From positions 1 through 60,471 of the IMG/VR virus record IMGVR_UViG_3300050821_001577: a stretch of DNA of 60,471 bases. One strand, 5' to 3'. Origin of the DNA: a virus. A program made the position numbers and the translations under genes. The notes beneath the pieces were generated by a model. The model was not told the origin of the DNA and made no database searches. It was given only the letters and a program-made list of their open reading frames with translations. Numbering within the stretch: position 1 is the stretch's first letter; every line of letters starts with the position of its first letter. This document shows positions 1-60,471 of this stretch, piece by piece.

Positions 1-1
1 T

Positions 2-391
2 GGTATCGAAGTGGCCCAAAGCCAACTGCCTATTTTGAAACGTGATGGACGATTGCCATTTTCGTTTCTTTGGCATCTAACTTGCGCCCTTCAATCCGCT
101 TGTGTTGCGCGAGTGCCGCTTTGCATTTGCCCCGTTCTGGGAATACGTCGCGATTCTCAAATTCTCTATCCGGTTGTCCAGCCGATCTCCATTTATGTGA
201 TCGATCAACTTTCCTTCTGGATCCTCTCCGTACTCCATCAACCATGCCATCCGATGTGCCAGCATCATCTTGCCGTTCACCCGGATATATCTATAACCAT
301 GGCCGGTTATCGTTCCTGCCTCTTTCTTCCAAAAGAACTGACCTGTCTTTTTGTTGTAAACAAGTTCTTCGTTGAGTTCTTTGTAGTCCAT
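2..391 (-). pseudogene. HNH/AP2 homing endonuclease, interrupted by in-frame amber codon and cut by window edge
   Basis: The first 104 residues are a free-standing HNH endonuclease of the same type as those at 2010, 52994 and 57281: an N-terminal YNKKTGQFFWKK strand, HRMAWLMEYG, the HNH core IDHINGDRLDNRIENLR, then the start of the AP2-like DNA-binding repeat (NTSGLKGAS). A TAG at 77-79 then stops it, but the same frame stays open to the window edge and encodes a recognisable continuation of the AP2 domain (MPKKRKWQSS...LALGHFDT). The TAG sits where sister genes have an aromatic residue, so a TGG-to-TAG change is likely. The gene lies just downstream of the major capsid gene. It is probably a decaying homing gene; readthrough is possible but unsupported. 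Confidence 0.8.
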
Positions 392-450
392 TTTGGCATC
401 CCTTCATCTGAAGGAAGCCGTATATCAGAAGCTGTACGATCCAGCAATGT

Positions 451-1365
451 TTACGATGTGGCAAACTCTGCCCATGCACACCGGGGATCGTTATATCCAA
501 ATGAATACCTTTCATACGCTTTTACGAGGAGATTGTCGGTAACATTATCGACCCACATATCGCTCTCGTAAGGTATACGAAGCATATGTATTAGACCTTC
601 GATGTTGGTCGTGAGGAACCACGCGAAGTTGCTGGTGAGGAAGTCCATCACGAGATGGCCCTCGGGGAGGCCGCCGGATAGCGTGAGGATCGCGTTGACA
701 TCGTTGTCTGCGGTACCGGGGCGCAGCTCGGTCTTCATCAGCCGGATTGCGACTTGCTCTAGATTCGGCGGAACGATCAGCCGGCGGGCTCGCGCCATGA
801 TGCGCAGGCCGCGCTCATTGACGAACTGGGTTCGAACGTTGGTCATGTCAGCGAGGAGGGCAGCTTCGTTCAACGACTTCGGCGTTGCCGAGGTGTTGGC
901 CCATGTGCCGTTGTCGAAGGGGTGCGCCGTGGAAAACAGAGCAACGCCGTCACCGATGATCGACGTGTTGTAAACGTTGCCCAAGTTCAGGACGTTCGCA
1001 GCCTGGATTTCCTTGAACTGCGCAAATGCTTCCTGAAGCTTGAGATTGGTCGGATTGAACTGCGCCTTGTACAGATTGTCATCGATGGCTTTGCGGGTGA
1101 TCGCGTAACCTAACGCCACCTCTATATGTACAAACGCCCACGTAAAGCGCTCGCCGGCATTGTTGTCGAACTGAGTTGCCGCGCCTTCATCCTTCAGGAA
1201 CGGCAGCGCTACAAACGCCATCTGCGTCGATCGCTCAACCGCCATTGCCGACTTATGGGTTTTGAATACTTTGTCCCATTGTCTCGGAATCATATCATAG
1301 GAGCCGCGGACATCGAAGAGGCCCGGCAGTAGCTCAGATCGAATATTTGCGAGAGCAATGGGCAA
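451..1365 (-). CDS. Major capsid protein
   Basis: A 304-residue HK97-fold type major head protein. It resembles Mu gpT-like and related podoviral capsid proteins: LFSTAHPFDNGTWANT at about 143-158, followed by an acidic/aliphatic helix and an MARARRLIVPP segment typical of the P-domain, with conserved GNVYNT before it. The start codon is TTG, placed 6 nt after AGGAG; no ATG fits. It lies downstream of the decoration-like gene (53-nt gap) at the end of the minus-strand head block, possibly in a transcription unit separated from the scaffold and portal genes by the terminator at 2738-2762. Identification rests on motif and context; confidence is high. Confidence 0.9.
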   Translation of the reverse strand: MPIALANIRSELLPGLFDVRGSYDMIPRQWDKVFKTHKSAMAVERSTQMAFVALPFLKDEGAATQFDNNAGERFTWAFVHIEVALGYAITRKAIDDNLYKAQFNPTNLKLQEAFAQFKEIQAANVLNLGNVYNTSIIGDGVALFSTAHPFDNGTWANTSATPKSLNEAALLADMTNVRTQFVNERGLRIMARARRLIVPPNLEQVAIRLMKTELRPGTADNDVNAILTLSGGLPEGHLVMDFLTSNFAWFLTTNIEGLIHMLRIPYESDMWVDNVTDNLLVKAYERYSFGYNDPRCAWAEFATS

Positions 1366-1418
1366 TTGAAGCTCCTATCAGGCAGACGTAAGAATGTGAT
1401 GCATCGTAACCATCAAGG

Positions 1419-2009
1419 TTATGGCACCCCGGTCAGAGTGCGGAAGCGCTGGTTGTTGAAGGTGACCACGACCCAATTGAACGGCGTGGTCGAGTCAGAT
1501 CCGTTACCGACGCCTTTGTACAAATCCACAATCTGGAACGGAGCAACGTTGCTGGTCGTGATCGTTGATTGATCGACCGTAAAGCCAGAGAAGCCGCCGC
1601 CCACAGTTGAGCCCGTACCAGTGGCCCAGCCAATATTTCCGCCGATATTCGATGTGACAATCGCGGTGTTAAGTGCGGCAACGAGGAAAAGCGCTCCTGG
1701 CGCATTGATCAGATACCCTGTGGCATCCGAGGCCGCTGAGCCTACCCAAAACGGGCTAGGCTGGAGGGTGAGCTGGCCACCTGTCGGAACGTAGTTGCAG
1801 CCAACAAAGATGCCTTCAAGAATGGTAGCAGTGCTGGCCGCTTGGATGATGTAGCTCGTGGCAGACTGGCTTTTGACGACCGGATCGCCGTTGAAGATCT
1901 TGGTGGCGTTGCTCGACTGAATTTGCCGGGTCAATTGCTGGTAGTCGGGGCCGAAGCCGGGCAAATAACCAATATGTCTGAATCCAAAACTGGCTTGCGT
2001 ATTGGCCAT
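1419..2009 (-). CDS. Putative capsid decoration/stabilisation protein
   Basis: A 196-residue protein without cysteine clusters or membrane segments, rich in Gly, Ser, Thr and small hydrophobics (beta-sandwich-like composition). Its N-terminus, MANTQASFGFRHIGYLPGFG, is of a type seen immediately upstream of major capsid genes in podoviruses. It starts directly after the stop of the upstream HNH gene (TAA followed at once by ATG). Position between scaffold-like and capsid genes and predicted beta content suggest a head cement or decoration protein. The function is inferred from location only. Confidence 0.6.
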   Translation of the reverse strand: MANTQASFGFRHIGYLPGFGPDYQQLTRQIQSSNATKIFNGDPVVKSQSATSYIIQAASTATILEGIFVGCNYVPTGGQLTLQPSPFWVGSAASDATGYLINAPGALFLVAALNTAIVTSNIGGNIGWATGTGSTVGGGFSGFTVDQSTITTSNVAPFQIVDLYKGVGNGSDSTTPFNWVVVTFNNQRFRTLTGVP

Positions 2010-2537
2010 TTAGTTTACCTCGTGTAGCGGCGAGAACTCGCCGAAATATTTGAGTTCTGCTGTTTGTCTAGCAGCGGCGGCACTATCCAAAGTGTCGAAG
2101 TATCCAAGCCATATCTGCTTCCCATCGACCCTTATTCTTGAGCAAAGACGCCCGCTTTTTCCCTCAATCGTTACTCCACGCACGCCCGTAGGATTATCCT
2201 TGCGGAGTGACATATTCCGATTGTTCTGGGTGTAAGTGGCGAGACGCAGATTGATCCATTTATCATTCCGTGGATCGCGGTCTTTGTGGTCCACCCCATG
2301 CTGAGGCCATTCGCCAGTCTGTAGGAACCAAATCAGATGGATGGCCATATATTCGTGGCCTTTGTAGCCAACAATTTTGTAGCCATCGGCGTTAACACAG
2401 CCAGCAGGACCGGCGGCAACGCCGCGGCGCGGCGGTCGCTTCCAATTCAGAGCGCCAGTCAACGGATCATACGAAAGCAGAGAACGAGCCAGCTCAAGGC
2501 TCAGTTCATCTTCTTTCTGTCGAACACGTGACGGCAT
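2010..2537 (-). CDS. HNH homing endonuclease with AP2 domain
   Basis: A 175-residue free-standing HNH endonuclease: N-terminal LLSYDPLTGALNWKRPP module, HLIWFLQTGEWP, core VDHKDRDPRNDKWINLRLATYTQN (residues about 80-105), then an AP2-type DNA-binding domain (GVRGVTIEGKSGR...WLGYFDT). It probably nicks or cuts DNA at an allelic site lacking the gene. The stop codon TAA is immediately followed by the ATG of the decoration-like gene, so insertion did not disturb the downstream start. It is paralogous to the HNH genes at 2, 52994 and 57281. Confidence 0.92.
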   Translation of the reverse strand: MPSRVRQKEDELSLELARSLLSYDPLTGALNWKRPPRRGVAAGPAGCVNADGYKIVGYKGHEYMAIHLIWFLQTGEWPQHGVDHKDRDPRNDKWINLRLATYTQNNRNMSLRKDNPTGVRGVTIEGKSGRLCSRIRVDGKQIWLGYFDTLDSAAAARQTAELKYFGEFSPLHEVN

Positions 2538-2705
2538 AGCCGGTACCGCTCCTAGTTAAGGGAGGCTGTACTGCAATGCCTGCAGGTATAGTGCCTTGGG
2601 GAAAGCCGCTTCTGCTGGAGCGGATCGGAAGGAAATGCGCCCTGCGCGTCTCAACTTCAGATGAATTATCGGCGAAATGCTGAGGCCGATTTGGTGCTAG
2701 TTCCC

Positions 2706-2734
2706 GCAATACAGGGAAATATAATTGCCGTCAA
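2706..2734 (-). promoter_or_regulatory. Possible promoter for the HNH/decoration/capsid unit
   Basis: On the minus strand TTGACG (2729-2734) is followed after 17 nt by TATTGC (2706-2711). The -35 box is good and the -10 box weak. It lies just downstream of the terminator hairpin at 2738-2762, where a new promoter for the highly expressed capsid genes would be expected. No transcript evidence. Confidence 0.3.
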
Positions 2735-2737
2735 TAA

Positions 2738-2762
2738 GAAAAACCCCGCTTGTTAGGCGGGG
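2738..2762 (-). terminator. Rho-independent terminator after the scaffold/glycosyltransferase block
   Basis: Reading the minus strand, a perfect 6-bp GC stem (CCCCGC 2757-2762 paired with GCGGGG 2744-2749, 7-nt loop) is followed directly by a T5 run (2739-2743). It lies 20 nt past the stop of the gene at 2782 and before the HNH/decoration/capsid genes. Confidence 0.85.
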
Positions 2763-2781
2763 AGGGGAAGAAAAATCCAAT

Positions 2782-3165
2782 TCATACGGCCGGTTCTTTT
2801 TCTTTCTCGGGCTCGGGCTTCGCCGCACCGCCGCTCAACAGACCTGTAGCCGTTTCCGGCTTGTCCTGAAATACAGCGGACGGAGGAATCGGCGTTACCG
2901 GGCCTCTCGGGTCAGATGCTGGGACTTCCTTGACCGGTACCGGCTCAAGAGCTGGCTTGCCGGTTTCGATCGCCGCAAGGATCTCATGAGCCTTGGAGGT
3001 AGCCGAAGAAAATACTGCGTCGTATTTCGTCTGCACCGAGGGCGGCGCGCTATCACCGGACGAAGCATCCTTCATTTCGATCTCAAGGCATTTCATCAGA
3101 ACGGTAAACGCCTCAATCTGGGTTGGGGCCTTGGCGACTTCCGCGATTAGCTGGTCAAGGGTCAT
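2782..3165 (-). CDS. Hypothetical virion-block protein with proline-rich tail
   Basis: A 127-residue protein of unknown function. The first ~65 residues are helical and acidic (MTLDQLIAEVAKAPTQIEAF); from about residue 70 the chain becomes rich in Pro, Ala, Glu and Val and probably disordered, ending in a KPEPEKEKEPAV tail. AAAGGAG precedes the ATG at good spacing. Its start overlaps the stop of the 42-residue gene upstream (ATGA), and a terminator follows. It could be a small accessory head protein. Confidence 0.75.
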   Translation of the reverse strand: MTLDQLIAEVAKAPTQIEAFTVLMKCLEIEMKDASSGDSAPPSVQTKYDAVFSSATSKAHEILAAIETGKPALEPVPVKEVPASDPRGPVTPIPPSAVFQDKPETATGLLSGGAAKPEPEKEKEPAV

Positions 3166-3290
3166 TTTTGCTCCTTTGGGTCAACACCCGCGACATATTG
3201 ATGGTGGCGCCGGTTCTGCCGGCGGTAACGAACAGTCGGTAACGCCGCCGACGTACCGGCAGCCTGCAGGGGCATTTCCAACACGGTCAT
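3162..3290 (-). CDS. Small basic protein (42 aa)
   Basis: An open frame of 42 codons whose ATG overlaps the stop of the gene above (ATGA at 3287-3290) and whose TGA overlaps the start of the gene below (ATGA at 3162-3165). This double coupling is the main evidence, since it fills an otherwise empty 120-bp gap exactly. The product is basic and rich in Arg, His and Gln towards the C-terminus (VRYRRQNRRHHQYVAGVD). No clear Shine-Dalgarno; translation would rely on coupling. Function unknown. Confidence 0.5.
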   Translation of the reverse strand: MTVLEMPLQAAGTSAALPTVRYRRQNRRHHQYVAGVDPKEQK

Positions 3291-3529
3291 CGGGGAAAGT
3301 GGAGTAAGCCACCCCCAGCGCTCAGAAGGCAAGACAATAAGCTGAAGATGATGACGATGCAAATGATCGCTATGACGACCCAAATCACGATATTGATGAT
3401 CTGGACGACGATAGGAGGGAGGTGGGACATCAGGAACGGAAGCAAAAGCTTAATCAGAGACCAAAGCCCGATGGCGATAACGATGAAAATACAGACCTGT
3501 TCCCAGAACGCGAGGCTGAAGCAGCCCAT
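3287..3529 (-). CDS. Small membrane protein, two transmembrane helices
   Basis: An 80-residue very hydrophobic protein with two membrane segments (about residues 8-32 and 38-67, rich in Ile and Val) joined by a short SHLPP turn. AAGGA lies 7 nt before the ATG. Embedded in the virion operon, it could be a membrane-acting accessory such as a holin-like or DNA-entry protein, but nothing identifies a family. It is translationally coupled to the 42-aa gene downstream. Confidence 0.7.
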   Translation of the reverse strand: MGCFSLAFWEQVCIFIVIAIGLWSLIKLLLPFLMSHLPPIVVQIINIVIWVVIAIICIVIIFSLLSCLLSAGGGLLHFPR

Positions 3530-3591
3530 TGGCGTATTCCTTCGGTGAATATCAGGCCAATCAGCTCAAGCCAGTTTTGTTCCAAAGAAAA

Positions 3592-4446
3592 TCAGGCCAG
3601 TTCGGATTCCAAATCGGGAAGCCATTCGCGTAGCGCCGCCTGAGCGGCAGATTTTGCCCTACGGTAACGATCGTCCACAGGCTCAGGAGGCCTCTGCCAG
3701 CGCGTCGTCCGAGCGCTGTCGTTGATCATTTTTGACCGTTCCTCAATCAATGGATGATGGCTGAGAAGCAGCTTTTTTCGCCATTCCGGCTCCTCAAACT
3801 CGGGAGAATTAATTATCGCATGAGCCATTTTCCGGCGATGGATAACCGCGGCATCGTAAAATGTAGCCCACCATGCCACGTCTCGGCGATCCATCGTACC
3901 AGGCCGGCGGCTGCCATCCGTCTGAACATCGGCAACGGCAATGCGCCCAATCAGTCTGGCGATGTCGTCAAGCCAATGGTCCACAAACCAATACGGAAAA
4001 TACGGCGGGTAGAAATATCCCATATGTTTGACGAGTCCAGCCGTTACCGCGTTGATCTCGGGAAACGACAGGTTGGCCATGTGGCTATAGACCACGCCAA
4101 TTCCATCGGGGAATAGGCTGGCAGCCTCTAAAATCTTGGTGTCAAACCCCGGTGTCAGGTGCGGCCTGTAGTCCACCATGTGCAAATAGACATCGGCTGG
4201 CGCGATCGTCAGAACGCGGTTGACCTTGGCTCCAAGCGTTTCCTCGCGTGGTCTAACTGAGACCTCAACGAAGTGATACTTTTCGGCTAATTCCCAGGCC
4301 GTAGCGATTGTTTCGGGCGTATCATCCTCATCTGCGGCGACAATGAGCCGAGTATCCATTTTTTGGATATTGCGAACCGTGGTTGCCACGGTCCAGCGCA
4401 GGAGTTCGGGTCGGCTGCGGGCTGTCAGGAGGATGCTGAGGCTCAT
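3592..4446 (-). CDS. Glycosyltransferase, GT-A type
   Basis: A 284-residue protein starting MSLSILLTARSRPELLRWTV, the nucleotide-sugar-binding first strand and helix of GT2-like GT-A glycosyltransferases, followed by LIVAADEDD and, further on, an HMVDY segment where the DxD-like metal site is expected. It probably transfers a sugar to a virion component, host envelope glycan or DNA; the acceptor is unknown. It overlaps the gene at 4443 (ATGA) and pairs with a second glycosyltransferase at 4739. Confidence 0.75.
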   Translation of the reverse strand: MSLSILLTARSRPELLRWTVATTVRNIQKMDTRLIVAADEDDTPETIATAWELAEKYHFVEVSVRPREETLGAKVNRVLTIAPADVYLHMVDYRPHLTPGFDTKILEAASLFPDGIGVVYSHMANLSFPEINAVTAGLVKHMGYFYPPYFPYWFVDHWLDDIARLIGRIAVADVQTDGSRRPGTMDRRDVAWWATFYDAAVIHRRKMAHAIINSPEFEEPEWRKKLLLSHHPLIEERSKMINDSARTTRWQRPPEPVDDRYRRAKSAAQAALREWLPDLESELA

Positions 4447-4742
4447 GGCGTTTCTTCTACAACTTCAATGGCCGCTTTGGCGTCCTGCCAATAAAGCATC
4501 CAATTAGGTCTTATTGGAAGGATGAGAGCAATTGACTTCTTGGCATCAAGCATAGCTGGAGCCCCAGCATTCCCCATAGAAATTCCATCAGGGTTATACC
4601 CCTCGGACTCACATAATTTCCTTGCTATACGGTATATTCTCTCATGTTCTCCAGTTGCGAATAACTGTGAAAATTCAGCAGCCGCTTCGAGGACGCCCAA
4701 TAAAGCTGCGCTGACTTTTTCTTCCACTTCATGGAATGTCAT
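4443..4742 (-). CDS. Hypothetical protein between two glycosyltransferases
   Basis: A 99-residue acidic helical protein (MTFHEVEEKVSAALLGVLEAAAEF) with no recognised domain. Its C-terminal part (RPNWMLYWQDAKAAIEVVEE) looks like an amphipathic helix. ATGA overlaps connect it to glycosyltransferase genes on both sides, so it is probably co-translated with them. Function unknown. Confidence 0.7.
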   Translation of the reverse strand: MTFHEVEEKVSAALLGVLEAAAEFSQLFATGEHERIYRIARKLCESEGYNPDGISMGNAGAPAMLDAKKSIALILPIRPNWMLYWQDAKAAIEVVEETP

Positions 4743-5491
4743 TCTGCTGCCATCTGCTTCACGGCATCAACCAACGTCAGAGGCGACGCGTTCTGCTCTC
4801 TTTCCGTGAGATATTGGATGTAGTTACCCTTGTACGAATATTGCCCGACATGCTCGATGTCATGCTCAAGCGAGGCCCAGATATCGCCTCCGCAGGTTCG
4901 CCAACGCTGGCAGAACGCAAGATCCTCGGACAACTTGCCGGCCTGATTATCGTCCGGGTTATCGAACGTATCGAACAGCCTCAGAATGCGTCCGCCGAGC
5001 ATGTCCTTTGCCGCGTGATACGTCATCCGGGTATCGATAACCTCAGGCATCTGCTTAAGCATGATATCAACGGCATCGCGGCGGATCAGAAAACAGCCCA
5101 TGCCTAGCCCAGCTACCGTCATGAAGTTGCCGTTGCGCTTCACGTCTTTCTCAGCAAGCCCCGATGCTGCCCATTGAATCGGCAACGTCTTCTTGGGATA
5201 GATCGCGCCAACCATCGGCTCATTGAGCAAGATCATGTCAAGCACGACCTGAGGCCCAAAGCTCATATCCGAATCAATGAACAGCATATGCGTCGCGTCG
5301 GGACATCCGTCATACCATCCCGTCAGCATGATATTCCGCGCCTCGCTCACATCTGGATAGCTGAATGCCGCGATACCGCCTCGGATGTTCCGTGACGAAA
5401 ACATCTGAATCAAGGCATGGGTGGTGTTGAGCGTCGGGACCGAGACAACATTGCCATACGCGGGCAGGCAAACGAGGATGTTGGGCGTCAT
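4739..5491 (-). CDS. Glycosyltransferase family 2-like protein
   Basis: A 250-residue protein with a clear GT-A organisation: LVCLPAYGNVVSVPT at the N-terminus, ARNIMLTGW helix, the metal/nucleotide site LFIDSDMSF (DSD at 73-75), a VGAIYPKK segment, and a late acidic SEDLAFCQRWRTCGGDIW motif that matches the catalytic-base region of GT2 enzymes. It probably glycosylates a surface or virion target. It overlaps its neighbours by ATGA; the HNH gene at 5488 was inserted directly upstream. Confidence 0.85.
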   Translation of the reverse strand: MTPNILVCLPAYGNVVSVPTLNTTHALIQMFSSRNIRGGIAAFSYPDVSEARNIMLTGWYDGCPDATHMLFIDSDMSFGPQVVLDMILLNEPMVGAIYPKKTLPIQWAASGLAEKDVKRNGNFMTVAGLGMGCFLIRRDAVDIMLKQMPEVIDTRMTYHAAKDMLGGRILRLFDTFDNPDDNQAGKLSEDLAFCQRWRTCGGDIWASLEHDIEHVGQYSYKGNYIQYLTEREQNASPLTLVDAVKQMAAE

Positions 5492-6315
5492 TCTAACGAA
5501 ATTCCTTGTTGAGCGGCTTTCTTGGCTGCAATAGTCGCAAACCTTTTAGCCTGAATGGCTGCGTTAACTTCTGGAGTTCTAGGCTTCTTTTTCATGGCAG
5601 AAGCTCGCATGGCTCCCATCCCCTCCTGAGAAAAAGTTCGCCCATTTGGCCATTTTTTCTTTCCTCTAGCCGCTTCTCCATTTTTTCTGATCTTTTCTAA
5701 CCATTCCGGGGTCAGAACTCTGCCATTTGGCCATTTTTTCTTGCCCTTATGGGCTAGGCTCATATTACGCCGACCTTCTTCTGAGATTGGTTTTCTGTTT
5801 GGATACTTCATTCCAGTCTTAGCCTTCACCATTTTAGCAATGGTCTCTGGCGAAAGCGTTCGGCCTTTCATTCTTCTAGAAATTCTTTCACCAAATTCCT
5901 TGGGAAATTTTCGACCTTTATTGATTGCTGATATTTTTGCCGAAAAACCTGGAGGCATTTTCTTGCCTCGTTTAGCCGCCGCTATATTTTCTCTCGCTTG
6001 AAGCGAAAGAACCCTTTTCTTCGAAACCTTGGCCGCTTCATCAATAACGAGCGCCATATCATCAGGCTTCTTTTTAAGCCTATAGCTGATCAGAAGCGCA
6101 GAATACCAATCTTTATTCTCGCGATGAACTGCGTAATGATCCGCTACAGAAAGCGCAATCCAATTGGATGGATCGTTATTGTTAGGATTGAAATCGGCAT
6201 GATGAATATCGAATGTCACACCATATTCATCGATCGGTATTGGTCCATTCAAGGCGATCCACGCTTGACGTATCCTCTTTTGAGACATCAAGCGGACCGT
6301 TCTTCCTTTTCTCAT
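5488..6315 (-). CDS. HNH endonuclease with NUMOD3 repeats
   Basis: A 275-residue homing-type endonuclease. The HNH core is near the N-terminus (IHHADFNPNNNDPSNWIALSVADHYAVH, about 37-64). The C-terminal two thirds is a chain of lysine-rich NUMOD3-like DNA-binding repeats (GRTLSPETIAKMVKAK, KPISEEGRRNMSLAHKGKKKWPNG, then two more ending in KKWPNGR). The ATG follows directly on the TAA of the upstream gene, and the end overlaps the glycosyltransferase start (ATGA), so the insertion is seamless. Confidence 0.9.
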   Translation of the reverse strand: MRKGRTVRLMSQKRIRQAWIALNGPIPIDEYGVTFDIHHADFNPNNNDPSNWIALSVADHYAVHRENKDWYSALLISYRLKKKPDDMALVIDEAAKVSKKRVLSLQARENIAAAKRGKKMPPGFSAKISAINKGRKFPKEFGERISRRMKGRTLSPETIAKMVKAKTGMKYPNRKPISEEGRRNMSLAHKGKKKWPNGRVLTPEWLEKIRKNGEAARGKKKWPNGRTFSQEGMGAMRASAMKKKPRTPEVNAAIQAKRFATIAAKKAAQQGISLE

Positions 6316-7011
6316 TTATTCCTCATCCACCATATGTTGTGGACGAGGTATATCACGTGTCATTGAAGGGTCAATCTTAATCGCAACCCTATTCCCACGC
6401 GCCCCAACCTCAGCGCCCGGCAACTTAGCCTGTGTAAGACGCAATGCGTCCGTCTGATCACGCGTCTGCTTCTGAGCTCGCATGTGATCCTCGTACTGGG
6501 CTTCCTGCGTCAATGTCTCAGGACGCTCCTCAAGACGTAACCCCTTCACAACTATCTGGCCTTCATACCCCGGCGCAGTGTACATGCCTGGATATCGCGA
6601 AGCCGGGACTGGGCGCCAACCGTTCGCCCACATCTGCAATTGCTGCTCATCCATCTCTTTTCCAAGAGCAGAAATCGCATTCCACTGAAAAGTCCATCCA
6701 GGAGGCGCCTTGACCTTCTCGTAAAGATCGCCGCCAGATTCCGGCCTCATACGCACAAGCTCCTCGCCATCACGGCCCATCACACGAGCATTGCTACGGC
6801 TCGGCTCGCGCGCCATTTCGCGGGGTTGCTCCCGTGGCACAGGACGAGGATTGTTACGGCGCAGCGGCGGCGAGGCCTGAGCAGCATGGGGTGGTGTAGT
6901 CTGGACTGGCGGCTTGCTTGGCCTACCAGGTGGTTTCCGCGGCGTCACGCCATCTTTGAGATATCCATACGGAGCAGGATTCGGTTGGGCCGAAAGAGGC
7001 TGCGGTGCCAT
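6316..7011 (-). CDS. Virion-block protein, paralogue 1 of three (Pro-rich N-terminus plus FQW/GW domain)
   Basis: About 231 residues from the ATG at 7009-7011, chosen because GGAGACG precedes it at normal spacing; upstream in-frame ATGs lack this and overlap the neighbour deeply. The N-terminal half is Pro/Arg-rich with an AT-hook-like GRPSKPP. The C-terminal half holds a domain shared with the genes at 7025 and 9321: PPGWTFQWNAIS, then GWRPVPASRYPGMY, then YEGQIVVKGLRLEERP. Function unknown; context suggests a minor capsid or internal virion protein. Confidence 0.75.
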   Translation of the reverse strand: MAPQPLSAQPNPAPYGYLKDGVTPRKPPGRPSKPPVQTTPPHAAQASPPLRRNNPRPVPREQPREMAREPSRSNARVMGRDGEELVRMRPESGGDLYEKVKAPPGWTFQWNAISALGKEMDEQQLQMWANGWRPVPASRYPGMYTAPGYEGQIVVKGLRLEERPETLTQEAQYEDHMRAQKQTRDQTDALRLTQAKLPGAEVGARGNRVAIKIDPSMTRDIPRPQHMVDEE

Positions 7012-7024
7012 ATCGTCTCCGTCA

Positions 7025-7741
7025 TCAATGTTCAGATGCTTGACCACTGGTAGCCTCCTCGGCAATGCGTTTGCGGATGTTTTCGATGGCATAGGGAAGA
7101 ATGATGGCATGCAAGGTTGGCCATTTCGAATCGGTTGCGCTTTCGCCCATAGCTTTCATATACTTCCTCTCTATTTCTTCCACTTCACGCCGATCTGAGC
7201 TGTAGACAAAATCATTCGCCAGACGGTCCCGCTCCTCAAATATCTGAGCGATATATGGCGTCAGTTCGCGAGGAATCTTAGTGGCGTTCTCAATCGTCTT
7301 AGTGGCACCGATCTCGGTTCGCTCGCCGCCGATCTTGAATTCACCTTCAAATAATGCGCCAGTGCTCTTGGCCCAATCGTCAACCATCTGCTTGGCTTTG
7401 GCGGTCTGTTCCGCGCGGTCGGCTTCTACTTCCCATTTGGACTTCTCAAATAAGCCAAGTCCATTGACTTCAATGTCTCCTATAAATCCCGCTGGCATGA
7501 AATAGCCATCGTGGCGAGATGCTGGCACTGCCGCCCAACCGGACAGGGTATGCCCCAGCGGCCTTTCGTAATGCACCTTGTCATGAACGAGATGCCACCA
7601 TTGATAAGACCGCCCCTGCGGCACCATCTCGGGCGGCACAAAGAACGGATCTGGATGCCGAGCGCGCGGCAGGATCGTATAGCCAGCGCCCCATAGGTCA
7701 TCAATGATCTCTCGGGAGACTATCTCGCGGACTGGTTTCAT
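7025..7741 (-). CDS. Virion-block protein, paralogue 2 of three
   Basis: A 238-residue protein starting at the ATG preceded by CGGAG (a GTG two codons upstream is possible). Residues ~30-95 carry the shared domain: GRSYQWWHLVHDK, GWAAVPASRHDGYFMPAGF, IGDIEVNGLGLFEKSK. The remainder is charged and helical (probable coiled coil about 95-150 and again 180-215). It follows the scaffold-like gene by a 2-bp gap or GTGA overlap. Function unknown; part of a paralogous trio. Confidence 0.8.
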   Translation of the reverse strand: MKPVREIVSREIIDDLWGAGYTILPRARHPDPFFVPPEMVPQGRSYQWWHLVHDKVHYERPLGHTLSGWAAVPASRHDGYFMPAGFIGDIEVNGLGLFEKSKWEVEADRAEQTAKAKQMVDDWAKSTGALFEGEFKIGGERTEIGATKTIENATKIPRELTPYIAQIFEERDRLANDFVYSSDRREVEEIERKYMKAMGESATDSKWPTLHAIILPYAIENIRKRIAEEATSGQASEH

Positions 7742-7743
7742 AG

Positions 7744-8727
7744 TCACTCCGTAACGGTTCGATCATATAGCCCTTGTCTCATCATATCTCGTTTTCTTTG
7801 CGCGAAAACTTGTACGCCCACTGGATCTCCAACTTTCCACCTATTTTTGCCGGTAGGGTCTGGAGTATTGTGCACGATGGATCCATCAGTTGCCGCAATA
7901 ACTTCACGTTGACTGAGCCTAACCTCAACCGCTCCACCATTCATGCCGCCACCTATATTTGCCCCTGACGCCGCCGCGCTGATCGGCCGCTTGCCTGATG
8001 TGTCCGGCTTTGGTTCAACTTTCGGCTCAACCCTCGCGACACTGCCGGCGATTCGTGCTTCAATCCGCGCAAAATATTCATCACTGTCGATCGCGATATC
8101 ATCCGCAAGGCAGTCGTTGTGAGCTGCAAGCATGCGCTTGTTCTTCTTGTCGTCCGTAATGCAGTCTGGGTGAGCCCTGATCCAAGCCGCGCTACGCGGA
8201 GACATCCGAGCGGCGAATTGCTCTACACTATCTGTGGGTTGCTGGCGAGGTTCTGGGCGCGTTTCTACGCGAGTGACGGGCTTTGCAGACTTGGCTTCCT
8301 CAAGATCTCCCTTGGCCTCGTTAAGCCGCTGCACGCGGGATTCAGCCGCGGCCATCTTTCGTTGAGCGCGGAATTGAGCCGGGCCGTCGCCAGCCTCAAA
8401 TGCCGAAATGTATTCTTTCTCAGCGGCAGAAATCTCAGCTTCAGCCGCCTGGATGCCGCTCAGCACCGTATCAAGCTGACTTTCAGTTACCGCCGTCTTG
8501 GTGGTTTGCAGCTCTTGGGTGACCTCCTCAAGGCGCCGCGCCGTCTGCTGTTGTGCCAATTCGGCGGCTGTTGCGCGCTGCTTCTGTTGCGTGAATTGGT
8601 CTTTCAGGTCCTCCAATGGATCCGCAGTAACGACTGTTTTCGTCGTCTCGCCTTCGATCTTGGTAACCGTGCCGTCACCATCCGCCGGCAGCGTTACTAC
8701 AATCGCGTCGTCATCTAGGTCAGCCAT
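7744..8727 (-). CDS. Putative capsid scaffold / assembly protein
   Basis: About 327 residues from the ATG at 8725-8727, placed 9 nt after GAGG. Acidic N-terminus (MADLDDDAIVVTLPADGDG), then a long alanine/glutamine/glutamate-rich coiled coil (about residues 40-150), a linker rich in Pro and Glu, and a basic C-terminal end (AQRKRDMMRQGLYDRTVTE). This layout of acidic start, coiled coil and basic capsid-binding tail, and its place between portal and capsid genes, are typical of scaffolding proteins. No sequence family was recognised. Confidence 0.65.
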   Translation of the reverse strand: MADLDDDAIVVTLPADGDGTVTKIEGETTKTVVTADPLEDLKDQFTQQKQRATAAELAQQQTARRLEEVTQELQTTKTAVTESQLDTVLSGIQAAEAEISAAEKEYISAFEAGDGPAQFRAQRKMAAAESRVQRLNEAKGDLEEAKSAKPVTRVETRPEPRQQPTDSVEQFAARMSPRSAAWIRAHPDCITDDKKNKRMLAAHNDCLADDIAIDSDEYFARIEARIAGSVARVEPKVEPKPDTSGKRPISAAASGANIGGGMNGGAVEVRLSQREVIAATDGSIVHNTPDPTGKNRWKVGDPVGVQVFAQRKRDMMRQGLYDRTVTE

Positions 8728-8899
8728 TGTCATTTTCCTCAAAAGCTGCGGCAAATCCACTGCCATGATCTGGGAAAGCGCATGTAATAACTACGCCATC
8801 GGGCAAAGTGTAGCGGCCATAAACCTGCACTTCAAAATATGCTTTGACTCCCTCGGCTACCCCGTACTTTTCCACCAAATAATCCAGTTTGGTTTCCAT
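8720..8899 (-). CDS. Hypothetical protein (59 aa)
   Basis: Starts at the ATG that overlaps the TGA of the GroES-like gene (TGATG); a GGAG lies 11 nt upstream. The product METKLDYLVEKYGVAEGVKA begins with an amphipathic helix and continues as a beta-rich acidic segment (VYGRYTLPDGVVITCAFPD). It is translationally coupled on both sides. Function unknown. Confidence 0.65.
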   Translation of the reverse strand: METKLDYLVEKYGVAEGVKAYFEVQVYGRYTLPDGVVITCAFPDHGSGFAAAFEENDNG

Positions 8900-9321
8900 C
8901 AGTAATAGATCTCCGGGTTGGTGACCTTCATCAAAATGCGGGTGTCCTGAAACAACCGGCACGGCACCTCGCGGATAAACATGCTCACCCCATCGGCTGG
9001 GGTATACATGACCCAATCGCCGACTTTGAGCTTGTCACCGTGGAAATGAGCAACGCCGTCGTCCTTGAAGGCACCCTTGCCGAGCGCTAGCACAAGCCCG
9101 ATATTGCCCTGCCATCGATCTTCCTCGACCGCTTTGTCAGTCAGGAAAATACCGCCCTTGGTCTTACCGGGCCGGATATAGCCCGCAACCAGAACCTGCG
9201 AATGCAGAACCGTTAGCTCGCTTGGGATATCTCCGATCTTGGAGAACAATAGTGCTTTCGGATCTGTCTCGGTATCGTCGGCAATCTCACGCATTTTTCC
9301 GATGGCGTTTGAACGGGCCAT
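8899..9321 (-). CDS. GroES-like co-chaperonin (Cpn10 fold)
   Basis: A 140-residue protein whose residues ~35-135 match the GroES/Cpn10 beta-barrel pattern: VLVAGYIRPGKTKGGIFLTDKAV (the start of the mobile-loop region), GLVLALGKGAF, KVGDWVMYTPADG, and a final DTRILMKVTNPE strand. GroES oligomers cap GroEL. A phage version in the head operon, next to scaffold and capsid genes, would most simply help fold the capsid protein, as T4 gp31 does. Divergent from bacterial GroES, with an N-terminal extension of about 35 residues. Confidence 0.75.
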   Translation of the reverse strand: MARSNAIGKMREIADDTETDPKALLFSKIGDIPSELTVLHSQVLVAGYIRPGKTKGGIFLTDKAVEEDRWQGNIGLVLALGKGAFKDDGVAHFHGDKLKVGDWVMYTPADGVSMFIREVPCRLFQDTRILMKVTNPEIYY

Positions 9322-9980
9322 TATTTGTTCCTCATCTGATCGTTAAGGTAAATTTGATGCAATTCCATTGCGCCATCAATAGGCAGCAGCAATCCGCCTG
9401 TTTCGCCCCGGACATAGAGTGAAATGCTGCGTTGCAGATATTCTTGCGCTGTCAGACCAAGCGCCGAGGCTGTATCTTGTAGATGCGTAGACATCCGAAG
9501 CGGGATGGTCACATCCACAACTATTGATGGGCCAGTGACTTGCTCGTAATGGCTTGAAACCATGAAAGATTCGGATAGAACGCGAAATGTATCACTTCCG
9601 GGATAGGCGGGATGTTCCTGCAGGTTCTTGAGGGCTTGCCTCTGGGATAGCGACAACTCAGCCTGCACCAAGCTTTGCTCTCGCTGCACCAAGACGTTAC
9701 CCAGATAGACGATCGCGCCATCGTCATTGGTGTCTGGCGGCATTTCATGGGCATGGCGTCCGAATGGCACCTGAACCCAACCCGGATATTTCCTCACATG
9801 CTCGGCAATAACCCACTGATAAGCTAGACCTATCGGAGGCTTTGGAATATCGAATATCTTGGCTTCTTCTTCGCCGAAAACTGGCGGGACATGTTTTCGA
9901 GAAATTGGAGGATTTACCTTGCCACCACGCTTAGACTTGCGCGCCGGTATGGCATGCTTCTTAATCAGTCTTCGAACCAT
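9321..9980 (-). CDS. Virion-block protein, paralogue 3 of three
   Basis: A 219-residue protein with a strongly basic N-terminus (MVRRLIKKHAIPARKSKRGGK), then the domain shared with the genes at 6316 and 7025: PPIGLAYQWVIAEHV, GWVQVPFGRHAHEMPPD, GAIVYLGNVLVQREQSL. The C-terminal ~100 residues contain a ribbon-helix-helix-like segment (TIPLRMSTHLQDTASALGLTAQEYLQRSI). Its stop overlaps the GroES-like start (TAATG). It may bind DNA as a minor virion protein; this is inference. Confidence 0.75.
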   Translation of the reverse strand: MVRRLIKKHAIPARKSKRGGKVNPPISRKHVPPVFGEEEAKIFDIPKPPIGLAYQWVIAEHVRKYPGWVQVPFGRHAHEMPPDTNDDGAIVYLGNVLVQREQSLVQAELSLSQRQALKNLQEHPAYPGSDTFRVLSESFMVSSHYEQVTGPSIVVDVTIPLRMSTHLQDTASALGLTAQEYLQRSISLYVRGETGGLLLPIDGAMELHQIYLNDQMRNK

Positions 9981-9982
9981 AT

Positions 9983-10014
9983 GGGATGCATCCCGTTATG
10001 TGCCATGCTGGCAC
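9983..10014. repeat. Palindrome plus hairpin upstream of paralogue 3
   Basis: A perfect 12-bp palindrome GGGATGCATCCC (9983-9994) lies just before the ATG at 9980, and a 6-bp stem with 3-nt loop (GTGCCA/TGGCAC, 10000-10014) follows. No T-run on either side, so not a terminator. They may be an RNA structure controlling the start at 9980, or the boundary of the inserted HNH gene. Confidence 0.6.
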
Positions 10015-10031
10015 GGTTTATGTGTCAAGCT

Positions 10032-10757
10032 TCAGACAAGCATTCCATTCAATCTTGCAAAATCTATAGGATCTTTGGCTTGTTTACGCAAGTTACAGGT
10101 TACGCAAGTGATTTGAATATTCGACCTATTGTTTGACCCACCTTTAGCTATCGGAATGATGTGGTCAACGTGATATTTCTTTCCCACTTTGATCCGACAA
10201 TAAGCACACTTACCCTTCTGTGCTTTCAAAATCCAGTTTAAATCATCTGCCGTATAGCTTCCACCAGCATTTCGCTGCTTGGCTCGCCGCTTCCCATGAT
10301 GCGATTTGTTTCTTTCTGGATTTTTTAAACGCCACAAACGCGACGCATTACGCTGCTTTTCTCGTATATGAGGATCAGCCAATCTCCGCTCTCTTTGCCG
10401 TGACGGCGACTGAGATGGAACATTTTTAGCTTTTTCTGGATTATTCATTCTCCAGGTTTTAAGAGATTCGCGTAACGAGGCTCTATTCTTCTTACGCCAT
10501 TCGCGTCTTTCATCAGTCTTATAGTTCTTCTTAGCCGATCTATTAGCAATAACCTTCCTACCTTCAGGATTTTCCTTATTCCATCTAGCCACAGCAATAT
10601 TAACGCACGCTATACACCGACCCAAACCATTAACATATCTTTCACTCAGATGGCCGTGACGACATGATTTTCCGGTAAAGAAGCGTTTTAATCCTAACTC
10701 GGTTGCATCTTTACGAGAAATGATCTTAAGATTGTCGGTAGCCAAATCGAACCTCAC
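10032..10757 (-). CDS. HNH endonuclease (zinc-binding McrA-like type)
   Basis: A 241-residue protein with GTG start. The N-terminal part (SCRHGHLSERYVNGLGRCIAC) is a small Cys/His metal site typical of phage HNH proteins; a lysine/arginine-rich helical middle follows; the catalytic HNH domain is C-terminal: KGKCAYCRIKV, YHVDHIIPIAKGGSNN, ITCVTCNLRK, i.e. two CxxC zinc ligands around the DH core. It belongs to a different subfamily from the AP2-type genes. It sits in an intergenic slot bounded by hairpins. Confidence 0.92.
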   Translation of the reverse strand: MRFDLATDNLKIISRKDATELGLKRFFTGKSCRHGHLSERYVNGLGRCIACVNIAVARWNKENPEGRKVIANRSAKKNYKTDERREWRKKNRASLRESLKTWRMNNPEKAKNVPSQSPSRQRERRLADPHIREKQRNASRLWRLKNPERNKSHHGKRRAKQRNAGGSYTADDLNWILKAQKGKCAYCRIKVGKKYHVDHIIPIAKGGSNNRSNIQITCVTCNLRKQAKDPIDFARLNGMLV

Positions 10758-10775
10758 CGTTCGTTGTGGTTAGAG

Positions 10776-10805
10776 GATTCCCCAGCGTTACAGCGCTGGG
10801 GAATC
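10776..10805. repeat. Perfect 12-bp stem hairpin between HNH gene and upstream gene
   Basis: Arms at 10776-10787 (GATTCCCCAGCG) and 10794-10805 are exact inverse complements around a 6-nt loop. There is no T-tract after it on the minus strand, so it is not a classical terminator. It may be an RNA-processing or stability element, or a relic of HNH insertion. Confidence 0.8.
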
Positions 10806-10813
10806 TTCGCTTA

Positions 10814-11032
10814 TTAAGCTTCAAGTCTCTTTCGCGCTTCTTGGCAAAGGAATATGGCGGTATCCAGACCTTCTATGACGCCGCGCCGCTTCTGGAAATC
10901 AGCCCAATCTTTAGCTGCGGTCAGGCCTTCAATACTTGACGCTTTGGATGCTTGCAGATCCCGCTCAAGATTGCGGGCGAGATTGGGATGGTCATCAATC
11001 TCAAATGCGACTGGCGAGGAATGGGCTGGCAT
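10814..11032 (-). CDS. Hypothetical protein (72 aa)
   Basis: Starts at the ATG overlapping the TAA of the 36-aa gene (TAATG at 11030-11034), which is preferred to the in-frame GTG 4 codons upstream. The product is helical and acidic (FEIDDHPNLARNLERDLQASKASSIEGLTAAKDWADFQ...) and may form a short coiled coil. It ends just before the 12-bp hairpin. Function unknown. Confidence 0.7.
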   Translation of the reverse strand: MPAHSSPVAFEIDDHPNLARNLERDLQASKASSIEGLTAAKDWADFQKRRGVIEGLDTAIFLCQEARKRLEA

Positions 11033-11142
11033 TAATACCACCAAAATTCAGCGACTTCGGTGCCGTCATCCCAGATGTGGGTAGCGATAGTCCAAAACCT
11101 ACCGCAACCTTGGTAAACAGCATGTGGAATGAGTTCTCGCAT
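11032..11142 (-). CDS. Small protein (36 aa)
   Basis: A 36-codon gene with ATG overlapping the TGA of the gene at 11142 (TGATG) and TAA overlapping the next ATG (TAATG), so both ends are coupled. The product (MRELIPHAVYQGCGRFWTIA...EVAEFWWY) is aromatic-rich, compact and acidic at its C-terminus. Function unknown. Confidence 0.7.
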   Translation of the reverse strand: MRELIPHAVYQGCGRFWTIATHIWDDGTEVAEFWWY

Positions 11143-12167
11143 CAACGCCGTGCCTCACGATGCGCCTTGGCTAGACGGGCCTCGCCGCCGCCAGAACCTC
11201 CGGGAAGCTTCGTGGCCGACGCCACCTTATCAGCCATCCCGCCATTGGCCCGGCACATTCCACCCCGGGCACGATTCGGCTTCCCAATCGTCGGATCATT
11301 CGTGGTGTTCGAATCCTGCCCGCGTATTTCCATGGGAGATGCCTTGAACCTCTCTCCCATGTGCAGCCGATCGGACACGCCTGGATCAGTATGGTTCTTC
11401 ACAGAGCCGCCCTTGGCGTAGAACGACCGAACGCGACCGCCCGATTCGAACGTGACTTGTTTGCCGCGCCCCATCTGCTCAAGATCTCCCTTGCCGCGCA
11501 TGTGCTGCACAGGCGTTCCATTGCGCTGACCCTCCTCGAAAACCTTCGTTCCTTTGGTAACCTTGCCGCCGCGCGCTTTCTGCATGGGCTTTTGGGTTGC
11601 CTCCTCAATCCTTCTCATGGCGTCTTCTGGGGACATACCGCCAGATGGAACCATTCTTTTGTTGGAAGCAACAATATCCTCAGCAGAAGGCATCTTGCCG
11701 CCAGAAGCTCGATGGATTTTGCCACCTCGTGCCCTCATCGGCATCGGAGGTCCCGGAGGTGGTGCCCCAGCTCCAGGAGGCATCATGGGTGGCTTTGCGG
11801 CCATCGGAGGCGGTGCCATACCTGCCGGCGCAATACCCATCGGCGGGGCTGGGGGAGCCATTGGCGGCCCAGCAGGAATAGCACCGCCTGCAGGGTGACC
11901 GCCAGAAATCACGTTGATGACGGTGCGCTCATTGTGCTTGCCCTTGACCTTGCCACCCTTCGCTCGTTTGGGCCGGTCCATCCGATGCTTGGATTTGCCG
12001 CCCTCGGCGTGCAGTTCCGCATGCTCTTGCTTGTGAAGCGCCAAAGCTTTCTTGCCGATGGCCTTTGCGCCATGCACGGCACCGCCTGACTTGTAGCCCT
12101 TGGTCAAATGACCAACCCGAGAACGCTCAACGTGAGACTGTCTTACGTGATTCATGGGATGGGCCAT
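11142..12167 (-). CDS. Basic Gly/Pro/Met-rich virion-block protein with repeated ARGGK motifs
   Basis: A 341-residue strongly basic, probably disordered protein. A short motif recurs: RAKGGKV, RARGGKI, RASGGKM, KARGGKV, ESGGRV, YAKGGSV, RARGGM. A central stretch of about 70 residues is almost entirely Pro, Gly, Ala and Met (AGPPMAPPAPPMGIAPAGMA...). CTAGGAG precedes the ATG. It lies just downstream of portal and an HTH gene. Related motifs occur in three other large virion-block genes (47388, 50066, 54423). It could be a DNA-condensing or ejected internal protein. Confidence 0.75.
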   Translation of the reverse strand: MAHPMNHVRQSHVERSRVGHLTKGYKSGGAVHGAKAIGKKALALHKQEHAELHAEGGKSKHRMDRPKRAKGGKVKGKHNERTVINVISGGHPAGGAIPAGPPMAPPAPPMGIAPAGMAPPPMAAKPPMMPPGAGAPPPGPPMPMRARGGKIHRASGGKMPSAEDIVASNKRMVPSGGMSPEDAMRRIEEATQKPMQKARGGKVTKGTKVFEEGQRNGTPVQHMRGKGDLEQMGRGKQVTFESGGRVRSFYAKGGSVKNHTDPGVSDRLHMGERFKASPMEIRGQDSNTTNDPTIGKPNRARGGMCRANGGMADKVASATKLPGGSGGGEARLAKAHREARR

Positions 12168-12193
12168 TTTGCGCTCCTAGCGGCTGTCAAGTC

Positions 12194-12439
12194 TTATATC
12201 GCACCGATTTGTGATTTCGGCAAGAAATTCGCCTTTATGGCCAGAATATTGTCATCCAGAGCCATCCGGCGAAGCAGCATCAACGTAAGCAAATCTTCCC
12301 AAACTCCCACAGGGATCTCGGAAGTACCTGTGGCCCAGCGCCTCATAGTTCTTTGAGAAACCTCTAAATCATCAGCCAGAGGGTTAATCCACTGATCACC
12401 ATACATCGCTTCGCCGATGTCTTTTAAAGCCACTGTCAT
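12194..12439 (-). CDS. Helix-turn-helix protein
   Basis: An 81-residue protein whose middle, NPLADDLEVSQRTMRRWATGTSEIP (about 19-43), reads as a helix-turn-helix with a typical recognition helix (SQRTMRRW). It is of the small phage DNA-binding type that recognises operator-like sites. The ATG overlaps the portal stop (ATGA). Placement within the head operon suggests late regulation or a packaging role, which is inference. Confidence 0.75.
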   Translation of the reverse strand: MTVALKDIGEAMYGDQWINPLADDLEVSQRTMRRWATGTSEIPVGVWEDLLTLMLLRRMALDDNILAIKANFLPKSQIGAI

Positions 12440-14679
12440 TGCTTGGGTTTCTTCGGTTTGGCTGCAGGTTCGGTTGGCTCAGGCTCTGGCTTCATGGCCT
12501 CGGCTGTCTCAAGAATCGCAGAATGTGTCCCCAAGGCTGCATCATGTGCCGCCTTCGAAACGTTCAATCCATGCTCAACCTTGTCCATTGTCTGCTGGTG
12601 GGCCTGCTGATGAGCCTTGAGGCCGAGTTCTGCGGTACCTTGGGCCTGATCCGCTTTGATCTTTTCCTGATCGGCACCATGAATTACCAATTCCTTCGCC
12701 ATATCAATGGTTTTGCCCTTAATATCGGCATCCATCTGCTGCTGGTCCTGCTGGACCTTCGGAGCTTCCACAGTCTCAAGCTTTTTGGCCTTTGTCTGGG
12801 CGTCCAGCATCTTGGCTTGAGCCGTGATTTGGTCTGGATTTGGCCCAGTTTGAGGATCTGGCGGCTTAATCAATCCTTTTGGATCCTCTCTCATCGCGGC
12901 AAGAACTCGTCGCAGCGTCTCATCCTCATCCATACGGCCTCCAAGAGGGCCAGATTTAAGCTCGACTAAGGCCACCGCTCGCATCTGACGGTGGATATGG
13001 CTGGGGATATTCGGATCTGATTTCGGCACCAACGTAACGGTGTCTAAAGCCTGTAGCAATTTTTCTTCAGTCCAGCCGAATTTCTTGCTGAATCTAGACT
13101 TGTTACCTTTCCAAAATGACTGCGGCATCTCGCGGAACAGATCTGCTATCAGCCCGATTTCCTCAGCTTGGGCCTCATGGCCGAGCTTATGGGTGGCCGC
13201 CATTAATTTCGTGGCCATCTCAATATGCGCGAGCATGGTCCCCACTGGAATATCCTTGATGCCTTCGCCAACCGGGATTTCTGCGGCAAGCCCCACGCTC
13301 TTGGCCTGTTCGGTGATCTTGTCGATAAGCACCATGAGACCGGGGCCAGCCTCGCGATACGGCAGGTTGGCGACGATTTCCCCGATCGGTTGGCCGTTTG
13401 TCTCAATCGGCGTGCCAGTGCCTGGCTGAAGCACCAGATCCGAAGTCTTTTGGCGCCCCCCGAGTGCCGCGATGAGGAATGCGGGGAAGTTGGCAAGAAA
13501 ACCAGCATCCAATGATAGGCGCCATGCCGCGGTTAGCGCGTCCGCCGAGTTGCCGAGAATATGCAGCAATCCTGTCCCAAAGAAACCTGGCCCTGGCACA
13601 TACGGATATTTGACGTACATCCGCTTGCGCTGGCATTCCTCGTCTTCTGGCTTCCAGTCCCGGCGCAGCGCCAGCATCTGCTGCGAATCTTTGTCGATCG
13701 TTACCAGATACGGTAACGCTAGGCCTTGCATGTCTGTCGGCGCAAACTGGTCAAGTTCTAATTCGCATTGAGTTTCGTACAACGTATATGGCTGATCCTC
13801 TGGGCGCGATTGCACCGCAGCAATGCCTTGGATCGCCGCAGTCTTCTCATCAACCATATTGGCGGTTTGCGTCGGAGGAGTGAGGGCGGTGTTGAGGTAT
13901 AGCCCCTTTTTCTGCATGCGCTTCATGACCGATTGGCGCATGGGGATCTGATGGGTGATCCGCTCGCAGGATTTGAAGTCTTTCGTGGCGTCCGAAACGA
14001 TCAAATCTTTCATATCCACCGTTTCAGTGGTGGGCCGCTTCTTCATCGGGTGCATATAGACTTTTTTGAACCCAGCACCGCCAAAGGCCCGGCCCCACAA
14101 AAGCATGTGCGAGGTCTCAGGCGCGTAACTGGTGTCAATCGAGGTCAAGAAATAGTTCATATCCCGCTCGAAAGCGTCGGCAAGCTCGTCTCTCGTCTCC
14201 TCTGGGTCGTCACCGAAGTCCTCAACCTTACATGGACCACCCGCTGGTAGAAACTCAGCTTGTGCGTTCGCCCAGTCCTTCAGGATGGCTTCCAAAAGCA
14301 GCGGATTGGTCACCACGGACATTCCGTCCATCACCGCGGCGCCATCCCCAGATCGCGGATCGGCAATCTGCAGCCCAAGCATATCCATGCCCTTGGTGCG
14401 ATTGGCTAATGACGGCTGGCGGGATAAATCATCAGCCTGAATCGCCTCAATGAGCTCGTTGGCGATCGTCAGCCGCTCAGATTCGCTCAGTTTGCCAGCG
14501 ATATTCTTGTAAAAATCGGCAGGATTTTCGGTATCAAGGTCAGAATCCGGCGTTGGATTGAACTGGATGACAACGCCACCGTCAGGCTGCGCAATTTCGA
14601 TGTTGCCATCAACGACTCTAACGCTGTCGTCGGGATCGTCTTCAATTATGACATGAATGTCTTGGGCGGGATCGGCCAT
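12436..14679 (-). CDS. Portal protein
   Basis: A 747-residue podovirus-type portal (head-tail connector) starting at the ATG that overlaps the upstream TGA (TGATG); the in-frame TTG one codon earlier is less likely. Features: RSGDGAAVMDGMSVVTNPLLLEAILKDW near residue 110, WGRAFGGAGFKKVYMHP (about 210), DMKDLIVSDATKDFKSCERITHQ, and a long C-terminal Gln/Lys/Ala-rich helical region (about 640-747) suited to a barrel or crown helix. It forms the dodecameric DNA-entry pore with terminase. Downstream order is HTH, ARGGK protein, then GroES and scaffold genes. Confidence 0.88.
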   Translation of the reverse strand: MADPAQDIHVIIEDDPDDSVRVVDGNIEIAQPDGGVVIQFNPTPDSDLDTENPADFYKNIAGKLSESERLTIANELIEAIQADDLSRQPSLANRTKGMDMLGLQIADPRSGDGAAVMDGMSVVTNPLLLEAILKDWANAQAEFLPAGGPCKVEDFGDDPEETRDELADAFERDMNYFLTSIDTSYAPETSHMLLWGRAFGGAGFKKVYMHPMKKRPTTETVDMKDLIVSDATKDFKSCERITHQIPMRQSVMKRMQKKGLYLNTALTPPTQTANMVDEKTAAIQGIAAVQSRPEDQPYTLYETQCELELDQFAPTDMQGLALPYLVTIDKDSQQMLALRRDWKPEDEECQRKRMYVKYPYVPGPGFFGTGLLHILGNSADALTAAWRLSLDAGFLANFPAFLIAALGGRQKTSDLVLQPGTGTPIETNGQPIGEIVANLPYREAGPGLMVLIDKITEQAKSVGLAAEIPVGEGIKDIPVGTMLAHIEMATKLMAATHKLGHEAQAEEIGLIADLFREMPQSFWKGNKSRFSKKFGWTEEKLLQALDTVTLVPKSDPNIPSHIHRQMRAVALVELKSGPLGGRMDEDETLRRVLAAMREDPKGLIKPPDPQTGPNPDQITAQAKMLDAQTKAKKLETVEAPKVQQDQQQMDADIKGKTIDMAKELVIHGADQEKIKADQAQGTAELGLKAHQQAHQQTMDKVEHGLNVSKAAHDAALGTHSAILETAEAMKPEPEPTEPAAKPKKPKQ

Positions 14680-14927
14680 CAATACAGCCTTGTCCCATCA
14701 GGGCCACGAGGACCCATAGGTCCGGTTGTTGGCCCATAAGATCCAGCAGTATTTGGCCAGCCAGAGTTTACCGGATTGTAAGGGGCCGGTTGATAGTAAT
14801 CCGATGCTGTCATGAACTCGACGCGCTTAACGGTCACCCCATCCTCAAAATATTCGATGGCCTTAACGGAGGGACAGCGGATTCCGTGGGACATGCCACA
14901 AAAGCGGCAGTTGGTTATTGTAGTCAT
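14679..14927 (-). CDS. Small CxxC protein with conserved VKAIEYFEDGTVKRVEF-type motif
   Basis: An 82-residue protein from the ATG 6 nt after GGAGG. It opens with a single metal-ligand-like pair (CRFCGMSHGIRCP) and a motif, VKAIEYFEDGVTVKRVEFM, common in small proteins next to phage portal genes. The remainder is Pro/Tyr/Gly-rich and disordered, ending GTRLY. Function unknown; tight linkage to portal suggests head assembly. Confidence 0.8.
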   Translation of the reverse strand: MTTITNCRFCGMSHGIRCPSVKAIEYFEDGVTVKRVEFMTASDYYQPAPYNPVNSGWPNTAGSYGPTTGPMGPRGPDGTRLY

Positions 14928-15022
14928 TTCAGCCTCCAAGGAGGAACCAGAGGCCGAGCATTACCACACAAGAGCCCACAATCGCAAAAGGAACGTGAGA
15001 CAGAGGCGATAATCGGCATTTG

Positions 15023-15217
15023 TCAGGTTTCGAGCCTAATCCATAATTTCGGCTCATCCGCTTCCTTCCTCGGTGCATCTGGCTTCATCCGGTTGCTGTT
15101 CTGCGCCGCTCTCCAGCACTGCTGGCATAAATCATGATCCAATGCTGGATTATGAGCGCCACCACGCCGAAAGACCTTGATCGGCCGCCCGCATTGGCAT
15201 GTGTTGGCGTTACGCAC
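15023..15217 (-). CDS. Small zinc-ribbon-like protein
   Basis: A 64-residue protein with CQCGRPIKVF near the N-terminus and CQQCW at 31-35, four cysteines that could bind zinc. Basic overall. It overlaps the next gene at 15210 by 8 bp. Function unknown. Confidence 0.65.
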   Translation of the reverse strand: MRNANTCQCGRPIKVFRRGGAHNPALDHDLCQQCWRAAQNSNRMKPDAPRKEADEPKLWIRLET

Positions 15218-15392
15218 GCCTATTCATGATGTTGGCCTGAAGGCTCGCCTCGGTTAGTGTCATTGCTTTCCGAAGGCGACGGAATAGTTCTCGCGCCTTG
15301 GCTGGGTTTTCCTTGCGCATTTTGCGGTAGTTTTGCGCCCATTCATCCCTGATGTCGCGAAGGTCCGGTTTGACAATCTGCAAAATATTCAT
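15210..15392 (-). CDS. Small helical protein
   Basis: A 60-residue basic, helical protein (MNILQIVKPDLRDIRDEWAQ... ARELFRRLRKAMTLTEASLQ) whose ATG overlaps the upstream stop (ATGA). Not recognised. It is one of a run of small coupled genes between terL and portal. Confidence 0.65.
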   Translation of the reverse strand: MNILQIVKPDLRDIRDEWAQNYRKMRKENPAKARELFRRLRKAMTLTEASLQANIMNRRA

Positions 15393-15646
15393 CGCGCCTT
15401 CACCCTCCCCAGTATTTCCTGCTTGGCGACATCAATGCCCAAATTCATCTGCGCCGCATTGCTGCCAGCCATCGCCATGCCGTAGTCACTCGGACCGCCG
15501 GCAATGACCACCAGCCAGGACATGTCGCCGTTTTTGGCGCTCTCCAGCATGCCCTCTAGCAGCTTTACGCAGTCGTCCCCGCCAGATGGCATGGTCTTGG
15601 GGACAATCAGTGGACCTTGGCCTGTGATGATTCGGGGGCTTTTCAT
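15389..15646 (-). CDS. Hypothetical protein (85 aa)
   Basis: An 85-residue protein with a central VKLLEGMLESAKNGDMSWLVVIAGGPSDYG segment that alternates helix and strand. Both ends are coupled by ATGA overlaps. Similar short proteins with a MSWLVVI-type strand occur in other phage genomes without known function. Confidence 0.7.
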   Translation of the reverse strand: MKSPRIITGQGPLIVPKTMPSGGDDCVKLLEGMLESAKNGDMSWLVVIAGGPSDYGMAMAGSNAAQMNLGIDVAKQEILGRVKAR

Positions 15647-15888
15647 GATGCGTCTTTCTTGACCTGATTCGCTTCATCCGCTTCCACTTCAATAAGCCTC
15701 TCTAAAGTGGGTGGATATTGGTCAGCGTAATAGTTGTTTCCTATCGCATTTTTTGTAATGGCAAACCCCAACGACGGGCCTTTAACCAAGAGATTGCCCG
15801 TATTGTGCTCGCATTCAATGCAATAGCCCTCAGGGAGAGGACGCAGCTTCAACAGCTCGTCTCTGACATCTTCAAGCGTCTTTTGCAT
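15643..15888 (-). CDS. Hypothetical protein (81 aa)
   Basis: Start set at the ATG 8 nt after AGGAG rather than an in-frame ATG 14 codons upstream. The product, MQKTLEDVRDELLKLRPLPE followed by a CIECEHNTGNLLV segment, is acidic. It overlaps the gene above by 17 bp and the one below by ATGA. Function unknown. Confidence 0.65.
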   Translation of the reverse strand: MQKTLEDVRDELLKLRPLPEGYCIECEHNTGNLLVKGPSLGFAITKNAIGNNYYADQYPPTLERLIEVEADEANQVKKDAS

Positions 15889-16093
15889 TACGGATCTCCT
15901 TCCTGATATCCGCGTAGCTGTGCCCCTCAACCGAGACGGCGCCAGCTACCGCGCGGAGTCGGGCGATCGTGTTGCGGAGACGTTCGATTTCATCCGCAGC
16001 TCGGTTGAGCAGTTCTTCGTGATCGCATCGCTCATATGGATTAGATGCCGCGAACTTGCTTTCTTCCCGCAGAGTCTCAACAATATCGCTCAT
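15872..16093 (-). CDS. Small coiled-coil protein
   Basis: A 73-residue protein starting MSDIVETLREESKFAASNPY with a long amphipathic helix (HEELLNRAADEIERLRNTIARLRAV), typical of abundant small phage proteins whose role is unknown. ATGA overlap with the gene at 16090. Confidence 0.7.
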   Translation of the reverse strand: MSDIVETLREESKFAASNPYERCDHEELLNRAADEIERLRNTIARLRAVAGAVSVEGHSYADIRKEIRNAKDA

Positions 16094-16560
16094 TTCCAGT
16101 TCTCCGTGTTCATCGCGAAGGGGCTGCCCCAGGGATCGGGTTTTGGTTCATCCATCGGCGGGCGCAAGTCGGTCATATGGGCAGCCACACCTTGAGCCAA
16201 GTAACGCGTCTGACAATCAGCCATATACCGGTGGCTGTCGGCAATCTTCTGCGTTACCCGTTCAATGTCCTTTTCCATCTGGGGATGAATAGAACGCTCT
16301 TTGATCTCATCGCATTCGATTGTAGCTGCTCGCATTGCACCGCGCCAATCCATAGTCATTTCGGCTACCGGATAGACGTATGCACCGCGCTCTCGCCAAC
16401 CCTCGCTGAGCCGCAATCGCTGGATCTCAGCCAGCGCCTCAGAGCACATCGCGCTAATGGCAGGAGCATAGTTGAACTCATTGCCGCCGAGATCCGCAGA
16501 AGGCCATGGATCTCCCGGCTTGAGATTCGCGATCAGTTCAAGCTTCCTCGTGATGTCCAT
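16090..16560 (-). CDS. Hypothetical protein (156 aa)
   Basis: Start chosen at MDITRKLELIANLKPGDPWP (GAGG 9 nt upstream) rather than 12 codons earlier. Helical, charged, with no recognised domain; a central MRAATIECDEIKERSIHPQ helix pair. It overlaps the KTSC gene by 23 bp. Function unknown. Confidence 0.7.
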   Translation of the reverse strand: MDITRKLELIANLKPGDPWPSADLGGNEFNYAPAISAMCSEALAEIQRLRLSEGWRERGAYVYPVAEMTMDWRGAMRAATIECDEIKERSIHPQMEKDIERVTQKIADSHRYMADCQTRYLAQGVAAHMTDLRPPMDEPKPDPWGSPFAMNTENWK

Positions 16561-16783
16561 CTTTCTCGTCCTCTCGCTTCGTAAATGAAAACCCACCGTT
16601 CTTCACATGCTCGTGGAAAAACTTGCCGATGCTCTCCCCAGCATCATGCGCAGCCATCATCCGGTCATGCAATTCCTTCGGCACGTCCGGGTAGTCATAG
16701 GTCGCGCCTGATCTGAATTTTACGGTGAGCTGTTTGCCGTCGTGATCAACCGCGGCGATCGTGCTGGATTTGATTTCGGTCAT
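16538..16783 (-). CDS. KTSC domain protein
   Basis: An 81-residue protein matching the KTSC domain: SSTIAAVDHDGKQLTVKFRSG, YDYPDVPKELHDRMMAAHDAGESIGKFFHEHVK. KTSC domains are small folds found alone in phages and fused to nucleic-acid enzymes, with unproven function. The ATG overlaps the stop of the gene above (TGATG), and the C-terminus is acidic/His-rich. Confidence 0.85.
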   Translation of the reverse strand: MTEIKSSTIAAVDHDGKQLTVKFRSGATYDYPDVPKELHDRMMAAHDAGESIGKFFHEHVKNGGFSFTKREDEKDGHHEEA

Positions 16784-17067
16784 CAGAATGCCCTCACAAA
16801 ATACCATGCCAGATCAGCGGTAACCATCAGAAACCCTACGATGGTCCAGAAACCAAATACCTTCAGGTCAAACTGATCATGAGCGTTCTGAATGCTCCAA
16901 AACCTACCATCCCAATTCGGATCATGATCGAACCAGATATTTGTCGGCAACTCAGCGCTGCCATACATATTCCTGGTGACTTCTTCCCATCTCTGATCCG
17001 GCGTCCGATAAGGCTTGTCAGGCCTGACTTCGCCGGGGCGCGGGATGATGGTTTCGAGGTCCGTCAT
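16783..17067 (-). CDS. C-terminally anchored membrane protein
   Basis: A 94-residue protein with a soluble N-terminal part (about 1-65) and one C-terminal transmembrane helix (FGFWTIVGFLMVTADLAWYFV, 71-91). It starts just inside the end of terL (ATGA). Not recognised; such single-anchor proteins are scattered among the small genes of this genome. Confidence 0.7.
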   Translation of the reverse strand: MTDLETIIPRPGEVRPDKPYRTPDQRWEEVTRNMYGSAELPTNIWFDHDPNWDGRFWSIQNAHDQFDLKVFGFWTIVGFLMVTADLAWYFVRAF

Positions 17068-19781
17068 GCCGATCTCCTGCTGAAACCTGGATAGAGTGCC
17101 CGCTTAGGTGCCCCACGATGCCTCACCGCGTCCAACTCCTGTGCCCGGCGCTCCTCATCGCTGCGGATCAAACCGGTGTCGCGGAGATGCTTGATCGCCT
17201 GCGTCATCGAATCAAACAAATCATCATGAGTTCCGTAGGGGAAAAGCGCGCACTCATCAATGACCTTCCCAGCATAGTCGAATTCTTCTGGATCCGGCGC
17301 ATAAATCATCTCTTGAGAGAACGAAGGCACAATAGCCATGCCGCGGGCCATCTTATCTCCCTTGGGCTCAACAAGTTGGATCGTCCATCCTTGCCGTCCA
17401 TGGGCATTCCGCAGAGATTGAGCGGCAGATATGCCAGAAGCCTTTGACTCTATTAACAATTTGTCTGCTTTGAACCGATTGCAGCTATCCGCAACCCATT
17501 CGATCAGTCCCCAGAAAGGGCGCGCTCGGATCTTGTATGTCGATTCATGCTCGTTTGGCAGAATATCAATCTTGGGACCGGAAAACTCAAGCCGCTTTGA
17601 CCATGCATGGATCAGCATTGCCCGATTATAGCCATGCTCGTTCTGGAACACACCCCAGATCGTCAATGCAGATGGATCGTTCTTTTCTTCCTCAGTATAA
17701 GCGCCGTCTAGACTGGCCACGATATATTCAAACGGTGGGAACTTGCGACCAGTCATATAAATCTCGGCTGGCATCCACCACTCACGCTTAATCAGGCCAC
17801 CGCCACGAGCCTCTGGCGTCTGCTGGAGTTGGCTGGCAGTCGCATAGGGACCAAGTTCAATCTTGAGGCTTTGAACCGATCGTTCCGAGAAACGGTCAAT
17901 CCAAGCTAACTCACCCTCGCAATCATCTTGGTTCGCTCGCCACCGCGGATCAACCCAGCCAATCGAAGTTGTGTACGGCTCGCCATTGTCGTCTGCCTGC
18001 CACACATACTCCATTGGAATGCAGAGATGACAATATGGTAGCTGAAGCCGAAGGATCTCGCCGGAAACGTCTGCCTCACTGACACGCTGAGATATGACAA
18101 TCTTTGCATCGGTCTCCATGCTGTTCAGACGTGACGACAGAGATTCCCGAAACCAGCGGTTGGTTTCGTCCATGACCGCTTTGGATTCGCTCTCTTTCAC
18201 GTTATTTAAATCGTCGCAGTTGGAGCAAATTATGTTTGCACCATCTCCGCACAACATGTTATGGTTCCCCTCCACCGTGATGCAAAACGTTTCAGAGGGA
18301 ATTTCATGCAACAAATCGACAGAAACGACGCGAACGAAAGATGGCTTCCAGTAGTCGGGTTTGAAGGGATTTACGAGGTTTCCGACCTTGGCCGAGTTCG
18401 CAGCATGCCGCGCGTCGTGGTGCGGCGCAGACACTTGGCTATCCACAACGACAGAATCAGCCATGAGAAATGCGAACATGAGATGGTTAACTCTGGCAAG
18501 ATAATGACTGGCACGATTTGCGAAGGATATCCGCGCGTCTCGCTTCGCCGCGATGGCAAGACTTTCTATCGGATGTGCCACGTTTTGGTGGCCGCAGCAT
18601 TCTTGGGGCCGTGCCCCGAAGGCGAGGAGGTTCGCCATAAAGATGGTAATCGAGGCGATGCCAGTCTCAGCAATATCGAATATGGAACGCGGGCTCAGAA
18701 CATTGCCGATTGCAAAAGGCACGGAACATTTCGGAATGGCGCGTCGCATCTTACCGAGGACATGGTTCGCCAGATTGCGGCTCGCCATTACGAGACCGCT
18801 GCGGATCTTGGCAAAGAATTTGGGGTAAGCGGGGGCACCATCGCCGGCATCAGAAATCGGCGGATCTGGAAGCATTTGAACTTGGACTTGCTCCCGACCT
18901 ATCGCAGGAGCGGCGATCTCCACCCGGCTAGGCGCGGCAATAAGACGATGCCCGATTCGGATATCTGACGCAAACCTGTAGCCTTCATCGCCTAGAATGA
19001 GATGGTCCAAGGTGCAGGTCACGCTTGAACCATTCTCTAGTCCGACCCTAACCAAGTGGCGCCCCGGATTCGTATGCCAGCCAATGACCGGCTTGAGTTC
19101 TAATTTTCCGGTAGATCGATTGTATGACCAAACCGGCAAATCCATCCTGTTCTTGACAAACTTTCCGATGGCGATTGGCCCGATGGCGGTATCAATAAGT
19201 TGATCTGACGGAAAGCAGATGGCTCGGTTGCCGCGCTTACCAGTGACCGAGCCTGTAACCGAGCTCGCCAGCTTCCAGCCATGTTTCCGGTTGGAAACCA
19301 TCGTCATGCCGTTCTGGCGGATCGCGACATGGGGATACATGGCCTGATAATCGGTCGACGACACCAGATCGCCAAACCGCTGATTGTCGCGCTCGGTATT
19401 GCTGGAACTATACGAGAACGTCACGTACCGGAGATGGGCGAGGTCCATCGCCCCCCATTCCCATGCTGGCCAGAATACGTTGGTCAGCAGCGACTTCATC
19501 GCTCCAGGGAATACATTGATGAGGAGATTGGTTATTTCCCCGTAGGTGACCGCCTCAAGGTGCTCACAGATGGCCTCCAGAACCCACCCATCAACGAACG
19601 GCGTGCCAGGCTCCAGCACATGCCAGAAATACCGCACGAAGCTCAGCAAGCCACCCTGCCACACCCCGTCCTCATCTCGGTAGCCTCTGGTCTGATGCTC
19701 AGCCTTGGCTATCCTGCGGCGCTTCTCGGCTAATGCTGCGTTGAAGCGCTCAAGATCGGCACGGGGAATAGGCTTGTTCAT
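17064..19781 (-). CDS. terL: Terminase large subunit containing an intein
   Basis: A 905-residue precursor; after removal of a 333-residue intein the terminase is 572 residues, a normal size. N-extein: Walker A VFPGAMKSL (90-98, Lys97), the TGSVTGKRGNRAI stretch. The intein runs Cys189-Asn521 and Cys522 is the +1 residue, so splicing rebuilds the Walker B region RAI-CDDLNN (522-527). C-extein: nuclease motifs SLDGAY, LLIESKASG and the late DDLFDSMTQ. The enzyme translocates DNA through the portal and cuts it. The start ATG overlaps the small HTH gene (ATGA). The central part of the intein is antisense to an HNH gene at 18306. Confidence 0.93.
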   Translation of the reverse strand: MNKPIPRADLERFNAALAEKRRRIAKAEHQTRGYRDEDGVWQGGLLSFVRYFWHVLEPGTPFVDGWVLEAICEHLEAVTYGEITNLLINVFPGAMKSLLTNVFWPAWEWGAMDLAHLRYVTFSYSSSNTERDNQRFGDLVSSTDYQAMYPHVAIRQNGMTMVSNRKHGWKLASSVTGSVTGKRGNRAICFPSDQLIDTAIGPIAIGKFVKNRMDLPVWSYNRSTGKLELKPVIGWHTNPGRHLVRVGLENGSSVTCTLDHLILGDEGYRFASDIRIGHRLIAAPSRVEIAAPAIGREQVQVQMLPDPPISDAGDGAPAYPKFFAKIRSGLVMASRNLANHVLGKMRRAIPKCSVPFAIGNVLSPRSIFDIAETGIASITIFMANLLAFGARPQECCGHQNVAHPIESLAIAAKRDARISFANRASHYLARVNHLMFAFLMADSVVVDSQVSAPHHDARHAANSAKVGNLVNPFKPDYWKPSFVRVVSVDLLHEIPSETFCITVEGNHNMLCGDGANIICSNCDDLNNVKESESKAVMDETNRWFRESLSSRLNSMETDAKIVISQRVSEADVSGEILRLQLPYCHLCIPMEYVWQADDNGEPYTTSIGWVDPRWRANQDDCEGELAWIDRFSERSVQSLKIELGPYATASQLQQTPEARGGGLIKREWWMPAEIYMTGRKFPPFEYIVASLDGAYTEEEKNDPSALTIWGVFQNEHGYNRAMLIHAWSKRLEFSGPKIDILPNEHESTYKIRARPFWGLIEWVADSCNRFKADKLLIESKASGISAAQSLRNAHGRQGWTIQLVEPKGDKMARGMAIVPSFSQEMIYAPDPEEFDYAGKVIDECALFPYGTHDDLFDSMTQAIKHLRDTGLIRSDEERRAQELDAVRHRGAPKRALYPGFSRRSA
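18219..19217 (-). mobile_element. Intein coding segment within terL
   Basis: 999 bp coding residues 189-521 of the terL product. Block A: CFPSDQLIDTAIGPI beginning with the nucleophilic Cys189 (TGC at 19215-19217). Block B: GSSVTCTLDHLIL with the TxxH signature (Thr257, His260). Block F: VVSVDLLHEIPSETFCITVEG. Block G: ANIICSN ending in Asn521 (AAC at 18219-18221), then Cys522 of the extein. The residue before the terminal Asn is Ser instead of the usual His. No in-frame endonuclease motif (LAGLIDADG or HNH) is present; the middle ~200 residues are the reverse of the HNH gene on the other strand. Confidence 0.9.
18306..18968 (+). CDS. HNH endonuclease (NUMOD4) nested antisense inside the terL intein
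   Basis: A 220-residue protein read on the plus strand, wholly inside the intein. Start ATG at 18306, 6 nt after AGAGGG. Domains: NUMOD4 at about 12-33 (ERWLPVVGFEGIYEVSDLGR), HNH core (YRMCHVLVAAAFLG, then EEVRHKDGNRGDASLSNIEYGTRAQN, about 90-140), and a C-terminal helix-turn-helix (ETAADLGKEFGVSGGTIAGI). All expected domains are complete, so it is very probably functional, not a shadow. Codons lie exactly opposite terL codons, which forces the absence of TTA, CTA and TCA. It probably mobilises the intein or itself. Confidence 0.88.
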   Translation: MQQIDRNDANERWLPVVGFEGIYEVSDLGRVRSMPRVVVRRRHLAIHNDRISHEKCEHEMVNSGKIMTGTICEGYPRVSLRRDGKTFYRMCHVLVAAAFLGPCPEGEEVRHKDGNRGDASLSNIEYGTRAQNIADCKRHGTFRNGASHLTEDMVRQIAARHYETAADLGKEFGVSGGTIAGIRNRRIWKHLNLDLLPTYRRSGDLHPARRGNKTMPDSDI

Positions 19782-19957
19782 CTACCCGACGCATTAGCTG
19801 CACGTTTGCGCCGTGCCAGCGCCTGCCTGATTGCTGCGTTGACATGGCCGGGGCTGATGCTCAGCCGCTCGGCAATGGCCCAATTTGGCATGCCCTTCTC
19901 ATGCAGCTCTAAGGCGCGATCACACTTGGGTACGGTGTTCGGCTTGGGAGGGCTCAC
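19778..19957 (-). CDS. Small helix-turn-helix protein upstream of terL (59 aa)
   Basis: GTG start overlapping the stop of the gene above (GTGA) and TGA overlapping the terL ATG (ATGA). The product carries a tri-helical HTH: DRALELHEKGMPNWAIAERL then SISPGHVNAAIRQALARRKR, similar to resolvase-like or small-terminase N-terminal HTHs. Basic C-terminus. It may act in packaging-site recognition or regulation; terS proper seems to be at 21772. Confidence 0.75.
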   Translation of the reverse strand: MSPPKPNTVPKCDRALELHEKGMPNWAIAERLSISPGHVNAAIRQALARRKRAANASGR

Positions 19958-20184
19958 TTCAGAGCCTCGTCAATCATGGCCTGCCAGAATGCCCGCGCGT
20001 GAGCAACCGAGTTGGTTTTATTGAATTCGCCATCGTCGTCTGGCTCAGCCTCAATCATTGCTGCTGTTGGTTCGCGCATAGCCTCGATCGCGGCGCGGGC
20101 AAGCGCCTTGGCATGATGCTGGCTGATCACGTAGTCCGACTTCGCCTCAATCGCCCTCGCGACCCGCTCCACCATCTCGCTCAT
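19954..20184 (-). CDS. Hypothetical protein (76 aa)
   Basis: Starts at MSEMVERVARAIEAKSDYVI, whose ATG overlaps the stop of the 27-aa membrane peptide (ATGA). An acidic helical protein of a kind very common in phages (MERVARAI... ARAAIEAMREPT... FWQAMIDEAL), function unknown. Confidence 0.75.
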   Translation of the reverse strand: MSEMVERVARAIEAKSDYVISQHHAKALARAAIEAMREPTAAMIEAEPDDDGEFNKTNSVAHARAFWQAMIDEALK

Positions 20185-20264
20185 GCGAACAACCCCCACG
20201 CAGCCACGGCCCAGAATGCAGCATGGATCACCACGGTAAGGGCTTGGTATCGGAGGAGGGTCAT
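20181..20264 (-). CDS. Single-span membrane microprotein (27 aa)
   Basis: ATG 6 nt after AAGGAG, overlapping the upstream stop (ATGA), and its own TGA overlaps the next ATG. The product MTLLRYQALTVVIHAAFWAV continues with AAWGLFA and is one transmembrane helix with a basic N-terminus. Function unknown. Confidence 0.65.
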   Translation of the reverse strand: MTLLRYQALTVVIHAAFWAVAAWGLFA

Positions 20265-20665
20265 GCGCGCTCCTTCGCATATTTTGCACTCAAACGAGCA
20301 AACTCAGCTCGGTCATGGGCTTCCCTGCGGTCGCGATCAACAGCCGCTTGAGCAGCACGCACCTTGCGTTCTTTTTCCTTCTCCTCAGCGTCAACTTTAT
20401 GCCAAATGGCTTCGATCTGGCTTTTTCTCATCAAGAGAATATCAATCGGAAACTTGAATGACCGCAGGGTGGTGTACGACCCCCCATAGTAATCCGATTC
20501 CGTGCATCTCCAAGAGATCACAGCTTGGTCGTCCTCAAAATACAGAGGCATGACCAATTCGTCATAGCCTTCCGAATAGTAGGGAGACCGGCTTGAGACC
20601 AAAGCCGCGCTGGACACCAAATCAATGTAGGCCACAATGATCTTCTCTGCTTCGTCGCGTGTCAT
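20261..20665 (-). CDS. Hypothetical protein with charged C-terminal helix
   Basis: A 134-residue protein. The N-terminal ~80 residues are a mixed alpha/beta domain (PLYFEDDQAVISWRC...YTTLRSFKFPIDILLM); the C-terminal 50 are a highly charged helix rich in Glu, Lys and Arg. Both ends are ATGA-coupled. Not recognised. Confidence 0.7.
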   Translation of the reverse strand: MTRDEAEKIIVAYIDLVSSAALVSSRSPYYSEGYDELVMPLYFEDDQAVISWRCTESDYYGGSYTTLRSFKFPIDILLMRKSQIEAIWHKVDAEEKEKERKVRAAQAAVDRDRREAHDRAEFARLSAKYAKERA

Positions 20666-20835
20666 TTCCCCTCCCTATTCGCTTCCGCCGCCTTGAGTAG
20701 CCATTCTTCGGCCCAAGCTCGGTCACCGTTGTAGTATTCGTCGATTGCCAGCATGACGGCATCCAATGCCTCGTTCAGAGCAACTTGGAACTCCGTTGTC
20801 TCAACTGGTTCGTGATTGCAGGCATGATTCCTCAT
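20662..20835 (-). CDS. Hypothetical acidic protein (57 aa)
   Basis: Coupled at both ends by ATGA. Acidic helical product (NHEPVETTEFQVALNEALDA ... AEEWLLKAAEANREGK). An AAGGA lies about 11 nt upstream. Function unknown. Confidence 0.65.
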   Translation of the reverse strand: MRNHACNHEPVETTEFQVALNEALDAVMLAIDEYYNGDRAWAEEWLLKAAEANREGK

Positions 20836-20942
20836 TTGCGTTGTTCCTTCCGCTGCGCCAGATCACCGATGAAGGCTGTCACCAACAGGCACCCAGAATA
20901 TCCGAAAAATAGGCCGCATATGAACACGGTTAAACCGCTCAT
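20832..20942 (-). CDS. Single-span membrane microprotein (36 aa)
   Basis: MSGLTVFICGLFFGYSGCLL continues VTAFIGDLAQRKEQRK: one transmembrane helix followed by a basic cytoplasmic tail. GAGGA lies 8 nt before the ATG, and both ends overlap neighbours by ATGA. Function unknown. Confidence 0.65.
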   Translation of the reverse strand: MSGLTVFICGLFFGYSGCLLVTAFIGDLAQRKEQRK

Positions 20943-21103
20943 TTTCGGGTCCTCTTGAGAACCATGGCTAATCGGAGCGGAAACAAAACCGAAATCAGAT
21001 AGACTTGAAGATATCCGACTATGTTGCCATGAACAGCCATTTCAATGCCTAGAGCGAAGGCCAGAAAATACAGCGTCAGCATAATCGCGTCATGGGCTCT
21101 CAT
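20939..21103 (-). CDS. Two-span small membrane protein (54 aa)
   Basis: Two hydrophobic segments (IMLTLYFLAFALGIEMAV and IVGYLQVYLISVLFPLRLAMVL) and a basic end (KRTRK). The TGA overlaps the next ATG. Its ATG directly follows the TAA of the Acb2-like gene. Possibly a small holin-like or membrane stress protein; no family recognised. Confidence 0.65.
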   Translation of the reverse strand: MRAHDAIMLTLYFLAFALGIEMAVHGNIVGYLQVYLISVLFPLRLAMVLKRTRK

Positions 21104-21277
21104 TTACATCCGCTCCACAGCCTTGCGCATCCACATGGCAGCTTCCTCAATCTTGGTAACAGCCAGCGACCATTCGCGGCTGGAACCCAATGATTTGATG
21201 ATCTCAGTCATTTGGGCCTCCAACTCATCGATTCGCAGGTTCATTTCGGTGCGGTCTGCTGGAGTTATTCCGTTCAC
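21104..21277 (-). CDS. Acb2/Tad1 hairpin-like protein (putative anti-CBASS sponge)
   Basis: A 57-residue protein with a GTG start (AAGGAG 8 nt upstream, GTGA overlap). It is an alpha-hairpin: helix 1 DRTEMNLRIDELEAQMTEII, then SSREWSLAVTKIEEAAMWMRKAV (residues 32-54). The SREx(2)LAxTKxEEAxMW signature is that of the Acb2 family, whose hexamers sequester cyclic di- and trinucleotide signals of CBASS defence. It is shorter than characterised Acb2, covering mainly the hairpin core. Binding activity is inferred. Confidence 0.65.
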   Translation of the reverse strand: MNGITPADRTEMNLRIDELEAQMTEIIKSLGSSREWSLAVTKIEEAAMWMRKAVERM

Positions 21278-21726
21278 GTCTTGCTCTCCTTCTGCCGGCG
21301 GTACCACTGGGCCTTGGATATGCCATCAGCTTCCCATGGCTTATCCCGGACCTCGCCTTTCTTCGGGCGACCACGTTTTAGGCTCAACTTCCCGCCCTTT
21401 ATGGCTTCAGCCATCTGATCAATAAGACCCGGAGGATGAGCCATACTTGTGAGTGATACTCCATCCGGGTCTTCTGGCGGACCGGCCTTGATACCGACTG
21501 GCTCTAACGGGATTTTCACCCGCGCCCTGAGCCCCTGGGTAGGACCCCGCTCTGTCTGAGCTATAGAGCCGACCTCAGGCTCGGAACGACGCAATCCCAC
21601 TCGCGCCGCAGCTTTGCCATCTTGGCCCTCGCGTCCTTCCGCGATGCCGCCAGAATTCTTGCGCCTGCGGGCATAGGCCGCCTCGCGCATCTCACGTGAT
21701 TGCTGCTCTCGTGGACCTCCCTTCAT
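21274..21726 (-). CDS. Basic DNA-binding-like protein with AT-hook and HTH-like tail
   Basis: Up to 150 residues; the start is uncertain (no strong Shine-Dalgarno), and a shorter form from the ATG at 21444 (MAHPPGLIDQMAEAIKGGKL, 56 aa) is possible. The C-terminus has an AT-hook-like KRGRPKKGE and a GISKAQWYRRQKE segment resembling a recognition helix. Basic and Gly/Arg-rich upstream. It lies directly next to three repeats and terS, so a packaging or DNA-binding role is plausible. Confidence 0.6.
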   Translation of the reverse strand: MKGGPREQQSREMREAAYARRRKNSGGIAEGREGQDGKAAARVGLRRSEPEVGSIAQTERGPTQGLRARVKIPLEPVGIKAGPPEDPDGVSLTSMAHPPGLIDQMAEAIKGGKLSLKRGRPKKGEVRDKPWEADGISKAQWYRRQKESKT

Positions 21727-21730
21727 TCTG

Positions 21731-21774
21731 AAATAGTCTCACTAAATAGTCTCACGCGCAAGCAAATAGTCTCA
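21731..21774 (-). repeat. Three direct repeats (TGAGACTATTT) next to terS
   Basis: Three exact 11-bp copies on the minus strand at 21764-21774, 21744-21754 and 21731-21741, with 13- and 20-bp periods. The first includes the TGA stop of terS. They occupy the whole gap between terS and the next gene. Iteron-like spacing suggests a protein-binding array; a pac/cos or regulatory site is the obvious hypothesis. Confidence 0.85.
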
Positions 21775-22329
21775 TTCAGGCTCGCCATCATCCTCAGGCT
21801 TCGCAGGCTGATACGTCAGCAGATGCCGCGGCAACTCAATCTCAAGCTTCTCAGCCTGTTCAAGCAACGCCTGGCTCAACTCAGCATCGCTCATCCGGGC
21901 AAATTCTCCAGGTTCTCCAACCTCATGGCGCTCTATGAACATGTTCAATTCCCGTCCCAAAAGCTCCAGAGCCCGATTCGCAGCCGGCGGATTGCGCTCA
22001 AATGTCTCAATAACCCCACCGCCCTCAAGAGAAACCTTCACAGGGACCTTCCCGAGGCACGTGAGCGCGTTCTCCATCAGATGCGTGATCACCCACGTCT
22101 TGGTCAGTTGCGCGCTCTGGATGGCCTCTGCGGTCGATTGAGCGTGTATCTGCTCTCGCTCGGCCAGAAGTTCCCGAACTCGTTGAACAATTTCGATTTT
22201 CTTTAATAACTTGCCACCGGCTGCAGGGGATGGTCGGTATCCTGCGATGGTATAGGCGTCTAAAGCAGACCTACCTTTGGCTACTTCTTGGGCAAAGATC
22301 TCGTAACTGGCCTTTTTGAGGGTGGGCAT
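21772..22329 (-). CDS. terS: Terminase small subunit (putative)
   Basis: A 185-residue protein with an N-terminal HTH-type domain, YEIFAQEVAKGRSALDAYTIAGYRPS...KLLKKIEIVQRVRELLAER (about 9-57), matching the opening of phage small terminases, followed by a helical oligomerisation region and an acidic tail (PAKPEDDGEPE). Small terminases bind the packaging site and present DNA to TerL. It is separated from terL by about 2 kb of small genes, which is unusual but known. An adjacent repeat array supports the assignment. Confidence 0.78.
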   Translation of the reverse strand: MPTLKKASYEIFAQEVAKGRSALDAYTIAGYRPSPAAGGKLLKKIEIVQRVRELLAEREQIHAQSTAEAIQSAQLTKTWVITHLMENALTCLGKVPVKVSLEGGGVIETFERNPPAANRALELLGRELNMFIERHEVGEPGEFARMSDAELSQALLEQAEKLEIELPRHLLTYQPAKPEDDGEPE

Positions 22330-22536
22330 TCATTTCCCAGCGAATGCGTCTAGCACTTCCTTGAGCCGATCTCGGTAGGCTGCTGTCATGGCTCGGCCTA
22401 GCTCGTCATCGCCTAGCATATCAGGATCACCGGTTTGGCCATAGAAATCAGTTACAGCAACGCGAATAGCCATGGCTTGGGCGTATGTAACTGGCTGGCC
22501 GTAAATAGAAATCTCTGGTTCTCTCGGTTTAGTCAC
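22330..22536 (-). CDS. Hypothetical protein (68 aa)
   Basis: GTG start 7 nt after AGAGG, overlapping the previous gene by 8 bp. The product contains YGQPVTYAQAMAIRVAVTDF ... ELGRAMTAAYRDRLKEVLDAF, a helical small protein type frequent near phage terS. It ends directly before terS. Function unknown. Confidence 0.7.
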   Translation of the reverse strand: MTKPREPEISIYGQPVTYAQAMAIRVAVTDFYGQTGDPDMLGDDELGRAMTAAYRDRLKEVLDAFAGK

Positions 22537-22804
22537 CTTGCTGCCTCTGACCTCTGCGGATGTTCTTGGGATGGCCAGCGCGGCGAAGCCTCTCAATCGT
22601 CTGGATTAAATGGGCACCTTCCATGGGAGCTCCGAAACTGCCATGGCCGAAAAATTGATCTGCGGATATGACGTGGGTGGCGACCTTGGCACGTCCAGCC
22701 TTGTCGCGCCAGCAAAGCTGAATCTTCACGCTTTCCGGCCACTCCATTGATGGATCATGCATTTTGGCTCGGCTAGTGTCTGAAATTGGAGCGTCAACCG
22801 GCAT
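22529..22804 (-). CDS. Hypothetical protein (91 aa)
   Basis: A 91-residue basic protein (MPVDAPISDTSRAKMHDPSM...KIQLCWRDKAGRAKVATHVI). AGGA lies 9 nt upstream; it overlaps both neighbours. Beta-strand-rich centre, basic C-terminus (RRGQRQQGD). Not recognised. Confidence 0.65.
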   Translation of the reverse strand: MPVDAPISDTSRAKMHDPSMEWPESVKIQLCWRDKAGRAKVATHVISADQFFGHGSFGAPMEGAHLIQTIERLRRAGHPKNIRRGQRQQGD

Positions 22805-23012
22805 TTATTTCTGTCCTGTTTGCAAGACGATGGCACCTAGCCAAGGATACGCCTTTCACGCGTTCTCGGAAGATCTCATCGGCTTGATACCTTCGTTTGC
22901 TGGCCTCGCTACGGCATCGCCTGCAGATATTGTATACCTTTCCGTTCTTGTGGGTGAAATAATAAACTAGCTTCTCATTGAGCCGATGGCCGTTGCGGCA
23001 TTTTTCCTTCAT
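22794..23012 (-). CDS. Small zinc-binding protein
   Basis: A 72-residue protein starting at the ATG that overlaps the stop of the 26-aa peptide (ATGA). It has CRNGHRLNEKLVYYFTHKNG then CRRCRSEASKRRY, a Cys/His zinc module like the N-terminal module of the HNH gene at 10032 (SCRHGHL...GRCIAC) but without a nuclease core. It could be an HNH relic or a free zinc ribbon. Confidence 0.7.
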   Translation of the reverse strand: MKEKCRNGHRLNEKLVYYFTHKNGKVYNICRRCRSEASKRRYQADEIFRERVKGVSLARCHRLANRTEINAG

Positions 23013-23089
23013 GAAAACTTCCAAATCAATAGGGCAATAATAATCCAAAGCGCTGACGATATCAGAATTGCCCTCAGCCACGGATTCAT
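23009..23089 (-). CDS. Single-span membrane microprotein (26 aa)
   Basis: MNPWLRAILISSALWIIIAL ends LIWKFS: one transmembrane helix with a basic tail. AAGGA precedes the ATG, which overlaps the upstream TGA; its own TGA overlaps the next ATG. Perfect coupling on both sides argues it is a real gene despite its size. Confidence 0.6.
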   Translation of the reverse strand: MNPWLRAILISSALWIIIALLIWKFS

Positions 23090-23181
23090 TTGGTTTCCTT
23101 CGGCAGTCTCTGTTCCGGCGGCAGATGTCGATTTTCTTGCCAGATTCGTAGGAGGTAATCAGCTAGTTGCTGGCTACTCAT
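23086..23181 (-). CDS. Small protein (31 aa)
   Basis: MSSQQLADYLLRIWQENRHL continues PPEQRLPKETK. GAGGA lies 8 nt before the ATG, and its TGA overlaps the next ATG. An amphipathic helix followed by a charged tail. Function unknown. Confidence 0.6.
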   Translation of the reverse strand: MSSQQLADYLLRIWQENRHLPPEQRLPKETK

Positions 23182-23191
23182 TTGCAGATCC

Positions 23192-23638
23192 TCAGAACTT
23201 GATTTCTTCGTCGTCGCCGACAATGGACTGTGAGCCTACCAAATCGTGTGCGCAGATCATCGTATCAGATCCAGTATCAGGATATTCCGCAGTGTGAATT
23301 TTTTCCGGCTCAACGTAGGGCACCAGCTCATTAGCCTCCAGCGTCCACATGCTGCCTTCGTTCTCGCCACTGATTTCCTTGATCCAGATCCAAGGGCTAT
23401 CAATGGCCATGACCAGGCCGATGCCATCAAATTCACGGCTGCGGACCTTCTCACCCTTCTTCCAGCTCCGCTGATGCAATTCATGCACATTGGCGAGCGG
23501 AATCATGATCTTCTTCCGCTCGGCGCCGATCAGCTCCAAATGAATATCCTCGTCATCGGTTTCAACATCGAAGCTGACCTTGGCGCGGATCAGCAGTTCA
23601 TCGCCCTTGCGGGGAAGGTAGCCTTCAGGAAGTGGCAT
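23192..23638 (-). CDS. Hypothetical protein (148 aa)
   Basis: An acidic, beta-rich protein (LPRKGDELLIRAKVSFDVET...KKIMIPLANVHELHQRSWKKGEKVRSREFDGIGLVMAI) with the feel of an SH3-like or OB-type small barrel. AAAGGA precedes the ATG at good spacing. No family recognised. Confidence 0.75.
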   Translation of the reverse strand: MPLPEGYLPRKGDELLIRAKVSFDVETDDEDIHLELIGAERKKIMIPLANVHELHQRSWKKGEKVRSREFDGIGLVMAIDSPWIWIKEISGENEGSMWTLEANELVPYVEPEKIHTAEYPDTGSDTMICAHDLVGSQSIVGDDEEIKF

Positions 23639-23658
23639 CGGTGGTCCTTTCAGGTGAA

Positions 23659-23808
23659 TTATTCTGCTGCTACGGGGTGATTTCGAGTTTCCGAACGCGG
23701 TGCAAAATACCAGTCATTCGGAAGACGATGATTGATTGAGTTCCCCACCAGATTGTATTGGTGTTTGGAAACCGAGATTTTCACAGGAGGTTTACCGTAT
23801 TTAGCCAT
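23659..23808 (-). CDS. Hypothetical protein (49 aa)
   Basis: A 49-residue basic protein (MAKYGKPPVKISVSKHQYNL...NDWYFAPRSETRNHPVAAE). Its ATG lies 8 bp inside the end of the upstream gene, with GGAG upstream. Function unknown. Confidence 0.6.
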   Translation of the reverse strand: MAKYGKPPVKISVSKHQYNLVGNSINHRLPNDWYFAPRSETRNHPVAAE

Positions 23809-24148
23809 TTGGAGTGAACTCCTCGAAAATATATAGGCTAAGCTCCTGCTGGACGAAGACGGCGCAGAAACCAATGTACCGTAGAATTCCAGTGTCCTCA
23901 GGAATCTTTCCGCCGCATTTGAAAGCGCGAAAATTGCGAACCTCATCAGGAACTTCCGTATTAACCATGGCCCATAGCCAAAACATGCTGCCCTGATCCT
24001 GTACGCGTAGAATCTCAGCACCGACCGGAAGTGTCATGGTAAACTGCTCAAGAACTGGCATCTGATATTTGAAAATCACCCGACCAGTCGTATCGGACAT
24101 CTTCTTCCCACGAAGACTTTCGTCCCATTGATCAATCTGATTGGTCAT
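23801..24148 (-). CDS. DUF7352-like small phage protein
   Basis: A 115-residue protein matching the DUF7352 pattern: VIFKYQMPVLEQFTMTLPVGAEILRVQDQ, FWLWAMVNTEVPDEVRNF, ILRYIGFCAVFVQQELSLYIFEE. Members are common in alphaproteobacterial phages with no known function. Predicted beta-rich fold. AAAGGA is 7 nt upstream. A hairpin (24168-24188) lies in its leader. Confidence 0.8.
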   Translation of the reverse strand: MTNQIDQWDESLRGKKMSDTTGRVIFKYQMPVLEQFTMTLPVGAEILRVQDQGSMFWLWAMVNTEVPDEVRNFRAFKCGGKIPEDTGILRYIGFCAVFVQQELSLYIFEEFTPNG

Positions 24149-24167
24149 TTTAGTCCTTTCAGGTGAT

Positions 24168-24188
24168 GGCGAGCCTGTCTAGCTCGCC
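24168..24188. repeat. 7-bp hairpin in the leader of the DUF7352-like gene
   Basis: GGCGAGC (24168-24174) and GCTCGCC (24182-24188) form a perfect stem around a 7-nt loop between two minus-strand genes. No T-tract follows on either strand, so an RNA stability or attenuation element is more likely than an intrinsic terminator. Confidence 0.6.
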
Positions 24189-24199
24189 TTGGGAGGGGA

Positions 24200-24364
24200 T
24201 CAGAACCACCGAATCGATGGGTAGAGATATCCGAGGCGCTTCCACGCTCGGGGATACCAGATCACGGCGGTGAGGTAATTCTTTCCGTTCGATCCAGTCG
24301 CTACACGCACATGGATGCCGAAATGATGGCCTTTTCCGATGGTGAAGATTTTCTTGTCAATCAT
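24200..24364 (-). CDS. Hypothetical protein (54 aa)
   Basis: MIDKKIFTIGKGHHFGIHVR continues as a basic beta-rich chain ending YLYPSIRWF. It begins 3 nt after the stop of the gene above. The aromatic, basic composition is normal for a small soluble protein; not recognised. Confidence 0.6.
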   Translation of the reverse strand: MIDKKIFTIGKGHHFGIHVRVATGSNGKNYLTAVIWYPRAWKRLGYLYPSIRWF

Positions 24365-24367
24365 GGA

Positions 24368-24571
24368 TTAATCCTGCGGATATCGCGATGCAACATAATG
24401 GCGGGCTTGTTCGGTCATGCGGCCATAGCGCAGCATCATGCGGGCCAAGGTCTTATCGGAATGAGCATCCTTGGCGTTGAGAAGGGCAAGACGGACCTCA
24501 TTCAAGGTCTTGAGAGGAAGGGCCGCCTTATCAGCGTCGGCGCGCAATAAATCTCCCATGGTGCGGTACAT
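24368..24571 (-). CDS. Hypothetical protein (67 aa)
   Basis: A helical protein (LLRADADKAALPLKTLNEVRLALLNAKDAH...RYGRMTEQARHYVASRYP). AAGGA precedes the ATG. It follows the gene at 24575 closely in the same promoter-A operon. Function unknown. Confidence 0.7.
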   Translation of the reverse strand: MYRTMGDLLRADADKAALPLKTLNEVRLALLNAKDAHSDKTLARMMLRYGRMTEQARHYVASRYPQD

Positions 24572-24574
24572 TTT

Positions 24575-24796
24575 TCAGATCCTTTCCACATGCACGCTGA
24601 TCACGACGGGAACGGGCAGATTGGTCTCACGCGACAGAAGCACTCTACCGATCTTGCGGCGCTCGCCAACGGCATGCATATCGGCTGAGGCTTCGCTGCG
24701 GGTTTCAAATTCACGCACGCTGCCATCTGCGAACCTTGTCACGCACTTATGCGTTTTCGAGGCTGCAAGAGCGGCTGCAATGAGGGGATGGGTCAT
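24575..24796 (-). CDS. Hypothetical protein (73 aa), first gene after promoter A
   Basis: A 73-residue protein (MTHPLIAAALAASKTHKCVT...DGSVREFETRSEASADMHAVGERRKIGRVL) with alpha/beta character. GGGAGATCAGA is a good Shine-Dalgarno. About 20 nt downstream of the predicted transcription start of the minus-strand promoter at 24822-24863, so it heads a new leftward transcript. Function unknown. Confidence 0.75.
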   Translation of the reverse strand: MTHPLIAAALAASKTHKCVTRFADGSVREFETRSEASADMHAVGERRKIGRVLLSRETNLPVPVVISVHVERI

Positions 24797-24821
24797 TCTG
24801 ATCTCCCGTTGGCTTAATCAC

Positions 24822-24863
24822 CATAAACCATATGTTTTGGGATAAGTCAACTAGTGGTTTACG
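24822..24863 (-). promoter_or_regulatory. Conserved-motif promoter A (leftward)
   Basis: Minus strand: CGTAAACCACTAG (24851-24863), then TTGACT (-35, 24845-24850), 17 nt, TTTATG (-10, 24822-24827). The motif matches promoters B (34331) and C (40374) over the CGTAAACCA box, GTTGAC and a TGG just before the -10. It starts immediately after the stop of the cytosine methyltransferase gene. Confidence 0.75.
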
Positions 24864-24864
24864 A

Positions 24865-25731
24865 TTATTTCGGGTGAAATGTTCTGGCAATATGGCGTGA
24901 CAGCGTTTCAGGTATTTTTGCAATCATCGCGCTGGCCATCTTGCGGGCTGGGGATTTTGACGAGGTCATGCGGCTGATCTTGCCGTCGCCAGCGAACCAT
25001 TCACGGCCACTGCCGCGCTGCTTGATGCCTTCAACCATTTGACCGTAATCGCCAAACCACGATCCACCATCGGATTTCATTCCCTCAACCGAGGCCGACT
25101 GAAAGCTTCCGCCACTCCCATTGAAGCGAAATCCTGGAACCTTCATGCCTTCGCGCAATCGCCGATCAGCCTCGCCATTGAATGCCAGCGGCTTGTAGTC
25201 GGGATTGCCGTGATCTGACCAACTAAATCCACCGACTTTTGCATGCGACGTAATCGGCATGAGTGCTGGCACATCGCCCCATAACGCAAAGCTACCAAAC
25301 ATCCACCGAGCTCTCCCAACCCAAGGCTGGGCTCCTCTGACGTTTTCAACAACCATCGGAATGTGGTGACCGGCAGATTCCGAAGCCTCGCGCTGAATGC
25401 GGAAACAGGCGTTGAATAGCGCCAGTTCCTTCTCAAGCCGAACAGAATCGGCACGAACTTGTTTTGCGAGTGCTTTTGCTTTTGACCAGGGCATCGCGGT
25501 ATATGAGAAAAATTGGCACGGGGGCGACATGACTAGGCAATTAGCCGTTTTGAATTGAGATCCGTGGAGGGTAAGCGCGTCTTGGATAACAAGCTGTCCC
25601 GGATAACTATGCGGCCCATAAACATGCCGCTCAATGTCAAACCCGATTATCTCCCATCCTTCGGCCAAAAATCCCTCGGCCCAGCCTCCAACCCCGCAAA
25701 AAACGTCAATGCACAACGGTTTTTGCTTCAT
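24865..25731 (-). CDS. DNA cytosine-5 methyltransferase
   Basis: A 288-residue C5-MTase: motif I IDVFCGVGGWAEGF (8-21), motif IV SPPCQFFS with catalytic Cys72, motif VI ENV (129-131), and a C-terminal region (AMIAKIPETLSRHIA) resembling motif X. The spacing is compact for this family and the target-recognition region is short, as in other phage orphan enzymes. It probably modifies phage DNA to evade host restriction; no cognate endonuclease is visible. ATGA-coupled to the gene at 25728. Confidence 0.9.
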   Translation of the reverse strand: MKQKPLCIDVFCGVGGWAEGFLAEGWEIIGFDIERHVYGPHSYPGQLVIQDALTLHGSQFKTANCLVMSPPCQFFSYTAMPWSKAKALAKQVRADSVRLEKELALFNACFRIQREASESAGHHIPMVVENVRGAQPWVGRARWMFGSFALWGDVPALMPITSHAKVGGFSWSDHGNPDYKPLAFNGEADRRLREGMKVPGFRFNGSGGSFQSASVEGMKSDGGSWFGDYGQMVEGIKQRGSGREWFAGDGKISRMTSSKSPARKMASAMIAKIPETLSRHIARTFHPK

Positions 25732-26504
25732 CTTACCAAATCCTCATAGGATTGAGATTCCTGCTCAGAACCGAACGCAGCGCGGCGGCGAATACCATCC
25801 TCGGTGATCTTGGCCGCACGATCGCGGGCCTCCTGTGCCTCGCGGCTAGTTTTGGTCATGTCGGCCTGGCGCCCAGCATCCGCGACGGCACCGAGCTCCA
25901 TTGACCGCAGCCGCATTGCCGCAGCGACGCGGGCTTGCTCGTCAGGAGATATCATTGGCGTTGTGGCGATCTGCTTCACCGCCAATATCCGGCCGACCTG
26001 GTAATGCTCCTCGCGCATGTCTGCGGCGCATTTCTTGACCTGATCAAGCAATCGGAAGGCACTCGGGGCATGGTCAATCGTGAATGGAACTCGCTCGCCA
26101 TCGGCATTCAGATCGTAAACCCTGCGATTTTTGAAATCATCACAGGCTTGGAGGATGGCGAATAGCGGCTGTTTAATCAGATGGGCCGTGTAGCCGGCGG
26201 CGATCGCCTGTGGATTATCGGATTTGATGTTGAGATATCCCCCGAGCAAAGCCGAGATCGCCTTGAATGCCCGATCACGCTCAGCCGACGCCATCGAAAT
26301 CGGCCGCAGCATCGTGTTCAGGTCCAGTTGCCGGGCACGCATCCTCTGGCGCAATTGGGGAGGCGGTAGAGCGGGCAATGTGTCTCGGGTGCCATCCTTG
26401 CCCAGCGTGCCGTAAAGCCTCTGTACGGTCGTTTGTAGGCCGTGGAGGGTCACCGTATCAGTGGATACTTCCTTGCCCTCGGTTATCGTCAGATCATTTG
26501 CCAT
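25728..26504 (-). CDS. Hypothetical protein, replication neighbourhood
   Basis: About 258 residues from MANDLTITEGKEVSTDTVTL; an in-frame GTG at 26612 would add 36 residues but lacks a ribosome site. Middle region: MLRPISMASAERDRAFKAIS ... YLNIKSDNPQAIAAGYTAHL ... FDYF-free helical segments, then a C-terminal coiled coil rich in Arg and Ala. It lies between the O-like initiator and the cytosine methyltransferase. Function unknown; a loader or accessory of replication is possible. Confidence 0.65.
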   Translation of the reverse strand: MANDLTITEGKEVSTDTVTLHGLQTTVQRLYGTLGKDGTRDTLPALPPPQLRQRMRARQLDLNTMLRPISMASAERDRAFKAISALLGGYLNIKSDNPQAIAAGYTAHLIKQPLFAILQACDDFKNRRVYDLNADGERVPFTIDHAPSAFRLLDQVKKCAADMREEHYQVGRILAVKQIATTPMISPDEQARVAAAMRLRSMELGAVADAGRQADMTKTSREAQEARDRAAKITEDGIRRRAAFGSEQESQSYEDLVR

Positions 26505-26723
26505 CAGTCTGGTATCTTCTTTTTGGTCCAATTCCGCATTGCTCTGGCGCATTGGCGAGCATTCAGGACTTTGGCACCATTCGTTCCAGCGCTCTCGGCT
26601 AGATCCGCTCACAACTTAACCAGATGAGCCGAGAAAGCATCTTAGCCTCGTAAAATGAAAAATGGCTCAGATTCATCCATTTTATCAAGCATGGCCCTAT
26701 TTCCAAAACGATCAGGTTTCATA

Positions 26724-27149
26724 TCAATCACCATGCCCAGCCGCGATTTCGAAGAAACTCAGCTTCTTTTTCGGTCCATGTGGCTGCGGCCCGTCGTTCC
26801 AGCCCTCATCATTCAGCCATGTCGCTGGATTCTTTACGAATCCACCCATTACCTTGGGTGATCTACTATACTGTTCGAGACCGTCCATCAAATCTATCCA
26901 CCTTATGCGGCCAGCCTTGGCGATCTTTTCCAAAACCTTCATCGCTCGCGGTTTAGCTGTTTTGTTCGGATATTTGTGCCAGAATTGTGCCAGATAATCC
27001 GGGGGCCAGTCTGCAGGAATAAGGCTCGGCAGAAGATCGCTTGGAGTTACCGCATCAATTGCATCCTGCAGGATCTCTATCACTGCCGTCTCGGTGATCA
27101 GGTCCAAGCCTAAGTCGGTGATTCGCGCCAGCGTTTGGGAGGTCAGCAT
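26724..27149 (-). CDS. Replication initiator-like protein (DnaT/O C-terminal domain type)
   Basis: A 141-residue protein with the signature of phage replication proteins: FWHKYPNKTAKPRAMKVLEKIAKAG (about 56-80), WIDLMDGLEQYSRSPKVMGGFVKNPATWLNDEGWNDGP (about 84-121). In larger O- or DnaB-loader-like proteins this is the C-terminal domain; here it is almost the whole protein, so N-terminal truncation or a split architecture is likely. Role: recruiting the host replisome. The 219-bp gap downstream holds no convincing gene. Confidence 0.7.
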   Translation of the reverse strand: MLTSQTLARITDLGLDLITETAVIEILQDAIDAVTPSDLLPSLIPADWPPDYLAQFWHKYPNKTAKPRAMKVLEKIAKAGRIRWIDLMDGLEQYSRSPKVMGGFVKNPATWLNDEGWNDGPQPHGPKKKLSFFEIAAGHGD

Positions 27150-27154
27150 GGCGA

Positions 27155-27388
27155 TTACCCCCGAATTCTGAGAACAAAATCCTTAAATGATTCCTGAGGT
27201 TCGGCCCTGTCTCGGATATATTCCTGTTCGCCGTATTTGATGCCGTCTGCCTCAAATTTCGGGGCGCAATCCGGGCAAACCCCTTTGGACAGAAATAAAA
27301 ATCCACCGCAATCTTTCCTATTTGTGAAGTCCTTGCTGCAGAGATCGCAAACAACCGAATCACCGATATCGATCACAATTACCTGCAT
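27155..27388 (-). CDS. Small zinc-finger protein
   Basis: A 77-residue protein with CDLCSKDF (14-21) and CPDCAPKF (38-45), two CxxC pairs fitting one zinc site, an N-terminal strand MQVIVIDIGDSVV and an acidic C-terminal tail. GGAGAACGG precedes the ATG. It sits next to the replication initiator. Function unknown. Confidence 0.75.
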   Translation of the reverse strand: MQVIVIDIGDSVVCDLCSKDFTNRKDCGGFLFLSKGVCPDCAPKFEADGIKYGEQEYIRDRAEPQESFKDFVLRIRG

Positions 27389-27407
27389 TTTCCGTTCTCC
27401 GTGGTTT

Positions 27408-27656
27408 TCAGATTTTGTCTTTCAACGATGCTGGATCTATCACGCGAACTCCACTTGCTGCGCCGTGCGATATCTTCCGAGCCTCGTGCGCGTCTCGTTT
27501 CTCGTTGATCTTACTCAGTCGCCGAACTTCCGCTTTCTGATTCGCCGTTTTCTTCAGAATAGCTTTGATGCCATTCTTTTCTTTCCATTCCAGCAGTGCT
27601 TGTTTAGCCGCTTGCCGGATCTGGTAAGCCGTTCCGTTTTCCTTCAATCTTCCCAT
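27408..27656 (-). CDS. Small basic protein (82 aa)
   Basis: Lys/Arg-rich helical protein (YQIRQAAKQALLEWKEKNGIKAILKKTANQ...EARKISHGAASGVRVIDPASLKDKI). It lies just downstream of the terminator at 27681-27711, so it may have its own start or be transcribed by readthrough. Function unknown; nucleic-acid binding is plausible. Confidence 0.7.
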   Translation of the reverse strand: MGRLKENGTAYQIRQAAKQALLEWKEKNGIKAILKKTANQKAEVRRLSKINEKRDAHEARKISHGAASGVRVIDPASLKDKI

Positions 27657-27680
27657 TGCTAAGCCTCTTACTTGCCTATC

Positions 27681-27711
27681 AAAAATCGGTCATTTGCCTC
27701 TTGGCAAATGA
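27681..27711 (-). terminator. Intrinsic terminator at the end of the gene-free region
   Basis: On the minus strand a 9-bp perfect stem (TCATTTGCC 27703-27711 with GGCAAATGA 27690-27698, 4-nt loop) is followed 4 nt later by TTTTT (27681-27685). It closes the 504-bp stretch without a confident gene. Confidence 0.75.
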
Positions 27712-28105
27712 TCCCGAGCAGAGGAACACCACCTACAGACAGAATTCCGGCGTCGGAACCTGATCGGGGAGTATCGTTTCGGGGTCGCTCTGTCGAAACA
27801 CTCCGTGCTCCATGCGGCGGCGGATCGAACGCCCCAGATCAGGCTAAGGCGCCGTTCGTGCTGGTCAGCGTACTGCCAGTGTCCAATAGTTAAGTGATTT
27901 GGCTAGGTTATCCCGCAACAACCCTGACTAGGCTCGCAGGACCTACCCCGACAGACGGGATGGCCTATGGAACCGATGCTGCTTTGCGGGGTTTAGACGG
28001 GGGTTGACGAAAGGCGAGATATTGCCTAAATCAATCCACATCCGACCGCCGCCAAGCATATCGGATATTCTTAAGTCCGGCTCCAGGGAAACCCCCTCGG
28101 AGCCG
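27681..28105 (-). ncRNA. Candidate structured non-coding RNA (~425 nt)
   Basis: The stretch 27657-28160 (504 bp) holds no confident gene, unusual in this packed genome. On the minus strand it has TTGACT-N18-TACAAA (28136-28141 and 28112-28117) at the start and the terminator at 27681-27711 at the end. Within lie strong pairings: CCTGATC+GGGG (27759-27769) with CCCC+GATCAGG (27832-27843), enclosing a GTTTCG/CGAAAC plus GGAGT/ACTCC hairpin, and a CGGCTCC/GGAGCCG hairpin near 28080-28104. Two weak short reading frames also exist (e.g. 28065 downward, MLGGGRMWIDLGN), so a decayed gene is the alternative. Confidence 0.45.
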
Positions 28106-28111
28106 TCGACT

Positions 28112-28141
28112 TTTGTACGCCTGACTCTTGAACGGAGTCAA
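28112..28141 (-). promoter_or_regulatory. Possible promoter of the candidate ncRNA
   Basis: Minus-strand TTGACT (28136-28141), 18-nt spacer, TACAAA (28112-28117), located about 20 nt after the stop of the adenine methyltransferase. Good -35, fair -10. It lacks the CGTAAACCA box of promoters A-C. Confidence 0.4.
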
Positions 28142-28160
28142 TGGCTACCGGTAGACAAGT

Positions 28161-28748
28161 TCATTCCGCCTCCCACGAAATGCGGTGTATGCGCGAAGCA
28201 CCCGTATGTGATTTGTCCCAAACGAACCAAGCGAAAGCCATGCCGCTATTCGAATGGTTGCCAGTCCAGCCCCTTCGATGCATCTGGGGCAAGCGCTTTC
28301 GGAAAACATAAACGTCGGCGAGCCATCCGGTATCCAAGATTGGTGATCGGCGCTCACTTTCGAGAAATGCAAGGCGCAGCAATAATGCTACTCTGGGGCA
28401 GAGATCGAGTGCCTTGGTGGCAAACTCCGTGGCATTCTTGAACGGCGGATTCGTCAGGATCATTTGCACCCCGATCGGTAGTTGAGTTTCCATTAGGAAA
28501 TCCCATCCCGATTGGTCCTGATCTGGTGAACTATAATCCACTAAATCGGTTGCATAGACCTGCCGCCCCGACGCCCTGAGAAGCCTCACAATGGCTCCTG
28601 GTCCGCAAGCTGGCTCCCAGATTACCTCGGGTAGGTTTTCCACGCCCATGAGCGCCCTAAGAGCTTCTGGAGGCGTTTCATAGCAATCGTCTGCACGCTC
28701 ATTCACCGGATGAGCAGCATTCCCCATTCCTGAAACTAAACCAGCCAT
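28161..28748 (-). CDS. DNA N6-adenine methyltransferase
   Basis: A 195-residue protein; start at MAGLVSGMGNAAHPVNERAD with GGGGA 6 nt upstream. Motifs: DDCYETPPEALRAL (20-33), SAM-binding EPACGPGAIV (45-54), YATDLVDY and catalytic NPPF (100-103). This order is that of Dam-like phage adenine methyltransferases. The C-terminus ends in the normal ...SWEAE form, so the gene is complete. Probably protects phage DNA or marks it for regulation. Confidence 0.9.
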   Translation of the reverse strand: MAGLVSGMGNAAHPVNERADDCYETPPEALRALMGVENLPEVIWEPACGPGAIVRLLRASGRQVYATDLVDYSSPDQDQSGWDFLMETQLPIGVQMILTNPPFKNATEFATKALDLCPRVALLLRLAFLESERRSPILDTGWLADVYVFRKRLPQMHRRGWTGNHSNSGMAFAWFVWDKSHTGASRIHRISWEAE

Positions 28749-28822
28749 CAGATTCCCCACCGCCAAACCGTTATCTCAAGCCGCGGGTGCGCGCTGAGAT
28801 TTTGCCAAGCATTTTGTTCAAT

Positions 28823-29368
28823 TTAATAGGAAACATTATTCGCCATTTTTCGGTGTGCAATCAGGTGCCGATCGCCGTACCGAGCCATGAGGATCGCCTC
28901 AGCGCGTCCATCATCTTTCTTGCGCCGGAGCCAATGCGCGGCCTCTGGATGAAGCTCTAATGCCTTCTGCCGGCTCTGCTCCTTGTCGGCGCCCTTGAGA
29001 TCATAAAACCGCTTCCAGACCTGAGGATGGATAAGCGATATCGGCACACCACAGCAAGCGATCGTGGCTCGGATCTGCCCGACGACCAGGCCGAATCGAA
29101 ACGTTGTCGCAGCTCCCATCGTCCGGCGTTTTCCGTGCTTATCCGGTATCGATGGCATTGGCTGCACGTTCTCCACAAACGCATGAACTGGCTGCATTTT
29201 CCGCACCCATGCGACAAATCGTAGCACGTCAATCTCGCGGCGCGCGCCGTCGTCAATTGCTGGCAAATCAATCACGTCGGCGATGAATTCAGGACCTTCA
29301 GCATCGGCGCGATAGAAGGCGCATGCGGCCCCAGAAATGCCGGGGTCTGCTGCTATGATTACGGTCAC
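28823..29368 (-). CDS. RuvC-like Holliday junction resolvase
   Basis: A 181-residue RNase H-fold nuclease: first strand TVIIAADPGISGAACAF with Asp8, second acidic residue in VHAFVENVQ (Glu66), and the C-terminal catalytic pair in KKDDGRAEAILMARYG (Asp152/153, Glu157). Length fits RuvC-like phage resolvases. It would cleave branched DNA during replication/recombination and before packaging. It follows the 56-aa gene at 29375. Confidence 0.9.
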   Translation of the reverse strand: MTVIIAADPGISGAACAFYRADAEGPEFIADVIDLPAIDDGARREIDVLRFVAWVRKMQPVHAFVENVQPMPSIPDKHGKRRTMGAATTFRFGLVVGQIRATIACCGVPISLIHPQVWKRFYDLKGADKEQSRQKALELHPEAAHWLRRKKDDGRAEAILMARYGDRHLIAHRKMANNVSY

Positions 29369-29374
29369 AGGGAC

Positions 29375-29545
29375 CTAATCATAGATGCATTTTCCCTCGC
29401 GGAAATCCTTGGCCCATTGGATTTCCGACTTGATGTAGCTATCGCGCTGTTGTCGAAGCATCAGCTCCTGTTTATCCGGTGGCAATGCATCAAATCTCGC
29501 CCTTGCCTCACGTGCTAATTCCATTAGTGATTTGGTGGGTTCCAT
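29375..29545 (-). CDS. Small protein upstream of resolvase (56 aa)
   Basis: An acidic/basic helical protein (MEPTKSLMELAREARARFDA...QRDSYIKSEIQWAKDFREGK). It stops with TAG 6 bp before the resolvase ATG; the use of TAG here argues against amber recoding in this phage. The Shine-Dalgarno is weak (GGGAAAAGATAG). Function unknown. Confidence 0.65.
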   Translation of the reverse strand: MEPTKSLMELAREARARFDALPPDKQELMLRQQRDSYIKSEIQWAKDFREGKCIYD

Positions 29546-29596
29546 CTATCTTTTCCCGATTTATTAAGTAAAGTGTTGTACAGATCGCTGGATATA

Positions 29597-29724
29597 GGGC
29601 GTTAGATAACCAGCCCCGCCTAGGTAACTAGGACCATCCGAACGGATGGACAGCCCTCACGGGCAAAGAGGTTCGCCCCGAGACACTCAGGTGTCGCACA
29701 GGCCCGAAAGGGCCTGTTTCTATT
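29597..29724 (+). ncRNA. Array of short tetraloop hairpins ending in terminator-like hairpin
   Basis: Plus-strand hairpins in a row, all with 4-nt loops: CCTAG-GTAA-CTAGG (29619-29632), CCATCC-GAAC-GGATGG (29634-29649), GCCC-TCAC-GGGC (29653-29664), GACAC-TCAG-GTGTC (29682-29695), CAGGCCC-GAAA-GGGCCTG (29699-29716), then TTTCTATT. GGGCG (29597-29601) can pair with CGCCC (29674-29678), closing the first three hairpins into a cloverleaf. GNRA-type loops (GTAA, GAAA) favour the plus strand as the RNA. It could also be a structured DNA site such as an origin. Confidence 0.55.
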
Positions 29725-29741
29725 GGACGGCGCGAGGCCAT

Positions 29742-29903
29742 TCACATTCCGATAGTGTGGATCACTTCAACGCATCGGCCGCAGAAAAGCATGGCATCCG
29801 ATTGGCAATAAACGCCTTTCCGACCACAGGAATTAACCAACGCCGTGACGCGCCGCCATTCATCCGCCATCACAACAACCCACATATTGGTCTGAACAAC
29901 CAT
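29742..29903 (-). CDS. Small cysteine-containing protein (53 aa)
   Basis: Starts 2 nt after the stop of the gene at 29906; an internal ATG at 29870 would give 42 residues. The product ends with a possible zinc module (NSCGRKGVYCQSDAMLFCGRC). No Shine-Dalgarno is visible, so translation would depend on coupling. Function unknown. Confidence 0.5.
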   Translation of the reverse strand: MVVQTNMWVVVMADEWRRVTALVNSCGRKGVYCQSDAMLFCGRCVEVIHTIGM

Positions 29904-29905
29904 GA

Positions 29906-30772
29906 TCAATGTTTCGTGCTAGCAGCCTTCGCCGCTTCCTGCATCTCCTTGAACTGCTTCCGAGATAGCGGTGTGCCGGAGGATGGCGTCGGAGTTGACG
30001 TATTCAGACCTTCGGCGATCGAAGCAACGGCTTCCTTGTCAAATCCAGCCTTTTCCTTGTCAAAATCGCCAAACGCCTTGGCATCGCGTGCCTTGAGCGC
30101 GTCCATCTCGGCCTTGTGTTCTTCCTGCGCCTTCAGATCGGCTTCGACCTCAGGATGCAGGGTGCCCATGCCTTCCTTGATCCGGCGCTCGGAAACGGAA
30201 TGGAAACCATCGAGATACCGGCGGTAGGCTTCGGTTGACGGATCATAAGAAGGTCGCGCCGGAATGTTCTGCATCACGTCCGATTCGCCTTCCTCAAATG
30301 CGCGGTCGGAAAGCGAGGTACGGTCAGGCATCAGGAACATATCGAGTTGGTTGCCTAGCGAGGAGCCGCACATCTTGGCGACCTTCAGCTTGCGGGCGAT
30401 TGCCGCGCGTTCCTTGGCCTCTTTCTCGGCCGTTTCCAGAGCGAAAGCGGTATCAAAGTCAGCCTTCGTGAAGCCGCCCTGCGCTTTTGCCGATTTGTAT
30501 TTATTACGCAGGTTTGAATTGGCCGTGGCTAGTGCTTCCCGCAGCATTTTCACCTCTGGCTTGAACTGGAGAAAAAGCGCTTTCTCCTCTTGATCGTATT
30601 CAGGATTGACGCCACGAGGCGCCGCAGTGGCCTTGGGAGCATCCGTGGTCGGTTTTCCGACTGCGGCCCTCGCCTCAGCCCGATCGGCCGCCGCTGGCGC
30701 CCCAGCCTTCGCAGCCTCACGCGCGGCCTTGGCATCGGCTTTCTGTTGTTCCGTCATTTTCGGTCTGGCCAT
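29906..30772 (-). CDS. Hypothetical Ala/Lys/Glu-rich protein, possibly GapR-like
   Basis: A 288-residue protein starting at the second of two adjacent ATGs (GAGGAG 5 nt upstream). N-terminal ~55 residues are low-complexity Ala-rich; a helical middle (EEKALFLQFKPEVKMLREAL ... LRNKYKSAKAQGGFTKADFD) loosely recalls GapR/DUF2312 DNA-binding helices; a LGNQLDMFLMPDRTSLSDRA motif follows; the C-terminus is a charged coiled coil with a Thr/Ser/Pro tail. Second gene of the leftward early transcript. Function uncertain. Confidence 0.65.
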   Translation of the reverse strand: MARPKMTEQQKADAKAAREAAKAGAPAAADRAEARAAVGKPTTDAPKATAAPRGVNPEYDQEEKALFLQFKPEVKMLREALATANSNLRNKYKSAKAQGGFTKADFDTAFALETAEKEAKERAAIARKLKVAKMCGSSLGNQLDMFLMPDRTSLSDRAFEEGESDVMQNIPARPSYDPSTEAYRRYLDGFHSVSERRIKEGMGTLHPEVEADLKAQEEHKAEMDALKARDAKAFGDFDKEKAGFDKEAVASIAEGLNTSTPTPSSGTPLSRKQFKEMQEAAKAASTKH

Positions 30773-30781
30773 CATGGCTCC

Positions 30782-31015
30782 TCAGGTTTGATTTTTGGGG
30801 CAGAATGGATTCTGGCAGTCTTCGCATGGGTCGGGAAGCAATTCTTCGGCCGGAATACCGGTTTTGAGAGCAATCATCAAAACCCGATTTGGCGGTATCG
30901 CGTCCCACTTGGTTAAGGCTTGGCGACTGACTTCCGCCATGGCCGCTACATCGGCTTTTGAGTGATTTTTCAATAGCTTATGGTAAGCCAATTGATTTTT
31001 TGAGAGCTTTGTCAT
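30782..31015 (-). CDS. Cro/CI-type helix-turn-helix regulator
   Basis: A 77-residue protein with a Cro-like HTH: HSKADVAAMAEVSRQALTKWDAIPPNRVLMIALKTGIPAEELLPD (about 18-62). The C-terminus has three cysteines in CEDCQNPFC that might bind metal. It is the first gene left of the divergent promoter, the classic place for a regulator that controls the early switch. Start at MTKLSKNQ; the in-frame ATG 6 codons upstream is unlikely. Confidence 0.82.
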   Translation of the reverse strand: MTKLSKNQLAYHKLLKNHSKADVAAMAEVSRQALTKWDAIPPNRVLMIALKTGIPAEELLPDPCEDCQNPFCPKNQT

Positions 31016-31019
31016 GTTG

Positions 31020-31050
31020 ACTGAATGGCACAAATCGATTTATCTGTCAA
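31020..31050 (-). promoter_or_regulatory. Leftward early promoter
   Basis: Minus-strand TTGACA (31045-31050) upstream of the Cro-like gene, with a weak -10 (CATTCA at N17). It is the left half of a back-to-back pair with the rightward promoter. Confidence 0.5.
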
Positions 31051-31063
31051 TATGTGGTTGACA
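31045..31063. promoter_or_regulatory. Palindromic operator spanning divergent -35 boxes
   Basis: TGTCAA (31045-31050), 7-nt TATGTGG, TTGACA (31058-31063): a perfect inverted repeat in which each arm is also a -35 hexamer, one pointing left and one right. A dimeric regulator, probably the adjacent Cro-like protein, could block both promoters at once. Confidence 0.6.
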
Positions 31064-31086
31064 AGGCGCAATCGCAGGTTTACAGA
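31058..31086 (+). promoter_or_regulatory. Rightward early promoter
   Basis: TTGACA (31058-31063), 17 nt, TACAGA (31081-31086), about 27 nt before the first rightward gene at 31113. It would drive the early plus-strand operon. Confidence 0.6.
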
Positions 31087-31112
31087 AGGGTCATCGGCAA
31101 AGAGCGAAACAG

Positions 31113-31289
31113 ATGAACAACGAACAAACCAAACGCCAAGGCATCAAATGGGTCAAGATTACTCATAAAGCCCGCAACGTCTATGTATGTGCATTTGGTT
31201 TTCGAGGCGAAATCAAGGCTTTCAAAATCCATCAGGGTTCTAAGAACTGGATGGAAGTAGCCGTTAAAAATTGGTTAGACGATCAGTAA
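31113..31289 (+). CDS. Small basic protein, first rightward gene (58 aa)
   Basis: MNNEQTKRQGIKWVKITHKA continues RNVYVCAFGFRGEIKAFKIH...WLDDQ. Basic, beta-strand rich, tightly following the early promoter, as expected of a small early regulator or takeover protein. No family recognised. Confidence 0.65.
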   Translation: MNNEQTKRQGIKWVKITHKARNVYVCAFGFRGEIKAFKIHQGSKNWMEVAVKNWLDDQ

Positions 31290-31300
31290 CCAAAGTGGCT

Positions 31301-31316
31301 CACCACAGCAGGAGAT
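31301..31316 (+). repeat. Repeated leader with ribosome binding site, copy 1
   Basis: CACCACAGCAGGAGAT occurs here and, identically, at 31591-31606. Each copy includes the AGGAG of the following gene (ATGs at 31323 and 31611). Probably a duplicated translation-initiation leader, perhaps also a protein or RNA contact site. Confidence 0.8.
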
Positions 31317-31322
31317 TATCGG

Positions 31323-31583
31323 ATGACCGATCGGATCAAATTGGGAGGCAACGACAACCGCGGCAAGCCTCGCCAAGACTTTGCCGATGAAATTGCTGGT
31401 CTTAATGAAACCGATTTCATCAAGAAAGCCGAGCATTATATTTGGCTGTCGGCCTACGCTAACAACAATCCTCGCTCCGATTATCATTGGATGGCCGATG
31501 CCTGCTATGACGAAGCAGCGCGTCGCGAAAAGCCAGAGCTTTACAAGCAGGCCTACGATGCGGCTGTCAAATCAGCCTCATAA
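31323..31583 (+). CDS. Hypothetical early protein (86 aa)
   Basis: An 86-residue helical protein (DEIAGLNETDFIKKAEHYIWLSAYANNNPRSDYHWMADACYDEAARREKPEL...). AGGAG in the repeated leader 31301-31316. Similar AEHYIWLSAYANNNPRSDYHW-type small proteins are found in phage early regions; function unknown. Confidence 0.75.
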   Translation: MTDRIKLGGNDNRGKPRQDFADEIAGLNETDFIKKAEHYIWLSAYANNNPRSDYHWMADACYDEAARREKPELYKQAYDAAVKSAS

Positions 31584-31590
31584 CCCAATC

Positions 31591-31606
31591 CACCACAGCA
31601 GGAGAT
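31591..31606 (+). repeat. Repeated leader with ribosome binding site, copy 2
   Basis: Exact second copy of the 16-bp CACCACAGCAGGAGAT, ending 4 nt before the ATG at 31611. Confidence 0.8.
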
Positions 31607-31610
31607 CAGA

Positions 31611-31820
31611 ATGGACCATGGAAGCAGACACGAAGGCGAGGATATGACTGCCTTCACCATGCGCAAGATCCGCAATGAAATCATCGAATCTTGTGCGATC
31701 CGAGCTGAAGCTACAGCGCTAAATTTTGTGAATGGAGAAGCGCAGACCAAATATGGAAAGGCCTACCAATCGGGCTGTCATAATGCTGCAAACCATATCC
31801 GAGCAATGAAGGATTTATAG
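31611..31820 (+). CDS. Hypothetical early protein (69 aa)
   Basis: A 69-residue protein (MTAFTMRKIRNEIIESCAIR ... YQSGCHNAANHIRAMKDL) with a long helix and two cysteines. Function unknown. Follows the second leader repeat. Confidence 0.7.
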   Translation: MDHGSRHEGEDMTAFTMRKIRNEIIESCAIRAEATALNFVNGEAQTKYGKAYQSGCHNAANHIRAMKDL

Positions 31821-31822
31821 CC

Positions 31823-32002
31823 ATGGCCGCCACCCAGCCAGATCCCTACGCCCACGACCTCAACGAACTCATCAAGGATTTCTGGGATGGCCGAATTTCA
31901 GAGGCTCGGTTCTCAGACTGCGCAATTGAAGCAGGGATGTCGCGCGTGGAACTCAATTTGATCCTGCAGGAAATTCGGAACGATGATGGGGTGCTGACAT
32001 GA
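31823..32002 (+). CDS. Hypothetical early protein (59 aa)
   Basis: Acidic helical protein starting 2 nt after the previous stop and ending in an ATGA overlap with the next gene. Sequence: MAATQPDPYAHDLNELIKDF then WDGRISEARFSDC... ILQEIRNDDGV. It has an HTH-like feel (SRVELNLILQEI) but no clear family. Confidence 0.65.
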   Translation: MAATQPDPYAHDLNELIKDFWDGRISEARFSDCAIEAGMSRVELNLILQEIRNDDGVLT

Positions 32003-32271
32003 GTGAACGAACGCCGGGACCTTGGAAGATCTACGATGATTCGAACGACTTTCATGTCATGATCATGGGGAAATGGCCTTCGTCTGGCGGTGCTCACGTT
32101 GCAGACGTTCTGCGTCGCGAGAATGCCGCCGCGATCGTCCTATGGGAAAACCACTTCGATGAGTTAGTTAATGCTCTGGAGCAGATCGCCAATCAACAAT
32201 ACACGGGGGGCGGCGAGATATTGGCCATGACGAAGATAGCCAGAGATGCCCTGGCAAAGGTGAAATCATGA
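31999..32271 (+). CDS. Hypothetical early protein, paralogue of next gene
   Basis: A 90-residue protein. Its C-terminal helix-turn (LVNALEQIANQ ... MTKIARDALAKVKS) resembles that of the next gene (LVKALEEIALG ... MKELARAALAQVKL), showing partial duplication. The N-terminus GPWKIYDDSNDFHVMI is beta-rich. ATGA overlaps at both ends. Confidence 0.75.
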   Translation: MSERTPGPWKIYDDSNDFHVMIMGKWPSSGGAHVADVLRRENAAAIVLWENHFDELVNALEQIANQQYTGGGEILAMTKIARDALAKVKS

Positions 32272-32576
32272 GCGAGCGCGAAGAAATCATGGATCTGATC
32301 CGCAACGAATACGATCCCAAGCCAAAGCTTGATGCCGCTGACTTTCCCGGCTTCGAATGGGACGACGGCGCTGGGCGCATCGCGGATGCGATATTGGCTG
32401 ACAAGGCTTTATTGCTACGAAAGCATTATGACGAGCGGGATGTGCTGGTGAAAGCGCTAGAAGAAATCGCTCTAGGTCGCGGTACTTTTGCCCAAGACCG
32501 CTTTGAGCACGCCTGCAACACGATCGAAGACATGAAAGAACTCGCTCGCGCAGCCCTCGCGCAGGTGAAGCTATGA
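32268..32576 (+). CDS. Hypothetical early protein, paralogous C-terminus
   Basis: A 102-residue acidic protein (MSEREEIMDLIRNEYDPKPK...FPGFEWDDGAGRIADAILADKALLLRKHYDERDVLVKALEEI). The C-terminal 50 residues match the preceding gene's end. Helical. Function unknown; coupled by ATGA at both ends. Confidence 0.75.
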   Translation: MSEREEIMDLIRNEYDPKPKLDAADFPGFEWDDGAGRIADAILADKALLLRKHYDERDVLVKALEEIALGRGTFAQDRFEHACNTIEDMKELARAALAQVKL

Positions 32577-32692
32577 CCGTGCGCACGCTCCTCACAATCG
32601 AGACCGCTGCTGACATCGCACGCAGGGTGGTGGAGTATCTCGCATATGCTATTTTCTTCGCGGCGATCGGCATCGGGTGGATAATCACATGA
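32573..32692 (+). CDS. Single-span membrane protein (39 aa)
   Basis: ATGA-coupled at both ends. MTVRTLLTIETAADIARRVV then EYLAYAIFFAAIGIGWIIT: an amphipathic start and one C-terminal transmembrane helix. Function unknown. Confidence 0.6.
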   Translation: MTVRTLLTIETAADIARRVVEYLAYAIFFAAIGIGWIIT

Positions 32693-32889
32693 GCGAATCG
32701 GAAGACGAACGGTTGCAAGCATTCCTGATCCTCGTCAAGACGGCACGTTGGCGAGCGCCACCAAGATGCTGGAATGAAGAATTTAGGCGTGCGCTGAATG
32801 ATCGTCTGGTATCCGTAGGGTTTGGTGGCATTTTATACCTAACTCTTGGCGGCGAATATTTTGCTGAGCACGGGAATATTCCAGCATGA
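32689..32889 (+). CDS. Hypothetical early protein (66 aa)
   Basis: Starts at MSESEDERLQAFLILVKTAR, whose ATG overlaps the stop before it. Helix followed by a beta-like segment (GGILYLTLGGEYFAEHGN). Function unknown. Confidence 0.65.
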   Translation: MSESEDERLQAFLILVKTARWRAPPRCWNEEFRRALNDRLVSVGFGGILYLTLGGEYFAEHGNIPA

Positions 32890-33092
32890 CGCGCGAGATC
32901 GGCCCCAGAGAACGCCATCTCAGAGAGCAGCGCGAGGCCCGCATTGCCGAGCTAGAATCCGCCAGCGCCGATGTACGCCGGAAAGAGCGCGCTGCGGTTA
33001 AGGCTGCAGGGGTTGGCAAAGAGTTAGTTGAGCGGATCCAGAAAGCGGCCCTCAAAAGGGGAAAGCCGCGCAAACGGAAGGTGAAGAAATGA
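32886..33092 (+). CDS. Small basic coiled-coil protein (68 aa)
   Basis: Very basic, helical (RERHLREQREARIAELESASADVRRKERAAVKAAG...), with a KRGKPRKRKVKK tail suited to nucleic-acid binding. Coupled by ATGA at both ends. Function unknown. Confidence 0.7.
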   Translation: MTREIGPRERHLREQREARIAELESASADVRRKERAAVKAAGVGKELVERIQKAALKRGKPRKRKVKK

Positions 33093-33277
33093 GTGGATTC
33101 CACTATTCCGGCAAGGATCTGGCGCACGAACGTCGTATGACAATCCAGCAATGCGCCAAAATCGCAGAAGATGAAATGACTTCTGCAGATGGCGAGGGAG
33201 AGATTTATATCGCTCGAAAAATTGCCAACAAAATTCTCAGCCTTCTTTCAGTATCGAGTTTGGAGCCGAATAAATGA
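33089..33277 (+). CDS. Hypothetical early protein (62 aa)
   Basis: A 62-residue protein (YSGKDLAHERRMTIQQCAKIAEDEMTSADGEGEIYIARKIANKILSL). One helical domain. ATGA overlaps at both ends. Function unknown. Confidence 0.65.
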   Translation: MSGFHYSGKDLAHERRMTIQQCAKIAEDEMTSADGEGEIYIARKIANKILSLLSVSSLEPNK

Positions 33278-33609
33278 AGACCATGGAAGAACTCATATTG
33301 GACCGGCTCATTGATGAAGCGACGCGGCCATTCAAACTGGCGCTGGAGCAAGCGACCAAGGATCTGGCAATGGCCAAGCAGAGTTTGCAGTATCGCGACT
33401 CGGCACTCGCTCGCGAAACAGAATGGCGCCAGAAGCTACAGAAGGAAGCGATAGAAGCGGAAGGGCCGCTCTCCGATCTATACAAGGCGGCTGGCAAGGT
33501 GAGATTGGCAACTCACGGGAAGATATCCGACCAATTGCGCGAGGCGATCTCGCAAATGGGATCAGCAATGGCCGTTGCCGAGAAATATATCGATCAGATC
33601 CCATTCTAG
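33274..33609 (+). CDS. Coiled-coil early protein (111 aa)
   Basis: A 111-residue helical protein, probable coiled coil over residues 15-70 (FKLALEQATKDLAMAKQSLQ...). Function unknown. Its start overlaps the upstream stop. Confidence 0.7.
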   Translation: MKTMEELILDRLIDEATRPFKLALEQATKDLAMAKQSLQYRDSALARETEWRQKLQKEAIEAEGPLSDLYKAAGKVRLATHGKISDQLREAISQMGSAMAVAEKYIDQIPF

Positions 33610-33619
33610 AGGAGCCGAG

Positions 33620-34135
33620 ATGACCGAGCTTCGCCAAAGGCAGCCGCGCGTGAAGCGGGAGAGACCGCCAATGCCACCGCTTGCTGTCAGGGTGTTGGTG
33701 GCAGAGCGGCAGATTGATTCAATCAATCGTGGATTCTATGAATTTTGCAGTGTTGACGAATGGCCATTGAAGCATCGCCTGAAATGGCTCCTCAGCCGCA
33801 TATTCGAGGATGGCGAGAACGTTGTGCCTCATGCTCTCGATCATGACCCGGCTTTGGTCTTGAGACCTTACAACCCGCGCATCAAGGATGTTGCCGCCCG
33901 CTATACGCCACATGCCCATGATCCGGCGCATCTCGTCTATCGGTCAAAGCCAGATCACCAGCAAAAGACCACCGGTCGCAAGCCAGGCGCAGAACGAACG
34001 ATCACGACCAAGGGCAGCGATATTTGGGTCAAGACGAAGTTCGCCCGTTTGTCCCGCAAGCCGAAGCGCAAGGCCAAGATCGCCAGTCGCGGCTTTTCAA
34101 AGCAGAAGCGATCATTTGGAGGAAAGCGGAAATGA
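33620..34135 (+). CDS. HNH-like conserved phage protein
   Basis: A 171-residue basic protein starting at MTELRQRQPRVKRERPPMPP (AGGAG 6 nt upstream). It carries the pattern HALDHDPALVLRPYNPR, DPAHLVYRSKPDHQQKTTGRK, GAERTITTKGSD, then a K/R-rich tail. Proteins with this DHDPAL...DHxxKTxGxxGAERxxTTxGSD layout are sometimes annotated as HNH-family, but the zinc cysteines seen in relatives are missing here. Nuclease activity is uncertain. Confidence 0.65.
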   Translation: MTELRQRQPRVKRERPPMPPLAVRVLVAERQIDSINRGFYEFCSVDEWPLKHRLKWLLSRIFEDGENVVPHALDHDPALVLRPYNPRIKDVAARYTPHAHDPAHLVYRSKPDHQQKTTGRKPGAERTITTKGSDIWVKTKFARLSRKPKRKAKIASRGFSKQKRSFGGKRK

Positions 34136-34335
34136 CCGAGATCAGTTGGTGTATCAACGCTTGCGAAAAGCGGCTGCTTGTTGCTCGAATTGACGAACTC
34201 GTGGCCGCAATCAAGGTAATCCTTGCCAAAAACGACGAGTTCCGCGCCGGAATGCCTGATGGCTGGGAAGGTGATCCGCTCCAAGACGCCTGCGAAGCGG
34301 CTCGTATTCTGATCACTTCATCAATTAATTCGTAA
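34132..34335 (+). CDS. Hypothetical protein (67 aa) ending in promoter B motif
   Basis: MTEISWCINACEKRLLVARI and an acidic helical remainder. The ATG overlaps the previous stop. The last codons ATT AAT TCG TAA are part of the promoter B upstream box, as in the gene at 39764, so the C-terminal residues INS are constrained by the promoter. Function unknown. Confidence 0.7.
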   Translation: MTEISWCINACEKRLLVARIDELVAAIKVILAKNDEFRAGMPDGWEGDPLQDACEAARILITSSINS

Positions 34336-34372
34336 ACCACCAGTTGACTTGATCCCTGATCCGTGGTTGATA
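34326..34372 (+). promoter_or_regulatory. Conserved-motif promoter B (rightward)
   Basis: AATTAATTCGTAAACCA upstream box (34324-34340 region), TTGACT (-35, 34344-34349), 17 nt, TTGATA (-10, 34367-34372) preceded by TGG. It matches promoters A and C and drives a three-gene unit ending at the terminator at 35189. Confidence 0.78.
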
Positions 34373-34414
34373 GGTCTCACGGAGCCATTGGGGCTCATAC
34401 TAGGGGAGAACGAA

Positions 34415-34681
34415 ATGACCGTGCAAACTCACGAACTGAAAGAGGCCGCTGACCACCTTCATAAAGCCGCCGAGCTTCTTTACTCCGACATCAGTTATAC
34501 CACCATTGAACTTTTAGCGGCATTTAACCGTGGAATCGCCACCATTACCGAACCTGTTTCAAAGCGCAAATTGCCGCTGCGCCCAGATTACCTTGATGAA
34601 CCGCCTCAGTCGGTTGATGACGGCGGATGCGATCCTCTTTACGGTTTGCGGATGGACAGCGCCGATCTTGGCGAGTGCTAA
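34415..34681 (+). CDS. Hypothetical early protein (88 aa)
   Basis: Starts at MTVQTHELKEAADHLHKAAE (GGGGAG upstream). Helical N-terminus, Pro-rich acidic C-terminus. First gene after promoter B. Function unknown. Confidence 0.7.
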   Translation: MTVQTHELKEAADHLHKAAELLYSDISYTTIELLAAFNRGIATITEPVSKRKLPLRPDYLDEPPQSVDDGGCDPLYGLRMDSADLGEC

Positions 34682-34719
34682 CGGCGGGTTCGGCTGAGAC
34701 CAACCGGGGAACTAACGAA

Positions 34720-34920
34720 ATGCCGAAATATCAGATCAAGCGCGGGGAAGACGGCAAGCATTACGCCGTCTTCCAGGACAACCTCGATGCCGAGGATGCA
34801 TCGGCTCATTTTGATGGCTGCCGCATTACCTGCTTCGATGGCTACGACAACGCCTATGAACTCACCTCGGATTGGTGGCACCGCAGCGGGCGCACCAAGG
34901 CCGGCAACAGCATCGGATAA
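34720..34920 (+). CDS. Hypothetical early protein (66 aa)
   Basis: MPKYQIKRGEDGKHYAVFQD and a second beta-rich stretch (DGCRITCFDGYDNAYELTSDWWHR). Acidic, possibly a small beta-barrel. GGGGAAC is an acceptable Shine-Dalgarno. Function unknown. Confidence 0.7.
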   Translation: MPKYQIKRGEDGKHYAVFQDNLDAEDASAHFDGCRITCFDGYDNAYELTSDWWHRSGRTKAGNSIG

Positions 34921-34924
34921 AACC

Positions 34925-35176
34925 ATGGTTACCATCGGCGGCAAGCACCGCAAGCCCAAGCTTCCATCACAGCCTCAGGTCGTCATTCAGTTGGCGCCGG
35001 ATTCCAATCAGTACGCCAAGCTCGGAATCGATGAGGAGCAGCGCGCAACCATCGCGTGGATTGGCGACCCGAACGCAGCGACCAAATTCAACTCGCGCTA
35101 CGAGGCTAAGTCTCGTACCCGCGATATGGCTGACATCCCCGATTCGCGCGTGTTCCGAGAATTGGAAACCGCCTGA
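34925..35176 (+). CDS. Hypothetical early protein (83 aa)
   Basis: An 83-residue protein (VVIQLAPDSNQYAKLGIDEEQRATIAWIGDPNAATKFNSRYEAK...). Basic N-terminus (MVTIGGKHRKPKLPSQ). Followed by a clear terminator. Function unknown. Confidence 0.7.
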   Translation: MVTIGGKHRKPKLPSQPQVVIQLAPDSNQYAKLGIDEEQRATIAWIGDPNAATKFNSRYEAKSRTRDMADIPDSRVFRELETA

Positions 35177-35188
35177 TCTCCCCCAGAC

Positions 35189-35213
35189 TGGGGCTAAGTC
35201 GCCCCACTTTTTT
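35189..35213 (+). terminator. Rho-independent terminator of the promoter B unit
   Basis: TGGGGC (35189-35194) and GCCCCA (35201-35206) form a 6-bp stem with a 6-nt loop, followed by CTTTTTTC (T-run 35208-35213). Confidence 0.85.
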
Positions 35214-35227
35214 CAACGAGGATGACA

Positions 35228-35458
35228 ATGGCAACTCTGCAACAATCCTTCGCCGCATATCGCAAAAACATAATGAGTGATGAAGAATTGGCGATCTGCC
35301 TCAAGGCAATCGAGGACCTGAACGCTACGCTCGACGCTCTTGATGAGCGCGGATATCACCGGAACGGATATCTGATCTTGGAGCATTCCCTCAGGTCAAT
35401 GACCGATAGTCGTGCTCGTGACCGACTCGACCAAAACCGAGCGAGGAGCGCATCATGA
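35228..35458 (+). CDS. Hypothetical early protein (76 aa)
   Basis: Start MATLQQSFAAYRKNIMSDEE, chosen because GAGG lies 6 nt upstream. Helical and acidic. First gene after the terminator; no promoter of the A-C type is visible in front, so readthrough is likely. Function unknown. Confidence 0.7.
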   Translation: MATLQQSFAAYRKNIMSDEELAICLKAIEDLNATLDALDERGYHRNGYLILEHSLRSMTDSRARDRLDQNRARSAS

Positions 35459-35718
35459 CCGCCACGACGCATCCCGCAATCACTGTCGCCCAAGCGCTCT
35501 ACGATGAGCCGCGCGATATCGTCAGGCACGAGCAGCAATTCCTCGCCGCAGTGCATCGCATCCGAGGCGACTGCATTCGAACGAAAGCCGCGTCCATTGC
35601 ATTGAGCGGCCTCGGGTCCAAGACCTATCTCGCCACGGCTTACCGTGCCGATCAGACGGAAGCCGATGGCCTCACGAAGGCGCTGGCGGTTTACCGGGAA
35701 GCGCTGGAGGAGGCGTAA
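35455..35718 (+). CDS. Hypothetical early protein (87 aa)
   Basis: Helical protein (HPAITVAQALYDEPRDIVRHEQQFLAAVHRIRGDCIRTKAASIALSGLG...). ATGA-coupled to the gene above. Function unknown. Confidence 0.7.
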   Translation: MTATTHPAITVAQALYDEPRDIVRHEQQFLAAVHRIRGDCIRTKAASIALSGLGSKTYLATAYRADQTEADGLTKALAVYREALEEA

Positions 35719-35997
35719 ATGCCGAAGCGCAAGAAACGGCGTGCAGCAAAATTGACCGGATGCCCTAAGTGCGGTTGCACCAATACCAAAAAGGTGTCTG
35801 GCTTTACGATGTGCTCCAAATGCGATCACAGGTTCGGAGAAGGCGGTTTGGGTAGACAAACCGAGAAACGCAATCGGTATGACGGCGAATGGAACAACGT
35901 ATCAGACCATCGATATGGCGTCACGCGATTACCGGGTGCCGACGACCAGAATTATGCTCCGAACTTAAACCCGCGCAATAGAACGGAATTGAAATGA
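35719..35997 (+). CDS. Zinc-ribbon protein
   Basis: A 92-residue protein with basic start (MPKRKKRRAAKLTG) and a classic zinc ribbon CPKCGC...MCSKCDHRF (15-40), followed by a charged tail. Directly after the previous stop. Likely nucleic-acid binding. It precedes the recombination genes. Confidence 0.78.
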   Translation: MPKRKKRRAAKLTGCPKCGCTNTKKVSGFTMCSKCDHRFGEGGLGRQTEKRNRYDGEWNNVSDHRYGVTRLPGADDQNYAPNLNPRNRTELK

Positions 35998-37064
35998 CCA
36001 AAGCCGCCGAAAAGACCTCTGAGCCGAGCTACGATTTCTGGAAGCGATCTCTGGCTGGCGAAAAGCCGAAGATGTTCGTTGATGACGCGCAGCTTGGATT
36101 TTATCGCAAGCCGATCAAAGAGCGCAACGACAAGGGAAATAATAAGCGCGTCGGTTGGTCTGCAGTCGCCATTTACATGCAAGACGGCGTGATGACCGCG
36201 CGTGTCACCAGCAAAATGCATATTACGTCAGGTAACACGATCTATGATGCGGCTGGCGATGAATTGAACGAATTGTGGAGCTATGTTGCTGGCCATCCGA
36301 TCAGCGAAAGCGAATATCGACAGGTTGCCGAAGAAGGCATGAATTGGAGCGATGCTACGGATGAGGTTGCAGTGATCCCCGCCGCAAATCGCGATGTCGC
36401 CAAGTCCGACAATGCGCCTAGCGAGGAGGTTGCGCCCGTCCAAGCCCATACCGATGCAATCACCAATGCTATTAATTCATCGAAGGCAACGATTAAGACC
36501 GTGGCCAGCAATGAGGATGCTGCGGTAGCTCTCGGAACTAAGAACCGCATTGCCGAGCTACGGCTTGCTTGTGACAAAGCTGGCCGCGCTGAGTATGAGC
36601 CAATGCATGCCAATTATGTCAAGGTGCGCGACCCATGGCAGAAGCCAGTCAAAAGCGCTGATGCCGAAGAAAAACGGCTCAACGGGGAAATCCTGCGATG
36701 GCGCGAATCTGAGCGCCAGCGCATCGCCAAGGAGCAGGCAGAAGCCGAACGCAAGCAGCGCGAGATTGACGAGGCCAATGCTCGTGCGGCCGATCGGGCT
36801 ATTGCACGGGGAGAACCAGAGCCAATGCCTGAGGTTGAGGAAGTGGCGATGCCGATAGCTATTGCACCGATCATTCCGACTTATGGCACGCGTACCGTCA
36901 AGGAACAGGTCAAGAAATTTGCCATCATCCACGATCCGGTTGCGGCCTTCGCCTATTTCAAGACCGATTATGACTTGCTGGAGCGGCTGGATAAGCTATG
37001 CACCGATGCCGTTCGAGCCGGTACGAATGTGCCAGGTGTCTCCTACCGAGAGGGTTTGCTATGA
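35994..37064 (+). CDS. Recombinase-associated phage protein
   Basis: A 356-residue protein. Central coiled coil rich in Glu, Arg and Ala (about 220-275), then a Pro-rich hinge and a C-terminal domain (GTRTVKEQVKKFAIIHDPVA...LCTDAVRAGTNVPGVSYREGL) like those of proteins next to phage recT/bet genes. It overlaps the recombinase start (ATGA), so they are probably made together. Exact role unknown. Confidence 0.7.
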   Translation: MTKAAEKTSEPSYDFWKRSLAGEKPKMFVDDAQLGFYRKPIKERNDKGNNKRVGWSAVAIYMQDGVMTARVTSKMHITSGNTIYDAAGDELNELWSYVAGHPISESEYRQVAEEGMNWSDATDEVAVIPAANRDVAKSDNAPSEEVAPVQAHTDAITNAINSSKATIKTVASNEDAAVALGTKNRIAELRLACDKAGRAEYEPMHANYVKVRDPWQKPVKSADAEEKRLNGEILRWRESERQRIAKEQAEAERKQREIDEANARAADRAIARGEPEPMPEVEEVAMPIAIAPIIPTYGTRTVKEQVKKFAIIHDPVAAFAYFKTDYDLLERLDKLCTDAVRAGTNVPGVSYREGLL

Positions 37065-38053
37065 ACGCTATCGTCAAATCTGATAGCCCACATGAGATCA
37101 TGGAATCAGTCTTGATCAAGGGCGATCTTTCCAAACTCACCGCAGAGGAGCGCAATTCATACTATACGGCGGTATGCAAGAGCGTCGGATTGAACCCGCT
37201 TACAAAACCGTTGGAATACATCACGCTGAATGGCAAACTTCGCCTCTACGCGCTCAAGGATTGCACGGACCAACTCCGCTCAATCCACAATATCTCGGTT
37301 ACCGATCTTTCTGAGAGCGAACGTGAAGGCGTCTTTGTGGTCAAGGCCAAGGTTGCCAATGCGAACGGACGGACGGACGTTTCAACTGGTGCCGCCAATA
37401 TCGCCGGTCTCAAGGGCGAAGCTCTGGCCAATGCCCTCATGAAAGCAGAGACCAAAGCCAAGCGTCGGGCCACCCTGTCTATTTGCGGACTTGGTCTATT
37501 GGATGATACCGAGGTTGACGACATCCCAGCGGCTCAGAAAGCACCCGCTGAACGCTCCCGCGTGCCAAGCCCGTCTGATGCACCAGCCCTTGAGAAGGCC
37601 GCTCCTGAGCCTCCGCAAGGCCCGCAATTGGTCAAGGGCGGAAAGGACGCCGCAAGCTGGGCCAAGCTGTACATTGAGGCGCTGTTGACCTCGGATAGCC
37701 CCGAGACGGTGATGCAGTGGGTGGATGCGAACCAAAATCCGCTCAGCCGGATATCCAAGGATGAGGCCAAGAAAATCACGGTGATAACCGAGAAGCATCT
37801 GGCATTTCTCCGCAAGACCGCGCCGAAGGAAGATCCGATCAGCAGCGGCGTTCCGAAGTCGAATGCCATGCCTAACGTTGGTTCCAATCAATGGATGACT
37901 TGGGCGCTCGGCAAGATCGCCGAGACCGATGCTGGCGATGAAATGGATGCACTGTTCGAATCATTCGATGCATGGTGGGATGATCTTCTACCCAGCGATA
38001 AGGAAAGCCTGCTTGGGGCCAGGAAAACGCGAGAGGCAACGCAAGAACCATGA
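37061..38053 (+). CDS. Single-strand annealing recombinase (RecT/Bet-like)
   Basis: A 330-residue protein. N-terminal annealase-type core: YYTAVCKSVGLNPLTKPLEY, ITLNGKLRLYALKDCTDQLR, VKAKVANANGRTDVSTGAAN, and KAETKAKRRATLSICGLGLL (about 120-150), the K/R-rich end of the Bet-type domain. C-terminal half is Pro/Ala-rich then helical. It binds ssDNA and anneals it to complementary strands. Start ATG overlaps the previous stop. No exonuclease partner is visible. Confidence 0.85.
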   Translation: MNAIVKSDSPHEIMESVLIKGDLSKLTAEERNSYYTAVCKSVGLNPLTKPLEYITLNGKLRLYALKDCTDQLRSIHNISVTDLSESEREGVFVVKAKVANANGRTDVSTGAANIAGLKGEALANALMKAETKAKRRATLSICGLGLLDDTEVDDIPAAQKAPAERSRVPSPSDAPALEKAAPEPPQGPQLVKGGKDAASWAKLYIEALLTSDSPETVMQWVDANQNPLSRISKDEAKKITVITEKHLAFLRKTAPKEDPISSGVPKSNAMPNVGSNQWMTWALGKIAETDAGDEMDALFESFDAWWDDLLPSDKESLLGARKTREATQEP

Positions 38054-38565
38054 AGGTAGAACCGGTCGCATTCATCTATGATGGCCGGTCAATGGTGCCA
38101 CTTGATCGGTACCGAGAGCTCGCCAACAGACAATTCCGCGCCGGCACCGTTTATGCGTTGATCCCGCATCGTGACCGATCGTCTGTCAGTCACCGCCACA
38201 TGTTCGCTTCGATAAAAAAGGGTTTCGACAATATTCCTGAGGCGTTGGCCAATCGCTGGAAAAGTCCAGATCATCTCAGGAAGTGGTGCTTAATTCAGGA
38301 AGGATATGCAGACGAACTGACCCACATATGCGCCAACGTGAATGAAGCAAAAAGCACCGCTGCGTTGATCCAGACGATAGATGAATATGCCGTGATCAAA
38401 AGGACTGGAAACATTCTGACCATTTGGACGGCCCAATCTCAGGACGAAAACCACATGGGCCACGATGAGTTTCAGGAATCCAAAACAAAAATATTGGAGC
38501 GCATCGCCTCCATGTGCGGAATTTCACTGGAAGAACTCACCAAGAACGCGAAGGAAACGACATGA
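38050..38565 (+). CDS. Conserved phage protein of the recombination block
   Basis: A 171-residue protein: GTVYALIPHRDRSSVSHRHM, IKKGFDNIPEALANRWKSPD, HLRKWCLIQEGYADEL, then a C-terminal acidic domain ending QESKTKILERIASMCGISLE. The WKSPxHLRKWxLIxxGYxDE signature recurs in phage proteins beside recombinases and resolvases. A role in DNA recombination is plausible, unproven. ATGA-coupled at both ends. Confidence 0.75.
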   Translation: MKVEPVAFIYDGRSMVPLDRYRELANRQFRAGTVYALIPHRDRSSVSHRHMFASIKKGFDNIPEALANRWKSPDHLRKWCLIQEGYADELTHICANVNEAKSTAALIQTIDEYAVIKRTGNILTIWTAQSQDENHMGHDEFQESKTKILERIASMCGISLEELTKNAKETT

Positions 38566-38753
38566 GCGATACCGATGACGATATCGATTATGATCCTGCC
38601 CTTGATGAAGAAGACTGCTGGAATTGCGGCGGCGAAGGCCGCGTGAACAATTGCATTGATGGCTGCTGCGTTGATCAGGACGACATCTATTGCCCATATT
38701 GCTCGAAGCGATGCGATATCTGCAACCCGCCGAAGAAAGATACTCCCAAATGA
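38562..38753 (+). CDS. Small cysteine-rich zinc-finger protein (DnaJ-like repeat)
   Basis: A 63-residue acidic protein with CWNCGGEG, CIDGCC and CPYCSKRCDIC, i.e. multiple CxxC pairs like the zinc module of DnaJ. Start overlaps the previous stop. Two zinc sites are possible. Function unknown. Confidence 0.75.
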   Translation: MSDTDDDIDYDPALDEEDCWNCGGEGRVNNCIDGCCVDQDDIYCPYCSKRCDICNPPKKDTPK

Positions 38754-39145
38754 GCGCGGTCCACTCCAAGGAAACCATTGCCTCAATCGCCAGATTTGCG
38801 GAAAATGGCCTGTCGGCATCGCAAATCGTTGCGGAATTAGGTAATATCTTCAATCGCAACCAAATAATCGGGCTCGCGTTCAGAAATAAAATTCCGCTTC
38901 ATGGCGTCGCAAAACCGAGAGAGCCGAGGAAACCCGTGGCAAAACCTCCATACATGCAATGCGAGCCGGTTGCGGAGGATGCCGTTGAATCGCCCCGAAC
39001 CGATTTGATCATGTTTGAGCAGTTGGGGCCGCAAAGCTGCAGGTTTCCGTTTGGGAATGAGAATTATCTATTCTGCGGCCGGACGAAGTTTGGTGATTTG
39101 CCCTACTGTGCCAAATGCTGCCGCGTGGCTTATCGGGAACGATGA
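38750..39145 (+). CDS. GcrA-like regulator
   Basis: A 131-residue protein with the two ends of GcrA: N-terminal HTH-like SIARFAENGLSASQIVAELGNIFNRNQIIGLAFR (12-45) and C-terminal Cys-rich motif SCRFPFGNENYLFCGR...LPYCAKCCRVAY (96-128). GcrA is a sigma70 co-activator of Alphaproteobacteria acting at methylated promoters. A phage copy, next to adenine and cytosine methyltransferase genes elsewhere in the genome, could redirect host transcription. ATGA-coupled. Confidence 0.82.
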   Translation: MSAVHSKETIASIARFAENGLSASQIVAELGNIFNRNQIIGLAFRNKIPLHGVAKPREPRKPVAKPPYMQCEPVAEDAVESPRTDLIMFEQLGPQSCRFPFGNENYLFCGRTKFGDLPYCAKCCRVAYRER

Positions 39146-39384
39146 AGGCCAGCCTCGTGCATAGAATTGATATCGCCTTGGCAGGTCAGCCGATGTCGTT
39201 TGCTGGGCTTGCGGAGGCGCTGTATCCCAATCGGAAGTCTTGGCGGTGCTCATCCCATGGTGGCCCGCCAGGTGCATTCATGGCCTTGTCAGCCGCTCTG
39301 CGTCGCGGCGGATTTCACGTTTCTCTATCGGCCAAGCCGGGGCCGCAAAACAGGATGGTTTATCCAAGGGTGAGAAAGGGATGA
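39142..39384 (+). CDS. Small winged-helix-like protein (80 aa)
   Basis: MKASLVHRIDIALAGQPMSF, AGLAEALYPNRKSWRCSSHG, then MALSAALRRGGFHVSLSAKP: helix-turn-helix plus a beta wing, as in winged-helix proteins. Basic. Start overlaps the GcrA-like stop. Likely DNA-binding; family not recognised. Confidence 0.7.
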   Translation: MKASLVHRIDIALAGQPMSFAGLAEALYPNRKSWRCSSHGGPPGAFMALSAALRRGGFHVSLSAKPGPQNRMVYPRVRKG

Positions 39385-39764
39385 AGATGACACGAGAATT
39401 TTCCACATGCGACGTTCTATCAACAGTAACCGGAGTCCTGATTGGGCCGATCGGCGGCGTGTACGAGGTCCTAAGCTGGATGACAGGTGAAGATGTCTTT
39501 ACGCATCAGATCCCGCGCATCGGCAAGGAAGCTGTTTCTGTGCTCATCGAGCGCCATCCTCTCTTGCAACAAGCAATTGACGAAGCAAAACTAGTCACAC
39601 CTGAAAACTGGCAGGAATGGCGGCAAACGTGGGAAGATCGTTACGGGCTGACAATTGCTGTTCCCAAATTTGACGAAGATTCCCATGAGAGAATAGATCC
39701 GATATCCGAACTAGCGGAAAAGTTGGAGCCAAACCGAATTATTGTAGTTAAGGGTGAAAAATAA
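39381..39764 (+). CDS. DUF7736-like protein
   Basis: A 127-residue protein whose N-terminus, TREFSTCDVLSTVTGVLIGP...GVYEVLSWMTGEDVFTHQIP, matches the DUF7736 pattern of small phage proteins with unknown function. The C-terminal half is acidic and helical. ATGA overlap upstream, TAATG downstream. Confidence 0.75.
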   Translation: MKMTREFSTCDVLSTVTGVLIGPIGGVYEVLSWMTGEDVFTHQIPRIGKEAVSVLIERHPLLQQAIDEAKLVTPENWQEWRQTWEDRYGLTIAVPKFDEDSHERIDPISELAEKLEPNRIIVVKGEK

Positions 39765-40378
39765 TGATCCACGATCGCGAATCAACCGAAGCGAGGTTCT
39801 TCGAGGAATATGACCGGATGAAGCTGGACCTAGCCGAAGCCCAGCAGAAGGTCATGCTTCTGACAGATCAACTCAGGCAGGCGAACGCCGAAAACCAAGC
39901 ATTCGCCTACAAGGTCGATTTTCTGAAATTGGAGGTGGATCGCGTTACCGCAAGCCGGGAGCAATATGAGCGGGTGGCCATCCGGGTCAGTGCCAAGATG
40001 GAGGGCGCCACAGCGATGATGATCAGGCAGCTTGGGGACCTCCAGGAGGAGATAAAAGCTGCGGCCTTCGCCGAAGTACCTGGGAAGGTCAAAGACGCAC
40101 CGGAGAGGCCCGCAGAGGCCGAGGAACCTCTTTCAGAACGCATTTCCGGCAAAGGAGAACTAGGACTTGGAATCCACGGAATTCCCAAGGAATGGCCAGA
40201 AGGAAGCTTCTCGCTGGAGGTTCTTGGCAAGCTTATCGGTGCCGCAGATGAGCCACCGGCAGAAAATCCTACCAAAATCGACACCAGACAGATCGGCCGA
40301 AACTACGGCGCTGGCTTTGGCGATTCGGCCAGCCTCCTGCCGCCGCCTCGGTTTGGCAATGGCCCAATTAATTCGTAA
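39764..40378 (+). CDS. Coiled-coil protein ending in promoter C motif
   Basis: A 204-residue protein with a long coiled coil (about 10-110) and a disordered acidic/Pro-rich C-terminal half. Its last codons ATT AAT TCG TAA are part of the promoter C upstream box, exactly as in the gene at 34132. Function unknown. Confidence 0.75.
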   Translation: MIHDRESTEARFFEEYDRMKLDLAEAQQKVMLLTDQLRQANAENQAFAYKVDFLKLEVDRVTASREQYERVAIRVSAKMEGATAMMIRQLGDLQEEIKAAAFAEVPGKVKDAPERPAEAEEPLSERISGKGELGLGIHGIPKEWPEGSFSLEVLGKLIGAADEPPAENPTKIDTRQIGRNYGAGFGDSASLLPPPRFGNGPINS

Positions 40379-40415
40379 ACCAGCCGTTGACATAAACCCG
40401 GATTTGTGGTCATAT
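40369..40415 (+). promoter_or_regulatory. Conserved-motif promoter C (rightward)
   Basis: AATTAATTCGTAAACCA box (ending 40382), TTGACA (-35, 40387-40392), 17 nt, TCATAT (-10, 40410-40415) preceded by TGG. About 38 nt before the gene at 40453. Same layout as promoters A and B. Confidence 0.78.
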
Positions 40416-40452
40416 TGATTTGTCAATGGTGCCCGCCAAGATGGAGACGACA

Positions 40453-40737
40453 ATGGCCAATCTCGAAAATTTCGCAGAAACCCGCGGTTTCGATCTTTTC
40501 ACCACCCGCGTAATGGCCGTGATCGGCGATGCTTCGCGCGATATCGGCTCGATTTACGATCTGATGGACGACAACGTGAGCCTTATCACCGTTGGTCCTT
40601 CGCAGGGCCAGGACGAGCAGCGCGGTGCCTACGACTGGTGGCCGCTGTATATCGATGGCAATGTTGTTGGCGAATTGCGCGACGACGCCTGCGGCATGAC
40701 CATTCATACAGTCGCCGAAATTCTGGACGAAACATGA
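40453..40737 (+). CDS. Hypothetical protein, first gene after promoter C (94 aa)
   Basis: Starts at MANLENFAETRGFDLFTTRV (GGAGACGACA upstream). Acidic alpha/beta protein. Its ATG lies ~30 nt from the predicted transcription start. Function unknown. Confidence 0.75.
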   Translation: MANLENFAETRGFDLFTTRVMAVIGDASRDIGSIYDLMDDNVSLITVGPSQGQDEQRGAYDWWPLYIDGNVVGELRDDACGMTIHTVAEILDET

Positions 40738-40781
40738 CTCCCGCTGAGATCCAGAGCATCCGCCATGACACCATCAAATAA
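40734..40781 (+). CDS. Very short reading frame (15 aa), possible coupling peptide
   Basis: ATG overlapping the previous stop; encodes MTPAEIQSIRHDTIK. It ends inside the next gene's start region. It may only serve re-initiation. Low confidence. Confidence 0.3.
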   Translation: MTPAEIQSIRHDTIK

Positions 40782-40935
40782 TGCGCTTTTGGCTTGTGCC
40801 AAATGGCTTAGTTACTGTCTTGCGATCGGTTGGTCACGTAGTGACCTTGATCGCTTGGAGCAACTTTGGTGGAAATATCATGATGATCGAGGAAATTTGC
40901 TGATGGGACCTATAGTCCAAACGCGCGAATCATGA
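40765..40935 (+). CDS. Hypothetical protein (56 aa)
   Basis: MTPSNNALLACAKWLSYCLA then a charged helical tail (DLDRLEQLWWKYHDDRGNLL). Weak Shine-Dalgarno. It overlaps the next gene by ATGA. Function unknown. Confidence 0.6.
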   Translation: MTPSNNALLACAKWLSYCLAIGWSRSDLDRLEQLWWKYHDDRGNLLMGPIVQTRES

Positions 40936-41024
40936 CCGCCTCAGCCGTGAAATGGCATTGGACCATCCGCGCGATCGTGGCGCTGATCGTGGTGGCGGCT
41001 ATCGTCGGGAGGATTTGGTTGTGA
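40932..41024 (+). CDS. Single-span membrane microprotein (30 aa)
   Basis: MTASAVKWHWTIRAIVALIV continues VAAIVGRIWL: one transmembrane helix. Coupled by ATGA upstream and GTGA downstream. Function unknown. Confidence 0.6.
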   Translation: MTASAVKWHWTIRAIVALIVVAAIVGRIWL

Positions 41025-41224
41025 GCAGACGTATGCCTAAAGAACTTTTGCGAAAACTTAAATCAGCTCGCCAGTCCGCCACACTTCAGAATGCGAGCTT
41101 TGGCAATTTCGGCGATGAGACTGAGTTTGTCAAAAAACTGGTGGCCTTGCATCATCTGACATGGATCATCGGTCCGCTTGATCAGGTCATAAAATGGGCT
41201 GAGAACGAAGGGACCGAACAATGA
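41021..41224 (+). CDS. Hypothetical protein (67 aa, GTG start)
   Basis: GTG overlapping the previous stop, with GGGAGG 8 nt upstream. Basic N-terminus (MSRRMPKELLRKLKSARQSA), helical (FVKKLVALHHLTWIIGPLDQVIKWAENEG). Function unknown. Confidence 0.65.
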   Translation: MSRRMPKELLRKLKSARQSATLQNASFGNFGDETEFVKKLVALHHLTWIIGPLDQVIKWAENEGTEQ

Positions 41225-41274
41225 CCCACCTAACCACCCGCCTAGCCGTCCGCGCGATTTCGGAGACAGTCTGA
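41221..41274 (+). CDS. Very short reading frame (17 aa), possible leader
   Basis: ATG overlaps the previous stop and TGA overlaps the MazG-like ATG (TGATG). Encodes MTHLTTRLAVRAISETV. It probably keeps ribosomes moving into the next gene. Low confidence as a protein. Confidence 0.35.
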   Translation: MTHLTTRLAVRAISETV

Positions 41275-41858
41275 TGACGAGACCCCGTGAGTTTATGCGA
41301 TGGGCCGGTGAAATCTTTGGACCGATTTCTTTGGATCCGCATGAGCGCGTCACGAGATTCCTTGAGGAGGCGCTGGAAGTCGCCCACGCGGCCGGAGTTC
41401 AGCCAGTTCTCCTTGACAAGATCATTGATCGAGTTTGGCAAAAGGCCCCAAATCCCAGTGATCTACCAAAAGAGATTGGGCAGGCCCAAGCTTGCCTGGA
41501 AATGTTTTCTGAAAGCATAGGCCTATCAGCAGATGAGGAGGCAAACCGGGAATTTGACCGGGTCAGAATTATTCCGAAAGACGAATGGACGCGCCGGCAT
41601 CAAGCCAAGGTTGCCCTTGGAATAGCAAGTGCGATCCTCCTGGCGATCGTGATGCAGACCGAGGTGCATGCCGGTGAGCTGGTCCCGCCGGAATGGCCCG
41701 GGAACCCGGCAATCTGCACACTGACCGGCCACATTCTGACGTGCAAGCCAGCCGATCGTCAGAAGCTAACGCCCAACTGCGCCCCCGGCTACGAGCAGGC
41801 CTGCCAGCAGCGCGACCATGGCACGGACGGGCTGCGGCGATCGGAGCAGAAACAATGA
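41274..41858 (+). CDS. MazG-like NTP pyrophosphohydrolase fused to membrane/secreted tail
   Basis: A 194-residue protein. Residues ~20-115 match MazG-like proteins (ERVTRFLEEALEVAHAAGV, PKEIGQAQACLEMFSESIGLSADEEANREFDRV), normally ~100 residues long and ending near RRHQAKV. Here the chain continues through a membrane segment (ALGIASAILLAIVMQTEVHA, 111-130) into a Cys-containing tail (AICTLTGHILTCKPADRQKL). Either a true fusion or a fusion of two neighbouring genes. MazG enzymes hydrolyse NTPs or (p)ppGpp-type signals. Confidence 0.7.
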   Translation: MTRPREFMRWAGEIFGPISLDPHERVTRFLEEALEVAHAAGVQPVLLDKIIDRVWQKAPNPSDLPKEIGQAQACLEMFSESIGLSADEEANREFDRVRIIPKDEWTRRHQAKVALGIASAILLAIVMQTEVHAGELVPPEWPGNPAICTLTGHILTCKPADRQKLTPNCAPGYEQACQQRDHGTDGLRRSEQKQ

Positions 41859-42040
41859 TAGTTGCCTGCGAAAAGTTTCAAGACAAAGTCTATATCGTGG
41901 ACGGAAACGGACGATTTTGGCGTTTCGAAATCAACTGGGCTGGCGAACCGCAGGTGATAGCCCTAACCAAACTGTTTCGCCCCGACGAACTCAATGCCAT
42001 GGTTCGCCCTCAACTTGCTCACTGGGATACGTCACTATGA
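41855..42040 (+). CDS. Hypothetical protein (61 aa)
   Basis: MIVACEKFQDKVYIVDGNGR, a beta-rich small protein (FWRFEINWAGEPQVIALTKLF). ATGA-coupled at both ends. Function unknown. Confidence 0.65.
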   Translation: MIVACEKFQDKVYIVDGNGRFWRFEINWAGEPQVIALTKLFRPDELNAMVRPQLAHWDTSL

Positions 42041-42720
42041 CCGACACCCTCGCCGACCACATCCGCGACGCAGCGGCCAATCTCAAGGCCGGGATTGAGA
42101 AGCTGAAACCGTTGACTGAACAAGCACTCCTCGCCAACGGCTGCCGTTGCGCGACCCGCGACCGTATGCCGCCCGAGATCCACAAAGCCATGCACGCGCT
42201 GAGCTATGCGGTGAAGGCGGTGGAGGCTCAATCTTCCGTGGACCACCAGCAGCGACGTGGAGTTGCTTGGGATATCATCGATGAAGCGATTGTCGCTTAC
42301 GATCAATGGATGCTGGATGATGACTACCAACCTGGAAAGGTTATGGCAAATATCATCAGCCAAATGCGCGAGCGGAGGAACCTGTATACGGTACAGGCTG
42401 CCGACGCCAAGGCAGAGCCGGTCGGCTGGCGCTACGGACGGAAGGATTGGAATCGCAAAATCTGGCGGGTGGTCACGGAAACTCCGACCTTCGAAACTCC
42501 CGATGATTGGATCGTAGAACCCCTATTCGCCGCCCCTCCCGCCGTGGACAGAGCGGCGGTGATCGAGGCCTTGGAGAAATGTCGCACCTCTTATTGCGGA
42601 TACGCGATCACCAATCCGGATCAATATCCCGAAGTGTTGGCAAGCTTCTGGAAGGAACTTCAGCGCATCGACGGAATTGCTCGCGCCGCCCTCGCCGATG
42701 CCAAGGGGGATGGGAAGTGA
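42037..42720 (+). CDS. Hypothetical early protein (227 aa)
   Basis: Starts at MTDTLADHIRDAAANLKAGI (ATGA overlap). Helical N-terminal half; a middle DUF551-like strand region (VGWRYGRKDWNRKIWRVVTE...DDWIVEPLFAAPPAVDRAAV) that resembles small phage proteins ending in the EPLFAAPP motif; helical C-terminus. Function unknown. Confidence 0.75.
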   Translation: MTDTLADHIRDAAANLKAGIEKLKPLTEQALLANGCRCATRDRMPPEIHKAMHALSYAVKAVEAQSSVDHQQRRGVAWDIIDEAIVAYDQWMLDDDYQPGKVMANIISQMRERRNLYTVQAADAKAEPVGWRYGRKDWNRKIWRVVTETPTFETPDDWIVEPLFAAPPAVDRAAVIEALEKCRTSYCGYAITNPDQYPEVLASFWKELQRIDGIARAALADAKGDGK

Positions 42721-42833
42721 TCATCAAGCCACCTCGATGTGATTGGCTGAAAGTACCGTACAAGGATAAGCGCGTCGGATATTCGTGGCGTTGCAGATCA
42801 TGCGGCTATCGCGGGCGAGGAAAGATCCAATGA
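42717..42833 (+). CDS. Small zinc-ribbon protein (38 aa, GTG start)
   Basis: GTG overlaps the previous stop. Basic product with CDWLKV, WRCRSCGYRG; three cysteines near one another and strong Lys/Arg content. ATGA overlap downstream. Function unknown. Confidence 0.6.
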   Translation: MIIKPPRCDWLKVPYKDKRVGYSWRCRSCGYRGRGKIQ

Positions 42834-43063
42834 GGGACTCTAGAGTTAGGGCAGAAACGGCCGAAGCCGAGATCCGACGCATTGCGAAGGAAGCCATGGA
42901 TGCCGTTTCATCCATGGCCGCTCGATCAATAGTCGTGGAAGCTGCACTCAGGGTGATTATGAAACATGGTCTTCTGGATGAATTTTCGCATGAGATTAAC
43001 CACCCATCCGCCGACCCGACGCCATCGGCCCCCACGCCAGAGCGGCCAGAGCAAGAGCCGTAA
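42830..43063 (+). CDS. Last rightward gene, helical protein (77 aa)
   Basis: MRDSRVRAETAEAEIRRIAK, helical, with Pro-rich tail (SADPTPSAPTPERPEQEP). The rightward block ends here; no strong terminator is visible in the 94 bp before the oppositely directed lysis block. Function unknown. Confidence 0.7.
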   Translation: MRDSRVRAETAEAEIRRIAKEAMDAVSSMAARSIVVEAALRVIMKHGLLDEFSHEINHPSADPTPSAPTPERPEQEP

Positions 43064-43157
43064 CAGCGTGTATCCATACCCATCGGCGGCGGTGATCAAG
43101 ATCGGTTTGCAATCCGAAAGATTTTGCTGAGCTTTTCATGTTAACGAAAGGTCAATT

Positions 43158-43331
43158 TCATGGGCTCACTTCCTCAATCGTTATCCGATACGTCTTGTCA
43201 GGCTGCAGCTCACCCAACGCCTTGGCAATCTCACCATGGAAATGCCCTTGCTCGGCCTCGAATTTTATCAGCACCCAACGTGTATGAAGGTTCTTTGAGA
43301 TCGACGCAGCGCATTTGGCCAGGAACTGCAT
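43158..43331 (-). CDS. Hypothetical protein at end of lysis block (57 aa)
   Basis: ATG overlaps the stop of the spanin-like gene (TGATG). MQFLAKCAASISKNLHTRWV, then WVLIKFEAEQGHFHGEIAKALGEL...YRITIEEV: alpha/beta. Last gene of the leftward late operon. Function unknown. Confidence 0.65.
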   Translation of the reverse strand: MQFLAKCAASISKNLHTRWVLIKFEAEQGHFHGEIAKALGELQPDKTYRITIEEVSP

Positions 43332-43807
43332 CACTTTGGCACTGCAGTAACGGGGACCATTATCCGCTGTCGCAGGCTCTCAAGTTCGGCCCGCAGCGCT
43401 TTGACATCCTCCAGGATCGTCGGAGTGTTTCGCCGATCGATTTCCTCGTTATGGCGATCAAGGCGTTCCCAGCGCGCTTGCAGGTCCGCTATTTGCGCAG
43501 CTTGCCCGGCCCTCTGTTTGTGCACCTCATCCAATGCATCCGCCTGGCGCCCGATTCGCTGAATATCTGCCCGCAACCAAGCAAGCTCGGTGACGATGGT
43601 TTTTTTGTACTCGTCATTGGTTTGGATCGAGGTGTATAGCAACGCTAATTGCTTGCCGTCGCTCTCCCGGCCGACCTCCAGCTTCTCGATACGCTGTGCC
43701 TGCGGGATAATGACGACCGAATAAAGACTGCCCATTGTGACGACGATGGCGCTGAGAGCTCCAATCATCGTTCGAATCCAATCTCCATTAGCTCCGGTAG
43801 TCGGCAT
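43331..43807 (-). CDS. Membrane-anchored coiled-coil protein, possible i-spanin
   Basis: A 158-residue protein with an N-terminal transmembrane segment (IRTMIGALSAIVVTMGSLYSVVII, 11-34) followed by a long coiled coil (36-150, rich in Arg, Glu, Gln, Asp). N-terminal anchor plus periplasmic coiled coil is the Rz-type inner-membrane spanin layout, and the lysis context fits. No overlapping Rz1 lipoprotein gene was identified. Spanin function is inference. Confidence 0.6.
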   Translation of the reverse strand: MPTTGANGDWIRTMIGALSAIVVTMGSLYSVVIIPQAQRIEKLEVGRESDGKQLALLYTSIQTNDEYKKTIVTELAWLRADIQRIGRQADALDEVHKQRAGQAAQIADLQARWERLDRHNEEIDRRNTPTILEDVKALRAELESLRQRIMVPVTAVPK

Positions 43808-43810
43808 TCC

Positions 43811-44218
43811 TCACGCGTCCCGCCTCGCTTTTCGGAATAATGAAGACATCACCAATGGCCTGAACGCAATTCTACGACCTCCGAGAACATGGACCGGCGT
43901 CCTGCTATCAGGCGGACGCCTCCGCCGTTGCTTGAGCGCGATCGCGTTCCAGACGAAATTCAGCGCGCCGAAGATCATCGCCGCCATCATGGATTCGATC
44001 GAGAAGCACGCGGCTGATATCAGCAATACCGAAGATGTTGCAAGCAACCCGGCGCGGCGAATATCTTGCAAGAACACTGGCGCCGATTTGCAGGCAGCAT
44101 CCTGATCAGTTTGCCATGCCACGATGCCACACAGGATTGCGCCGACAACCTCGAATGCACGAAAAGCGTACATCAGCCGATAGTCGACCGTGAATGTCAC
44201 TACATTGGGATCAATCAT
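43811..44218 (-). CDS. Small multi-span membrane protein of lysis block
   Basis: About 135 residues from MIDPNVVTFTVDYRLMYAFR (AGAGG 8 nt upstream). Three hydrophobic segments (FEVVGAILCGIVAW, AGLLATSSVLLISAACFSI, MMAAMIFGALNFVWNAIAL), then a basic tail rich in Arg. Possibly a holin or antiholin partner of the gene at 44211. Overlaps it by 8 bp. Confidence 0.65.
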   Translation of the reverse strand: MIDPNVVTFTVDYRLMYAFRAFEVVGAILCGIVAWQTDQDAACKSAPVFLQDIRRAGLLATSSVLLISAACFSIESMMAAMIFGALNFVWNAIALKQRRRRPPDSRTPVHVLGGRRIAFRPLVMSSLFRKARRDA

Positions 44219-44507
44219 TTTTAAGCCTCTTGCTGACCCCCGCAAACCAACGGTTAACTAAATGAATCGCTCCCTGGCATAGGAATATGCCGACAACCCC
44301 GGTAAACCAAATCGTAGCGGCGTAATGGGTTCCAAAATATATACTGATTGCTGGACCTACCCCGATCGCCGCCATTCCTCCGACCGTCACATGCCGGAAC
44401 AGTTCCAAAAGCGAAATTCTCCGCATCGAAATGGCACCAGCAAAACCTCCGCTCATTCCAAGGATAAAATCCCTAACAGTTTGCGACGACCAGAAATCGT
44501 CGGACAT
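44211..44507 (-). CDS. Holin-like protein (LydA type)
   Basis: A 98-residue protein, N-terminal MSDDFWSSQTVRDFILGMSG, then membrane segments (GFAGAISMR, VGGMAAIGVGPAISIYFG, IWFTGVVGIFLCQGAIHLV) and a basic tail KRLKND. The pattern of a short amphipathic start and 2-3 membrane helices near an endolysin resembles LydA-type holins. It would set the time of lysis. Family assignment is moderate. Confidence 0.65.
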   Translation of the reverse strand: MSDDFWSSQTVRDFILGMSGGFAGAISMRRISLLELFRHVTVGGMAAIGVGPAISIYFGTHYAATIWFTGVVGIFLCQGAIHLVNRWFAGVSKRLKND

Positions 44508-44509
44508 TT

Positions 44510-45034
44510 TCAGCCCCCAGGCCGCTTCTCCGAAGCAATATGAGCAAGGAAAATAGGATCGTCACGCGTAATCACTCGAACATCGGGACGCGAAAGCACC
44601 ATCTGCTGAAGCATGAGCGGGCTGACTTTATGGGCAGGAATCGGCAACGGATTCGGGAAATATCCAACCCACCGGAGATCGTCCTGCATCGTCGCCGAAC
44701 AGAACACCTTGTGCTGAGTATGAAGGTCAAAATGCTCAACGAAATCCAGCAGCCCGAAATAATCGTATTTCTCGCCTAGAACATTGGGCGAGCGCAGATA
44801 GTGCTCAAATCTCGCGGTCATGTCGTCATCGGCTGGCAGCGCGATGAGTTGTTCGAATTTGAACTCTCCACCGTCGTAGTCTAGGCGGCGCTCCTGCACG
44901 CCGCCCTCAGCAAAGGCGCCGATGATCGTACCGCCGCGCATGATTGCCTCAGCATGCGCGACCTGGCCACCGGTAACGGCAATGATGGCTCTGGAGATGC
45001 CATCATCATGGCAGACGAAGCGAAGGACAATCAT
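44510..45034 (-). CDS. NlpC/P60-like (permuted papain-fold) enzyme
   Basis: A 174-residue protein: HAEAIMRGGTIIGAFAEGGV (His27 region), EKYDYFGLLDFVEHF, and FCSATMQDDLRW with Cys112, the arrangement of permuted YiiX/NlpC-type papain folds (His before Cys). In phages these occur in tail or lysis clusters; the substrate could be peptidoglycan or lipid-linked. ATGA-coupled to the gene above. Confidence 0.75.
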   Translation of the reverse strand: MIVLRFVCHDDGISRAIIAVTGGQVAHAEAIMRGGTIIGAFAEGGVQERRLDYDGGEFKFEQLIALPADDDMTARFEHYLRSPNVLGEKYDYFGLLDFVEHFDLHTQHKVFCSATMQDDLRWVGYFPNPLPIPAHKVSPLMLQQMVLSRPDVRVITRDDPIFLAHIASEKRPGG

Positions 45035-45291
45035 TTTTTCACCTGTGGCTGAACATTGCCTTCTTTCGAATATTTCAGGCTTGGTTTAATGGAAATGTAG
45101 AATTCAACACCTCCCATTGTCACCCACAGATCGGCACAGCCATCACCTGATCCACTATCAATCGAGGTTCCTTCGTCGCAAATGTCCGACAGAAATTCAC
45201 GAATCTCTGTAGCCAAAGTAAATGGCTTCGTGTCCCAATCTCTGGGAAGCAGATTGGCTACCGTGCTGTGTCGCTTATCACTATCATTCAT
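45031..45291 (-). CDS. Hypothetical protein (86 aa)
   Basis: Acidic alpha/beta protein (ATEIREFLSDICDEGTSIDSGSGDGCADLWVTMGGVEFYISI). ATGA-coupled to the NlpC-like gene. Function unknown. Confidence 0.7.
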   Translation of the reverse strand: MNDSDKRHSTVANLLPRDWDTKPFTLATEIREFLSDICDEGTSIDSGSGDGCADLWVTMGGVEFYISIKPSLKYSKEGNVQPQVKK

Positions 45292-45294
45292 GGC

Positions 45295-45762
45295 TCAGAA
45301 CCCGAACGCTGCGCCGCCGCTGAGCACGCCAATGCGCAGCAGGAAGGTGTTGGTATCAACCACAATGGCAGCGCATTTGTTTTTCAGATCGGCGAGAGGC
45401 CCGACGCCGGCCTTGAACATGTCCACGCCCCTCACCGCATCTCTCGCCTTCTGCAGCGCCAGGAAGGCCCCCAGCTTCGTCGGCAGTGGGTTCTGCGCAT
45501 TCTGCACCGCAGGCAGCATTGCAGTCCAGCAATCTATTGCTGGTTGGTCGCTATTCGCAGTCGCATCATCCAAGGCCGCTTGGATGTCGCTCACAACGAA
45601 CGTCTTCAGCACAGACATTGGATCACGAGTAGCCGGTGCCGATGGCGTGGTCGACTTTGTCATCGTAGCGGAAACCTTTGCTCCCTGCGCCATAGCCGAA
45701 TCAAGTCCCGCAAGAAACAGAACGGAGATCAGAAATGCGATAGTCCTGAGAATGAATTTCAT
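45295..45762 (-). CDS. Secreted protein with signal peptide
   Basis: A 155-residue protein with a clear signal peptide (MKFILRTIAFLISVLFLAGL, cleavage near AMA-QG at 23-26). The mature part is helical with WTAMLPAVQNAQ, LGAFLALQKARD, GPLADLKNKCAAIVVDTNTFLLRIGVLSG, a pattern seen in other phage lysis-region proteins with unknown role. Probably periplasmic. Confidence 0.75.
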   Translation of the reverse strand: MKFILRTIAFLISVLFLAGLDSAMAQGAKVSATMTKSTTPSAPATRDPMSVLKTFVVSDIQAALDDATANSDQPAIDCWTAMLPAVQNAQNPLPTKLGAFLALQKARDAVRGVDMFKAGVGPLADLKNKCAAIVVDTNTFLLRIGVLSGGAAFGF

Positions 45763-45773
45763 ATCCTATTTCC

Positions 45774-46130
45774 TTATGCCGCAGCGGCGGTTTTGGTGAC
45801 GGCTTCTTGAGCCTGAAGGGTTGGAGCAATCTTATTTACAGTAGGATCAACTGCAATCGCAGCTAGTGTTTGATTTGCCTGAGCATTGACGGTGATCCGC
45901 TCAACACCAGGCATCGCCAGAACGCTCTTGACCTGAGAGCTCTGACCACCGACTACCATGCCGATGACCCCGAGCGCGCCATTGGCGAGGGTCGCGACTG
46001 CAATGATGTACGGTACAGCAGTCGTACCAAAAAGAACCGTCAACTGAGGAGTAGCCCCCATGAACAAACTATTGAGGCCAACCAAAAGACCAATCCATTG
46101 AACCAATGTCAAATTCTTAATGGTTTCCAC
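45774..46130 (-). CDS. Small two-span membrane protein with extracytoplasmic tail
   Basis: A 118-residue protein: two membrane helices (WIGLLVGLNSLFMGATPQ, VPYIIAVATLANGALGVIGMVVG), then a soluble tail LAMPGVERITVNAQANQTLAAIAVDPTVNKIAPT that recurs in phages of this kind. Holin-like by position; function unknown. Confidence 0.7.
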   Translation of the reverse strand: METIKNLTLVQWIGLLVGLNSLFMGATPQLTVLFGTTAVPYIIAVATLANGALGVIGMVVGGQSSQVKSVLAMPGVERITVNAQANQTLAAIAVDPTVNKIAPTLQAQEAVTKTAAAA

Positions 46131-46290
46131 TTCCTGTGCTCCCTGCGGTTGGTGCGGCCAACGCCGCGGTCAAAATCTTGGTGACAAAACTCTCAATCTC
46201 GGCATCGCTCACCATGTGCCGATACATGAACGGGATCTGCGATTTTGCGCTCTCGCAGCCTGCTTTGATCTGATCTGCCGTTGGTTTCAT
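46117..46290 (-). CDS. Conserved small lysis-region protein (57 aa)
   Basis: MKPTADQIKAGCESAKSQIP, FMYRHMVSDAEIESFVTKIL, Ala/Thr/Gly-rich end. AGGAG lies 8 nt before the ATG. It overlaps the gene below by 14 bp. Comparable short proteins accompany the preceding gene type in other phages. Function unknown. Confidence 0.7.
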   Translation of the reverse strand: MKPTADQIKAGCESAKSQIPFMYRHMVSDAEIESFVTKILTAALAAPTAGSTGSGNH

Positions 46291-46302
46291 GTCATTCTCC
46301 TG

Positions 46303-46584
46303 TTAGTGGCCGTGCCCCGAATATGGACTGGCACCTTTCGTAGCGGTAGGCTGTGCCGGGACGCTGGCAGCTCGGCTAAAATCAACGCAATACGGCCCTT
46401 GAGCATCTTGTATCAGATTCGGATGATCTGGCGGGCATATCGGCATTGATGCTGGATTCGCGCAATCCGCGCCATCGCGCATGGCATCATATCGGCCCGG
46501 TCCATCGCAGCGCGGATCAGCATAGACCCGATCGCCAGCAAAGGCTGAGGTGGTGAGAAGCAGAAATGCAGCAATCCTGATCAT
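46303..46584 (-). CDS. Secreted small Cys-containing protein
   Basis: A 93-residue protein with a signal peptide (MIRIAAFLLLTTSAFAG, cleavage near AFA-GD). The mature chain has four cysteines (DPRCDGPG, DCANPASMPIC, GPYCVDF) that could form disulfides, and a Ser/Gly/His tail. Function unknown; periplasmic. Confidence 0.75.
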   Translation of the reverse strand: MIRIAAFLLLTTSAFAGDRVYADPRCDGPGRYDAMRDGADCANPASMPICPPDHPNLIQDAQGPYCVDFSRAASVPAQPTATKGASPYSGHGH

Positions 46585-46784
46585 TGTCCCTCCGGGAAAT
46601 AGGTTTCAATCAATGCCCGAGCCTTGGAATAGGCGGTGTGTCGATGATCCAAGCCGCTCGTAAACTCAGCAATGGCCATCTCGTGAGATTGCTCTCTCAT
46701 GTTGCTGACCAAGCGCTCGTAAATTAACTTGATCCCGTCGCAAAAAGCGGCATCGATAGCAGCCAAGGCTAGCTGGCGTTTCAT
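46581..46784 (-). CDS. Hypothetical protein (67 aa)
   Basis: Helical protein (LALAAIDAAFCDGIKLIYERLVSNMREQ...YSKARALIETYFPEG). ATGA-coupled to the endolysin upstream and the secreted protein downstream. Function unknown. Confidence 0.7.
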   Translation of the reverse strand: MKRQLALAAIDAAFCDGIKLIYERLVSNMREQSHEMAIAEFTSGLDHRHTAYSKARALIETYFPEGQ

Positions 46785-47362
46785 GCGCTGGCTGCCCCAG
46801 AATCAAACATGGAAAGCGATAACTTTTCGCAGCGATCATTGCGGCCAAACCAATCCGATGCAAATTTGTGCTGGCTTGGGTCATGATTGATGATGGCCTG
46901 ATAGAAGGCACGCTCGTCATCATGGAATGCAACGATAGTATTTCGGATCAGATTATCATCAACTGCATTGCGTACCGCTTGCGAGGTGAATACTCCCCAT
47001 ATGCCATCTACGGTCAGCCCAAGGCACCTTTGCAAGAGTTTAGTACCTCGTCCTGGTCCGCCGTTGACGTTGATGTTGAATACACTCAGATTGAGGCCAG
47101 CAGGCAACTCTGGACAATGCGGTTGCCAATAGCTTTGCCAATAGATCGTTCGGTATTCGTCGGCTGAGATCAGTCGAACACTCTGGAGTGTCAAGCCTAG
47201 CGAATGCCGGAAAATATTGTACTCGGACTGAATGATGCCGAAATTCGTAGCGCCTCCATGGTCTCCCGGAGTGTTGGAGTAGCCGCCCTCCTCCTTGAGG
47301 ATGAATGGCATACATGCTTCGAATTTTGGATCAGATCCCAAAGGATACGGAATGAAAGTCAT
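46781..47362 (-). CDS. Endolysin, GH108 family
   Basis: A 193-residue muramidase-type lysin. The N-terminal GH108 signature KEEGGYSNTPGDHGGATNFG (23-42) contains the catalytic Glu24/25 EGGY motif. The second half (about 108-170: LLQRCLGLTVDGIWGVFTSQ) resembles PG_binding_3. No signal peptide, so release depends on a holin. It cleaves the glycan backbone of peptidoglycan at lysis. Confidence 0.9.
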   Translation of the reverse strand: MTFIPYPLGSDPKFEACMPFILKEEGGYSNTPGDHGGATNFGIIQSEYNIFRHSLGLTLQSVRLISADEYRTIYWQSYWQPHCPELPAGLNLSVFNINVNGGPGRGTKLLQRCLGLTVDGIWGVFTSQAVRNAVDDNLIRNTIVAFHDDERAFYQAIINHDPSQHKFASDWFGRNDRCEKLSLSMFDSGAASA

Positions 47363-47387
47363 ATTGATCTACCTCGTAATTGTCTGG

Positions 47388-50066
47388 TTATTGGTTCCCT
47401 ACCCGTTTGGCTTTATCCTGTTCATCATTGGCGCCTGCTGGCACAGGTCCTTGCAGACGCGCAGGCAGATTGAGCGAGAACGGAGCTTCCTTTCTAACAG
47501 CCCTTGATGCCATCGGACGTGATCCCATCGGCTTACTCACCGCCGCAGTCCTATCGATATTGTCCAAAGAATCATTAAGCTTGCGCATATCCTTGATGCC
47601 CGAGACTTTTTGTCCAGCTTTGTCAAGTAGCTTTCCTACAGCATATCCGGTTAATCCGCCATCTCCATGAATGAGGCCTAGTGCGGCCCCGACCATGCCG
47701 GCGTATTTACGAGCCGCGGCAAACGAAGCTACCGCCGTATCTGACCTCGTTGCCGCGCGAGGCGGAATGATGGTCAGTTTGATCGCGTCCGCATATCTCT
47801 GCATCAAGGCAAGCTCTTTTGGAGAATAAAGCTGTCCGGCAATGGTCTTTCCCGTCCCATTCAGAAATTCATTGATGGCCTGCATTTTCTTTTGCGCGCC
47901 TGGCTGGTCTTTGCCCTCTGCGGCTTGGGTAAGCTTCTGCCATACCCCTTGCCTTACCGCTGACATGGCCTCGCTATCCGGTCCAACGATCCTCTCAATG
48001 GCCTGCAACGCTCGTGTGACATGCCCTGGATTTCCAGCGCCGATTACCTTGAATACGCCATTGGTTATTTCTTCTGACGTGGCTGTACCTTCAACCATTT
48101 TCTGAAATACAGCCTTCGGAGCACCGCCTAATTCAGCACCTCCGAACGTATCTTGGTAGGCCTGGCGGGCTCGTTCGGCGCCTTGAACGGCCGGCAACTG
48201 CTCAATGTTACGGTCAAGATCACGGATAGCCTGAGCATGGGCACGCATTGCATTCCGTTCCTGAGGTGTAAACATACGCTGCCCCAAAGACGATCCGGTG
48301 AAATCGTTAATGCTCTGGGCTGATTTGGCCGGGTCAATCTCGCCCGACGCTTTTCGCACTTGTGACGCCTTCTGCCACATGGCTTGCCGCAGCGCGCTCC
48401 AACTGTCCGAATCAGGTCCTAGAACATGCTCAAGTCGATCGGCAATACGAACCGGCAAACCGGAGTTACCGATCTTTCCCGAGCCAATGATCATATTGGC
48501 GGTTTCTTCCGGTGTCGCATTGCGATCCACAATACGACGCATGGCCGTTCCAACGTCATCACCTGATCCTTGAGGCGTAAATGTCCGCTGATACCGAGAA
48601 TACGAAGCACGAGCCTCCTGAAGCGCAGCCAAAGCACGAGGATCCCCCGAGAACAGGTTTTCTGTGATGGCCCGTTCAATCTGGCTGTCGAAGTTATTCA
48701 TTACGCTCCTGGTAGCCCGGATATCCGCTGCATTTCCGCTGCTACGTGCCGCCTGATAATAGGCCACCAGTTGCTTGCGCATCTGGTCAACCCCCTGAAG
48801 GCTGACTGACGTGATTTCCTCAGGATTGGGCTCGGCGTGCGGGCTTGCTCGGTTCTGAATGCGCGGTTGCGACATCGTATCAAGCGCTTGGATAGCTCTC
48901 GATGCTGATGGAGTAAGGTGATCGTCAATGACCACCGGATTAGAGCCATAGGTCAGTTCGTTGCGGATACGATCTCCCATTCCCCGAACTGCGCTGACAT
49001 CGAATTGACCGGGGAGTTGTCCAAATTCATTGTAGCGTGCCTGAAACTCAGCGCGGTTTTCCGCCGCAGCTTGCCGGATATTCGACCCTACGACTTCGCC
49101 AGCCTCACGAGGATTTTCAACGGGTAACGATCTCCCCTGTATCGATTCATTCAGAGCTCGACCCTGATCTGACACGATACCACGCTGAGCTTCCGATTCT
49201 GATTGCGCAGTACGTTCGGCCTGTGCCTGAGCCTCACGAAGCCGCGCAGCACGGTCAAATATCTCTGAACTCAGATTTGAAGCTGCATCAGAAGGCGTAT
49301 CAACTACCGGATTAGCTCTTGCCGTCTGCTGCCCTACGGCTTGCCCACCAGCGTTGATATCTTCATGCTGTTTGTTGAAGAATGCTGCGGCGCGCTGCTG
49401 TTGTTCCGGACCATAAGCACCACGGGAAGCCATGTCCTCGTATCGGATCGCATCAAGATCCTGTGCCGACTGTCCCTTGGAAAGATTGATGCCGAATTCT
49501 TCGGCGGCAGCCTTGTTGCCGCTGACAATCGGAGAGACGATCTTCTCAGCCTCTCGTAATGGCGCAGCCAACAGACCGCCAGTTCCTCCCGGAGCCCCCG
49601 GAGTAAATACAGAAGCAACTTTGCCCGCAGCTTGCCCAAGCCCCTCTGTATTCATGCTCGCAGGAACATCGGTATCGCTTACCGAAGATGGTCCAGGTCC
49701 AAATGTTTGCGCTTCGGATTGTTTTTCTGCGTCTATCAACTCTTTCGGACCTGTCACAGCCTGTTTTACCAGCCAAAGCGGGCCTCCAGGCGTCGCCTTT
49801 TCCCACATATTGGATAGGCGATCCGACCACGTTTTTGGCGCAACCGGAGTTGCCGGCACAGCCGGATCAAAGTCAGGGCCTTTTGCTATCGGCGTAGCTG
49901 GCTCTGAAGGATCGAAATCAGGCATGCCGCCGCTAGCCATATTTGCTTTGCCACCAGTCGCGCGCTTGATCTTTTTGTGTTCAGGCTTTCGCAGCCCAGC
50001 CATAGGATCGTAAGCGATCAACCGCTTGAACCGCTCCGCTGCCGTGCTCTGTGGATGATGCTTCAT
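47388..50066 (-). CDS. Large ejection/internal virion protein with internal duplication
   Basis: An 892-residue protein from the ATG overlapping the upstream stop (TGATG). N-terminus has RATGGKANMASGGM and acidic FDPSEPATP repeats; a helical Gln/Ala/Glu-rich middle; then two homologous ~130-residue repeats (about 484-614 and 631-762, e.g. ATPEETANMIIGSG...LEHVLGPDSDSWSALRQAMWQK versus ATSEEITNGVFKVIG...IERIVGPDSEAMSAVRQGVWQK). C-terminal helix is basic. Long helical proteins in this position of podoviruses are ejected with DNA. No enzymatic motif seen. Confidence 0.75.
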   Translation of the reverse strand: MKHHPQSTAAERFKRLIAYDPMAGLRKPEHKKIKRATGGKANMASGGMPDFDPSEPATPIAKGPDFDPAVPATPVAPKTWSDRLSNMWEKATPGGPLWLVKQAVTGPKELIDAEKQSEAQTFGPGPSSVSDTDVPASMNTEGLGQAAGKVASVFTPGAPGGTGGLLAAPLREAEKIVSPIVSGNKAAAEEFGINLSKGQSAQDLDAIRYEDMASRGAYGPEQQQRAAAFFNKQHEDINAGGQAVGQQTARANPVVDTPSDAASNLSSEIFDRAARLREAQAQAERTAQSESEAQRGIVSDQGRALNESIQGRSLPVENPREAGEVVGSNIRQAAAENRAEFQARYNEFGQLPGQFDVSAVRGMGDRIRNELTYGSNPVVIDDHLTPSASRAIQALDTMSQPRIQNRASPHAEPNPEEITSVSLQGVDQMRKQLVAYYQAARSSGNAADIRATRSVMNNFDSQIERAITENLFSGDPRALAALQEARASYSRYQRTFTPQGSGDDVGTAMRRIVDRNATPEETANMIIGSGKIGNSGLPVRIADRLEHVLGPDSDSWSALRQAMWQKASQVRKASGEIDPAKSAQSINDFTGSSLGQRMFTPQERNAMRAHAQAIRDLDRNIEQLPAVQGAERARQAYQDTFGGAELGGAPKAVFQKMVEGTATSEEITNGVFKVIGAGNPGHVTRALQAIERIVGPDSEAMSAVRQGVWQKLTQAAEGKDQPGAQKKMQAINEFLNGTGKTIAGQLYSPKELALMQRYADAIKLTIIPPRAATRSDTAVASFAAARKYAGMVGAALGLIHGDGGLTGYAVGKLLDKAGQKVSGIKDMRKLNDSLDNIDRTAAVSKPMGSRPMASRAVRKEAPFSLNLPARLQGPVPAGANDEQDKAKRVGNQ

Positions 50067-52993
50067 CACTGCCCTGGCAAAAGTTGACCGTCTGCGCCAA
50101 AATACCACATCTTACCGGTCCGGTCTGGTCTTTGCGATACAGCGCCTGGAGGTGGAGCGTGCGGTGATTGGGCTGAAGTTGATCCGGGTTGCTGTATAGG
50201 GATGCCGCTTGGATAAACCATCTTGCTTATCGATGGATCGATCTGGCCTCCTGTACCATGTGCAAGGGCGTCACGCGTTGCCGGCGCAAGATATTTCTGA
50301 TCAAAATTGTTTAGCCCTGTCCCAGCCTGATAGCGTTGGCGCTGTCCATCCAACTGCCCACCGAGCAGCGTCGTGAATGTCTGGATAACGCCTTTCAACT
50401 GTGCAGGCGTCTGCTGAGACAAAATCAGATGCTTGATCGCTTCACGGTCGGCCTGGCTATTGACGCCACCGACGACTGCTTTGACCACTTCGTCGCCTAC
50501 GATCTCTTTCGCTGCTTCGAAATTGGTAACCGCAGGCTTGCCCGTCCAAGCCGATATCGTGTTGGCAATCTTGTTTCCAATCGGAATAGGTCCATTCTTC
50601 AACTCATCACCGAGTTGAGCGAGAGTGCCAAGATGCGCCACTGAAACGTTGAGCGAATTGACGGCCTGACTAGCTGGACCGCGCGAGAAATTCTGAATAA
50701 CGCCGCTCTTTTCCGCGAAGTGGGTTTGATCATATGTCGGATCATATTGCTTCACGTCACGGTAAAGCCGATCACGCTGGCCTTTCTGCAGACTAGCCTC
50801 GCGATTCGGATCAATCTCGTAATCCGCCACGCCTCGCACGATATCCGCATACCCAGGAGGCCGGTTGTCCTGAAGATATCTGTAATATCCCTCATCACGC
50901 GCCTCTGGGCTCGCCTGCGGTGCCTTGCGTCGCTCCTCAATTGGAGGTGCCGTGCTCACAAACTTCGCTTTGTTGGCAACGTCTGATCCTGGCACCTGAA
51001 CATCTTTCAGCTTCCCAGTGTTCGGATCAAATGTCTTATAGGTTACCTCTCCGGTATTCGGATCAACATCATGGACAAGCTGAGGCTTGTATTCCTTCTC
51101 CTCAACTGCCTTGTTGTGCCGCGCAGTTTCCGTCTGCGTATCCGTCTTGAGCTTCATTTCCTCCGCATGTTGCTGAGCCTCACGGGATAGTTTCGCGGCT
51201 TCCTCAGCCACCTTTCGATCGCGCTCCTCACCGGCACCGTAGGCAGACATGCCGGCTAGACCACCCTCGCCGATCGCATTTCCAAGATTGGGCGATCGAG
51301 ACGCCAGCATGCCGAGCCCTGCGGCCAGCAAACCAGATCGGGCGTTATGGGACATGTTGAACAGTCCCAGACCGCCGCCATTATCAGGCGCTGGCTGGCT
51401 CGTTGGCTGCCAAGTCGCTCCCATCGGATTGGTGGTCGGTGCCGCAGATCCAACACCCGGCGCAAATGACATGGCCGCACTATCAACCCCGCCAACGCCC
51501 GCAGGAGACCCGCTGGGCTTGCCCGTGATCTCCGGCGGCAAAGGCTCGTCATCATCATTAGGCGCAGCAGGAGCCACCCCAGAGCTCGGCAAAGGGTTTC
51601 CTGCGCGCCAGTCATCCACCGCGGCCTTGTCCGGCATCCTATACGGCTGATCCGGGTTCCATACCGGCGCCGCAGCAACACCTTGATTTGGCGTTTCCGC
51701 AACCGGAGTTTGAACGCCTTGACCCTTACGCAGCATATCATACGCAATTGCCCTGTTAGCATCACCAAATGGATCGTCAGGTGCGCCGCCATCGGCATAT
51801 CCAGCCACACCACCGCGGGCGAACCCTTCGCCGTAATCCGCAGCGCTCAACCCTGGCAATGGGCTTGAACTGGAGCCACCATATGCATCCGTGAAGACAT
51901 TACCGCCGCCATATGACGGGCCACTGAGCAACCCGTTGGAATCCTTATTATTGGCCGCAATGATCTTGGAATAATCAAACGTCGGAGCCGTATTGCTCGG
52001 CGCACCTGGAGCACTGCCAGCATGGGGCGCGGCATTCCCAAGACTGATCTGGGGTATCCATGACGGCGCATTGCCCCAAGGTGACTTGGCGACACCACCG
52101 CCGTCAAAATGCTGGACAGCATCGCCAAGGCTGACACGACCACCACGAGCCAAGAACGAAGCCGCCGCCAAGCCAAGCCCAGCATATTGGGAAAACTGAT
52201 TCGGAGCTGGCGCGGTCGTTTGACCGGTCGAACTGGAGCCCAAGCCAGGTCCAACACCGGTATCCAGTCCAGCCAGCCATTGCGTCTGCTGGTACGGATA
52301 GGCCTGCTGTTGGTTGTATTGCGCCTGATTCGCGGCATCGATCTGCTGCTGGGTCTGCTGCTGTACAGTCCCGGCCCCGAGTTGAGCTCCAGCCCCAGTC
52401 AAAGCCGCGTTCTGACCCGCAAGGCCGAAGTTGGCGATCGATCCCGCCGCAGCCAATGGGTTCTGCTGGAATTGCTGCCCTGCCGCCGCCAATCCCTGCT
52501 GATACGAATTGCTGTAGAGCCCCGCGATCACCGGAGCCTGAGCAAGCGATTCCTGCCCAGCAAGATTGGCCTGTGCCACCCCGACGCGATTGCCACCCAA
52601 GGCACCTTGGGAAATGGCATTCCCTGTCAATTGCTGCTGCTGCTGTGCGTTCTGATTGTTGAATTGCGCCTGCGTCGCATCAATGACGTTCTGTGTATAT
52701 GGATTTTGGTACTGCTGGATCTGCGCCGCAGTCAGCGGATTAGCAGCCCCTGCCGCCAATCCAAGCGCCTGATTAATCGCCGGTTGAGCCTGACCAGAAG
52801 CCGCGTTGATGCCCGATATTCCGGCCTGCTGTTGGGAATTGATCGGAGCGGTTAACTCGCCCGTATAGGCCTGATAGGGAGTAGCTGCGACGCCTTGAAC
52901 GCGGTTTAGGAGGTTCTGATAGGCGGATGTCGCCTGCGGAGCGGCTGAGGTGCTGCTTGAGCTAGTACTGGTGTTCGACCCCTTTCCACACAT
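50066..52993 (-). CDS. Very large virion protein (Q/A-rich head, ARGG motifs, conserved C-terminus)
   Basis: A 975-residue protein. Residues 1-280: Gln/Ala/Asn-rich helices with PYQAYTGELTAPINSQQQAG and QNPYTQNVIDATQ. Then ARGGRVSLGDAVQHFDGGG and FARGGVAGYADGGAPD, Pro/Gly-rich linkers, a charged coiled coil near 590-660, and a conserved helical end (VAHLGTLAQLGDELKNGPIP...SQADREAIKHLILSQQTPAQ). This order is typical of ejection or internal virion proteins of podoviruses. No catalytic motif recognised. Confidence 0.75.
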   Translation of the reverse strand: MCGKGSNTSTSSSSTSAAPQATSAYQNLLNRVQGVAATPYQAYTGELTAPINSQQQAGISGINAASGQAQPAINQALGLAAGAANPLTAAQIQQYQNPYTQNVIDATQAQFNNQNAQQQQQLTGNAISQGALGGNRVGVAQANLAGQESLAQAPVIAGLYSNSYQQGLAAAGQQFQQNPLAAAGSIANFGLAGQNAALTGAGAQLGAGTVQQQTQQQIDAANQAQYNQQQAYPYQQTQWLAGLDTGVGPGLGSSSTGQTTAPAPNQFSQYAGLGLAAASFLARGGRVSLGDAVQHFDGGGVAKSPWGNAPSWIPQISLGNAAPHAGSAPGAPSNTAPTFDYSKIIAANNKDSNGLLSGPSYGGGNVFTDAYGGSSSSPLPGLSAADYGEGFARGGVAGYADGGAPDDPFGDANRAIAYDMLRKGQGVQTPVAETPNQGVAAAPVWNPDQPYRMPDKAAVDDWRAGNPLPSSGVAPAAPNDDDEPLPPEITGKPSGSPAGVGGVDSAAMSFAPGVGSAAPTTNPMGATWQPTSQPAPDNGGGLGLFNMSHNARSGLLAAGLGMLASRSPNLGNAIGEGGLAGMSAYGAGEERDRKVAEEAAKLSREAQQHAEEMKLKTDTQTETARHNKAVEEKEYKPQLVHDVDPNTGEVTYKTFDPNTGKLKDVQVPGSDVANKAKFVSTAPPIEERRKAPQASPEARDEGYYRYLQDNRPPGYADIVRGVADYEIDPNREASLQKGQRDRLYRDVKQYDPTYDQTHFAEKSGVIQNFSRGPASQAVNSLNVSVAHLGTLAQLGDELKNGPIPIGNKIANTISAWTGKPAVTNFEAAKEIVGDEVVKAVVGGVNSQADREAIKHLILSQQTPAQLKGVIQTFTTLLGGQLDGQRQRYQAGTGLNNFDQKYLAPATRDALAHGTGGQIDPSISKMVYPSGIPIQQPGSTSAQSPHAPPPGAVSQRPDRTGKMWYFGADGQLLPGQ

Positions 52994-53515
52994 TTAAGCC
53001 CCCGAAGAATGGAAATCACCGTGCAATTCCTTTGCTTTGGCGAGATAGGCTAAATGGGCAGAATATGGATCGTCAAAGAAACCAGCATGATGCCTCTTAC
53101 CGTGTTTTACCACGAGGGCAGCAAATTTACCTTTCTGTTTGCTGAAGTGTACTCCCTTGTATCCAGAGGTATTGTCTTGACGAACCCCGCAATTCGCATG
53201 ATTTTGCGAGTGAGAAGCTTCCCTCAGATTGGCTAGTCGATTGTCGTCCCTAACTCGATTAATGTGGTCAATTTCATCCTTTGGCCACATGCCATGGGTC
53301 ATCAACCAAGCTAGGCGATGAGCAAAATAGTAATGGCCGTCAATCCTAATCCGCCAATGTCCGCGGCAGGCATACCCGCCAGCAATCTTCCCGATTGGAG
53401 ATCGGTCACTGAGTTTGACCTTCCATCGGAAAATGCCGGTCTTTGGATCATAAGAGAGAACTTCGCTTACACGGTCAAAATCTAGTCCGTACTTGACGTC
53501 TCTATTCCCACACAT
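52994..53515 (-). CDS. HNH homing endonuclease with AP2 domain
   Basis: A 173-residue paralogue of the genes at 2, 2010 and 57281: VLSYDPKTGIFRWKVK, HRLAWLMTHGMWP, HNH core EIDHINRVRDDNRLANLREA, AP2 part NTSGYKGVHFSKQKGKFAAL...HAGFFDD. The stop TAA is directly followed by the ATG of the 975-aa virion gene, the same seamless junction as at 2010. Confidence 0.92.
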   Translation of the reverse strand: MCGNRDVKYGLDFDRVSEVLSYDPKTGIFRWKVKLSDRSPIGKIAGGYACRGHWRIRIDGHYYFAHRLAWLMTHGMWPKDEIDHINRVRDDNRLANLREASHSQNHANCGVRQDNTSGYKGVHFSKQKGKFAALVVKHGKRHHAGFFDDPYSAHLAYLAKAKELHGDFHSSGA

Positions 53516-53547
53516 AAGGAACCGTCCTTATAGCAGGTAGGGAAATG

Positions 53548-54165
53548 CTATCCCCGGTGCCGTGCTGATGATTTGGCCAAATATGCCTGATGGCGCTCTC
53601 TCTTTTGTCGTTTATCATCTTGAATATCTTTTGGAAAGGGTGTTTTCCAGAAGTCTTCATTCGTTAAGTCGTTACCGTTGATCCATTTCGGGTTAACCAC
53701 GAAATACGCGCCGGCTGGATACCCGAGGATCTTGCGGTAAAGCCGGACCTTTCCAGCCATCCGGTTATTCGTGATGATTCCTATGACCAGCGGCACTCCG
53801 ATATCATCTGAGCATTTCTTGGCGAAATTCACCAACGCTTCGGCATGGGGCATATCCGGCCCGTTGAACTTTCGCCGAAACGGTCTGCGTACATAGGAAA
53901 AAAGCTCCTCAAGATGCGTCTCCTCGCTTGACCAAAAGCTTGTCATCACAATCATGATGATGGCCTCAAGCGAGCCGGGCTGACCGATCAAGCCGATGAT
54001 CCCACCCTCCCGGTTGAAGGCGCGATTGAGCATCGCTTTCACCTTCGGCTCGGACATCGATACCAAGCCATTCTCGGCATGGATCTCCCGGCACATCTCC
54101 ATGATTTCAGCCTCCTCGGATTTTGAGGCAAGGCGGACGATCGGCGCAGGAACCGTGGTAAGCAT
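53548..54165 (-). CDS. GNAT-like acetyltransferase
   Basis: A 205-residue protein with the GNAT layout: first helices REIHAENGLVSMSEPKVKAM, strand GLIGQPGSLEAIIMIVMTSF, the acetyl-CoA-type loop area HLEELFSY...PFRRKFNG, LIG helix (LVNFAKKCSDDIGVPLVIGI), and RLYRKILGYPAGAYFVVN. Phage relatives occur in virion operons. It may acetylate a virion or host protein, target unknown. Starts in a TAATG overlap. Confidence 0.75.
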   Translation of the reverse strand: MLTTVPAPIVRLASKSEEAEIMEMCREIHAENGLVSMSEPKVKAMLNRAFNREGGIIGLIGQPGSLEAIIMIVMTSFWSSEETHLEELFSYVRRPFRRKFNGPDMPHAEALVNFAKKCSDDIGVPLVIGIITNNRMAGKVRLYRKILGYPAGAYFVVNPKWINGNDLTNEDFWKTPFPKDIQDDKRQKRERHQAYLAKSSARHRG

Positions 54166-54419
54166 TAATTAACGTCCTTGGCGTCAGGTTTGCTCGTTTG
54201 CTGCGCAATGATCTTCGCCAACGAATCATGAAGCTGTTGAGCGCATAGAAGGTCCATGCGGAGGTTGGCCGTAATTATTTCGGATAGTTCAATCTTGCTA
54301 TCAATCTTGCCAACAATTGCGGGCAAGAATTGAGCCGTACTGAACGCAAAATTGCAAATCCCATTACAAAAACCTGAAACTGCAACAGTGTTCACAAATA
54401 CGACGGGTACATCTGCCAT
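54165..54419 (-). CDS. Hypothetical protein (84 aa)
   Basis: An N-terminal beta stretch (VPVVFVNTVAVSGFCNGICN) and helical end (LRMDLLCAQQLHDSLAKIIA). Four cysteines. ATG and stop overlap neighbours. Possibly a small virion component; no family recognised. Confidence 0.7.
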   Translation of the reverse strand: MADVPVVFVNTVAVSGFCNGICNFAFSTAQFLPAIVGKIDSKIELSEIITANLRMDLLCAQQLHDSLAKIIAQQTSKPDAKDVN

Positions 54420-54422
54420 GGG

Positions 54423-54986
54423 TTAATCCTGTGCTGGGCCTTCGAGGCCGGATAAGGTGTGAATCAGTTTCTGTCGTTCGTGGGTTTGCCATGCATCAAG
54501 CATCTTATGTCCTTGATCAAGATCACCGTAGCGATCTTTAATATCTTCCGGGAGGGCCACGAATTCACCGTCTGCCGCCAGAATCGGCACCTTGCCGCCA
54601 GCAGCACGTTTTGCTGGGTCATCCTGTTCATGCGCTGCGGCGCTCTTGGGAAACATCCTGCTTAGTATCGCCATTCCCGCATGCGTATTGCCTTCGCCGA
54701 GGCCGCTAACGTGATCGGCCGTGAACACGTATGAGCCATCTTTCACATGCATTGGCCGCTTATCGGCACGACCTCCAGTATCGCCTATGATCGGTCCAGC
54801 ATGTACTTTGCCGCCATGCTTGCGCTTACGAGCCTTTCGGGCGGTTTCCATTGCCACAGCTATGGCTTGGCGATCGGCATCCTTCTTTCCAAACTTGGCC
54901 TCTGTATGGGCGTAGCTTGGCCCTTTGTGAAACTCGCTGATATTGCGCGAGATGGCAGGCTTACTGGCTGATTTTTCAAGGGGCAT
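54423..54986 (-). CDS. Conserved virion-block protein with HGGKVHAGP motif
   Basis: About 187 residues from MPLEKSASKPAISRNISEFH. Contains KRKHGGKVHAGPIIGDTGGRADKRPMHVKDGSYVF, DHVSGLGEGNTHAGMAILSRMFP, then AAGGKVPILAADGEFVALPE and LDAWQTHERQKLIHTLSGLE. This set is widespread in phage structural operons. It shares GGKV motifs with the genes at 11142, 47388 and 50066. Probably a minor structural protein; function unknown. Confidence 0.8.
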   Translation of the reverse strand: MPLEKSASKPAISRNISEFHKGPSYAHTEAKFGKKDADRQAIAVAMETARKARKRKHGGKVHAGPIIGDTGGRADKRPMHVKDGSYVFTADHVSGLGEGNTHAGMAILSRMFPKSAAAHEQDDPAKRAAGGKVPILAADGEFVALPEDIKDRYGDLDQGHKMLDAWQTHERQKLIHTLSGLEGPAQD

Positions 54987-55227
54987 AGACTGGTATCTTT
55001 CCAACTGTCCCGTCAGGCAATACCACAGAAACATAGGTCGCGGGAGTAGCTGGAAGGGCGCTAGCACCGCCAGCATTAGCAGAGGTCGTCTTGCCGCCGA
55101 ACTGAATGAACGCCTTCTGAAGTGCCTGGATTATCAAACCGAGATATCGTACACCGCTCTGCTGAGTAGTGTTAAGATCCTTGAGGCCCTGCGAGGCGGC
55201 GCTACCGCCTATGTCTTCATCTGCCAT
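54976..55227 (-). CDS. Small virion-block protein (83 aa)
   Basis: ATG overlaps the stop of the hub gene (TAATG). MADEDIGGSAASQGLKDLNT, helical QQSGVRYLGLIIQALQKAFI, then a beta/Gly-rich end LPDGTVGKIPVY. Proteins of this kind often precede the HGGK gene in phage tail modules. Function unknown. Confidence 0.7.
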   Translation of the reverse strand: MADEDIGGSAASQGLKDLNTTQQSGVRYLGLIIQALQKAFIQFGGKTTSANAGGASALPATPATYVSVVLPDGTVGKIPVYAP

Positions 55228-57275
55228 TATCGCCGTCCATCCTCTCGCCAACGATAGCGAACATAGCCCAGCCGAGAGAAACTACCAAGATCAGATCCGC
55301 TCACGGTAATGCTCATCAAGCCGCCACGGAATCTCGTGGTGATAAATTCCGTTGCTTGGGTAACCGTGTATGGTCCGTAAACGGTGGGAGGATCACCCGA
55401 GTAGTTTGTCACATTGAACGACATCTGAATACTCGCTGTCTGAGGTCCGCCGCTCGTTCCCCATTTGAAATCGGGCTGAACACGGTCAACGAATGCATAA
55501 CTCTCGCCTTCTGCAATGCGGAAATAACCTGTCGTGTAAGACCACACCAACGGCTGCCCCGCTGCATCTGGGCTAGTTTCGTGCTGGTAAATAATCCCGG
55601 TAGAAATAGCTCCGATCGGAGGTCCCAACACCGTCTGATCAATCCATGCTGATCGCGGCAGCAATCCGTAATCCCAAGGCGCACCTGGTTCGGTGATGTT
55701 CATCTTGACATACAAATCGTTCTCGCCGCTTACGCTGGCATTCGATGGGAACGCCCAACCAACCTCGTTGAACGGCGTATTTGGCATCGCTCGAACGTTG
55801 TGGATGAACGCGGTGTTGAGGTTCTGAAACACGAAATCCCAAACATTGCACGGAATAACCTGAACCCCACTTCCGGTATAGGAATAGAAGTTCGATTTGC
55901 CCATCCAATAGACGCCACTGCGGAGCTGCTGAGCGGCATGGCTTGACGCTAAACCAGCACCCGCCCCGATCTTGTTGAAGCCATACGTATTGGGATATCC
56001 GATGTAGTTCATCGCCCATAGATCAAGGTCTGTCCAGATCAGGTTTTGATTGGAGACAGCCATTCCACCGACGCACATGGATCCGATTGGAATGCGGAAG
56101 TTGCCAGCCTGCGTCGTCGTGAGGGCTTGCCACTGGAAGAAGTTGCCTACATCGCACCATGCCACCAGCATGGGATCTTGCTGAAGGCCCAGCCCTCCAT
56201 TGATCGTTTCATCGATCGTTGAGCCAAACGCGATCAGGATTTGTTGCGAGGTCGAGACGAAGGCGCCGCGATTGAATATCGGTCCTGTTGCTACCAACGA
56301 CGCATTCGTGAATCCGCCAGATGGATCCCAATAGTAAATCCCGCCATTCTCTGGGCACGCCAGAGCGATCTGTCCCCAATTATCCGAGGTGTAATCCGTC
56401 GCAGTGATTTCAGAACCGATCTGATTCGGAGGAACGACGCCTGTTCCGTATCCACCGAGGCCATAGCCACCGAGGCCATAGCCGACGCCAACAGGAGGCG
56501 GCCCCAAGGCAATGTAATACGTTACGTTCGCGTTACCTGTTCCCTGTGGAAATGATCCGCTTGACGAGGCTGTGGTCGAAACAGTGATCGTGAAATTATT
56601 CGCATCAATCACACTGTTGACCGTATAGGCACCCTGAATCGTAACCCCTCGATTGGTAGTCCCCAATCTGAATACGACCGTAGCACCAACTGACAATCCA
56701 TGGCTCGGAAGCTGCACAGAGACAATCGTGCTGGCGTTCGTGGTGGTGAATATCGAAACAGCGCCACCGGTTGAGGTAGCAGTAGCATTCTTTGGCGCAT
56801 TAATCGTGTAGGAATGCGTCCCGACAATCGAGGTTATCTGATAAATGCCGGACAGTATGATTCCGCCGATCGAAACCATTGTGTTGAACAAAACGGCATC
56901 ATTCACCGTCACGTTCGATATGTTCGGGTCAACTACTATGACATTCCGAGTGTTGATGACAGTCGAAAAGTTCTCAACGAAATCTGAAACCAGTGTCTGG
57001 GGTGTGATGTCCTGAAGATTGCTTCCGGTTATGACATCCAGGCTAGTCGTGGTTCCGACCAGCAAATGATTCGTGGCATTCAGATCAGCCCATGCGTGTA
57101 GATCGCGTGGCACACCCGAAAGCGCCGATGCAAAGAACTGAGTCCAGCCGCCGAGCTTCTGGGCGAGCCCATCGCGAAATCGGATCAATTGAGATTGCGA
57201 ATAACCCGCCTCGAGCAGAGTTGGCGTTTTTTCTGTATTAATTCCGGGCCTGAGCGTTACTGAGCCAAAAGCCAA
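55227..57275 (-). CDS. gp10-like DNA stabilisation / tail hub protein
   Basis: A 682-residue beta-rich protein starting MAFGSVTLRPGINTEKTPTL, the start of P22 gp10-type hubs, with LIRFRDGLAQKLGGWTQFFA, LVGTTTSLDVI, blades such as SQQILIAFGST, VAWCDVGNFFQW, VYWMGKSNFYSYTGSGVQVI and WDFVFQNLN. Residues ~150-250 look like an inserted Ig-like domain (Ala/Ser/Thr/Val-rich strands). A GYGLGGYGLGGYGTG repeat follows. The protein plugs the portal channel and anchors the tail. Confidence 0.8.
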   Translation of the reverse strand: MAFGSVTLRPGINTEKTPTLLEAGYSQSQLIRFRDGLAQKLGGWTQFFASALSGVPRDLHAWADLNATNHLLVGTTTSLDVITGSNLQDITPQTLVSDFVENFSTVINTRNVIVVDPNISNVTVNDAVLFNTMVSIGGIILSGIYQITSIVGTHSYTINAPKNATATSTGGAVSIFTTTNASTIVSVQLPSHGLSVGATVVFRLGTTNRGVTIQGAYTVNSVIDANNFTITVSTTASSSGSFPQGTGNANVTYYIALGPPPVGVGYGLGGYGLGGYGTGVVPPNQIGSEITATDYTSDNWGQIALACPENGGIYYWDPSGGFTNASLVATGPIFNRGAFVSTSQQILIAFGSTIDETINGGLGLQQDPMLVAWCDVGNFFQWQALTTTQAGNFRIPIGSMCVGGMAVSNQNLIWTDLDLWAMNYIGYPNTYGFNKIGAGAGLASSHAAQQLRSGVYWMGKSNFYSYTGSGVQVIPCNVWDFVFQNLNTAFIHNVRAMPNTPFNEVGWAFPSNASVSGENDLYVKMNITEPGAPWDYGLLPRSAWIDQTVLGPPIGAISTGIIYQHETSPDAAGQPLVWSYTTGYFRIAEGESYAFVDRVQPDFKWGTSGGPQTASIQMSFNVTNYSGDPPTVYGPYTVTQATEFITTRFRGGLMSITVSGSDLGSFSRLGYVRYRWREDGRR

Positions 57276-57280
57276 GATAC

Positions 57281-57790
57281 CTACCCCGCATTCGCATATT
57301 GGCCATACTTTTCTATAGCCGCAGCAATATAAGCCGAATGGGCTTCTTTAGGCGAGCTAAATAGACCCAAGTGGCGCTGAGCTAACCGTGCCTGCCATCG
57401 CTTTGATGGTTTATGAAAACGCACACCTTTGTAACCCGAAGAACAATCTCCTCGTACACATCTATTAGCATTATTTTGAGAAAATGTTGCCAGTCTCAAA
57501 TTGGCAATCGCATTGTTTCTCCTATTCATGTCACGGTGATCAATCTGATCCGGCCATACACCATGGACATAAAACCAGGCAAGACGATGGGCCATATACA
57601 TTCGATAGTCTATAACGATAGAAAGATACCCATTGCTATCGGTTCCAGCCAAACTGCCGATCTTCCATTTAACGAATTTATTGACACCTGACCCCCACCG
57701 GAGAATCCCGGTCTCTGGATCATAATCCAGGACCGATCTCAATCTTTCCAGCGTAACGTCTGGGGCCGTTAGTTTTGTCTTTGCTGCCAC
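57281..57790 (-). CDS. HNH homing endonuclease with AP2 domain
   Basis: A 169-residue paralogue: VLDYDPETGILRWGSG, HRLAWFYVHGVWP, core QIDHRDMNRRNNAIANLRLAT, AP2 part SSGYKGVRFHKPSKRWQARL...LGLFSSPKEAHSAY. It lies between the collar fibre and hub genes, 5 bp from the hub start. The complete AP2 part shows where the amber lies in the copy at 2-391. Confidence 0.92.
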   Translation of the reverse strand: MAAKTKLTAPDVTLERLRSVLDYDPETGILRWGSGVNKFVKWKIGSLAGTDSNGYLSIVIDYRMYMAHRLAWFYVHGVWPDQIDHRDMNRRNNAIANLRLATFSQNNANRCVRGDCSSGYKGVRFHKPSKRWQARLAQRHLGLFSSPKEAHSAYIAAAIEKYGQYANAG

Positions 57791-57794
57791 TTCG

Positions 57795-58739
57795 TCACCC
57801 GGCTCTGATCATGGTGATTCCTGATATCGCAGTCGGTCCCATGTTGGTAAATGCCGACTGCGCACCTCCATTCAATGTCACGCTGGCGGTAATTCCGGTT
57901 GGCTTGGTATCGGTCTGCGGGCTTATAAGTGCCGCTGGACCTGCGGCGCTGGGAGATGAAGGACCGCTGCCGACACTCGTGCTACCAACGGTGAAACTGC
58001 CTCCACCATTGAGATCATGAAAATGACCAAAATCTGTAATTGCCACAGGAAATGCACCTGTAGGCAAATGAGCCTGTATCAATGCTATATTCTGCTGTCC
58101 CCCAGAGGAGAAAATTGCATCTCCATTGATACCGGATCCTGCGGCCGTAATTCGTCCCGTTCCTCCGTTAAGATAAGCTCGCGATCGGCCTCGCAAATCA
58201 GGAACATTTGACCCAATCATACCTGCCAACTGTGGATATGTCCCTCCGCTGAATGCAGATCCGTCGCAAAGCAAATACGGAGGTATCGTGCATTTGGTTA
58301 TCCAATTCGGAATCGAAGAAACGGCATAATCAATGAACGTTCCAATGCGACCGAGATTCCTGAACTTCACAACATTGCCGTTGACCTGAACATCAGTGAT
58401 TTCAAATGGAGGCACACAGATAACCTGCGCATTTGATCCGGCCTGAACAAAAAGCGCTGGACCACCCGTCGTAAGATTCTCAACAGACCACCAACCCTGT
58501 ACCGCAGGAAACGCAATTGCAGCATCTGCTCCAAGAGAGCCACTAACACTGATGGTCCCACACTGAAGTTGTGCGGCGTTCAGAGTAATGACGCCCCCAG
58601 TCGCAGCAACAGAAGCTATGCCGCCAACGATCGTGTCAAGCAAGCCGAAGTTGCCGTTTAGCGGAACGTCCCATGTGCCAACATCGGACCCGCGAGTCGG
58701 TTGCGCAAGATTTCTGTTAACTGTTACGGGATCAGCCAA
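57795..58739 (-). CDS. Tail fibre with collar domain
   Basis: A 314-residue protein with TTG start (GAGGA upstream). N-terminus: VNRNLAQPTRGSDVGTWDVPLNGNFG, typical of short-fibre adhesins; then a beta-rich shaft; collar-type domain PPYLLCDGSAFSGGTYPQLAGMIGSNVPDLRGRSRAYLNG (about 155-195), as in T4-type tail collar fibres; Gly/Ser-rich tip. It probably binds host surface glycans. Confidence 0.85.
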   Translation of the reverse strand: MADPVTVNRNLAQPTRGSDVGTWDVPLNGNFGLLDTIVGGIASVAATGGVITLNAAQLQCGTISVSGSLGADAAIAFPAVQGWWSVENLTTGGPALFVQAGSNAQVICVPPFEITDVQVNGNVVKFRNLGRIGTFIDYAVSSIPNWITKCTIPPYLLCDGSAFSGGTYPQLAGMIGSNVPDLRGRSRAYLNGGTGRITAAGSGINGDAIFSSGGQQNIALIQAHLPTGAFPVAITDFGHFHDLNGGGSFTVGSTSVGSGPSSPSAAGPAALISPQTDTKPTGITASVTLNGGAQSAFTNMGPTAISGITMIRAG

Positions 58740-58740
58740 T

Positions 58741-59463
58741 TTAAGTCCTCGGCGGTGTTGCTAGTGGGGTAGGCGAACTCGAAGACCAAGCCTCGGACTG
58801 GAATTTCTTACGCATTTCCTCGATACCAGCAGACTTCAGAGACCTATCGTACTTGGTTTGCCATGTCACACCTGATTGCGGATCATCGGCCGCAGCACCG
58901 AAGTTCTTGAGATAACCCGATCCCATGACAAGCGCTGCATTCAAGAATACATCTGGAAGATATACCGAAACTTGTGTTGTTGGATTCGCTGCCGACAATG
59001 GAACTGGCCGCTGTGTTCCAACTACCTCAATCGTATAGTTCTGATCTGGCCATGGTCCTACGATCCACGAATATTGATTGATAGTAGCGAAGTATATGGG
59101 AATACCGGATCCGGTTGAATCTGGATATAGAGCATCCAGCATCTCTTTTGATACTGGCAACATCGGATTGCGCTTTCCTAGATCTGGATTCGTGGTTCCT
59201 GCTGGAGTGATGACGTTCATCTGCTGGGTTACGATGAATGGCCCATTCAAACCCGAACTATTCTCAATGAAGTTTCTGTTACCGGAAACCAATGCGACAG
59301 ATGAATCTCTAGTGACCGTAGTTAGCAGATCCAAGTCACGGTATATCATCTGTTCGGCATCATCCACGATATTCGGGAGAGCCAGCACAAAGTTTGGATC
59401 ATTCACTGGTATAACCAGAAAATTAGCCAATGAAGTCGTGAATGTAGACCAAGTCAGCGACAT
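58741..59463 (-). CDS. Head-tail adaptor protein
   Basis: A 240-residue protein: LANFLVIPVNDPNFVLALPN, IVDDAEQMIYRDLDLLTTVTR, LGKRNPMLPVSKEMLDALYPDS, YFATINQYSWIVGPWPDQNYTIEVVGTQRP, VSVYLPDVFLNAALVMGSGYLKNFG. The motif set is that of the phage adaptor (gp4/gp6-like) family linking portal to tail. Basic helical C-terminus. Begins right after a TAG stop. Confidence 0.85.
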   Translation of the reverse strand: MSLTWSTFTTSLANFLVIPVNDPNFVLALPNIVDDAEQMIYRDLDLLTTVTRDSSVALVSGNRNFIENSSGLNGPFIVTQQMNVITPAGTTNPDLGKRNPMLPVSKEMLDALYPDSTGSGIPIYFATINQYSWIVGPWPDQNYTIEVVGTQRPVPLSAANPTTQVSVYLPDVFLNAALVMGSGYLKNFGAAADDPQSGVTWQTKYDRSLKSAGIEEMRKKFQSEAWSSSSPTPLATPPRT

Positions 59464-60393
59464 CTAAAATCCTGCATTCGAAAGCGCGGTATCTATTAAT
59501 GCGGCATCGGCCGTTTCTCCGGTCAGATTGAAATGAGTACCATCTGGAGCTCTGTTGGTTCCAATGCCTGTCAGACTATCAGCATTGTCTCCGGTGAATA
59601 TCGTCACGCTGTCCACCAGACCTGCCTGTGCAGTCTGAAGACCAGAACTTACCACACCAGCCAGCAACGTCATTTCTGATACGATTATCTTGGATGTACA
59701 GCCGTAGCTTTGCAATGTGGCGAATGTGCTCTTGGCATTTGAGGTATAGACACTTGGTGACGTACTTACTGCATTGTCATTTGTTCCCAAGCGATACAGC
59801 CAAACGAATTTCCAGTTTCCGCCGTTACCACTCCCAGAGATCGGATATCCGAGAGAGCGAGCCCTCAGGCAGGCAACCCGCATGCGATTTTGGAAATTGC
59901 CCGTGATGCTCCAATCTCCAGAGGTCGTCCCTCCGATCGCCGGATCAATTGTGATCACTCGGGTATATGGCGTTCCACGGCCTGCCGTATTGGCTATCAG
60001 GCGATCCGCCAGAATGCCCCACATGCTGCCAGGGCCATTCGATGCGCCTATTACCGGATCGGAATACGCATACATGTTCCCATCGTAGATCGATAGGTTA
60101 TCGTTGTTTGATTGCGTCGTCGTATAGGCGCTCGGCCCGCTATTCGCGCTGATGCTGTCGCCGATAATGCCAACAATCAGTGTTACCTGACCATTGACCA
60201 ATGCGGTTGAGCGCGATGTCCTAGCCCCGATCGGGACGGCAGCGCTACCAACTCCAGGAGAAACTGTAGTTCCGGCATTCTGGCCGGCGAATAAATCATA
60301 GAGAACGAATTGCTGCGGATCTCCACCGCCGCCAGGTGAAAACCCTAGTAGCACAGCAAGAACAAATGCCAGAAAACCAAGTCTTAGCTTCAT
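59464..60393 (-). CDS. Secreted SGNH-type esterase/hydrolase
   Basis: A 309-residue protein starting MKLRLGFLAFVLAVLLGFSP, a signal peptide. The four SGNH blocks are present: block I GIIGDSISAN (Ser80 region), block III GTNDN (about 205) and block V DGTHFN (Asp284, His287); an oxyanion Gly lies in GNGGNWKF or nearby. It probably deacetylates or de-esterifies a host polysaccharide. Ends in TAG. Directly upstream of the adaptor gene. Confidence 0.82.
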   Translation of the reverse strand: MKLRLGFLAFVLAVLLGFSPGGGGDPQQFVLYDLFAGQNAGTTVSPGVGSAAVPIGARTSRSTALVNGQVTLIVGIIGDSISANSGPSAYTTTQSNNDNLSIYDGNMYAYSDPVIGASNGPGSMWGILADRLIANTAGRGTPYTRVITIDPAIGGTTSGDWSITGNFQNRMRVACLRARSLGYPISGSGNGGNWKFVWLYRLGTNDNAVSTSPSVYTSNAKSTFATLQSYGCTSKIIVSEMTLLAGVVSSGLQTAQAGLVDSVTIFTGDNADSLTGIGTNRAPDGTHFNLTGETADAALIDTALSNAGF

Positions 60394-60471
60394 CCCATCA
60401 CTTCCTGAGCAACTACCGAGCAACCACCGTTATTGTTCGGCGAGGTAGCAGTTCCTGCGCTTCCAAAAAGC
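60390..60471 (-). CDS. Partial gene at right window edge
   Basis: The frame enters from the edge with LFGSAGTATSPNNNGGCSVV and ends AQEVMG; its TGA overlaps the SGNH ATG (ATGA). Only the C-terminal 26 residues are visible. The start lies outside the window. Function unknown. Confidence 0.65.
   Translation of the reverse strand, partial: LFGSAGTATSPNNNGGCSVVAQEVMG

Follow-up and report, generated by a model that had tools for sequence, protein, structure and literature searches.

The window, a 60,471-bp virus record from IMG/VR, carries on its minus strand a large terminase gene (terL) interrupted by an intein and, on its plus strand, a second gene that lies within the coding sequence of that intein and encodes a putative homing endonuclease. 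On the terminase strand, the locus is laid out as follows:

17064..19781, minus strand: terL precursor, large terminase subunit plus intein, 905 aa, a single open reading frame (phrog_38, E 9e-65; TIGR01630, E 2e-9; intein-free homologue L003)
19218..19781, minus strand: N-extein, terL residues 1-188, ending ...GNRAI in the Walker B region (alignment to L003)
18219..19217, minus strand: intein, 333 aa, terL residues 189-521, Cys1 to Asn333 and followed by Cys+1 (TIGR01445, TIGR01443, PF14890)
18924..19217, minus strand: N-terminal half of the Hint domain, intein residues 1-98 (AlphaFold; Foldseek to the Mtu RecA intein)
18351..18923, minus strand: intein middle, residues 99-289, filler when read in the terL frame, complementary to the HNH gene (low pLDDT; no amino-acid constraint in relatives)
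18219..18350, minus strand: C-terminal half of the Hint domain, intein residues 290-333, with blocks F and G (TIGR01443; AlphaFold)
17064..18218, minus strand: C-extein, terL residues 522-905, first residues CDDLNN with Cys+1 (alignment to L003, exact empty site I/CDDLNN)

The limits of the intein, placed by the first-pass annotation at terL residues 189-521 (18219-19217), agree with both profile matches and an empty site. The N-terminal intein model matches terL residues 189-263 (TIGR01445, E 2.3e-8) and the C-terminal model residues 497-522 (TIGR01443, E 1.8e-3), Pfam Intein_splicing (PF14890) gives a match below its cut-off, and the homologue L003, 97.9% identical in amino acids over the N-extein, lacks exactly residues 189-521 and is otherwise continuous (...GNRAI/CDDLNN...). 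The intein begins with Cys and ends with Asn followed by Cys, giving an N/C junction; C1, the T69 and H72 of the block B TxxH motif and N333 are invariant across 20 relatives, the +1 residue is Cys, and the penultimate residue is Ser, not His. AlphaFold models the N-terminal half of the Hint domain with a pLDDT of ~95 and the C-terminal half with 86-95, and the two halves together match the splicing domain of the Mtu RecA intein (Foldseek E 8e-8), placing them in the Hint fold. Residues 99-289, antisense of the HNH gene, are predicted to be disordered (pLDDT ~33) and have no Pfam or NCBIfam domain match in the terL frame, which rules out an overlooked in-frame endonuclease and bears out the original reading of the intein middle as free of one. 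The element is thus an intein, but one without the usual hallmark of full-length inteins, an endonuclease in the same polypeptide.

The opposite strand holds a complete gene:

18294..18299, plus strand: Shine-Dalgarno-like AGAGGG, 6 nt ahead of the ATG, on the strand opposite the block F codons of Hint (sequence)
18306..18308, plus strand: HNH start ATG, opposite the CAT of terL His492 in reverse complement; nearly all relatives have a His at the matching intein position
18306..18968, plus strand, stop included: antisense putative homing endonuclease, 220 aa, NUMOD4-HNH with a C-terminal helical (HTH-like) region (Pfam, PHROG, I-HmuI match, AlphaFold)
18336..18548, plus strand: NUMOD4, HNH protein residues 11-81 (PF07463)
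18573..18701, plus strand: HNH nuclease core, residues 90-132 (PF13392, HNH_3)

Both Pfam domains score well above their curated cut-offs in the 220-aa protein (NUMOD4, E 9.5e-15, 55.0 bits against 23.4; HNH_3, E 2.6e-13, 49.8 bits against 24.8), and the protein matches a PHROG HNH endonuclease at E 8e-44. Its AlphaFold model (mean pLDDT 86, from an alignment of 24 rows) finds the homing enzyme I-HmuI (PDB 1u3e) as its best Foldseek match (E 7.5e-8), a kinship also recovered by profile (E 4e-14). The core residues H111, N123 and N132 are invariant in alignments of the relatives. Where I-HmuI has a metal-ligand Asp, the window's protein has Arg110, and this Arg is shared almost without exception by the NUMOD4-HNH set as a whole, members outside inteins included. 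The codons of this gene are exact reverse complements of terL codons, and the three whose complements are stops, TTA, CTA and TCA, number zero. The first-pass description of a full NUMOD4-HNH gene preceded by its AGAGGG, in exact codon register with terL and devoid of these three codons, therefore stands in each particular.

Selection on the two strands

Substitution rates at codon positions 1, 2 and 3, taken as pair counts over 14 pairs, follow the terL frame in the exteins and the Hint halves:.30/.23/.54 in the N-extein,.30/.23/.56 in Hint N,.21/.15/.48 in Hint C and.29/.24/.53 in the C-extein. The HNH gene gives.26/.17/.50 when read in its own frame and, since its third codon position is the first position of terL, the fast position switches strand within it. 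In pairs of equal or near-equal intein length, the flip falls near intein residues 80 and 340. Close pairs give a dN/dS of 0.09-0.20 for the HNH gene in its own frame, with Hint N at 0.08-0.14 in the terL frame; the same HNH DNA read in the intein frame yields 1.18-1.68, an effect of overlap geometry and not of positive selection. For the window's own HNH gene, the test of selection drew only on diverged relatives. A comparison of dN/dS on both strands, proposed when the gene was first described, thus finds that constraint changes strand at the borders of the HNH gene.

The codons that would close the terL frame tell of the second kind of constraint. Across 20 HNH genes, TTA, CTA and TCA occur 0 times where codon usage in the exteins of the same loci predicts 85.9 (log10 P -45.8, the loci not all being independent), and even the HNH gene of AT-rich L165, with 16.6 expected, has none. 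Taken by itself the window offers modest evidence, with 2.7 expected and a P0 of 0.054 by its own extein usage. NUMOD4-HNH genes outside inteins contain at least one of these codons in 37 of 38 cases; the six sister HNH genes in the window itself have 0, 5, 5, 8, 4 and 5, so that in the comparison first suggested for them, five of six sisters carry 4 to 8 such codons and the antisense gene none. Together, dN/dS and the absent forbidden codons indicate that selection preserves the HNH as a protein but asks of the intein middle no more than an open frame. At the level of sequence the division is clean, one frame selected for its amino acids and the other only for the lack of a stop. Such an overlap in register would be cheap, or possible at all, because the stop complements TTA, CTA and TCA are Leu and Ser codons, all of which have synonyms.

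Relatives with and without the antisense gene

Profile searches with terL, the HNH and the intein found, once duplicate contigs were taken out, an antisense HNH gene in the terL intein at no fewer than 22 non-redundant loci (the window, L082, L083, L084, L086-L089, L091-L093, L095, L096, L098, L101, L106, L115, L119, L126, L165, L176 and L177). One of these, L082, is the cultured Escherichia phage BUCT618 (OM735461), where the locus is annotated as terminase only; another, L165, is a Clostridia MAG. The codon register and the Walker B site of terL are identical in 20 of the 20 loci analysed in detail, and in these the codon chosen as HNH start faces a His close to Hint block F, CAT and ATG being complementary (two of the 20 genes start with GTG, and the start of L119 lies a few codons further in). 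The HNH proteins share a mean identity of 39% and a minimum of 24%, and the arrangement is therefore old or has arisen more than once. Distances in the three parts of the locus are correlated (Mantel correlations of 0.72 for Hint and HNH, 0.70 for Hint and extein, and 0.82 for HNH and extein), which argues for inheritance largely with the host lineage. A tree test neither establishes nor rejects a single antisense-HNH clade (p-AU 0.147), and a search of the BUCT618 intein against E. coli genomes returned no match. The antisense arrangement is recurrent and selected rather than a one-sequence curiosity.

The same terL site is empty in L003, which is closely related to the window's phage, and in most terL relatives. 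The terL of L003 has 91% nucleotide identity to the window upstream of the intein site and its portal protein is 88% identical, and in Acinetobacter phages related to BUCT618 the terL DNA matches both flanks of the intein, which is itself absent. Mini-inteins of about 136-155 aa occupy the site in L179, L180 and L181. In L182 the nuclease part has been deleted, leaving the HNH start and the DNA-binding tail, and the antisense strand of L180 joins the first ~20 codons of the HNH gene of its relative L176 to the 3' end of that gene, a scar that makes L180 a deletion derivative. Empty, full, decayed and mini forms are the pattern expected of a homing cycle. Relatives both with the antisense gene (22 loci) and without it (mini-inteins and an empty-site relative), the contrast that the first-pass annotation had proposed to look for, are thus at hand. 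Its sign of a dead gene was an intact intein in relatives with stops in the HNH frame; intact inteins without the HNH gene do exist (L179-L182), but they do not show the window's gene to be dead, since the scar in L180 and the remnant in L182 represent later stages of decay. Identity between the window and L003 runs at 95-96% in the last 120 nt before the site, 90% in the first 60 nt after it and 70-85% further downstream; recent co-conversion was considered and is not used as evidence, as this gradient fits conversion and motif conservation alike.

Endonucleases hidden in other ways were also observed. In L012, L017, L187 (Gordonia phage Clown) and L189 (a Streptomyces plasmid), an intein situated at or close to the same terL motif conceals a cysteine-rich HNH that is read in the +1 frame of the same strand. 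The TerL of L003 has a second intein, in its C-terminal domain, with an HNH concealed in the +2 frame. Endonucleases that overlap inteins thus seem to come in several forms and, given these same-strand cases, concealed ones may be frequent among the phage inteins that are counted as endonuclease-free. Gene finders and intein surveys confined to the host frame would score such elements as lacking an endonuclease, and the BUCT618 entry, with just a terminase, is a case in point.

A probable mobile intein in two genes

We consider it highly probable that the locus is a mobile terL intein whose homing endonuclease is a separate antisense gene inside the intein coding sequence, and not an in-frame fusion. 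The 905-aa TerL precursor would excise the 333-aa intein by way of Cys1, Asn333 and Cys+1, as its fold and catalytic residues suggest, the splicing being done by the two Hint halves with ~190 residues of filler between them. The 220-aa NUMOD4-HNH protein, of the I-HmuI type, would be made from a plus-strand RNA with its own ribosome-binding site and ATG; the substitution pattern indicates that it is maintained as a protein. Cutting or nicking would then take place at the Walker B site of an intein-free terL in a co-infecting phage, and repair of the cut allele would copy the whole intein. A role in homing is suggested by the family to which the enzyme belongs, by the exactness of the empty site and by the patchy occurrence of the element. 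Counting against this account are the penultimate Ser of the intein, Arg110 at the position of the I-HmuI Asp, the correlated distances among the three parts of the locus, the single origin that the tree neither establishes nor rejects and the lack of a promoter-like site before the window's HNH gene. The view that splicing and homing have been split over two genes, already put forward at first pass, gains support from the 22 loci, the strand-flipping dN/dS and the absent TTA, CTA and TCA. On this reading, the two functions of a mobile intein are divided between genes that face each other across the DNA strands, and one stretch of DNA serves two genes under separate selection, for amino acids on one strand and for the absence of stops on the other. 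The locus and its relatives would offer a clean natural system for studying both antisense gene overlap and the life cycle of a homing element through its empty, full, decaying and mini forms.

How the HNH gene is expressed can be approached through its upstream signals. Anti-Shine-Dalgarno pairing before the HNH starts of 22 loci averages -6.15 kcal/mol against -3.39 in shuffled sequence (p 2e-4). The best antisense sigma-70-like site before the gene scores 8.58 of 12 in 19 relatives against 7.33 under synonymous recoding (p below 1e-4, a significance inflated by related loci that are not fully independent), and these sites lie mostly 40-53 nt upstream of the HNH start. The window itself has no promoter-like site before its HNH gene, where the best score is 7 of 12; two plus-strand matches across the whole gene were rejected as promoters, shuffles giving 2.1 and neither match lying upstream of HNH. 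It is conceivable, though we lean against it, that the loci belong to an old class of two-strand mobile elements with the HNH promoter inside the coding region of the Hint C-terminus, and if so, an own promoter would allow homing to be timed separately from the late terL message. Separate transcription control, raised as a possibility in the first-pass annotation, therefore draws on the enrichment across relatives, has no counterpart in the window and is unproven.

Three other accounts of the antisense gene were weighed. It is unlikely that the gene is a passenger, a free-standing NUMOD4-HNH gene that entered an older mini-intein in antisense orientation and has its homing site elsewhere than at the terL site of the intein. 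NUMOD4-HNH genes outside inteins are indeed common in phages, the phage of L003 has one between its capsid genes, and the HNH tree does not recover the antisense set as one clade; a passenger, however, sits poorly with divergent loci that always share the terL site, the register and a start position opposite the same Hint block, or with a correlation of 0.72 between HNH and Hint distances, and L180 and L182 descend from full elements and are not ancestral to them. Far less probable is a domesticated packaging factor that assists the terminase and is kept near terL for that purpose. The location inside terL would suit such a role, and HNH proteins are, as Kala et al. reportedly described in 2014, parts of the packaging machines of some phages, but the nearest solved relative is the homing enzyme I-HmuI, and a protein missing at the site in close intein-free relatives such as L003 and lost in mini-inteins is one that packaging does not need. 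Least credible of all is that the frame is open by accident or the gene dead, which codon, substitution and control-gene tests refute for the family: G+C-rich genes do contain in-register antisense frames by chance, and the window taken by itself yields a P of only ~0.05 for its missing codons, yet the gene has two Pfam domains, HNH-frame purifying selection in relatives, Shine-Dalgarno enrichment and 0 of 86 expected forbidden codons, the AT-rich L119 and L165 included.

Comparison with known systems

A mobile intein with its endonuclease on the opposite strand has partial counterparts in several known elements. In 2009 Dassa et al. reportedly described fractured genes whose split inteins have a free-standing endonuclease between their two halves. 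There, as in the window, the endonuclease is a gene of its own within the intein region; the window differs in that its intein is one continuous polypeptide that the endonuclease overlaps in antisense. Inteins with in-frame endonucleases (LAGLIDADG or HNH), including those of phage TerL (Kelley et al. 2016, PMC5050341), share with the window a Hint domain in a conserved TerL ATPase motif, an endonuclease between the Hint halves, and empty, full and mini forms. In the window, by contrast, the endonuclease is antisense, with its own start and ribosome-binding site, and the in-frame middle is disordered filler. I-HmuI (PDB 1u3e), an HNH enzyme of a phage group I intron, has the NUMOD4 and HNH fold in common with the window's protein, but is encoded by a sense-strand intron gene, is 24% identical in structural alignment and has an Asp-His pair that in the window's family is Arg-His.

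In the literature searched, with subscription papers mostly outside it, no antisense endonuclease gene inside an intein was found, and the "complementary strand" of one candidate (PMC1635734) concerned only the strand of a read. The first-pass statement that no antisense precedent was known accordingly holds for inteins. A hidden HNH as such does have a published precedent on the same strand in the ShiLan element, where an HNH is inserted out of frame into a phage methylase (Arsenault, Gosselin, Gogarten 2025, PMC11855218). Like the window, it conceals an HNH in an in-frame insertion that leaves the host frame open; it differs in lying on the same strand, in the third frame, with a zinc-finger HNH, no Hint, no known splicing and no detectable ribosome-binding site. 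With its HNH on the opposite strand and a Hint domain present, the window falls outside the ShiLan type. Nor does the absence of precedent extend beyond inteins, for group I introns of rDNA are known to harbour antisense homing endonuclease genes, such as that of I-DsqI in Didymium (PMC9548176). In these, as in the window, the endonuclease gene lies opposite the host-gene strand inside a self-splicing element. The element, however, is an RNA intron in rDNA, where no protein frame opposite the endonuclease has to be kept open, whereas in the window both strands must be read as protein.

Hidden HNH genes on the terL strand

In several other terL inteins, a cysteine-rich HNH is concealed in the middle of the intein, read from the same strand as terL in the +1 frame:

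L012:4665-5678, same strand, terL intein with +1-frame HNH
L017:834-1865, same strand, terL intein with +1-frame HNH
L187:1838-2977, same strand, terL intein with +1-frame HNH (Gordonia phage Clown)
L189:1853-2908, same strand, terL intein with +1-frame HNH (Streptomyces plasmid)

Comparing relatives shows a weak codon-position bias in these inteins, as would be expected if both frames were constrained or the sequences saturated. In the public annotation of the plasmid locus (NZ_CP108353.1 85163-89191), the unbroken 905-codon frame of terL and its intein goes unrecognised; the hidden HNH and a C-terminal fragment are each called as a gene of their own. L003, a close relative of the window phage that lacks the window's intein, has an intein at a second place in TerL, within the C-terminal (RNase H) region, and its phage also encodes a NUMOD4-HNH ORF that overlaps the gap between capsid-region genes:

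L003:3971-4582, intein hiding an HNH_3 protein, same strand, +2 frame
L190:1763-2398, NUMOD4-HNH ORF, strand opposite to the capsid-region genes

Dispersed HNH-type genes in the window

Six further HNH-type genes are dispersed among the minus-strand gene clusters of the window, all on that strand:

77-391, minus, HNH-type gene
2010-2537, minus, HNH-type gene
5488-6315, minus, HNH-type gene
10032-10757, minus, HNH-type gene
52994-53515, minus, HNH-type gene
57281-57790, minus, HNH-type gene

Possible module exchange and apparently ordinary inteins

Two loci with an antisense HNH in the terL intein, L086 and L087, are almost the same in their exteins and Hint ends but diverge strongly in the C-terminal parts of the HNH and the adjoining intein residues, a pattern that suggests exchange of the DNA-binding module by recombination. 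Inteins at the terL Walker A site, inserted after terL residue 96 (L022 and L038), look by eye like the ordinary arrangement, with in-frame LAGLIDADG-type endonucleases.

Follow-up and report, generated by a model that had tools for sequence, protein, structure and literature searches.

A 57-residue protein of the Acb2/Tad1 hairpin family encoded between the terminase genes of an uncultured bacterial virus

The window, i.e., the whole stretch of 60,471 nucleotides analysed here, is DNA of an uncultured bacterial virus taken from an IMG/VR record. On its minus strand, the gene for the terminase small subunit (phrog_51) is followed by the genes for a basic protein of 150 residues and for the hairpin protein considered here, by ORFs of 54, 36, and 57 residues, by further small ORFs, and by the gene for the terminase large subunit, TerL (Table 1). 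The hairpin ORF extends from a GTG codon at 21277 to a TAA stop at 21106–21104, and translates to VNGITPADRTEMNLRIDELEAQMTEIIKSLGSSREWSLAVTKIEEAAMWMRKAVERM*, a product of 57 residues. Reading of 21104–21277 on the plus strand was ruled out since it contains a stop. The SREx(2)LAxTKxEEAxMW signature reported in an earlier note on this DNA, which gave no strand, is matched exactly on the minus strand by the segment SREWSLAVTKIEEAAMW.

The longest possible ORF would start at GTG 21307 and yield 67 residues, but this start lies inside the upstream gene and was rejected. We place the start at GTG 21277 because it is preceded at a distance of 8 nt by AAGGAG, because it overlaps the stop of the upstream gene as GTGA, and because the sister phage L100, which is the nearest one in IMG/VR, shares GCCGGCAGAAGGAGAGCAAGAC at the corresponding junction, with ATGA coming next. 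Both the GTG start and the GTGA coupling described in the earlier note are thus borne out. The 16 codons between the previous stop and GTG 21277 (WHIQGPVVPPAEGEQD) overlap the upstream gene; since a single Trp, which is not at the aligned position, is their only aromatic codon and both Tyr and Phe are absent, an upstream extension that restores the conserved tyrosine discussed below was likewise rejected.

Table 1. Features of the hairpin gene neighbourhood and other features noted in the window.
Feature	Position	Strand	Remarks
Upstream coupled gene, 150 aa, basic	21274..21726	-	Overlaps hairpin GTG by GTGA
Ribosome-binding site AAGGAG	21291-21286	-	8 nt before GTG 21277, within upstream gene; identical in L100
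Hairpin protein gene, 57 aa	21277..21104	-	ORF; PF24729; phrog_15810 and phrog_1454; AlphaFold2
54-aa hydrophobic ORF, probably membrane	20939..21103	-	Starts directly past hairpin gene stop; absent from L100
36-aa ORF, probable single-pass membrane	20832..20942	-	Coupled by ATGA
57-aa ORF, downstream border of variable stretch	20662..20835	-	70% identical in L100
TerL intein-coding stretch (residues 189-521)	18219-19217	-	Weak PF14890 match
Homing endonuclease ORF, 235 aa	18261-18968	+	NUMOD4 and HNH_3; antisense within intein-coding stretch
Second homing endonuclease	5488-6315	-	HNH_3 partial, NUMOD3
Probable DNA methyltransferase	28161-28766	-	phrog_799, E 1.5e-53; possible anti-restriction
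Probable DNA methyltransferase	24865-25731	-	Weak C5-methylase match; possible anti-restriction

The upstream gene had been described as DNA-binding-like, and its basic product has the look of a DNA-binding protein, with a KRGRPKK motif and a WYRR tail, but no family match was found in Pfam or PHROGs. A stretch of 70 residues is 74% identical in L100, and the individual pieces of the L100 terminase show 83 to 98% identity. The small membrane proteins noted earlier downstream of the hairpin gene are present as two strongly hydrophobic ORFs, with maximum Kyte-Doolittle values of 2.06 and 2.03. In L100, the relative of the 150-residue protein runs directly, by ATGA, into a different small membrane ORF of 38 residues, to which the 36-residue ORF of the window is weakly similar (local score 30 vs a shuffled mean of 17.6; 0.8% of the shuffles reach it). 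No relatives of the 54-residue ORF were found among the loci compared. Because L100 has another ORF at the same coupled start and neither of the two genes, the hairpin gene and the 54-residue membrane ORF look like an accessory pair, either gained here or lost in L100. The anti-defence cluster suggested previously therefore holds as far as an accessory pair absent from L100 is concerned, but not with respect to the neighbours, none of which has a known anti-defence domain.

The TerL gene itself carries an intein, and the stretch that encodes it also encodes a homing endonuclease in antisense. The same layout of intein and antisense endonuclease occurs in the loci L098, L099, and L134, and the terminase frame is stop-free through the intein. 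In these three, the endonuclease reaches 57, 45, and 42% identity, and the intein frame, which is the less conserved of the two, 36, 35, and 28%. A literature search by title or abstract found no paper on an intein with antisense homing endonuclease in a terminase, and this arrangement is more unusual than the hairpin gene. TerL of L100 (2193–4781, plus strand of that locus) is without this intein, but has another at a different site (HDDL/CFAAGT...VHN/CDAMTQ). The window also holds a second homing endonuclease and two probable DNA methyltransferases (Table 1).

On sequence grounds, the 57-residue product can be assigned firmly to the Acb2/Tad1 hairpin family, as proposed in the earlier note. 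It matches Pfam PF24729 (Acb2_Tad1_hairpin) over profile positions 15–58 of 58 with 38.8 bits (E 1.1e-9), where the curated cut-off is 27 bits, and matches phrog_15810 and phrog_1454 in PHROGs; a weak match to the HSBP1 coiled coil is also seen in Pfam. Relatives were gathered by scans of viral contigs, which gave 13 and later 80 loci, and by a scan of bacterial genomes, which gave 24. PF24729 is matched by every member of one alignment of relatives (49/49), and among relatives the hairpin is also found at the end of longer proteins. When a profile built from 47 relatives was run against the PDB, it retrieved Acb2 homolog 43 (E 2.4e-7), Tad1 (E 7e-6 to 4e-5), and, weakly, T4 Vs.4. A direct search of the phage collection for a named relative gave only two weak matches, and none of the named defence models searched against the protein matched. 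The hairpin protein is an ordinary member, unusually short, of a known family with its own Pfam entry.

The AlphaFold2 monomer consists of two antiparallel helices, residues 6–29 and 34–56, with a mean pLDDT of 95.7 and no strands. CbTad1 ranks first in a Foldseek search of the PDB with 40% identity over 43 columns, but at an E-value of about 1, and in BFVD, Acb2/Tad1 hairpin proteins take most of the first ten places and are the best named matches. A structure prediction compared with Acb2 hexamers had been put forward as a check, and at the level of the monomer the confident hairpin agrees with the Acb2 fold. The comparison does not discriminate from unrelated hairpins: VIA-align gives Z 6.9 for T4 Vs.4 (7uq2) and 6.4 for PaP2 Acb2 (8h2j) vs up to 7.5 for unrelated hairpin chains. 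The two-helix hairpin is too common a fold, and we therefore rejected identification from the fold alone. A control fold of a relative, L018, has a 13-residue tail with the conserved tyrosine ahead of helix 1; in the window protein this tail is no longer than five residues.

Across the 47 aligned relatives, R34, L38, A39, T41, K42, E44, E45, and W49 are invariant; L38 to E45 lie within the pattern used for the DNA scan and are thus invariant in part by construction, and R34 and W49 are outside it. The core common to Acb2 and Tad1 (R34, T41, K42, E44, E45, and W49) is intact. When the protein is aligned to Acb2 from PaP2 and T4 together with close relatives, R34 corresponds to PaP2 Arg67, which we take to line the trinucleotide site, and T4 Acb2 is without that arginine. 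The conserved tyrosine (T4 Tyr8, PaP2 Tyr11) aligns to Met1, i.e., the start codon, the position of T4 Phe82 is occupied by Glu55, and no aromatic residue occurs within the first 35 residues of the window protein. Where 33 or more residues precede the conserved arginine, 55 of 61 relatives have an N-terminal aromatic residue, an approximate count as their start codons were picked by a simple rule. R56, seven residues past the tryptophan, is kept, and Arg is the commonest residue there (53%).

As in Acb2 from T4 (Vs.4, PDB code 7uq2) and Pseudomonas phage PaP2 (PDB code 8h2j), the window protein is a small single-domain phage protein with the common hairpin core and a helix of the TK..EEA..MW type. 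The Acb2 proteins are about 90 residues long and form compact homohexamers, whereas the 57-residue window protein has a shorter hairpin and lacks both the N-terminal Tyr8/Tyr11 segment and Phe82, so that the designation as Acb2-like given in the earlier note is firm for the hairpin family but not for Acb2 in the strict sense. The C-terminal hairpin of Tad1 (CbTad1, PDB codes 7uav, 8smd, and 8kbf) is alike (SSRENACALTHVEEALMWM vs SSREWSLAVTKIEEAAMWM), but the window protein is without the N-terminal antiparallel β-sheet half of Tad1 and the remaining gcADPR/dinucleotide pocket. Acb2 homolog 43 (PDB code 9ptq, a 76-residue chain) is likewise a short hairpin member of solved structure and, unlike the window protein, keeps an N-terminal extension (FDTHLVNQ...). 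Size, hairpin, and motif are shared with the "Acb2/Tad1 hairpin domain-containing" proteins of many phages (PF24729; phrog_15810, phrog_1454), most of which carry an N-terminal aromatic motif of the RFxYHxP or RHxYRxL type that is absent here.

The hairpin family was found in none of 27 terminase-related records, anywhere in the record, a search in which several records are fragments and the controls were silent, though the window gene was detected. Among 80 terminase loci, only L168 has a hairpin ORF, downstream of the terminase. In view of these counts, a conserved packaging role suggested by the position between the terminase genes was rejected. Elsewhere, Gordonia phage Hanem (positions 3001–3216 of locus L202) has a hairpin-family gene, annotated as hypothetical, that overlaps the end of the portal gene by one base and adjoins genes for an RNA ligase and a VIP2-like ADP-ribosyltransferase.

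Our preferred explanation is that this accessory gene encodes a minimal form of the phage Acb2/Tad1 sponges, one that consists of the hairpin alone and probably acts as a sponge for some cyclic nucleotide. That it sponges mainly trinucleotides is a more tentative suggestion. In both Acb2 and Tad1, trinucleotides occupy a channel at the trimer interface (review PMC12043709), and because both bind them there, we infer that the hairpin core common to the two is a natural candidate for the trinucleotide site. Trinucleotides would be the likelier ligand since the Acb2/Tad1 core residues, including the counterpart of PaP2 Arg67, are kept and the tyrosine of the dinucleotide pocket is lost. Several copies of the hairpin would assemble, as they do in Acb2 and Tad1, and the assembly would trap cyclic oligonucleotides that serve as alarm signals, with trinucleotides probably favoured over dinucleotides. 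A CBASS-type effector, or one of a cA3-using type III CRISPR system, might thereby stay off during infection. Sponges of the Acb2 kind can also trigger Panoptes defence (PMC12657218, PMC12657230), and we speculate that such triggering is a possible reason for loss of dinucleotide binding.

A full functional equivalent of Acb2, in which other residues complete the pocket and both cyclic dinucleotides and trinucleotides are sequestered, would agree with the PF24729 match and the retained R56. It is unlikely with the start codon on the conserved tyrosine and a glutamate in place of Phe82, since Phe82 of T4 Acb2 makes stacking contacts with bound cyclic dinucleotides (PMC12657218), and the Y8A variant of T4 Acb2 is disrupted in dinucleotide binding and inactive (PMC12657218, PMC12657230). 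The missing tyrosine segment is itself what might be seen in a decayed or repurposed hairpin, i.e., an assembly domain that has given up signal binding for another role, for example in the phage's own regulation or together with the membrane neighbour; the single occurrence in the phage group and the presence of the hairpin at the end of longer proteins point the same way. Decay should have eroded the core, however, and here the Acb2/Tad1 core residues are all intact and the ribosome-binding site is strong, which makes this reading rather improbable too. A short ORF of 57 residues with two helices has a low-information shape, and together with the weak HSBP1 match this could raise the suspicion that the profile is matched through composition. 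Such a spurious resemblance is very hard to reconcile with an E-value of 1.1e-9 above the curated cut-off, with the invariant motif positions, and with a coupled start that has its counterpart at the same point in L100.

Annotations of new phage genomes now list Acb2-like genes as CBASS antagonists (PMC13348362, PMC11953737), and if the hairpin protein does not bind, a PF24729 match alone would be poor ground for such an annotation. If the protein does bind, its 57 residues would make it a very small sponge for immune signals, in which the trinucleotide site is separated in nature from the dinucleotide site, and it would mark a slot beside the packaging genes at which accessory genes are exchanged in this phage group. 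As a broader and rather doubtful proposal, hairpin-only proteins may be stripped-down, trinucleotide-only Acb2/Tad1 sponges moved between phages in small coupled cassettes, and might represent a common core to which dinucleotide binding, by the N-terminal tyrosine, and gcADPR binding, by the N-terminal sheet, have been added or lost.

Follow-up and report, generated by a model that had tools for sequence, protein, structure and literature searches.

A predicted antisense-RNA control region in front of phage replication genes

What does a phage encode in a 504-bp stretch that holds no gene and stands in front of its replication genes? The gap (27657-28160) fills exactly the space between two minus-strand open reading frames of the window, the 60,471-nucleotide viral DNA analysed here as a whole (Table 1). 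Its neighbours on the minus strand lead into replication genes, the first gene after the leader in the window encoding a small protein without family rather than an initiator. A preliminary description had regarded the gap as gene-free and as the source of one large structured RNA of about 425 nt, transcribed from a minus-strand promoter, with a decayed gene as the alternative. The absence of genes is confirmed. No open reading frame of at least 40 aa was found on the operon strand of the gap, and no tRNA or tmRNA within it, while blastn against phage and plasmid records gave no match. Nor did any Rfam family match the gap, whether at gathering thresholds or with the limit relaxed to E <= 5, in agreement with the earlier remark that it could not be recognised as a GOLLD or ROOL RNA. 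Folding of the gap beats dinucleotide shuffles on the minus strand (z = -4.2) and on the plus strand (z = -4.5).

One relative, L011, carries the entire gap at 71% identity and in the equivalent position. Substitutions between the two sequences are even over codon positions (53/165, 49/167 and 47/166) and the lengths of 8 of 10 indels are not divisible by three, on which grounds a decayed gene was rejected. Conservation of the short frame MLGGGRMWIDLGN between the window and L011 was not found. A functional structured RNA is instead supported by structure-based conservation in relatives. On sequence evidence, then, the gap exists as described, does not code for protein and has more structure than chance would give.

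With the methyltransferase as query, 80 viral loci were fetched. A pattern from the conserved core, and then the covariance models R1 and R2, gave ten members with the 5′ part of the gap, which spans about 150 bp: the window, L004, L010, L011, L013, L014, L023, L085, L086 and L088. All are viral contigs, nearly all metagenomic, and they are related to one another. The covariance search identifies nine of them clearly, at 75-140 bits with R2; the match of L023 is weaker (E = 0.03), yet its hairpins and place match those of the other members. Searching through the neighbouring replication proteins returned only members already known. Five matches in genome contigs were judged to be chance, and a covariance search of 385 alphaproteobacterial and 398 Pseudomonadota genomes gave a single match (E = 7e-5), rejected as a lone host terminator. 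At the end of contig L041 (4640-4733, opposite strand) there is a GC hairpin with a T-rich tail, like the terminator part of the element; this contig was left out of the member count, the element being incomplete there. The nearest cultured relatives of the methyltransferase belong to Rhizobium and Sinorhizobium phages, which suggests Alphaproteobacteria as the host group; R2 found no match in three of these phage records.

Replication genes lie downstream of the element wherever they are recognisable. The downstream proteins include a TOPRIM/zinc-ribbon primase-type protein in L004, a helicase in L088, DnaB in L014, a DnaT-like protein in L023, and replication initiation-like proteins in the window, L085 and L086. 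The L085 counterpart of the PHROG 270 protein is 77% identical to that of the window, and a 294-aa protein downstream in L085 is 93% identical to its window counterpart. Elsewhere in the window, the 905-aa terminase large subunit (17064-19781, minus strand) matches known terminases in two pieces. The insertion of about 330 aa between them has a weak match to the Pfam intein splicing domain, whose curated cut-off it does not reach (E = 4e-5), and is likely an intein.

Table 1. Positions, in the window, of the genes and predicted RNA features at and around the gap
Feature	Position	Strand	Remarks
DNA methyltransferase (PHROG 799)	28161-28766	-	E = 1.5e-53; upstream gene of the leader
Predicted intrinsic terminator of the antisense RNA	28078-28117	+	CGGCUCC...GGAGCCG then UCGACUUUUGU
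Predicted antisense (counter-transcribed) RNA, ~75 nt	28039-28117	+	5′ end inferred from the promoter
Predicted 5′ hairpin of the antisense RNA	28040-28066	+	AUCCGA / UCGGAU; loop differs between phages
Predicted antisense RNA promoter	28004-28032	+	-35 TTGACG 28004-28009, 17-bp spacer, -10 TAAATC 28027-28032
Predicted leader rod	27973-28064	-	CCGAU 28064-28060 pairs with AUCGG 27977-27973; inner helix 28043-28036 with 28003-27995
Putative switch strand AUCGGUUCC (3′ strand of the rod)	27969-27977	-	Counterpart can pair with the ribosome site in short-leader L004, L088, L013
3′ structured leader module, ~310 nt	27657-27968	-	Common to the window and L011 only
Hairpin UCAUUUGCC-AAGA-GGCAAAUGA then U-run	27690-27711	-	Immediately precedes the next gene
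82-aa basic protein, without family	27408-27656	-	First gene after the leader
Replication initiation-like protein (PHROG 270)	26724-27149	-	E = 1.5e-11; further down the operon

The signals that the members share lie largely on the strand opposite the operon. All ten have the promoter layout TTGAC(G/C)-17-(T/C)A...(C/T) on this strand, with -10 variants that include TAAATC, TATGTC and TATTTC, and a hairpin begins about six bases further on. The general form of this 5′ hairpin is a CCGA/UCGG-type stem with a variable loop, in which the second pair may be U-A, A-U or C-G and the outer pair G-C or A-U. It is joined in most members by a U-rich linker (UUAGUUU-like) to a second, GC hairpin with a T-rich tail, which is present in 10/10. 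Across the two hairpins there are 13 two-sided compensatory changes, against 5.1 in shuffles, and none of 500 shuffles reaches 13. When the ten 5′ parts were aligned by sequence alone, alifold gave z -5.65 for the antisense strand, and the consensus fold of the operon strand was not significant (z -1.13). The letters of the element that are conserved best are explained by the promoter elements of the opposite strand; the most conserved block, TAGGCAAT-12-GTCAAC, considered as an RNA hairpin, was dropped once it proved to be that strand's -10 and -35.

A scan for this promoter and terminator together has a single match in the 60-kb window, at 28004(+), where Markov-resampled windows give 0.05 per window. 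Each member locus has one match, always at the element, and 1.0 Mb of non-member loci has 2; because the motif was drawn up after the members, themselves related, had been seen, these figures measure specificity rather than provide an independent test. The two non-member matches, at L069 1675 (-) and L066 2204 (-), lie in further viral contigs that carry a methyltransferase. A self-terminating antisense RNA of about 75 nt is thus predicted opposite the operon strand, ending about 45 bp before the end of the methyltransferase gene. The minus-strand promoter proposed earlier was not confirmed: a promoter scan of the gap returned none, and the region has fewer promoter-like sites than chance predicts (1 found, 2.4 expected). 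The plus strand carries the best-supported promoter and terminator. A single minus-strand RNA of 425 nt is not supported.

What faces this predicted RNA, on the operon strand, is a leader that can fold into a rod. Pairing of the rod flanks beats shuffles across members (Fisher combined p = 2.6e-11), and the rod is detectable only by such a direct test of its two flanks. Its inner helices diverge yet stay complementary (GGACGGG/CCCGUCU, GUCAGG/CCUGAC, GGACA/UGUCC, CGGGGGA/UCCCCCG). The 5′ strand of the rod is the antisense target, the predicted antisense RNA matching the leader's 5′ half with full complementarity. The rod requires sequence upstream of the antisense start, and therefore only the operon transcript can form it.

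The 3′ strand of the rod is the candidate switch strand. In the three short-leader phages the next gene comes directly after the rod, and there the counterpart of this strand can pair with the Shine-Dalgarno sequence (p = 0.004 in L004, 0.024 in L088 and 0.17 in L013). No significant downstream partner was found for it in the seven long-leader members, including the window. In equilibrium folding with the antisense target masked, access to the ribosome site drops clearly in only one of the three short-leader phages (L088); in L004 it stays paired whether or not the target is masked. The 3′ half of the rod in L085 is letter for letter the same as in the window. L085 5376-5439 and window 27968-28032, which reach from the -10 region as far as the switch strand, share about 65 identical bp between flanks that differ strongly on both sides, which points to recent recombination at the element.

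The remaining 300 bp of the gap form a separate module, 75.5% identical between the window and L011. In this pair, 9 base pairs show two-sided changes, and alifold gives z -3.1 on the operon strand and z -4.4 on the opposite strand. Several of the helices use G-U pairs that are kept in both sequences, and for this reason the operon strand is favoured for the module. Other sequence of 250-400 nt replaces it in L010, L014, L023, L085 and L086, and it is absent from L004, L013 and L088; pattern scans returned only L011 as a real match, their other matches resembling unrelated coding sequence. The gap is therefore modular, its 5′ part being common to ten members and its 3′ part to L011 only, with the 3′ part of L085 unrelated to that of the window despite the shared 3′ half of the rod. 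The 3′ modules of L010 (4590-4905), L014 (5915-6314) and L086 (2690-3062) are unlike that of the window and share short blocks with each other. The block TGGGGGTTTGGGGGT is common to L010 and L086, L010 and L014 both have a CGCCCTC..TTGAGG hairpin with CGACATT after it, and the end motif TAAGAGGCTTAGCAAT is common to the window and L010.

Two structures named in the preliminary description fall within this module, and each survives in part. The 9-bp hairpin with T5, put forward as the terminator of the large RNA, exists at 27711-27690(-), and L011 keeps its stem by two compensatory pairs. Terminators of this kind are as frequent as chance predicts (3 found, 3.0 expected), and the hairpin is not a conserved terminator, because the U-run of the window is missing in L011. 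The helix of 27759-27769 with 27832-27843 can form (11 bp, one bulge), and L011 keeps its 7-bp core with one compensatory change from U-A to C-G. It competes, however, with a better supported local hairpin, CGAACGGCGCCUUAG..CUGGGGCGUUCG, which has three two-sided compensatory changes; at most the loop part of the longer helix could pair, as a pseudoknot.

In our best reading of these observations, to which we give a probability of roughly two in three, the replication genes of the phage are preceded by a region that controls them through an antisense RNA. What comparison of the sequences finds conserved is the predicted promoter, hairpins, terminator and rod, and the position before replication genes. 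What we infer is the synthesis of the two RNAs, pairing between them and, through that pairing, lower expression of the replication genes. In the leader of the operon mRNA, the CCGAU strand would pair with the downstream AUCGG(UUCC) strand to give the long rod, and a promoter within the rod region of the opposite strand would drive the short two-hairpin RNA, terminating before the methyltransferase gene. With few phage genomes present the antisense RNA would be scarce, the rod would form and the replication genes would be expressed. With many genomes it would be abundant, pair with the 5′ half of the leader and free AUCGGUUCC, so that the leader would take a closed form; in the short-leader relatives this form would cover the ribosome site. 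Genome copy number would in this way feed back negatively on replication.

Other explanations can be set against this one. An antisense RNA of the lambda OOP type might act through RNase III cleavage of a polycistronic mRNA, or through transcription near a replication origin, and need no switch in the leader. The size and place of the 77-nt OOP (PMC3349717) match those predicted here, and in the window the switch strand has no significant partner that would support covering of the ribosome site. We nevertheless consider this unlikely: the complementarity of the leader rod is itself conserved, and a target for simple cleavage would have no need of that, and the window RNA ends within the gap without overlapping the upstream coding region, whereas OOP overlaps cII. 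Much less probable is a leader that switches by itself, riboswitch-like or bound by a protein, with the opposite-strand promoter an accident. The choice between the rod and alternative pairings in the leader would suit such a switch, but the opposite-strand promoter, hairpins and terminator are kept in 10/10 members while the rod sequences diverge, and apart from the promoter letters no conserved loop was seen that could serve as a ligand pocket; of all the readings we find this one the hardest to credit.

Very little likelihood is left for the single trans-acting structured RNA of the preliminary description, a ROOL/GOLLD-like molecule of about 425-500 nt on the minus strand. The folding of that strand speaks for it, and both halves of the gap keep structure between the window and L011. 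Against it stand the lack of a minus-strand promoter in the gap, the lack of an Rfam match, and the replacement or loss of everything beyond the first ~150 bp common to all members, the best-conserved blocks of which are promoter elements of the other strand; what ten phages share is, on the opposite strand, a predicted promoter and an RNA of two hairpins with its terminator, and the rod facing them. We hold it similarly improbable that the hairpins, or at least those of the 300-bp 3′ module, function at the DNA level as a replication origin or primosome-loading site. The position just before the replication genes would fit, as would 3′ modules structured on both strands and variable between phages, but G-U pairs kept in the helices of both the window and L011 fit RNA better.

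If the antisense control region is what it appears to be, a conserved plasmid-like antisense switch would mean that these phages measure their own copy number. We speculate further, and this is doubtful, that the phage family sets its own copy number or excludes superinfecting relatives by means of the antisense RNA, with its variable loop as an incompatibility tag, while swapping like a cassette the structured module that separates the switch from the replication genes. The gap also carries a caution, in that an apparent large structured RNA can turn out to be a pair of transcripts that face each other.

In plasmids, control of replication initiators by antisense RNA is a classical theme. ColE1 RNAI and IncFII CopA are short multi-hairpin antisense RNAs with a variable loop, acting against a folded replicon leader or primer; the predicted phage RNA resembles them in its hairpins and variable loop, and the replicons are different. 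With GOLLD and ROOL the element shares a gene-free structured stretch in a phage genome, and differs in not being one conserved large RNA and in its lack of an Rfam match. The closer plasmid parallel is repABC, in which a ctRNA of 55-59 nt is encoded on the opposite strand of the repB-repC gap, before the initiator gene (PMC3155836, PMC10194956). In the published model its leader has two states, a large stem-loop when the antisense RNA is absent and a closed form when it is present (PMC3155836). The repB-repC gap of pTiC58, whose sequence we inspected, has an opposite-strand TTGAC element, then a GC hairpin and T-run. A short opposite-strand RNA before replication genes, a TTGAC-type promoter element, a terminator hairpin and a leader that forms a rod without the antisense RNA are all predicted in the phages. 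The phage RNA differs in having two hairpins and about 75 nt, and a structured module of 250-400 nt follows in 7/10 members. The phage element is flanked by the methyltransferase and other phage genes, without repA, repB or repC; no RepC Pfam match was found among the downstream proteins searched, and blastn of the window's gap against the plasmids in PLSDB gave no match.

A phage parallel is already known in OOP of the lambdoid phages, a self-terminating antisense RNA encoded between the early gene cII and the replication gene O (PMC3349717). By place and size it is the nearest phage case: phage-encoded, self-terminating and antisense, of 77 nt against a predicted ~75 nt, between an early gene and replication genes. 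OOP overlaps the 3′ end of cII and targets it, whereas the RNA predicted here stays inside the gap, opposite the leader; the passages on OOP that were consulted describe no leader rod. Since neither family's full definition applies here (there are no repABC genes, the RNA is longer and the upstream gene is not overlapped), we say "works like" rather than "is": on present analogies, the best reading is an element that works like a repABC ctRNA and is placed like lambda OOP.
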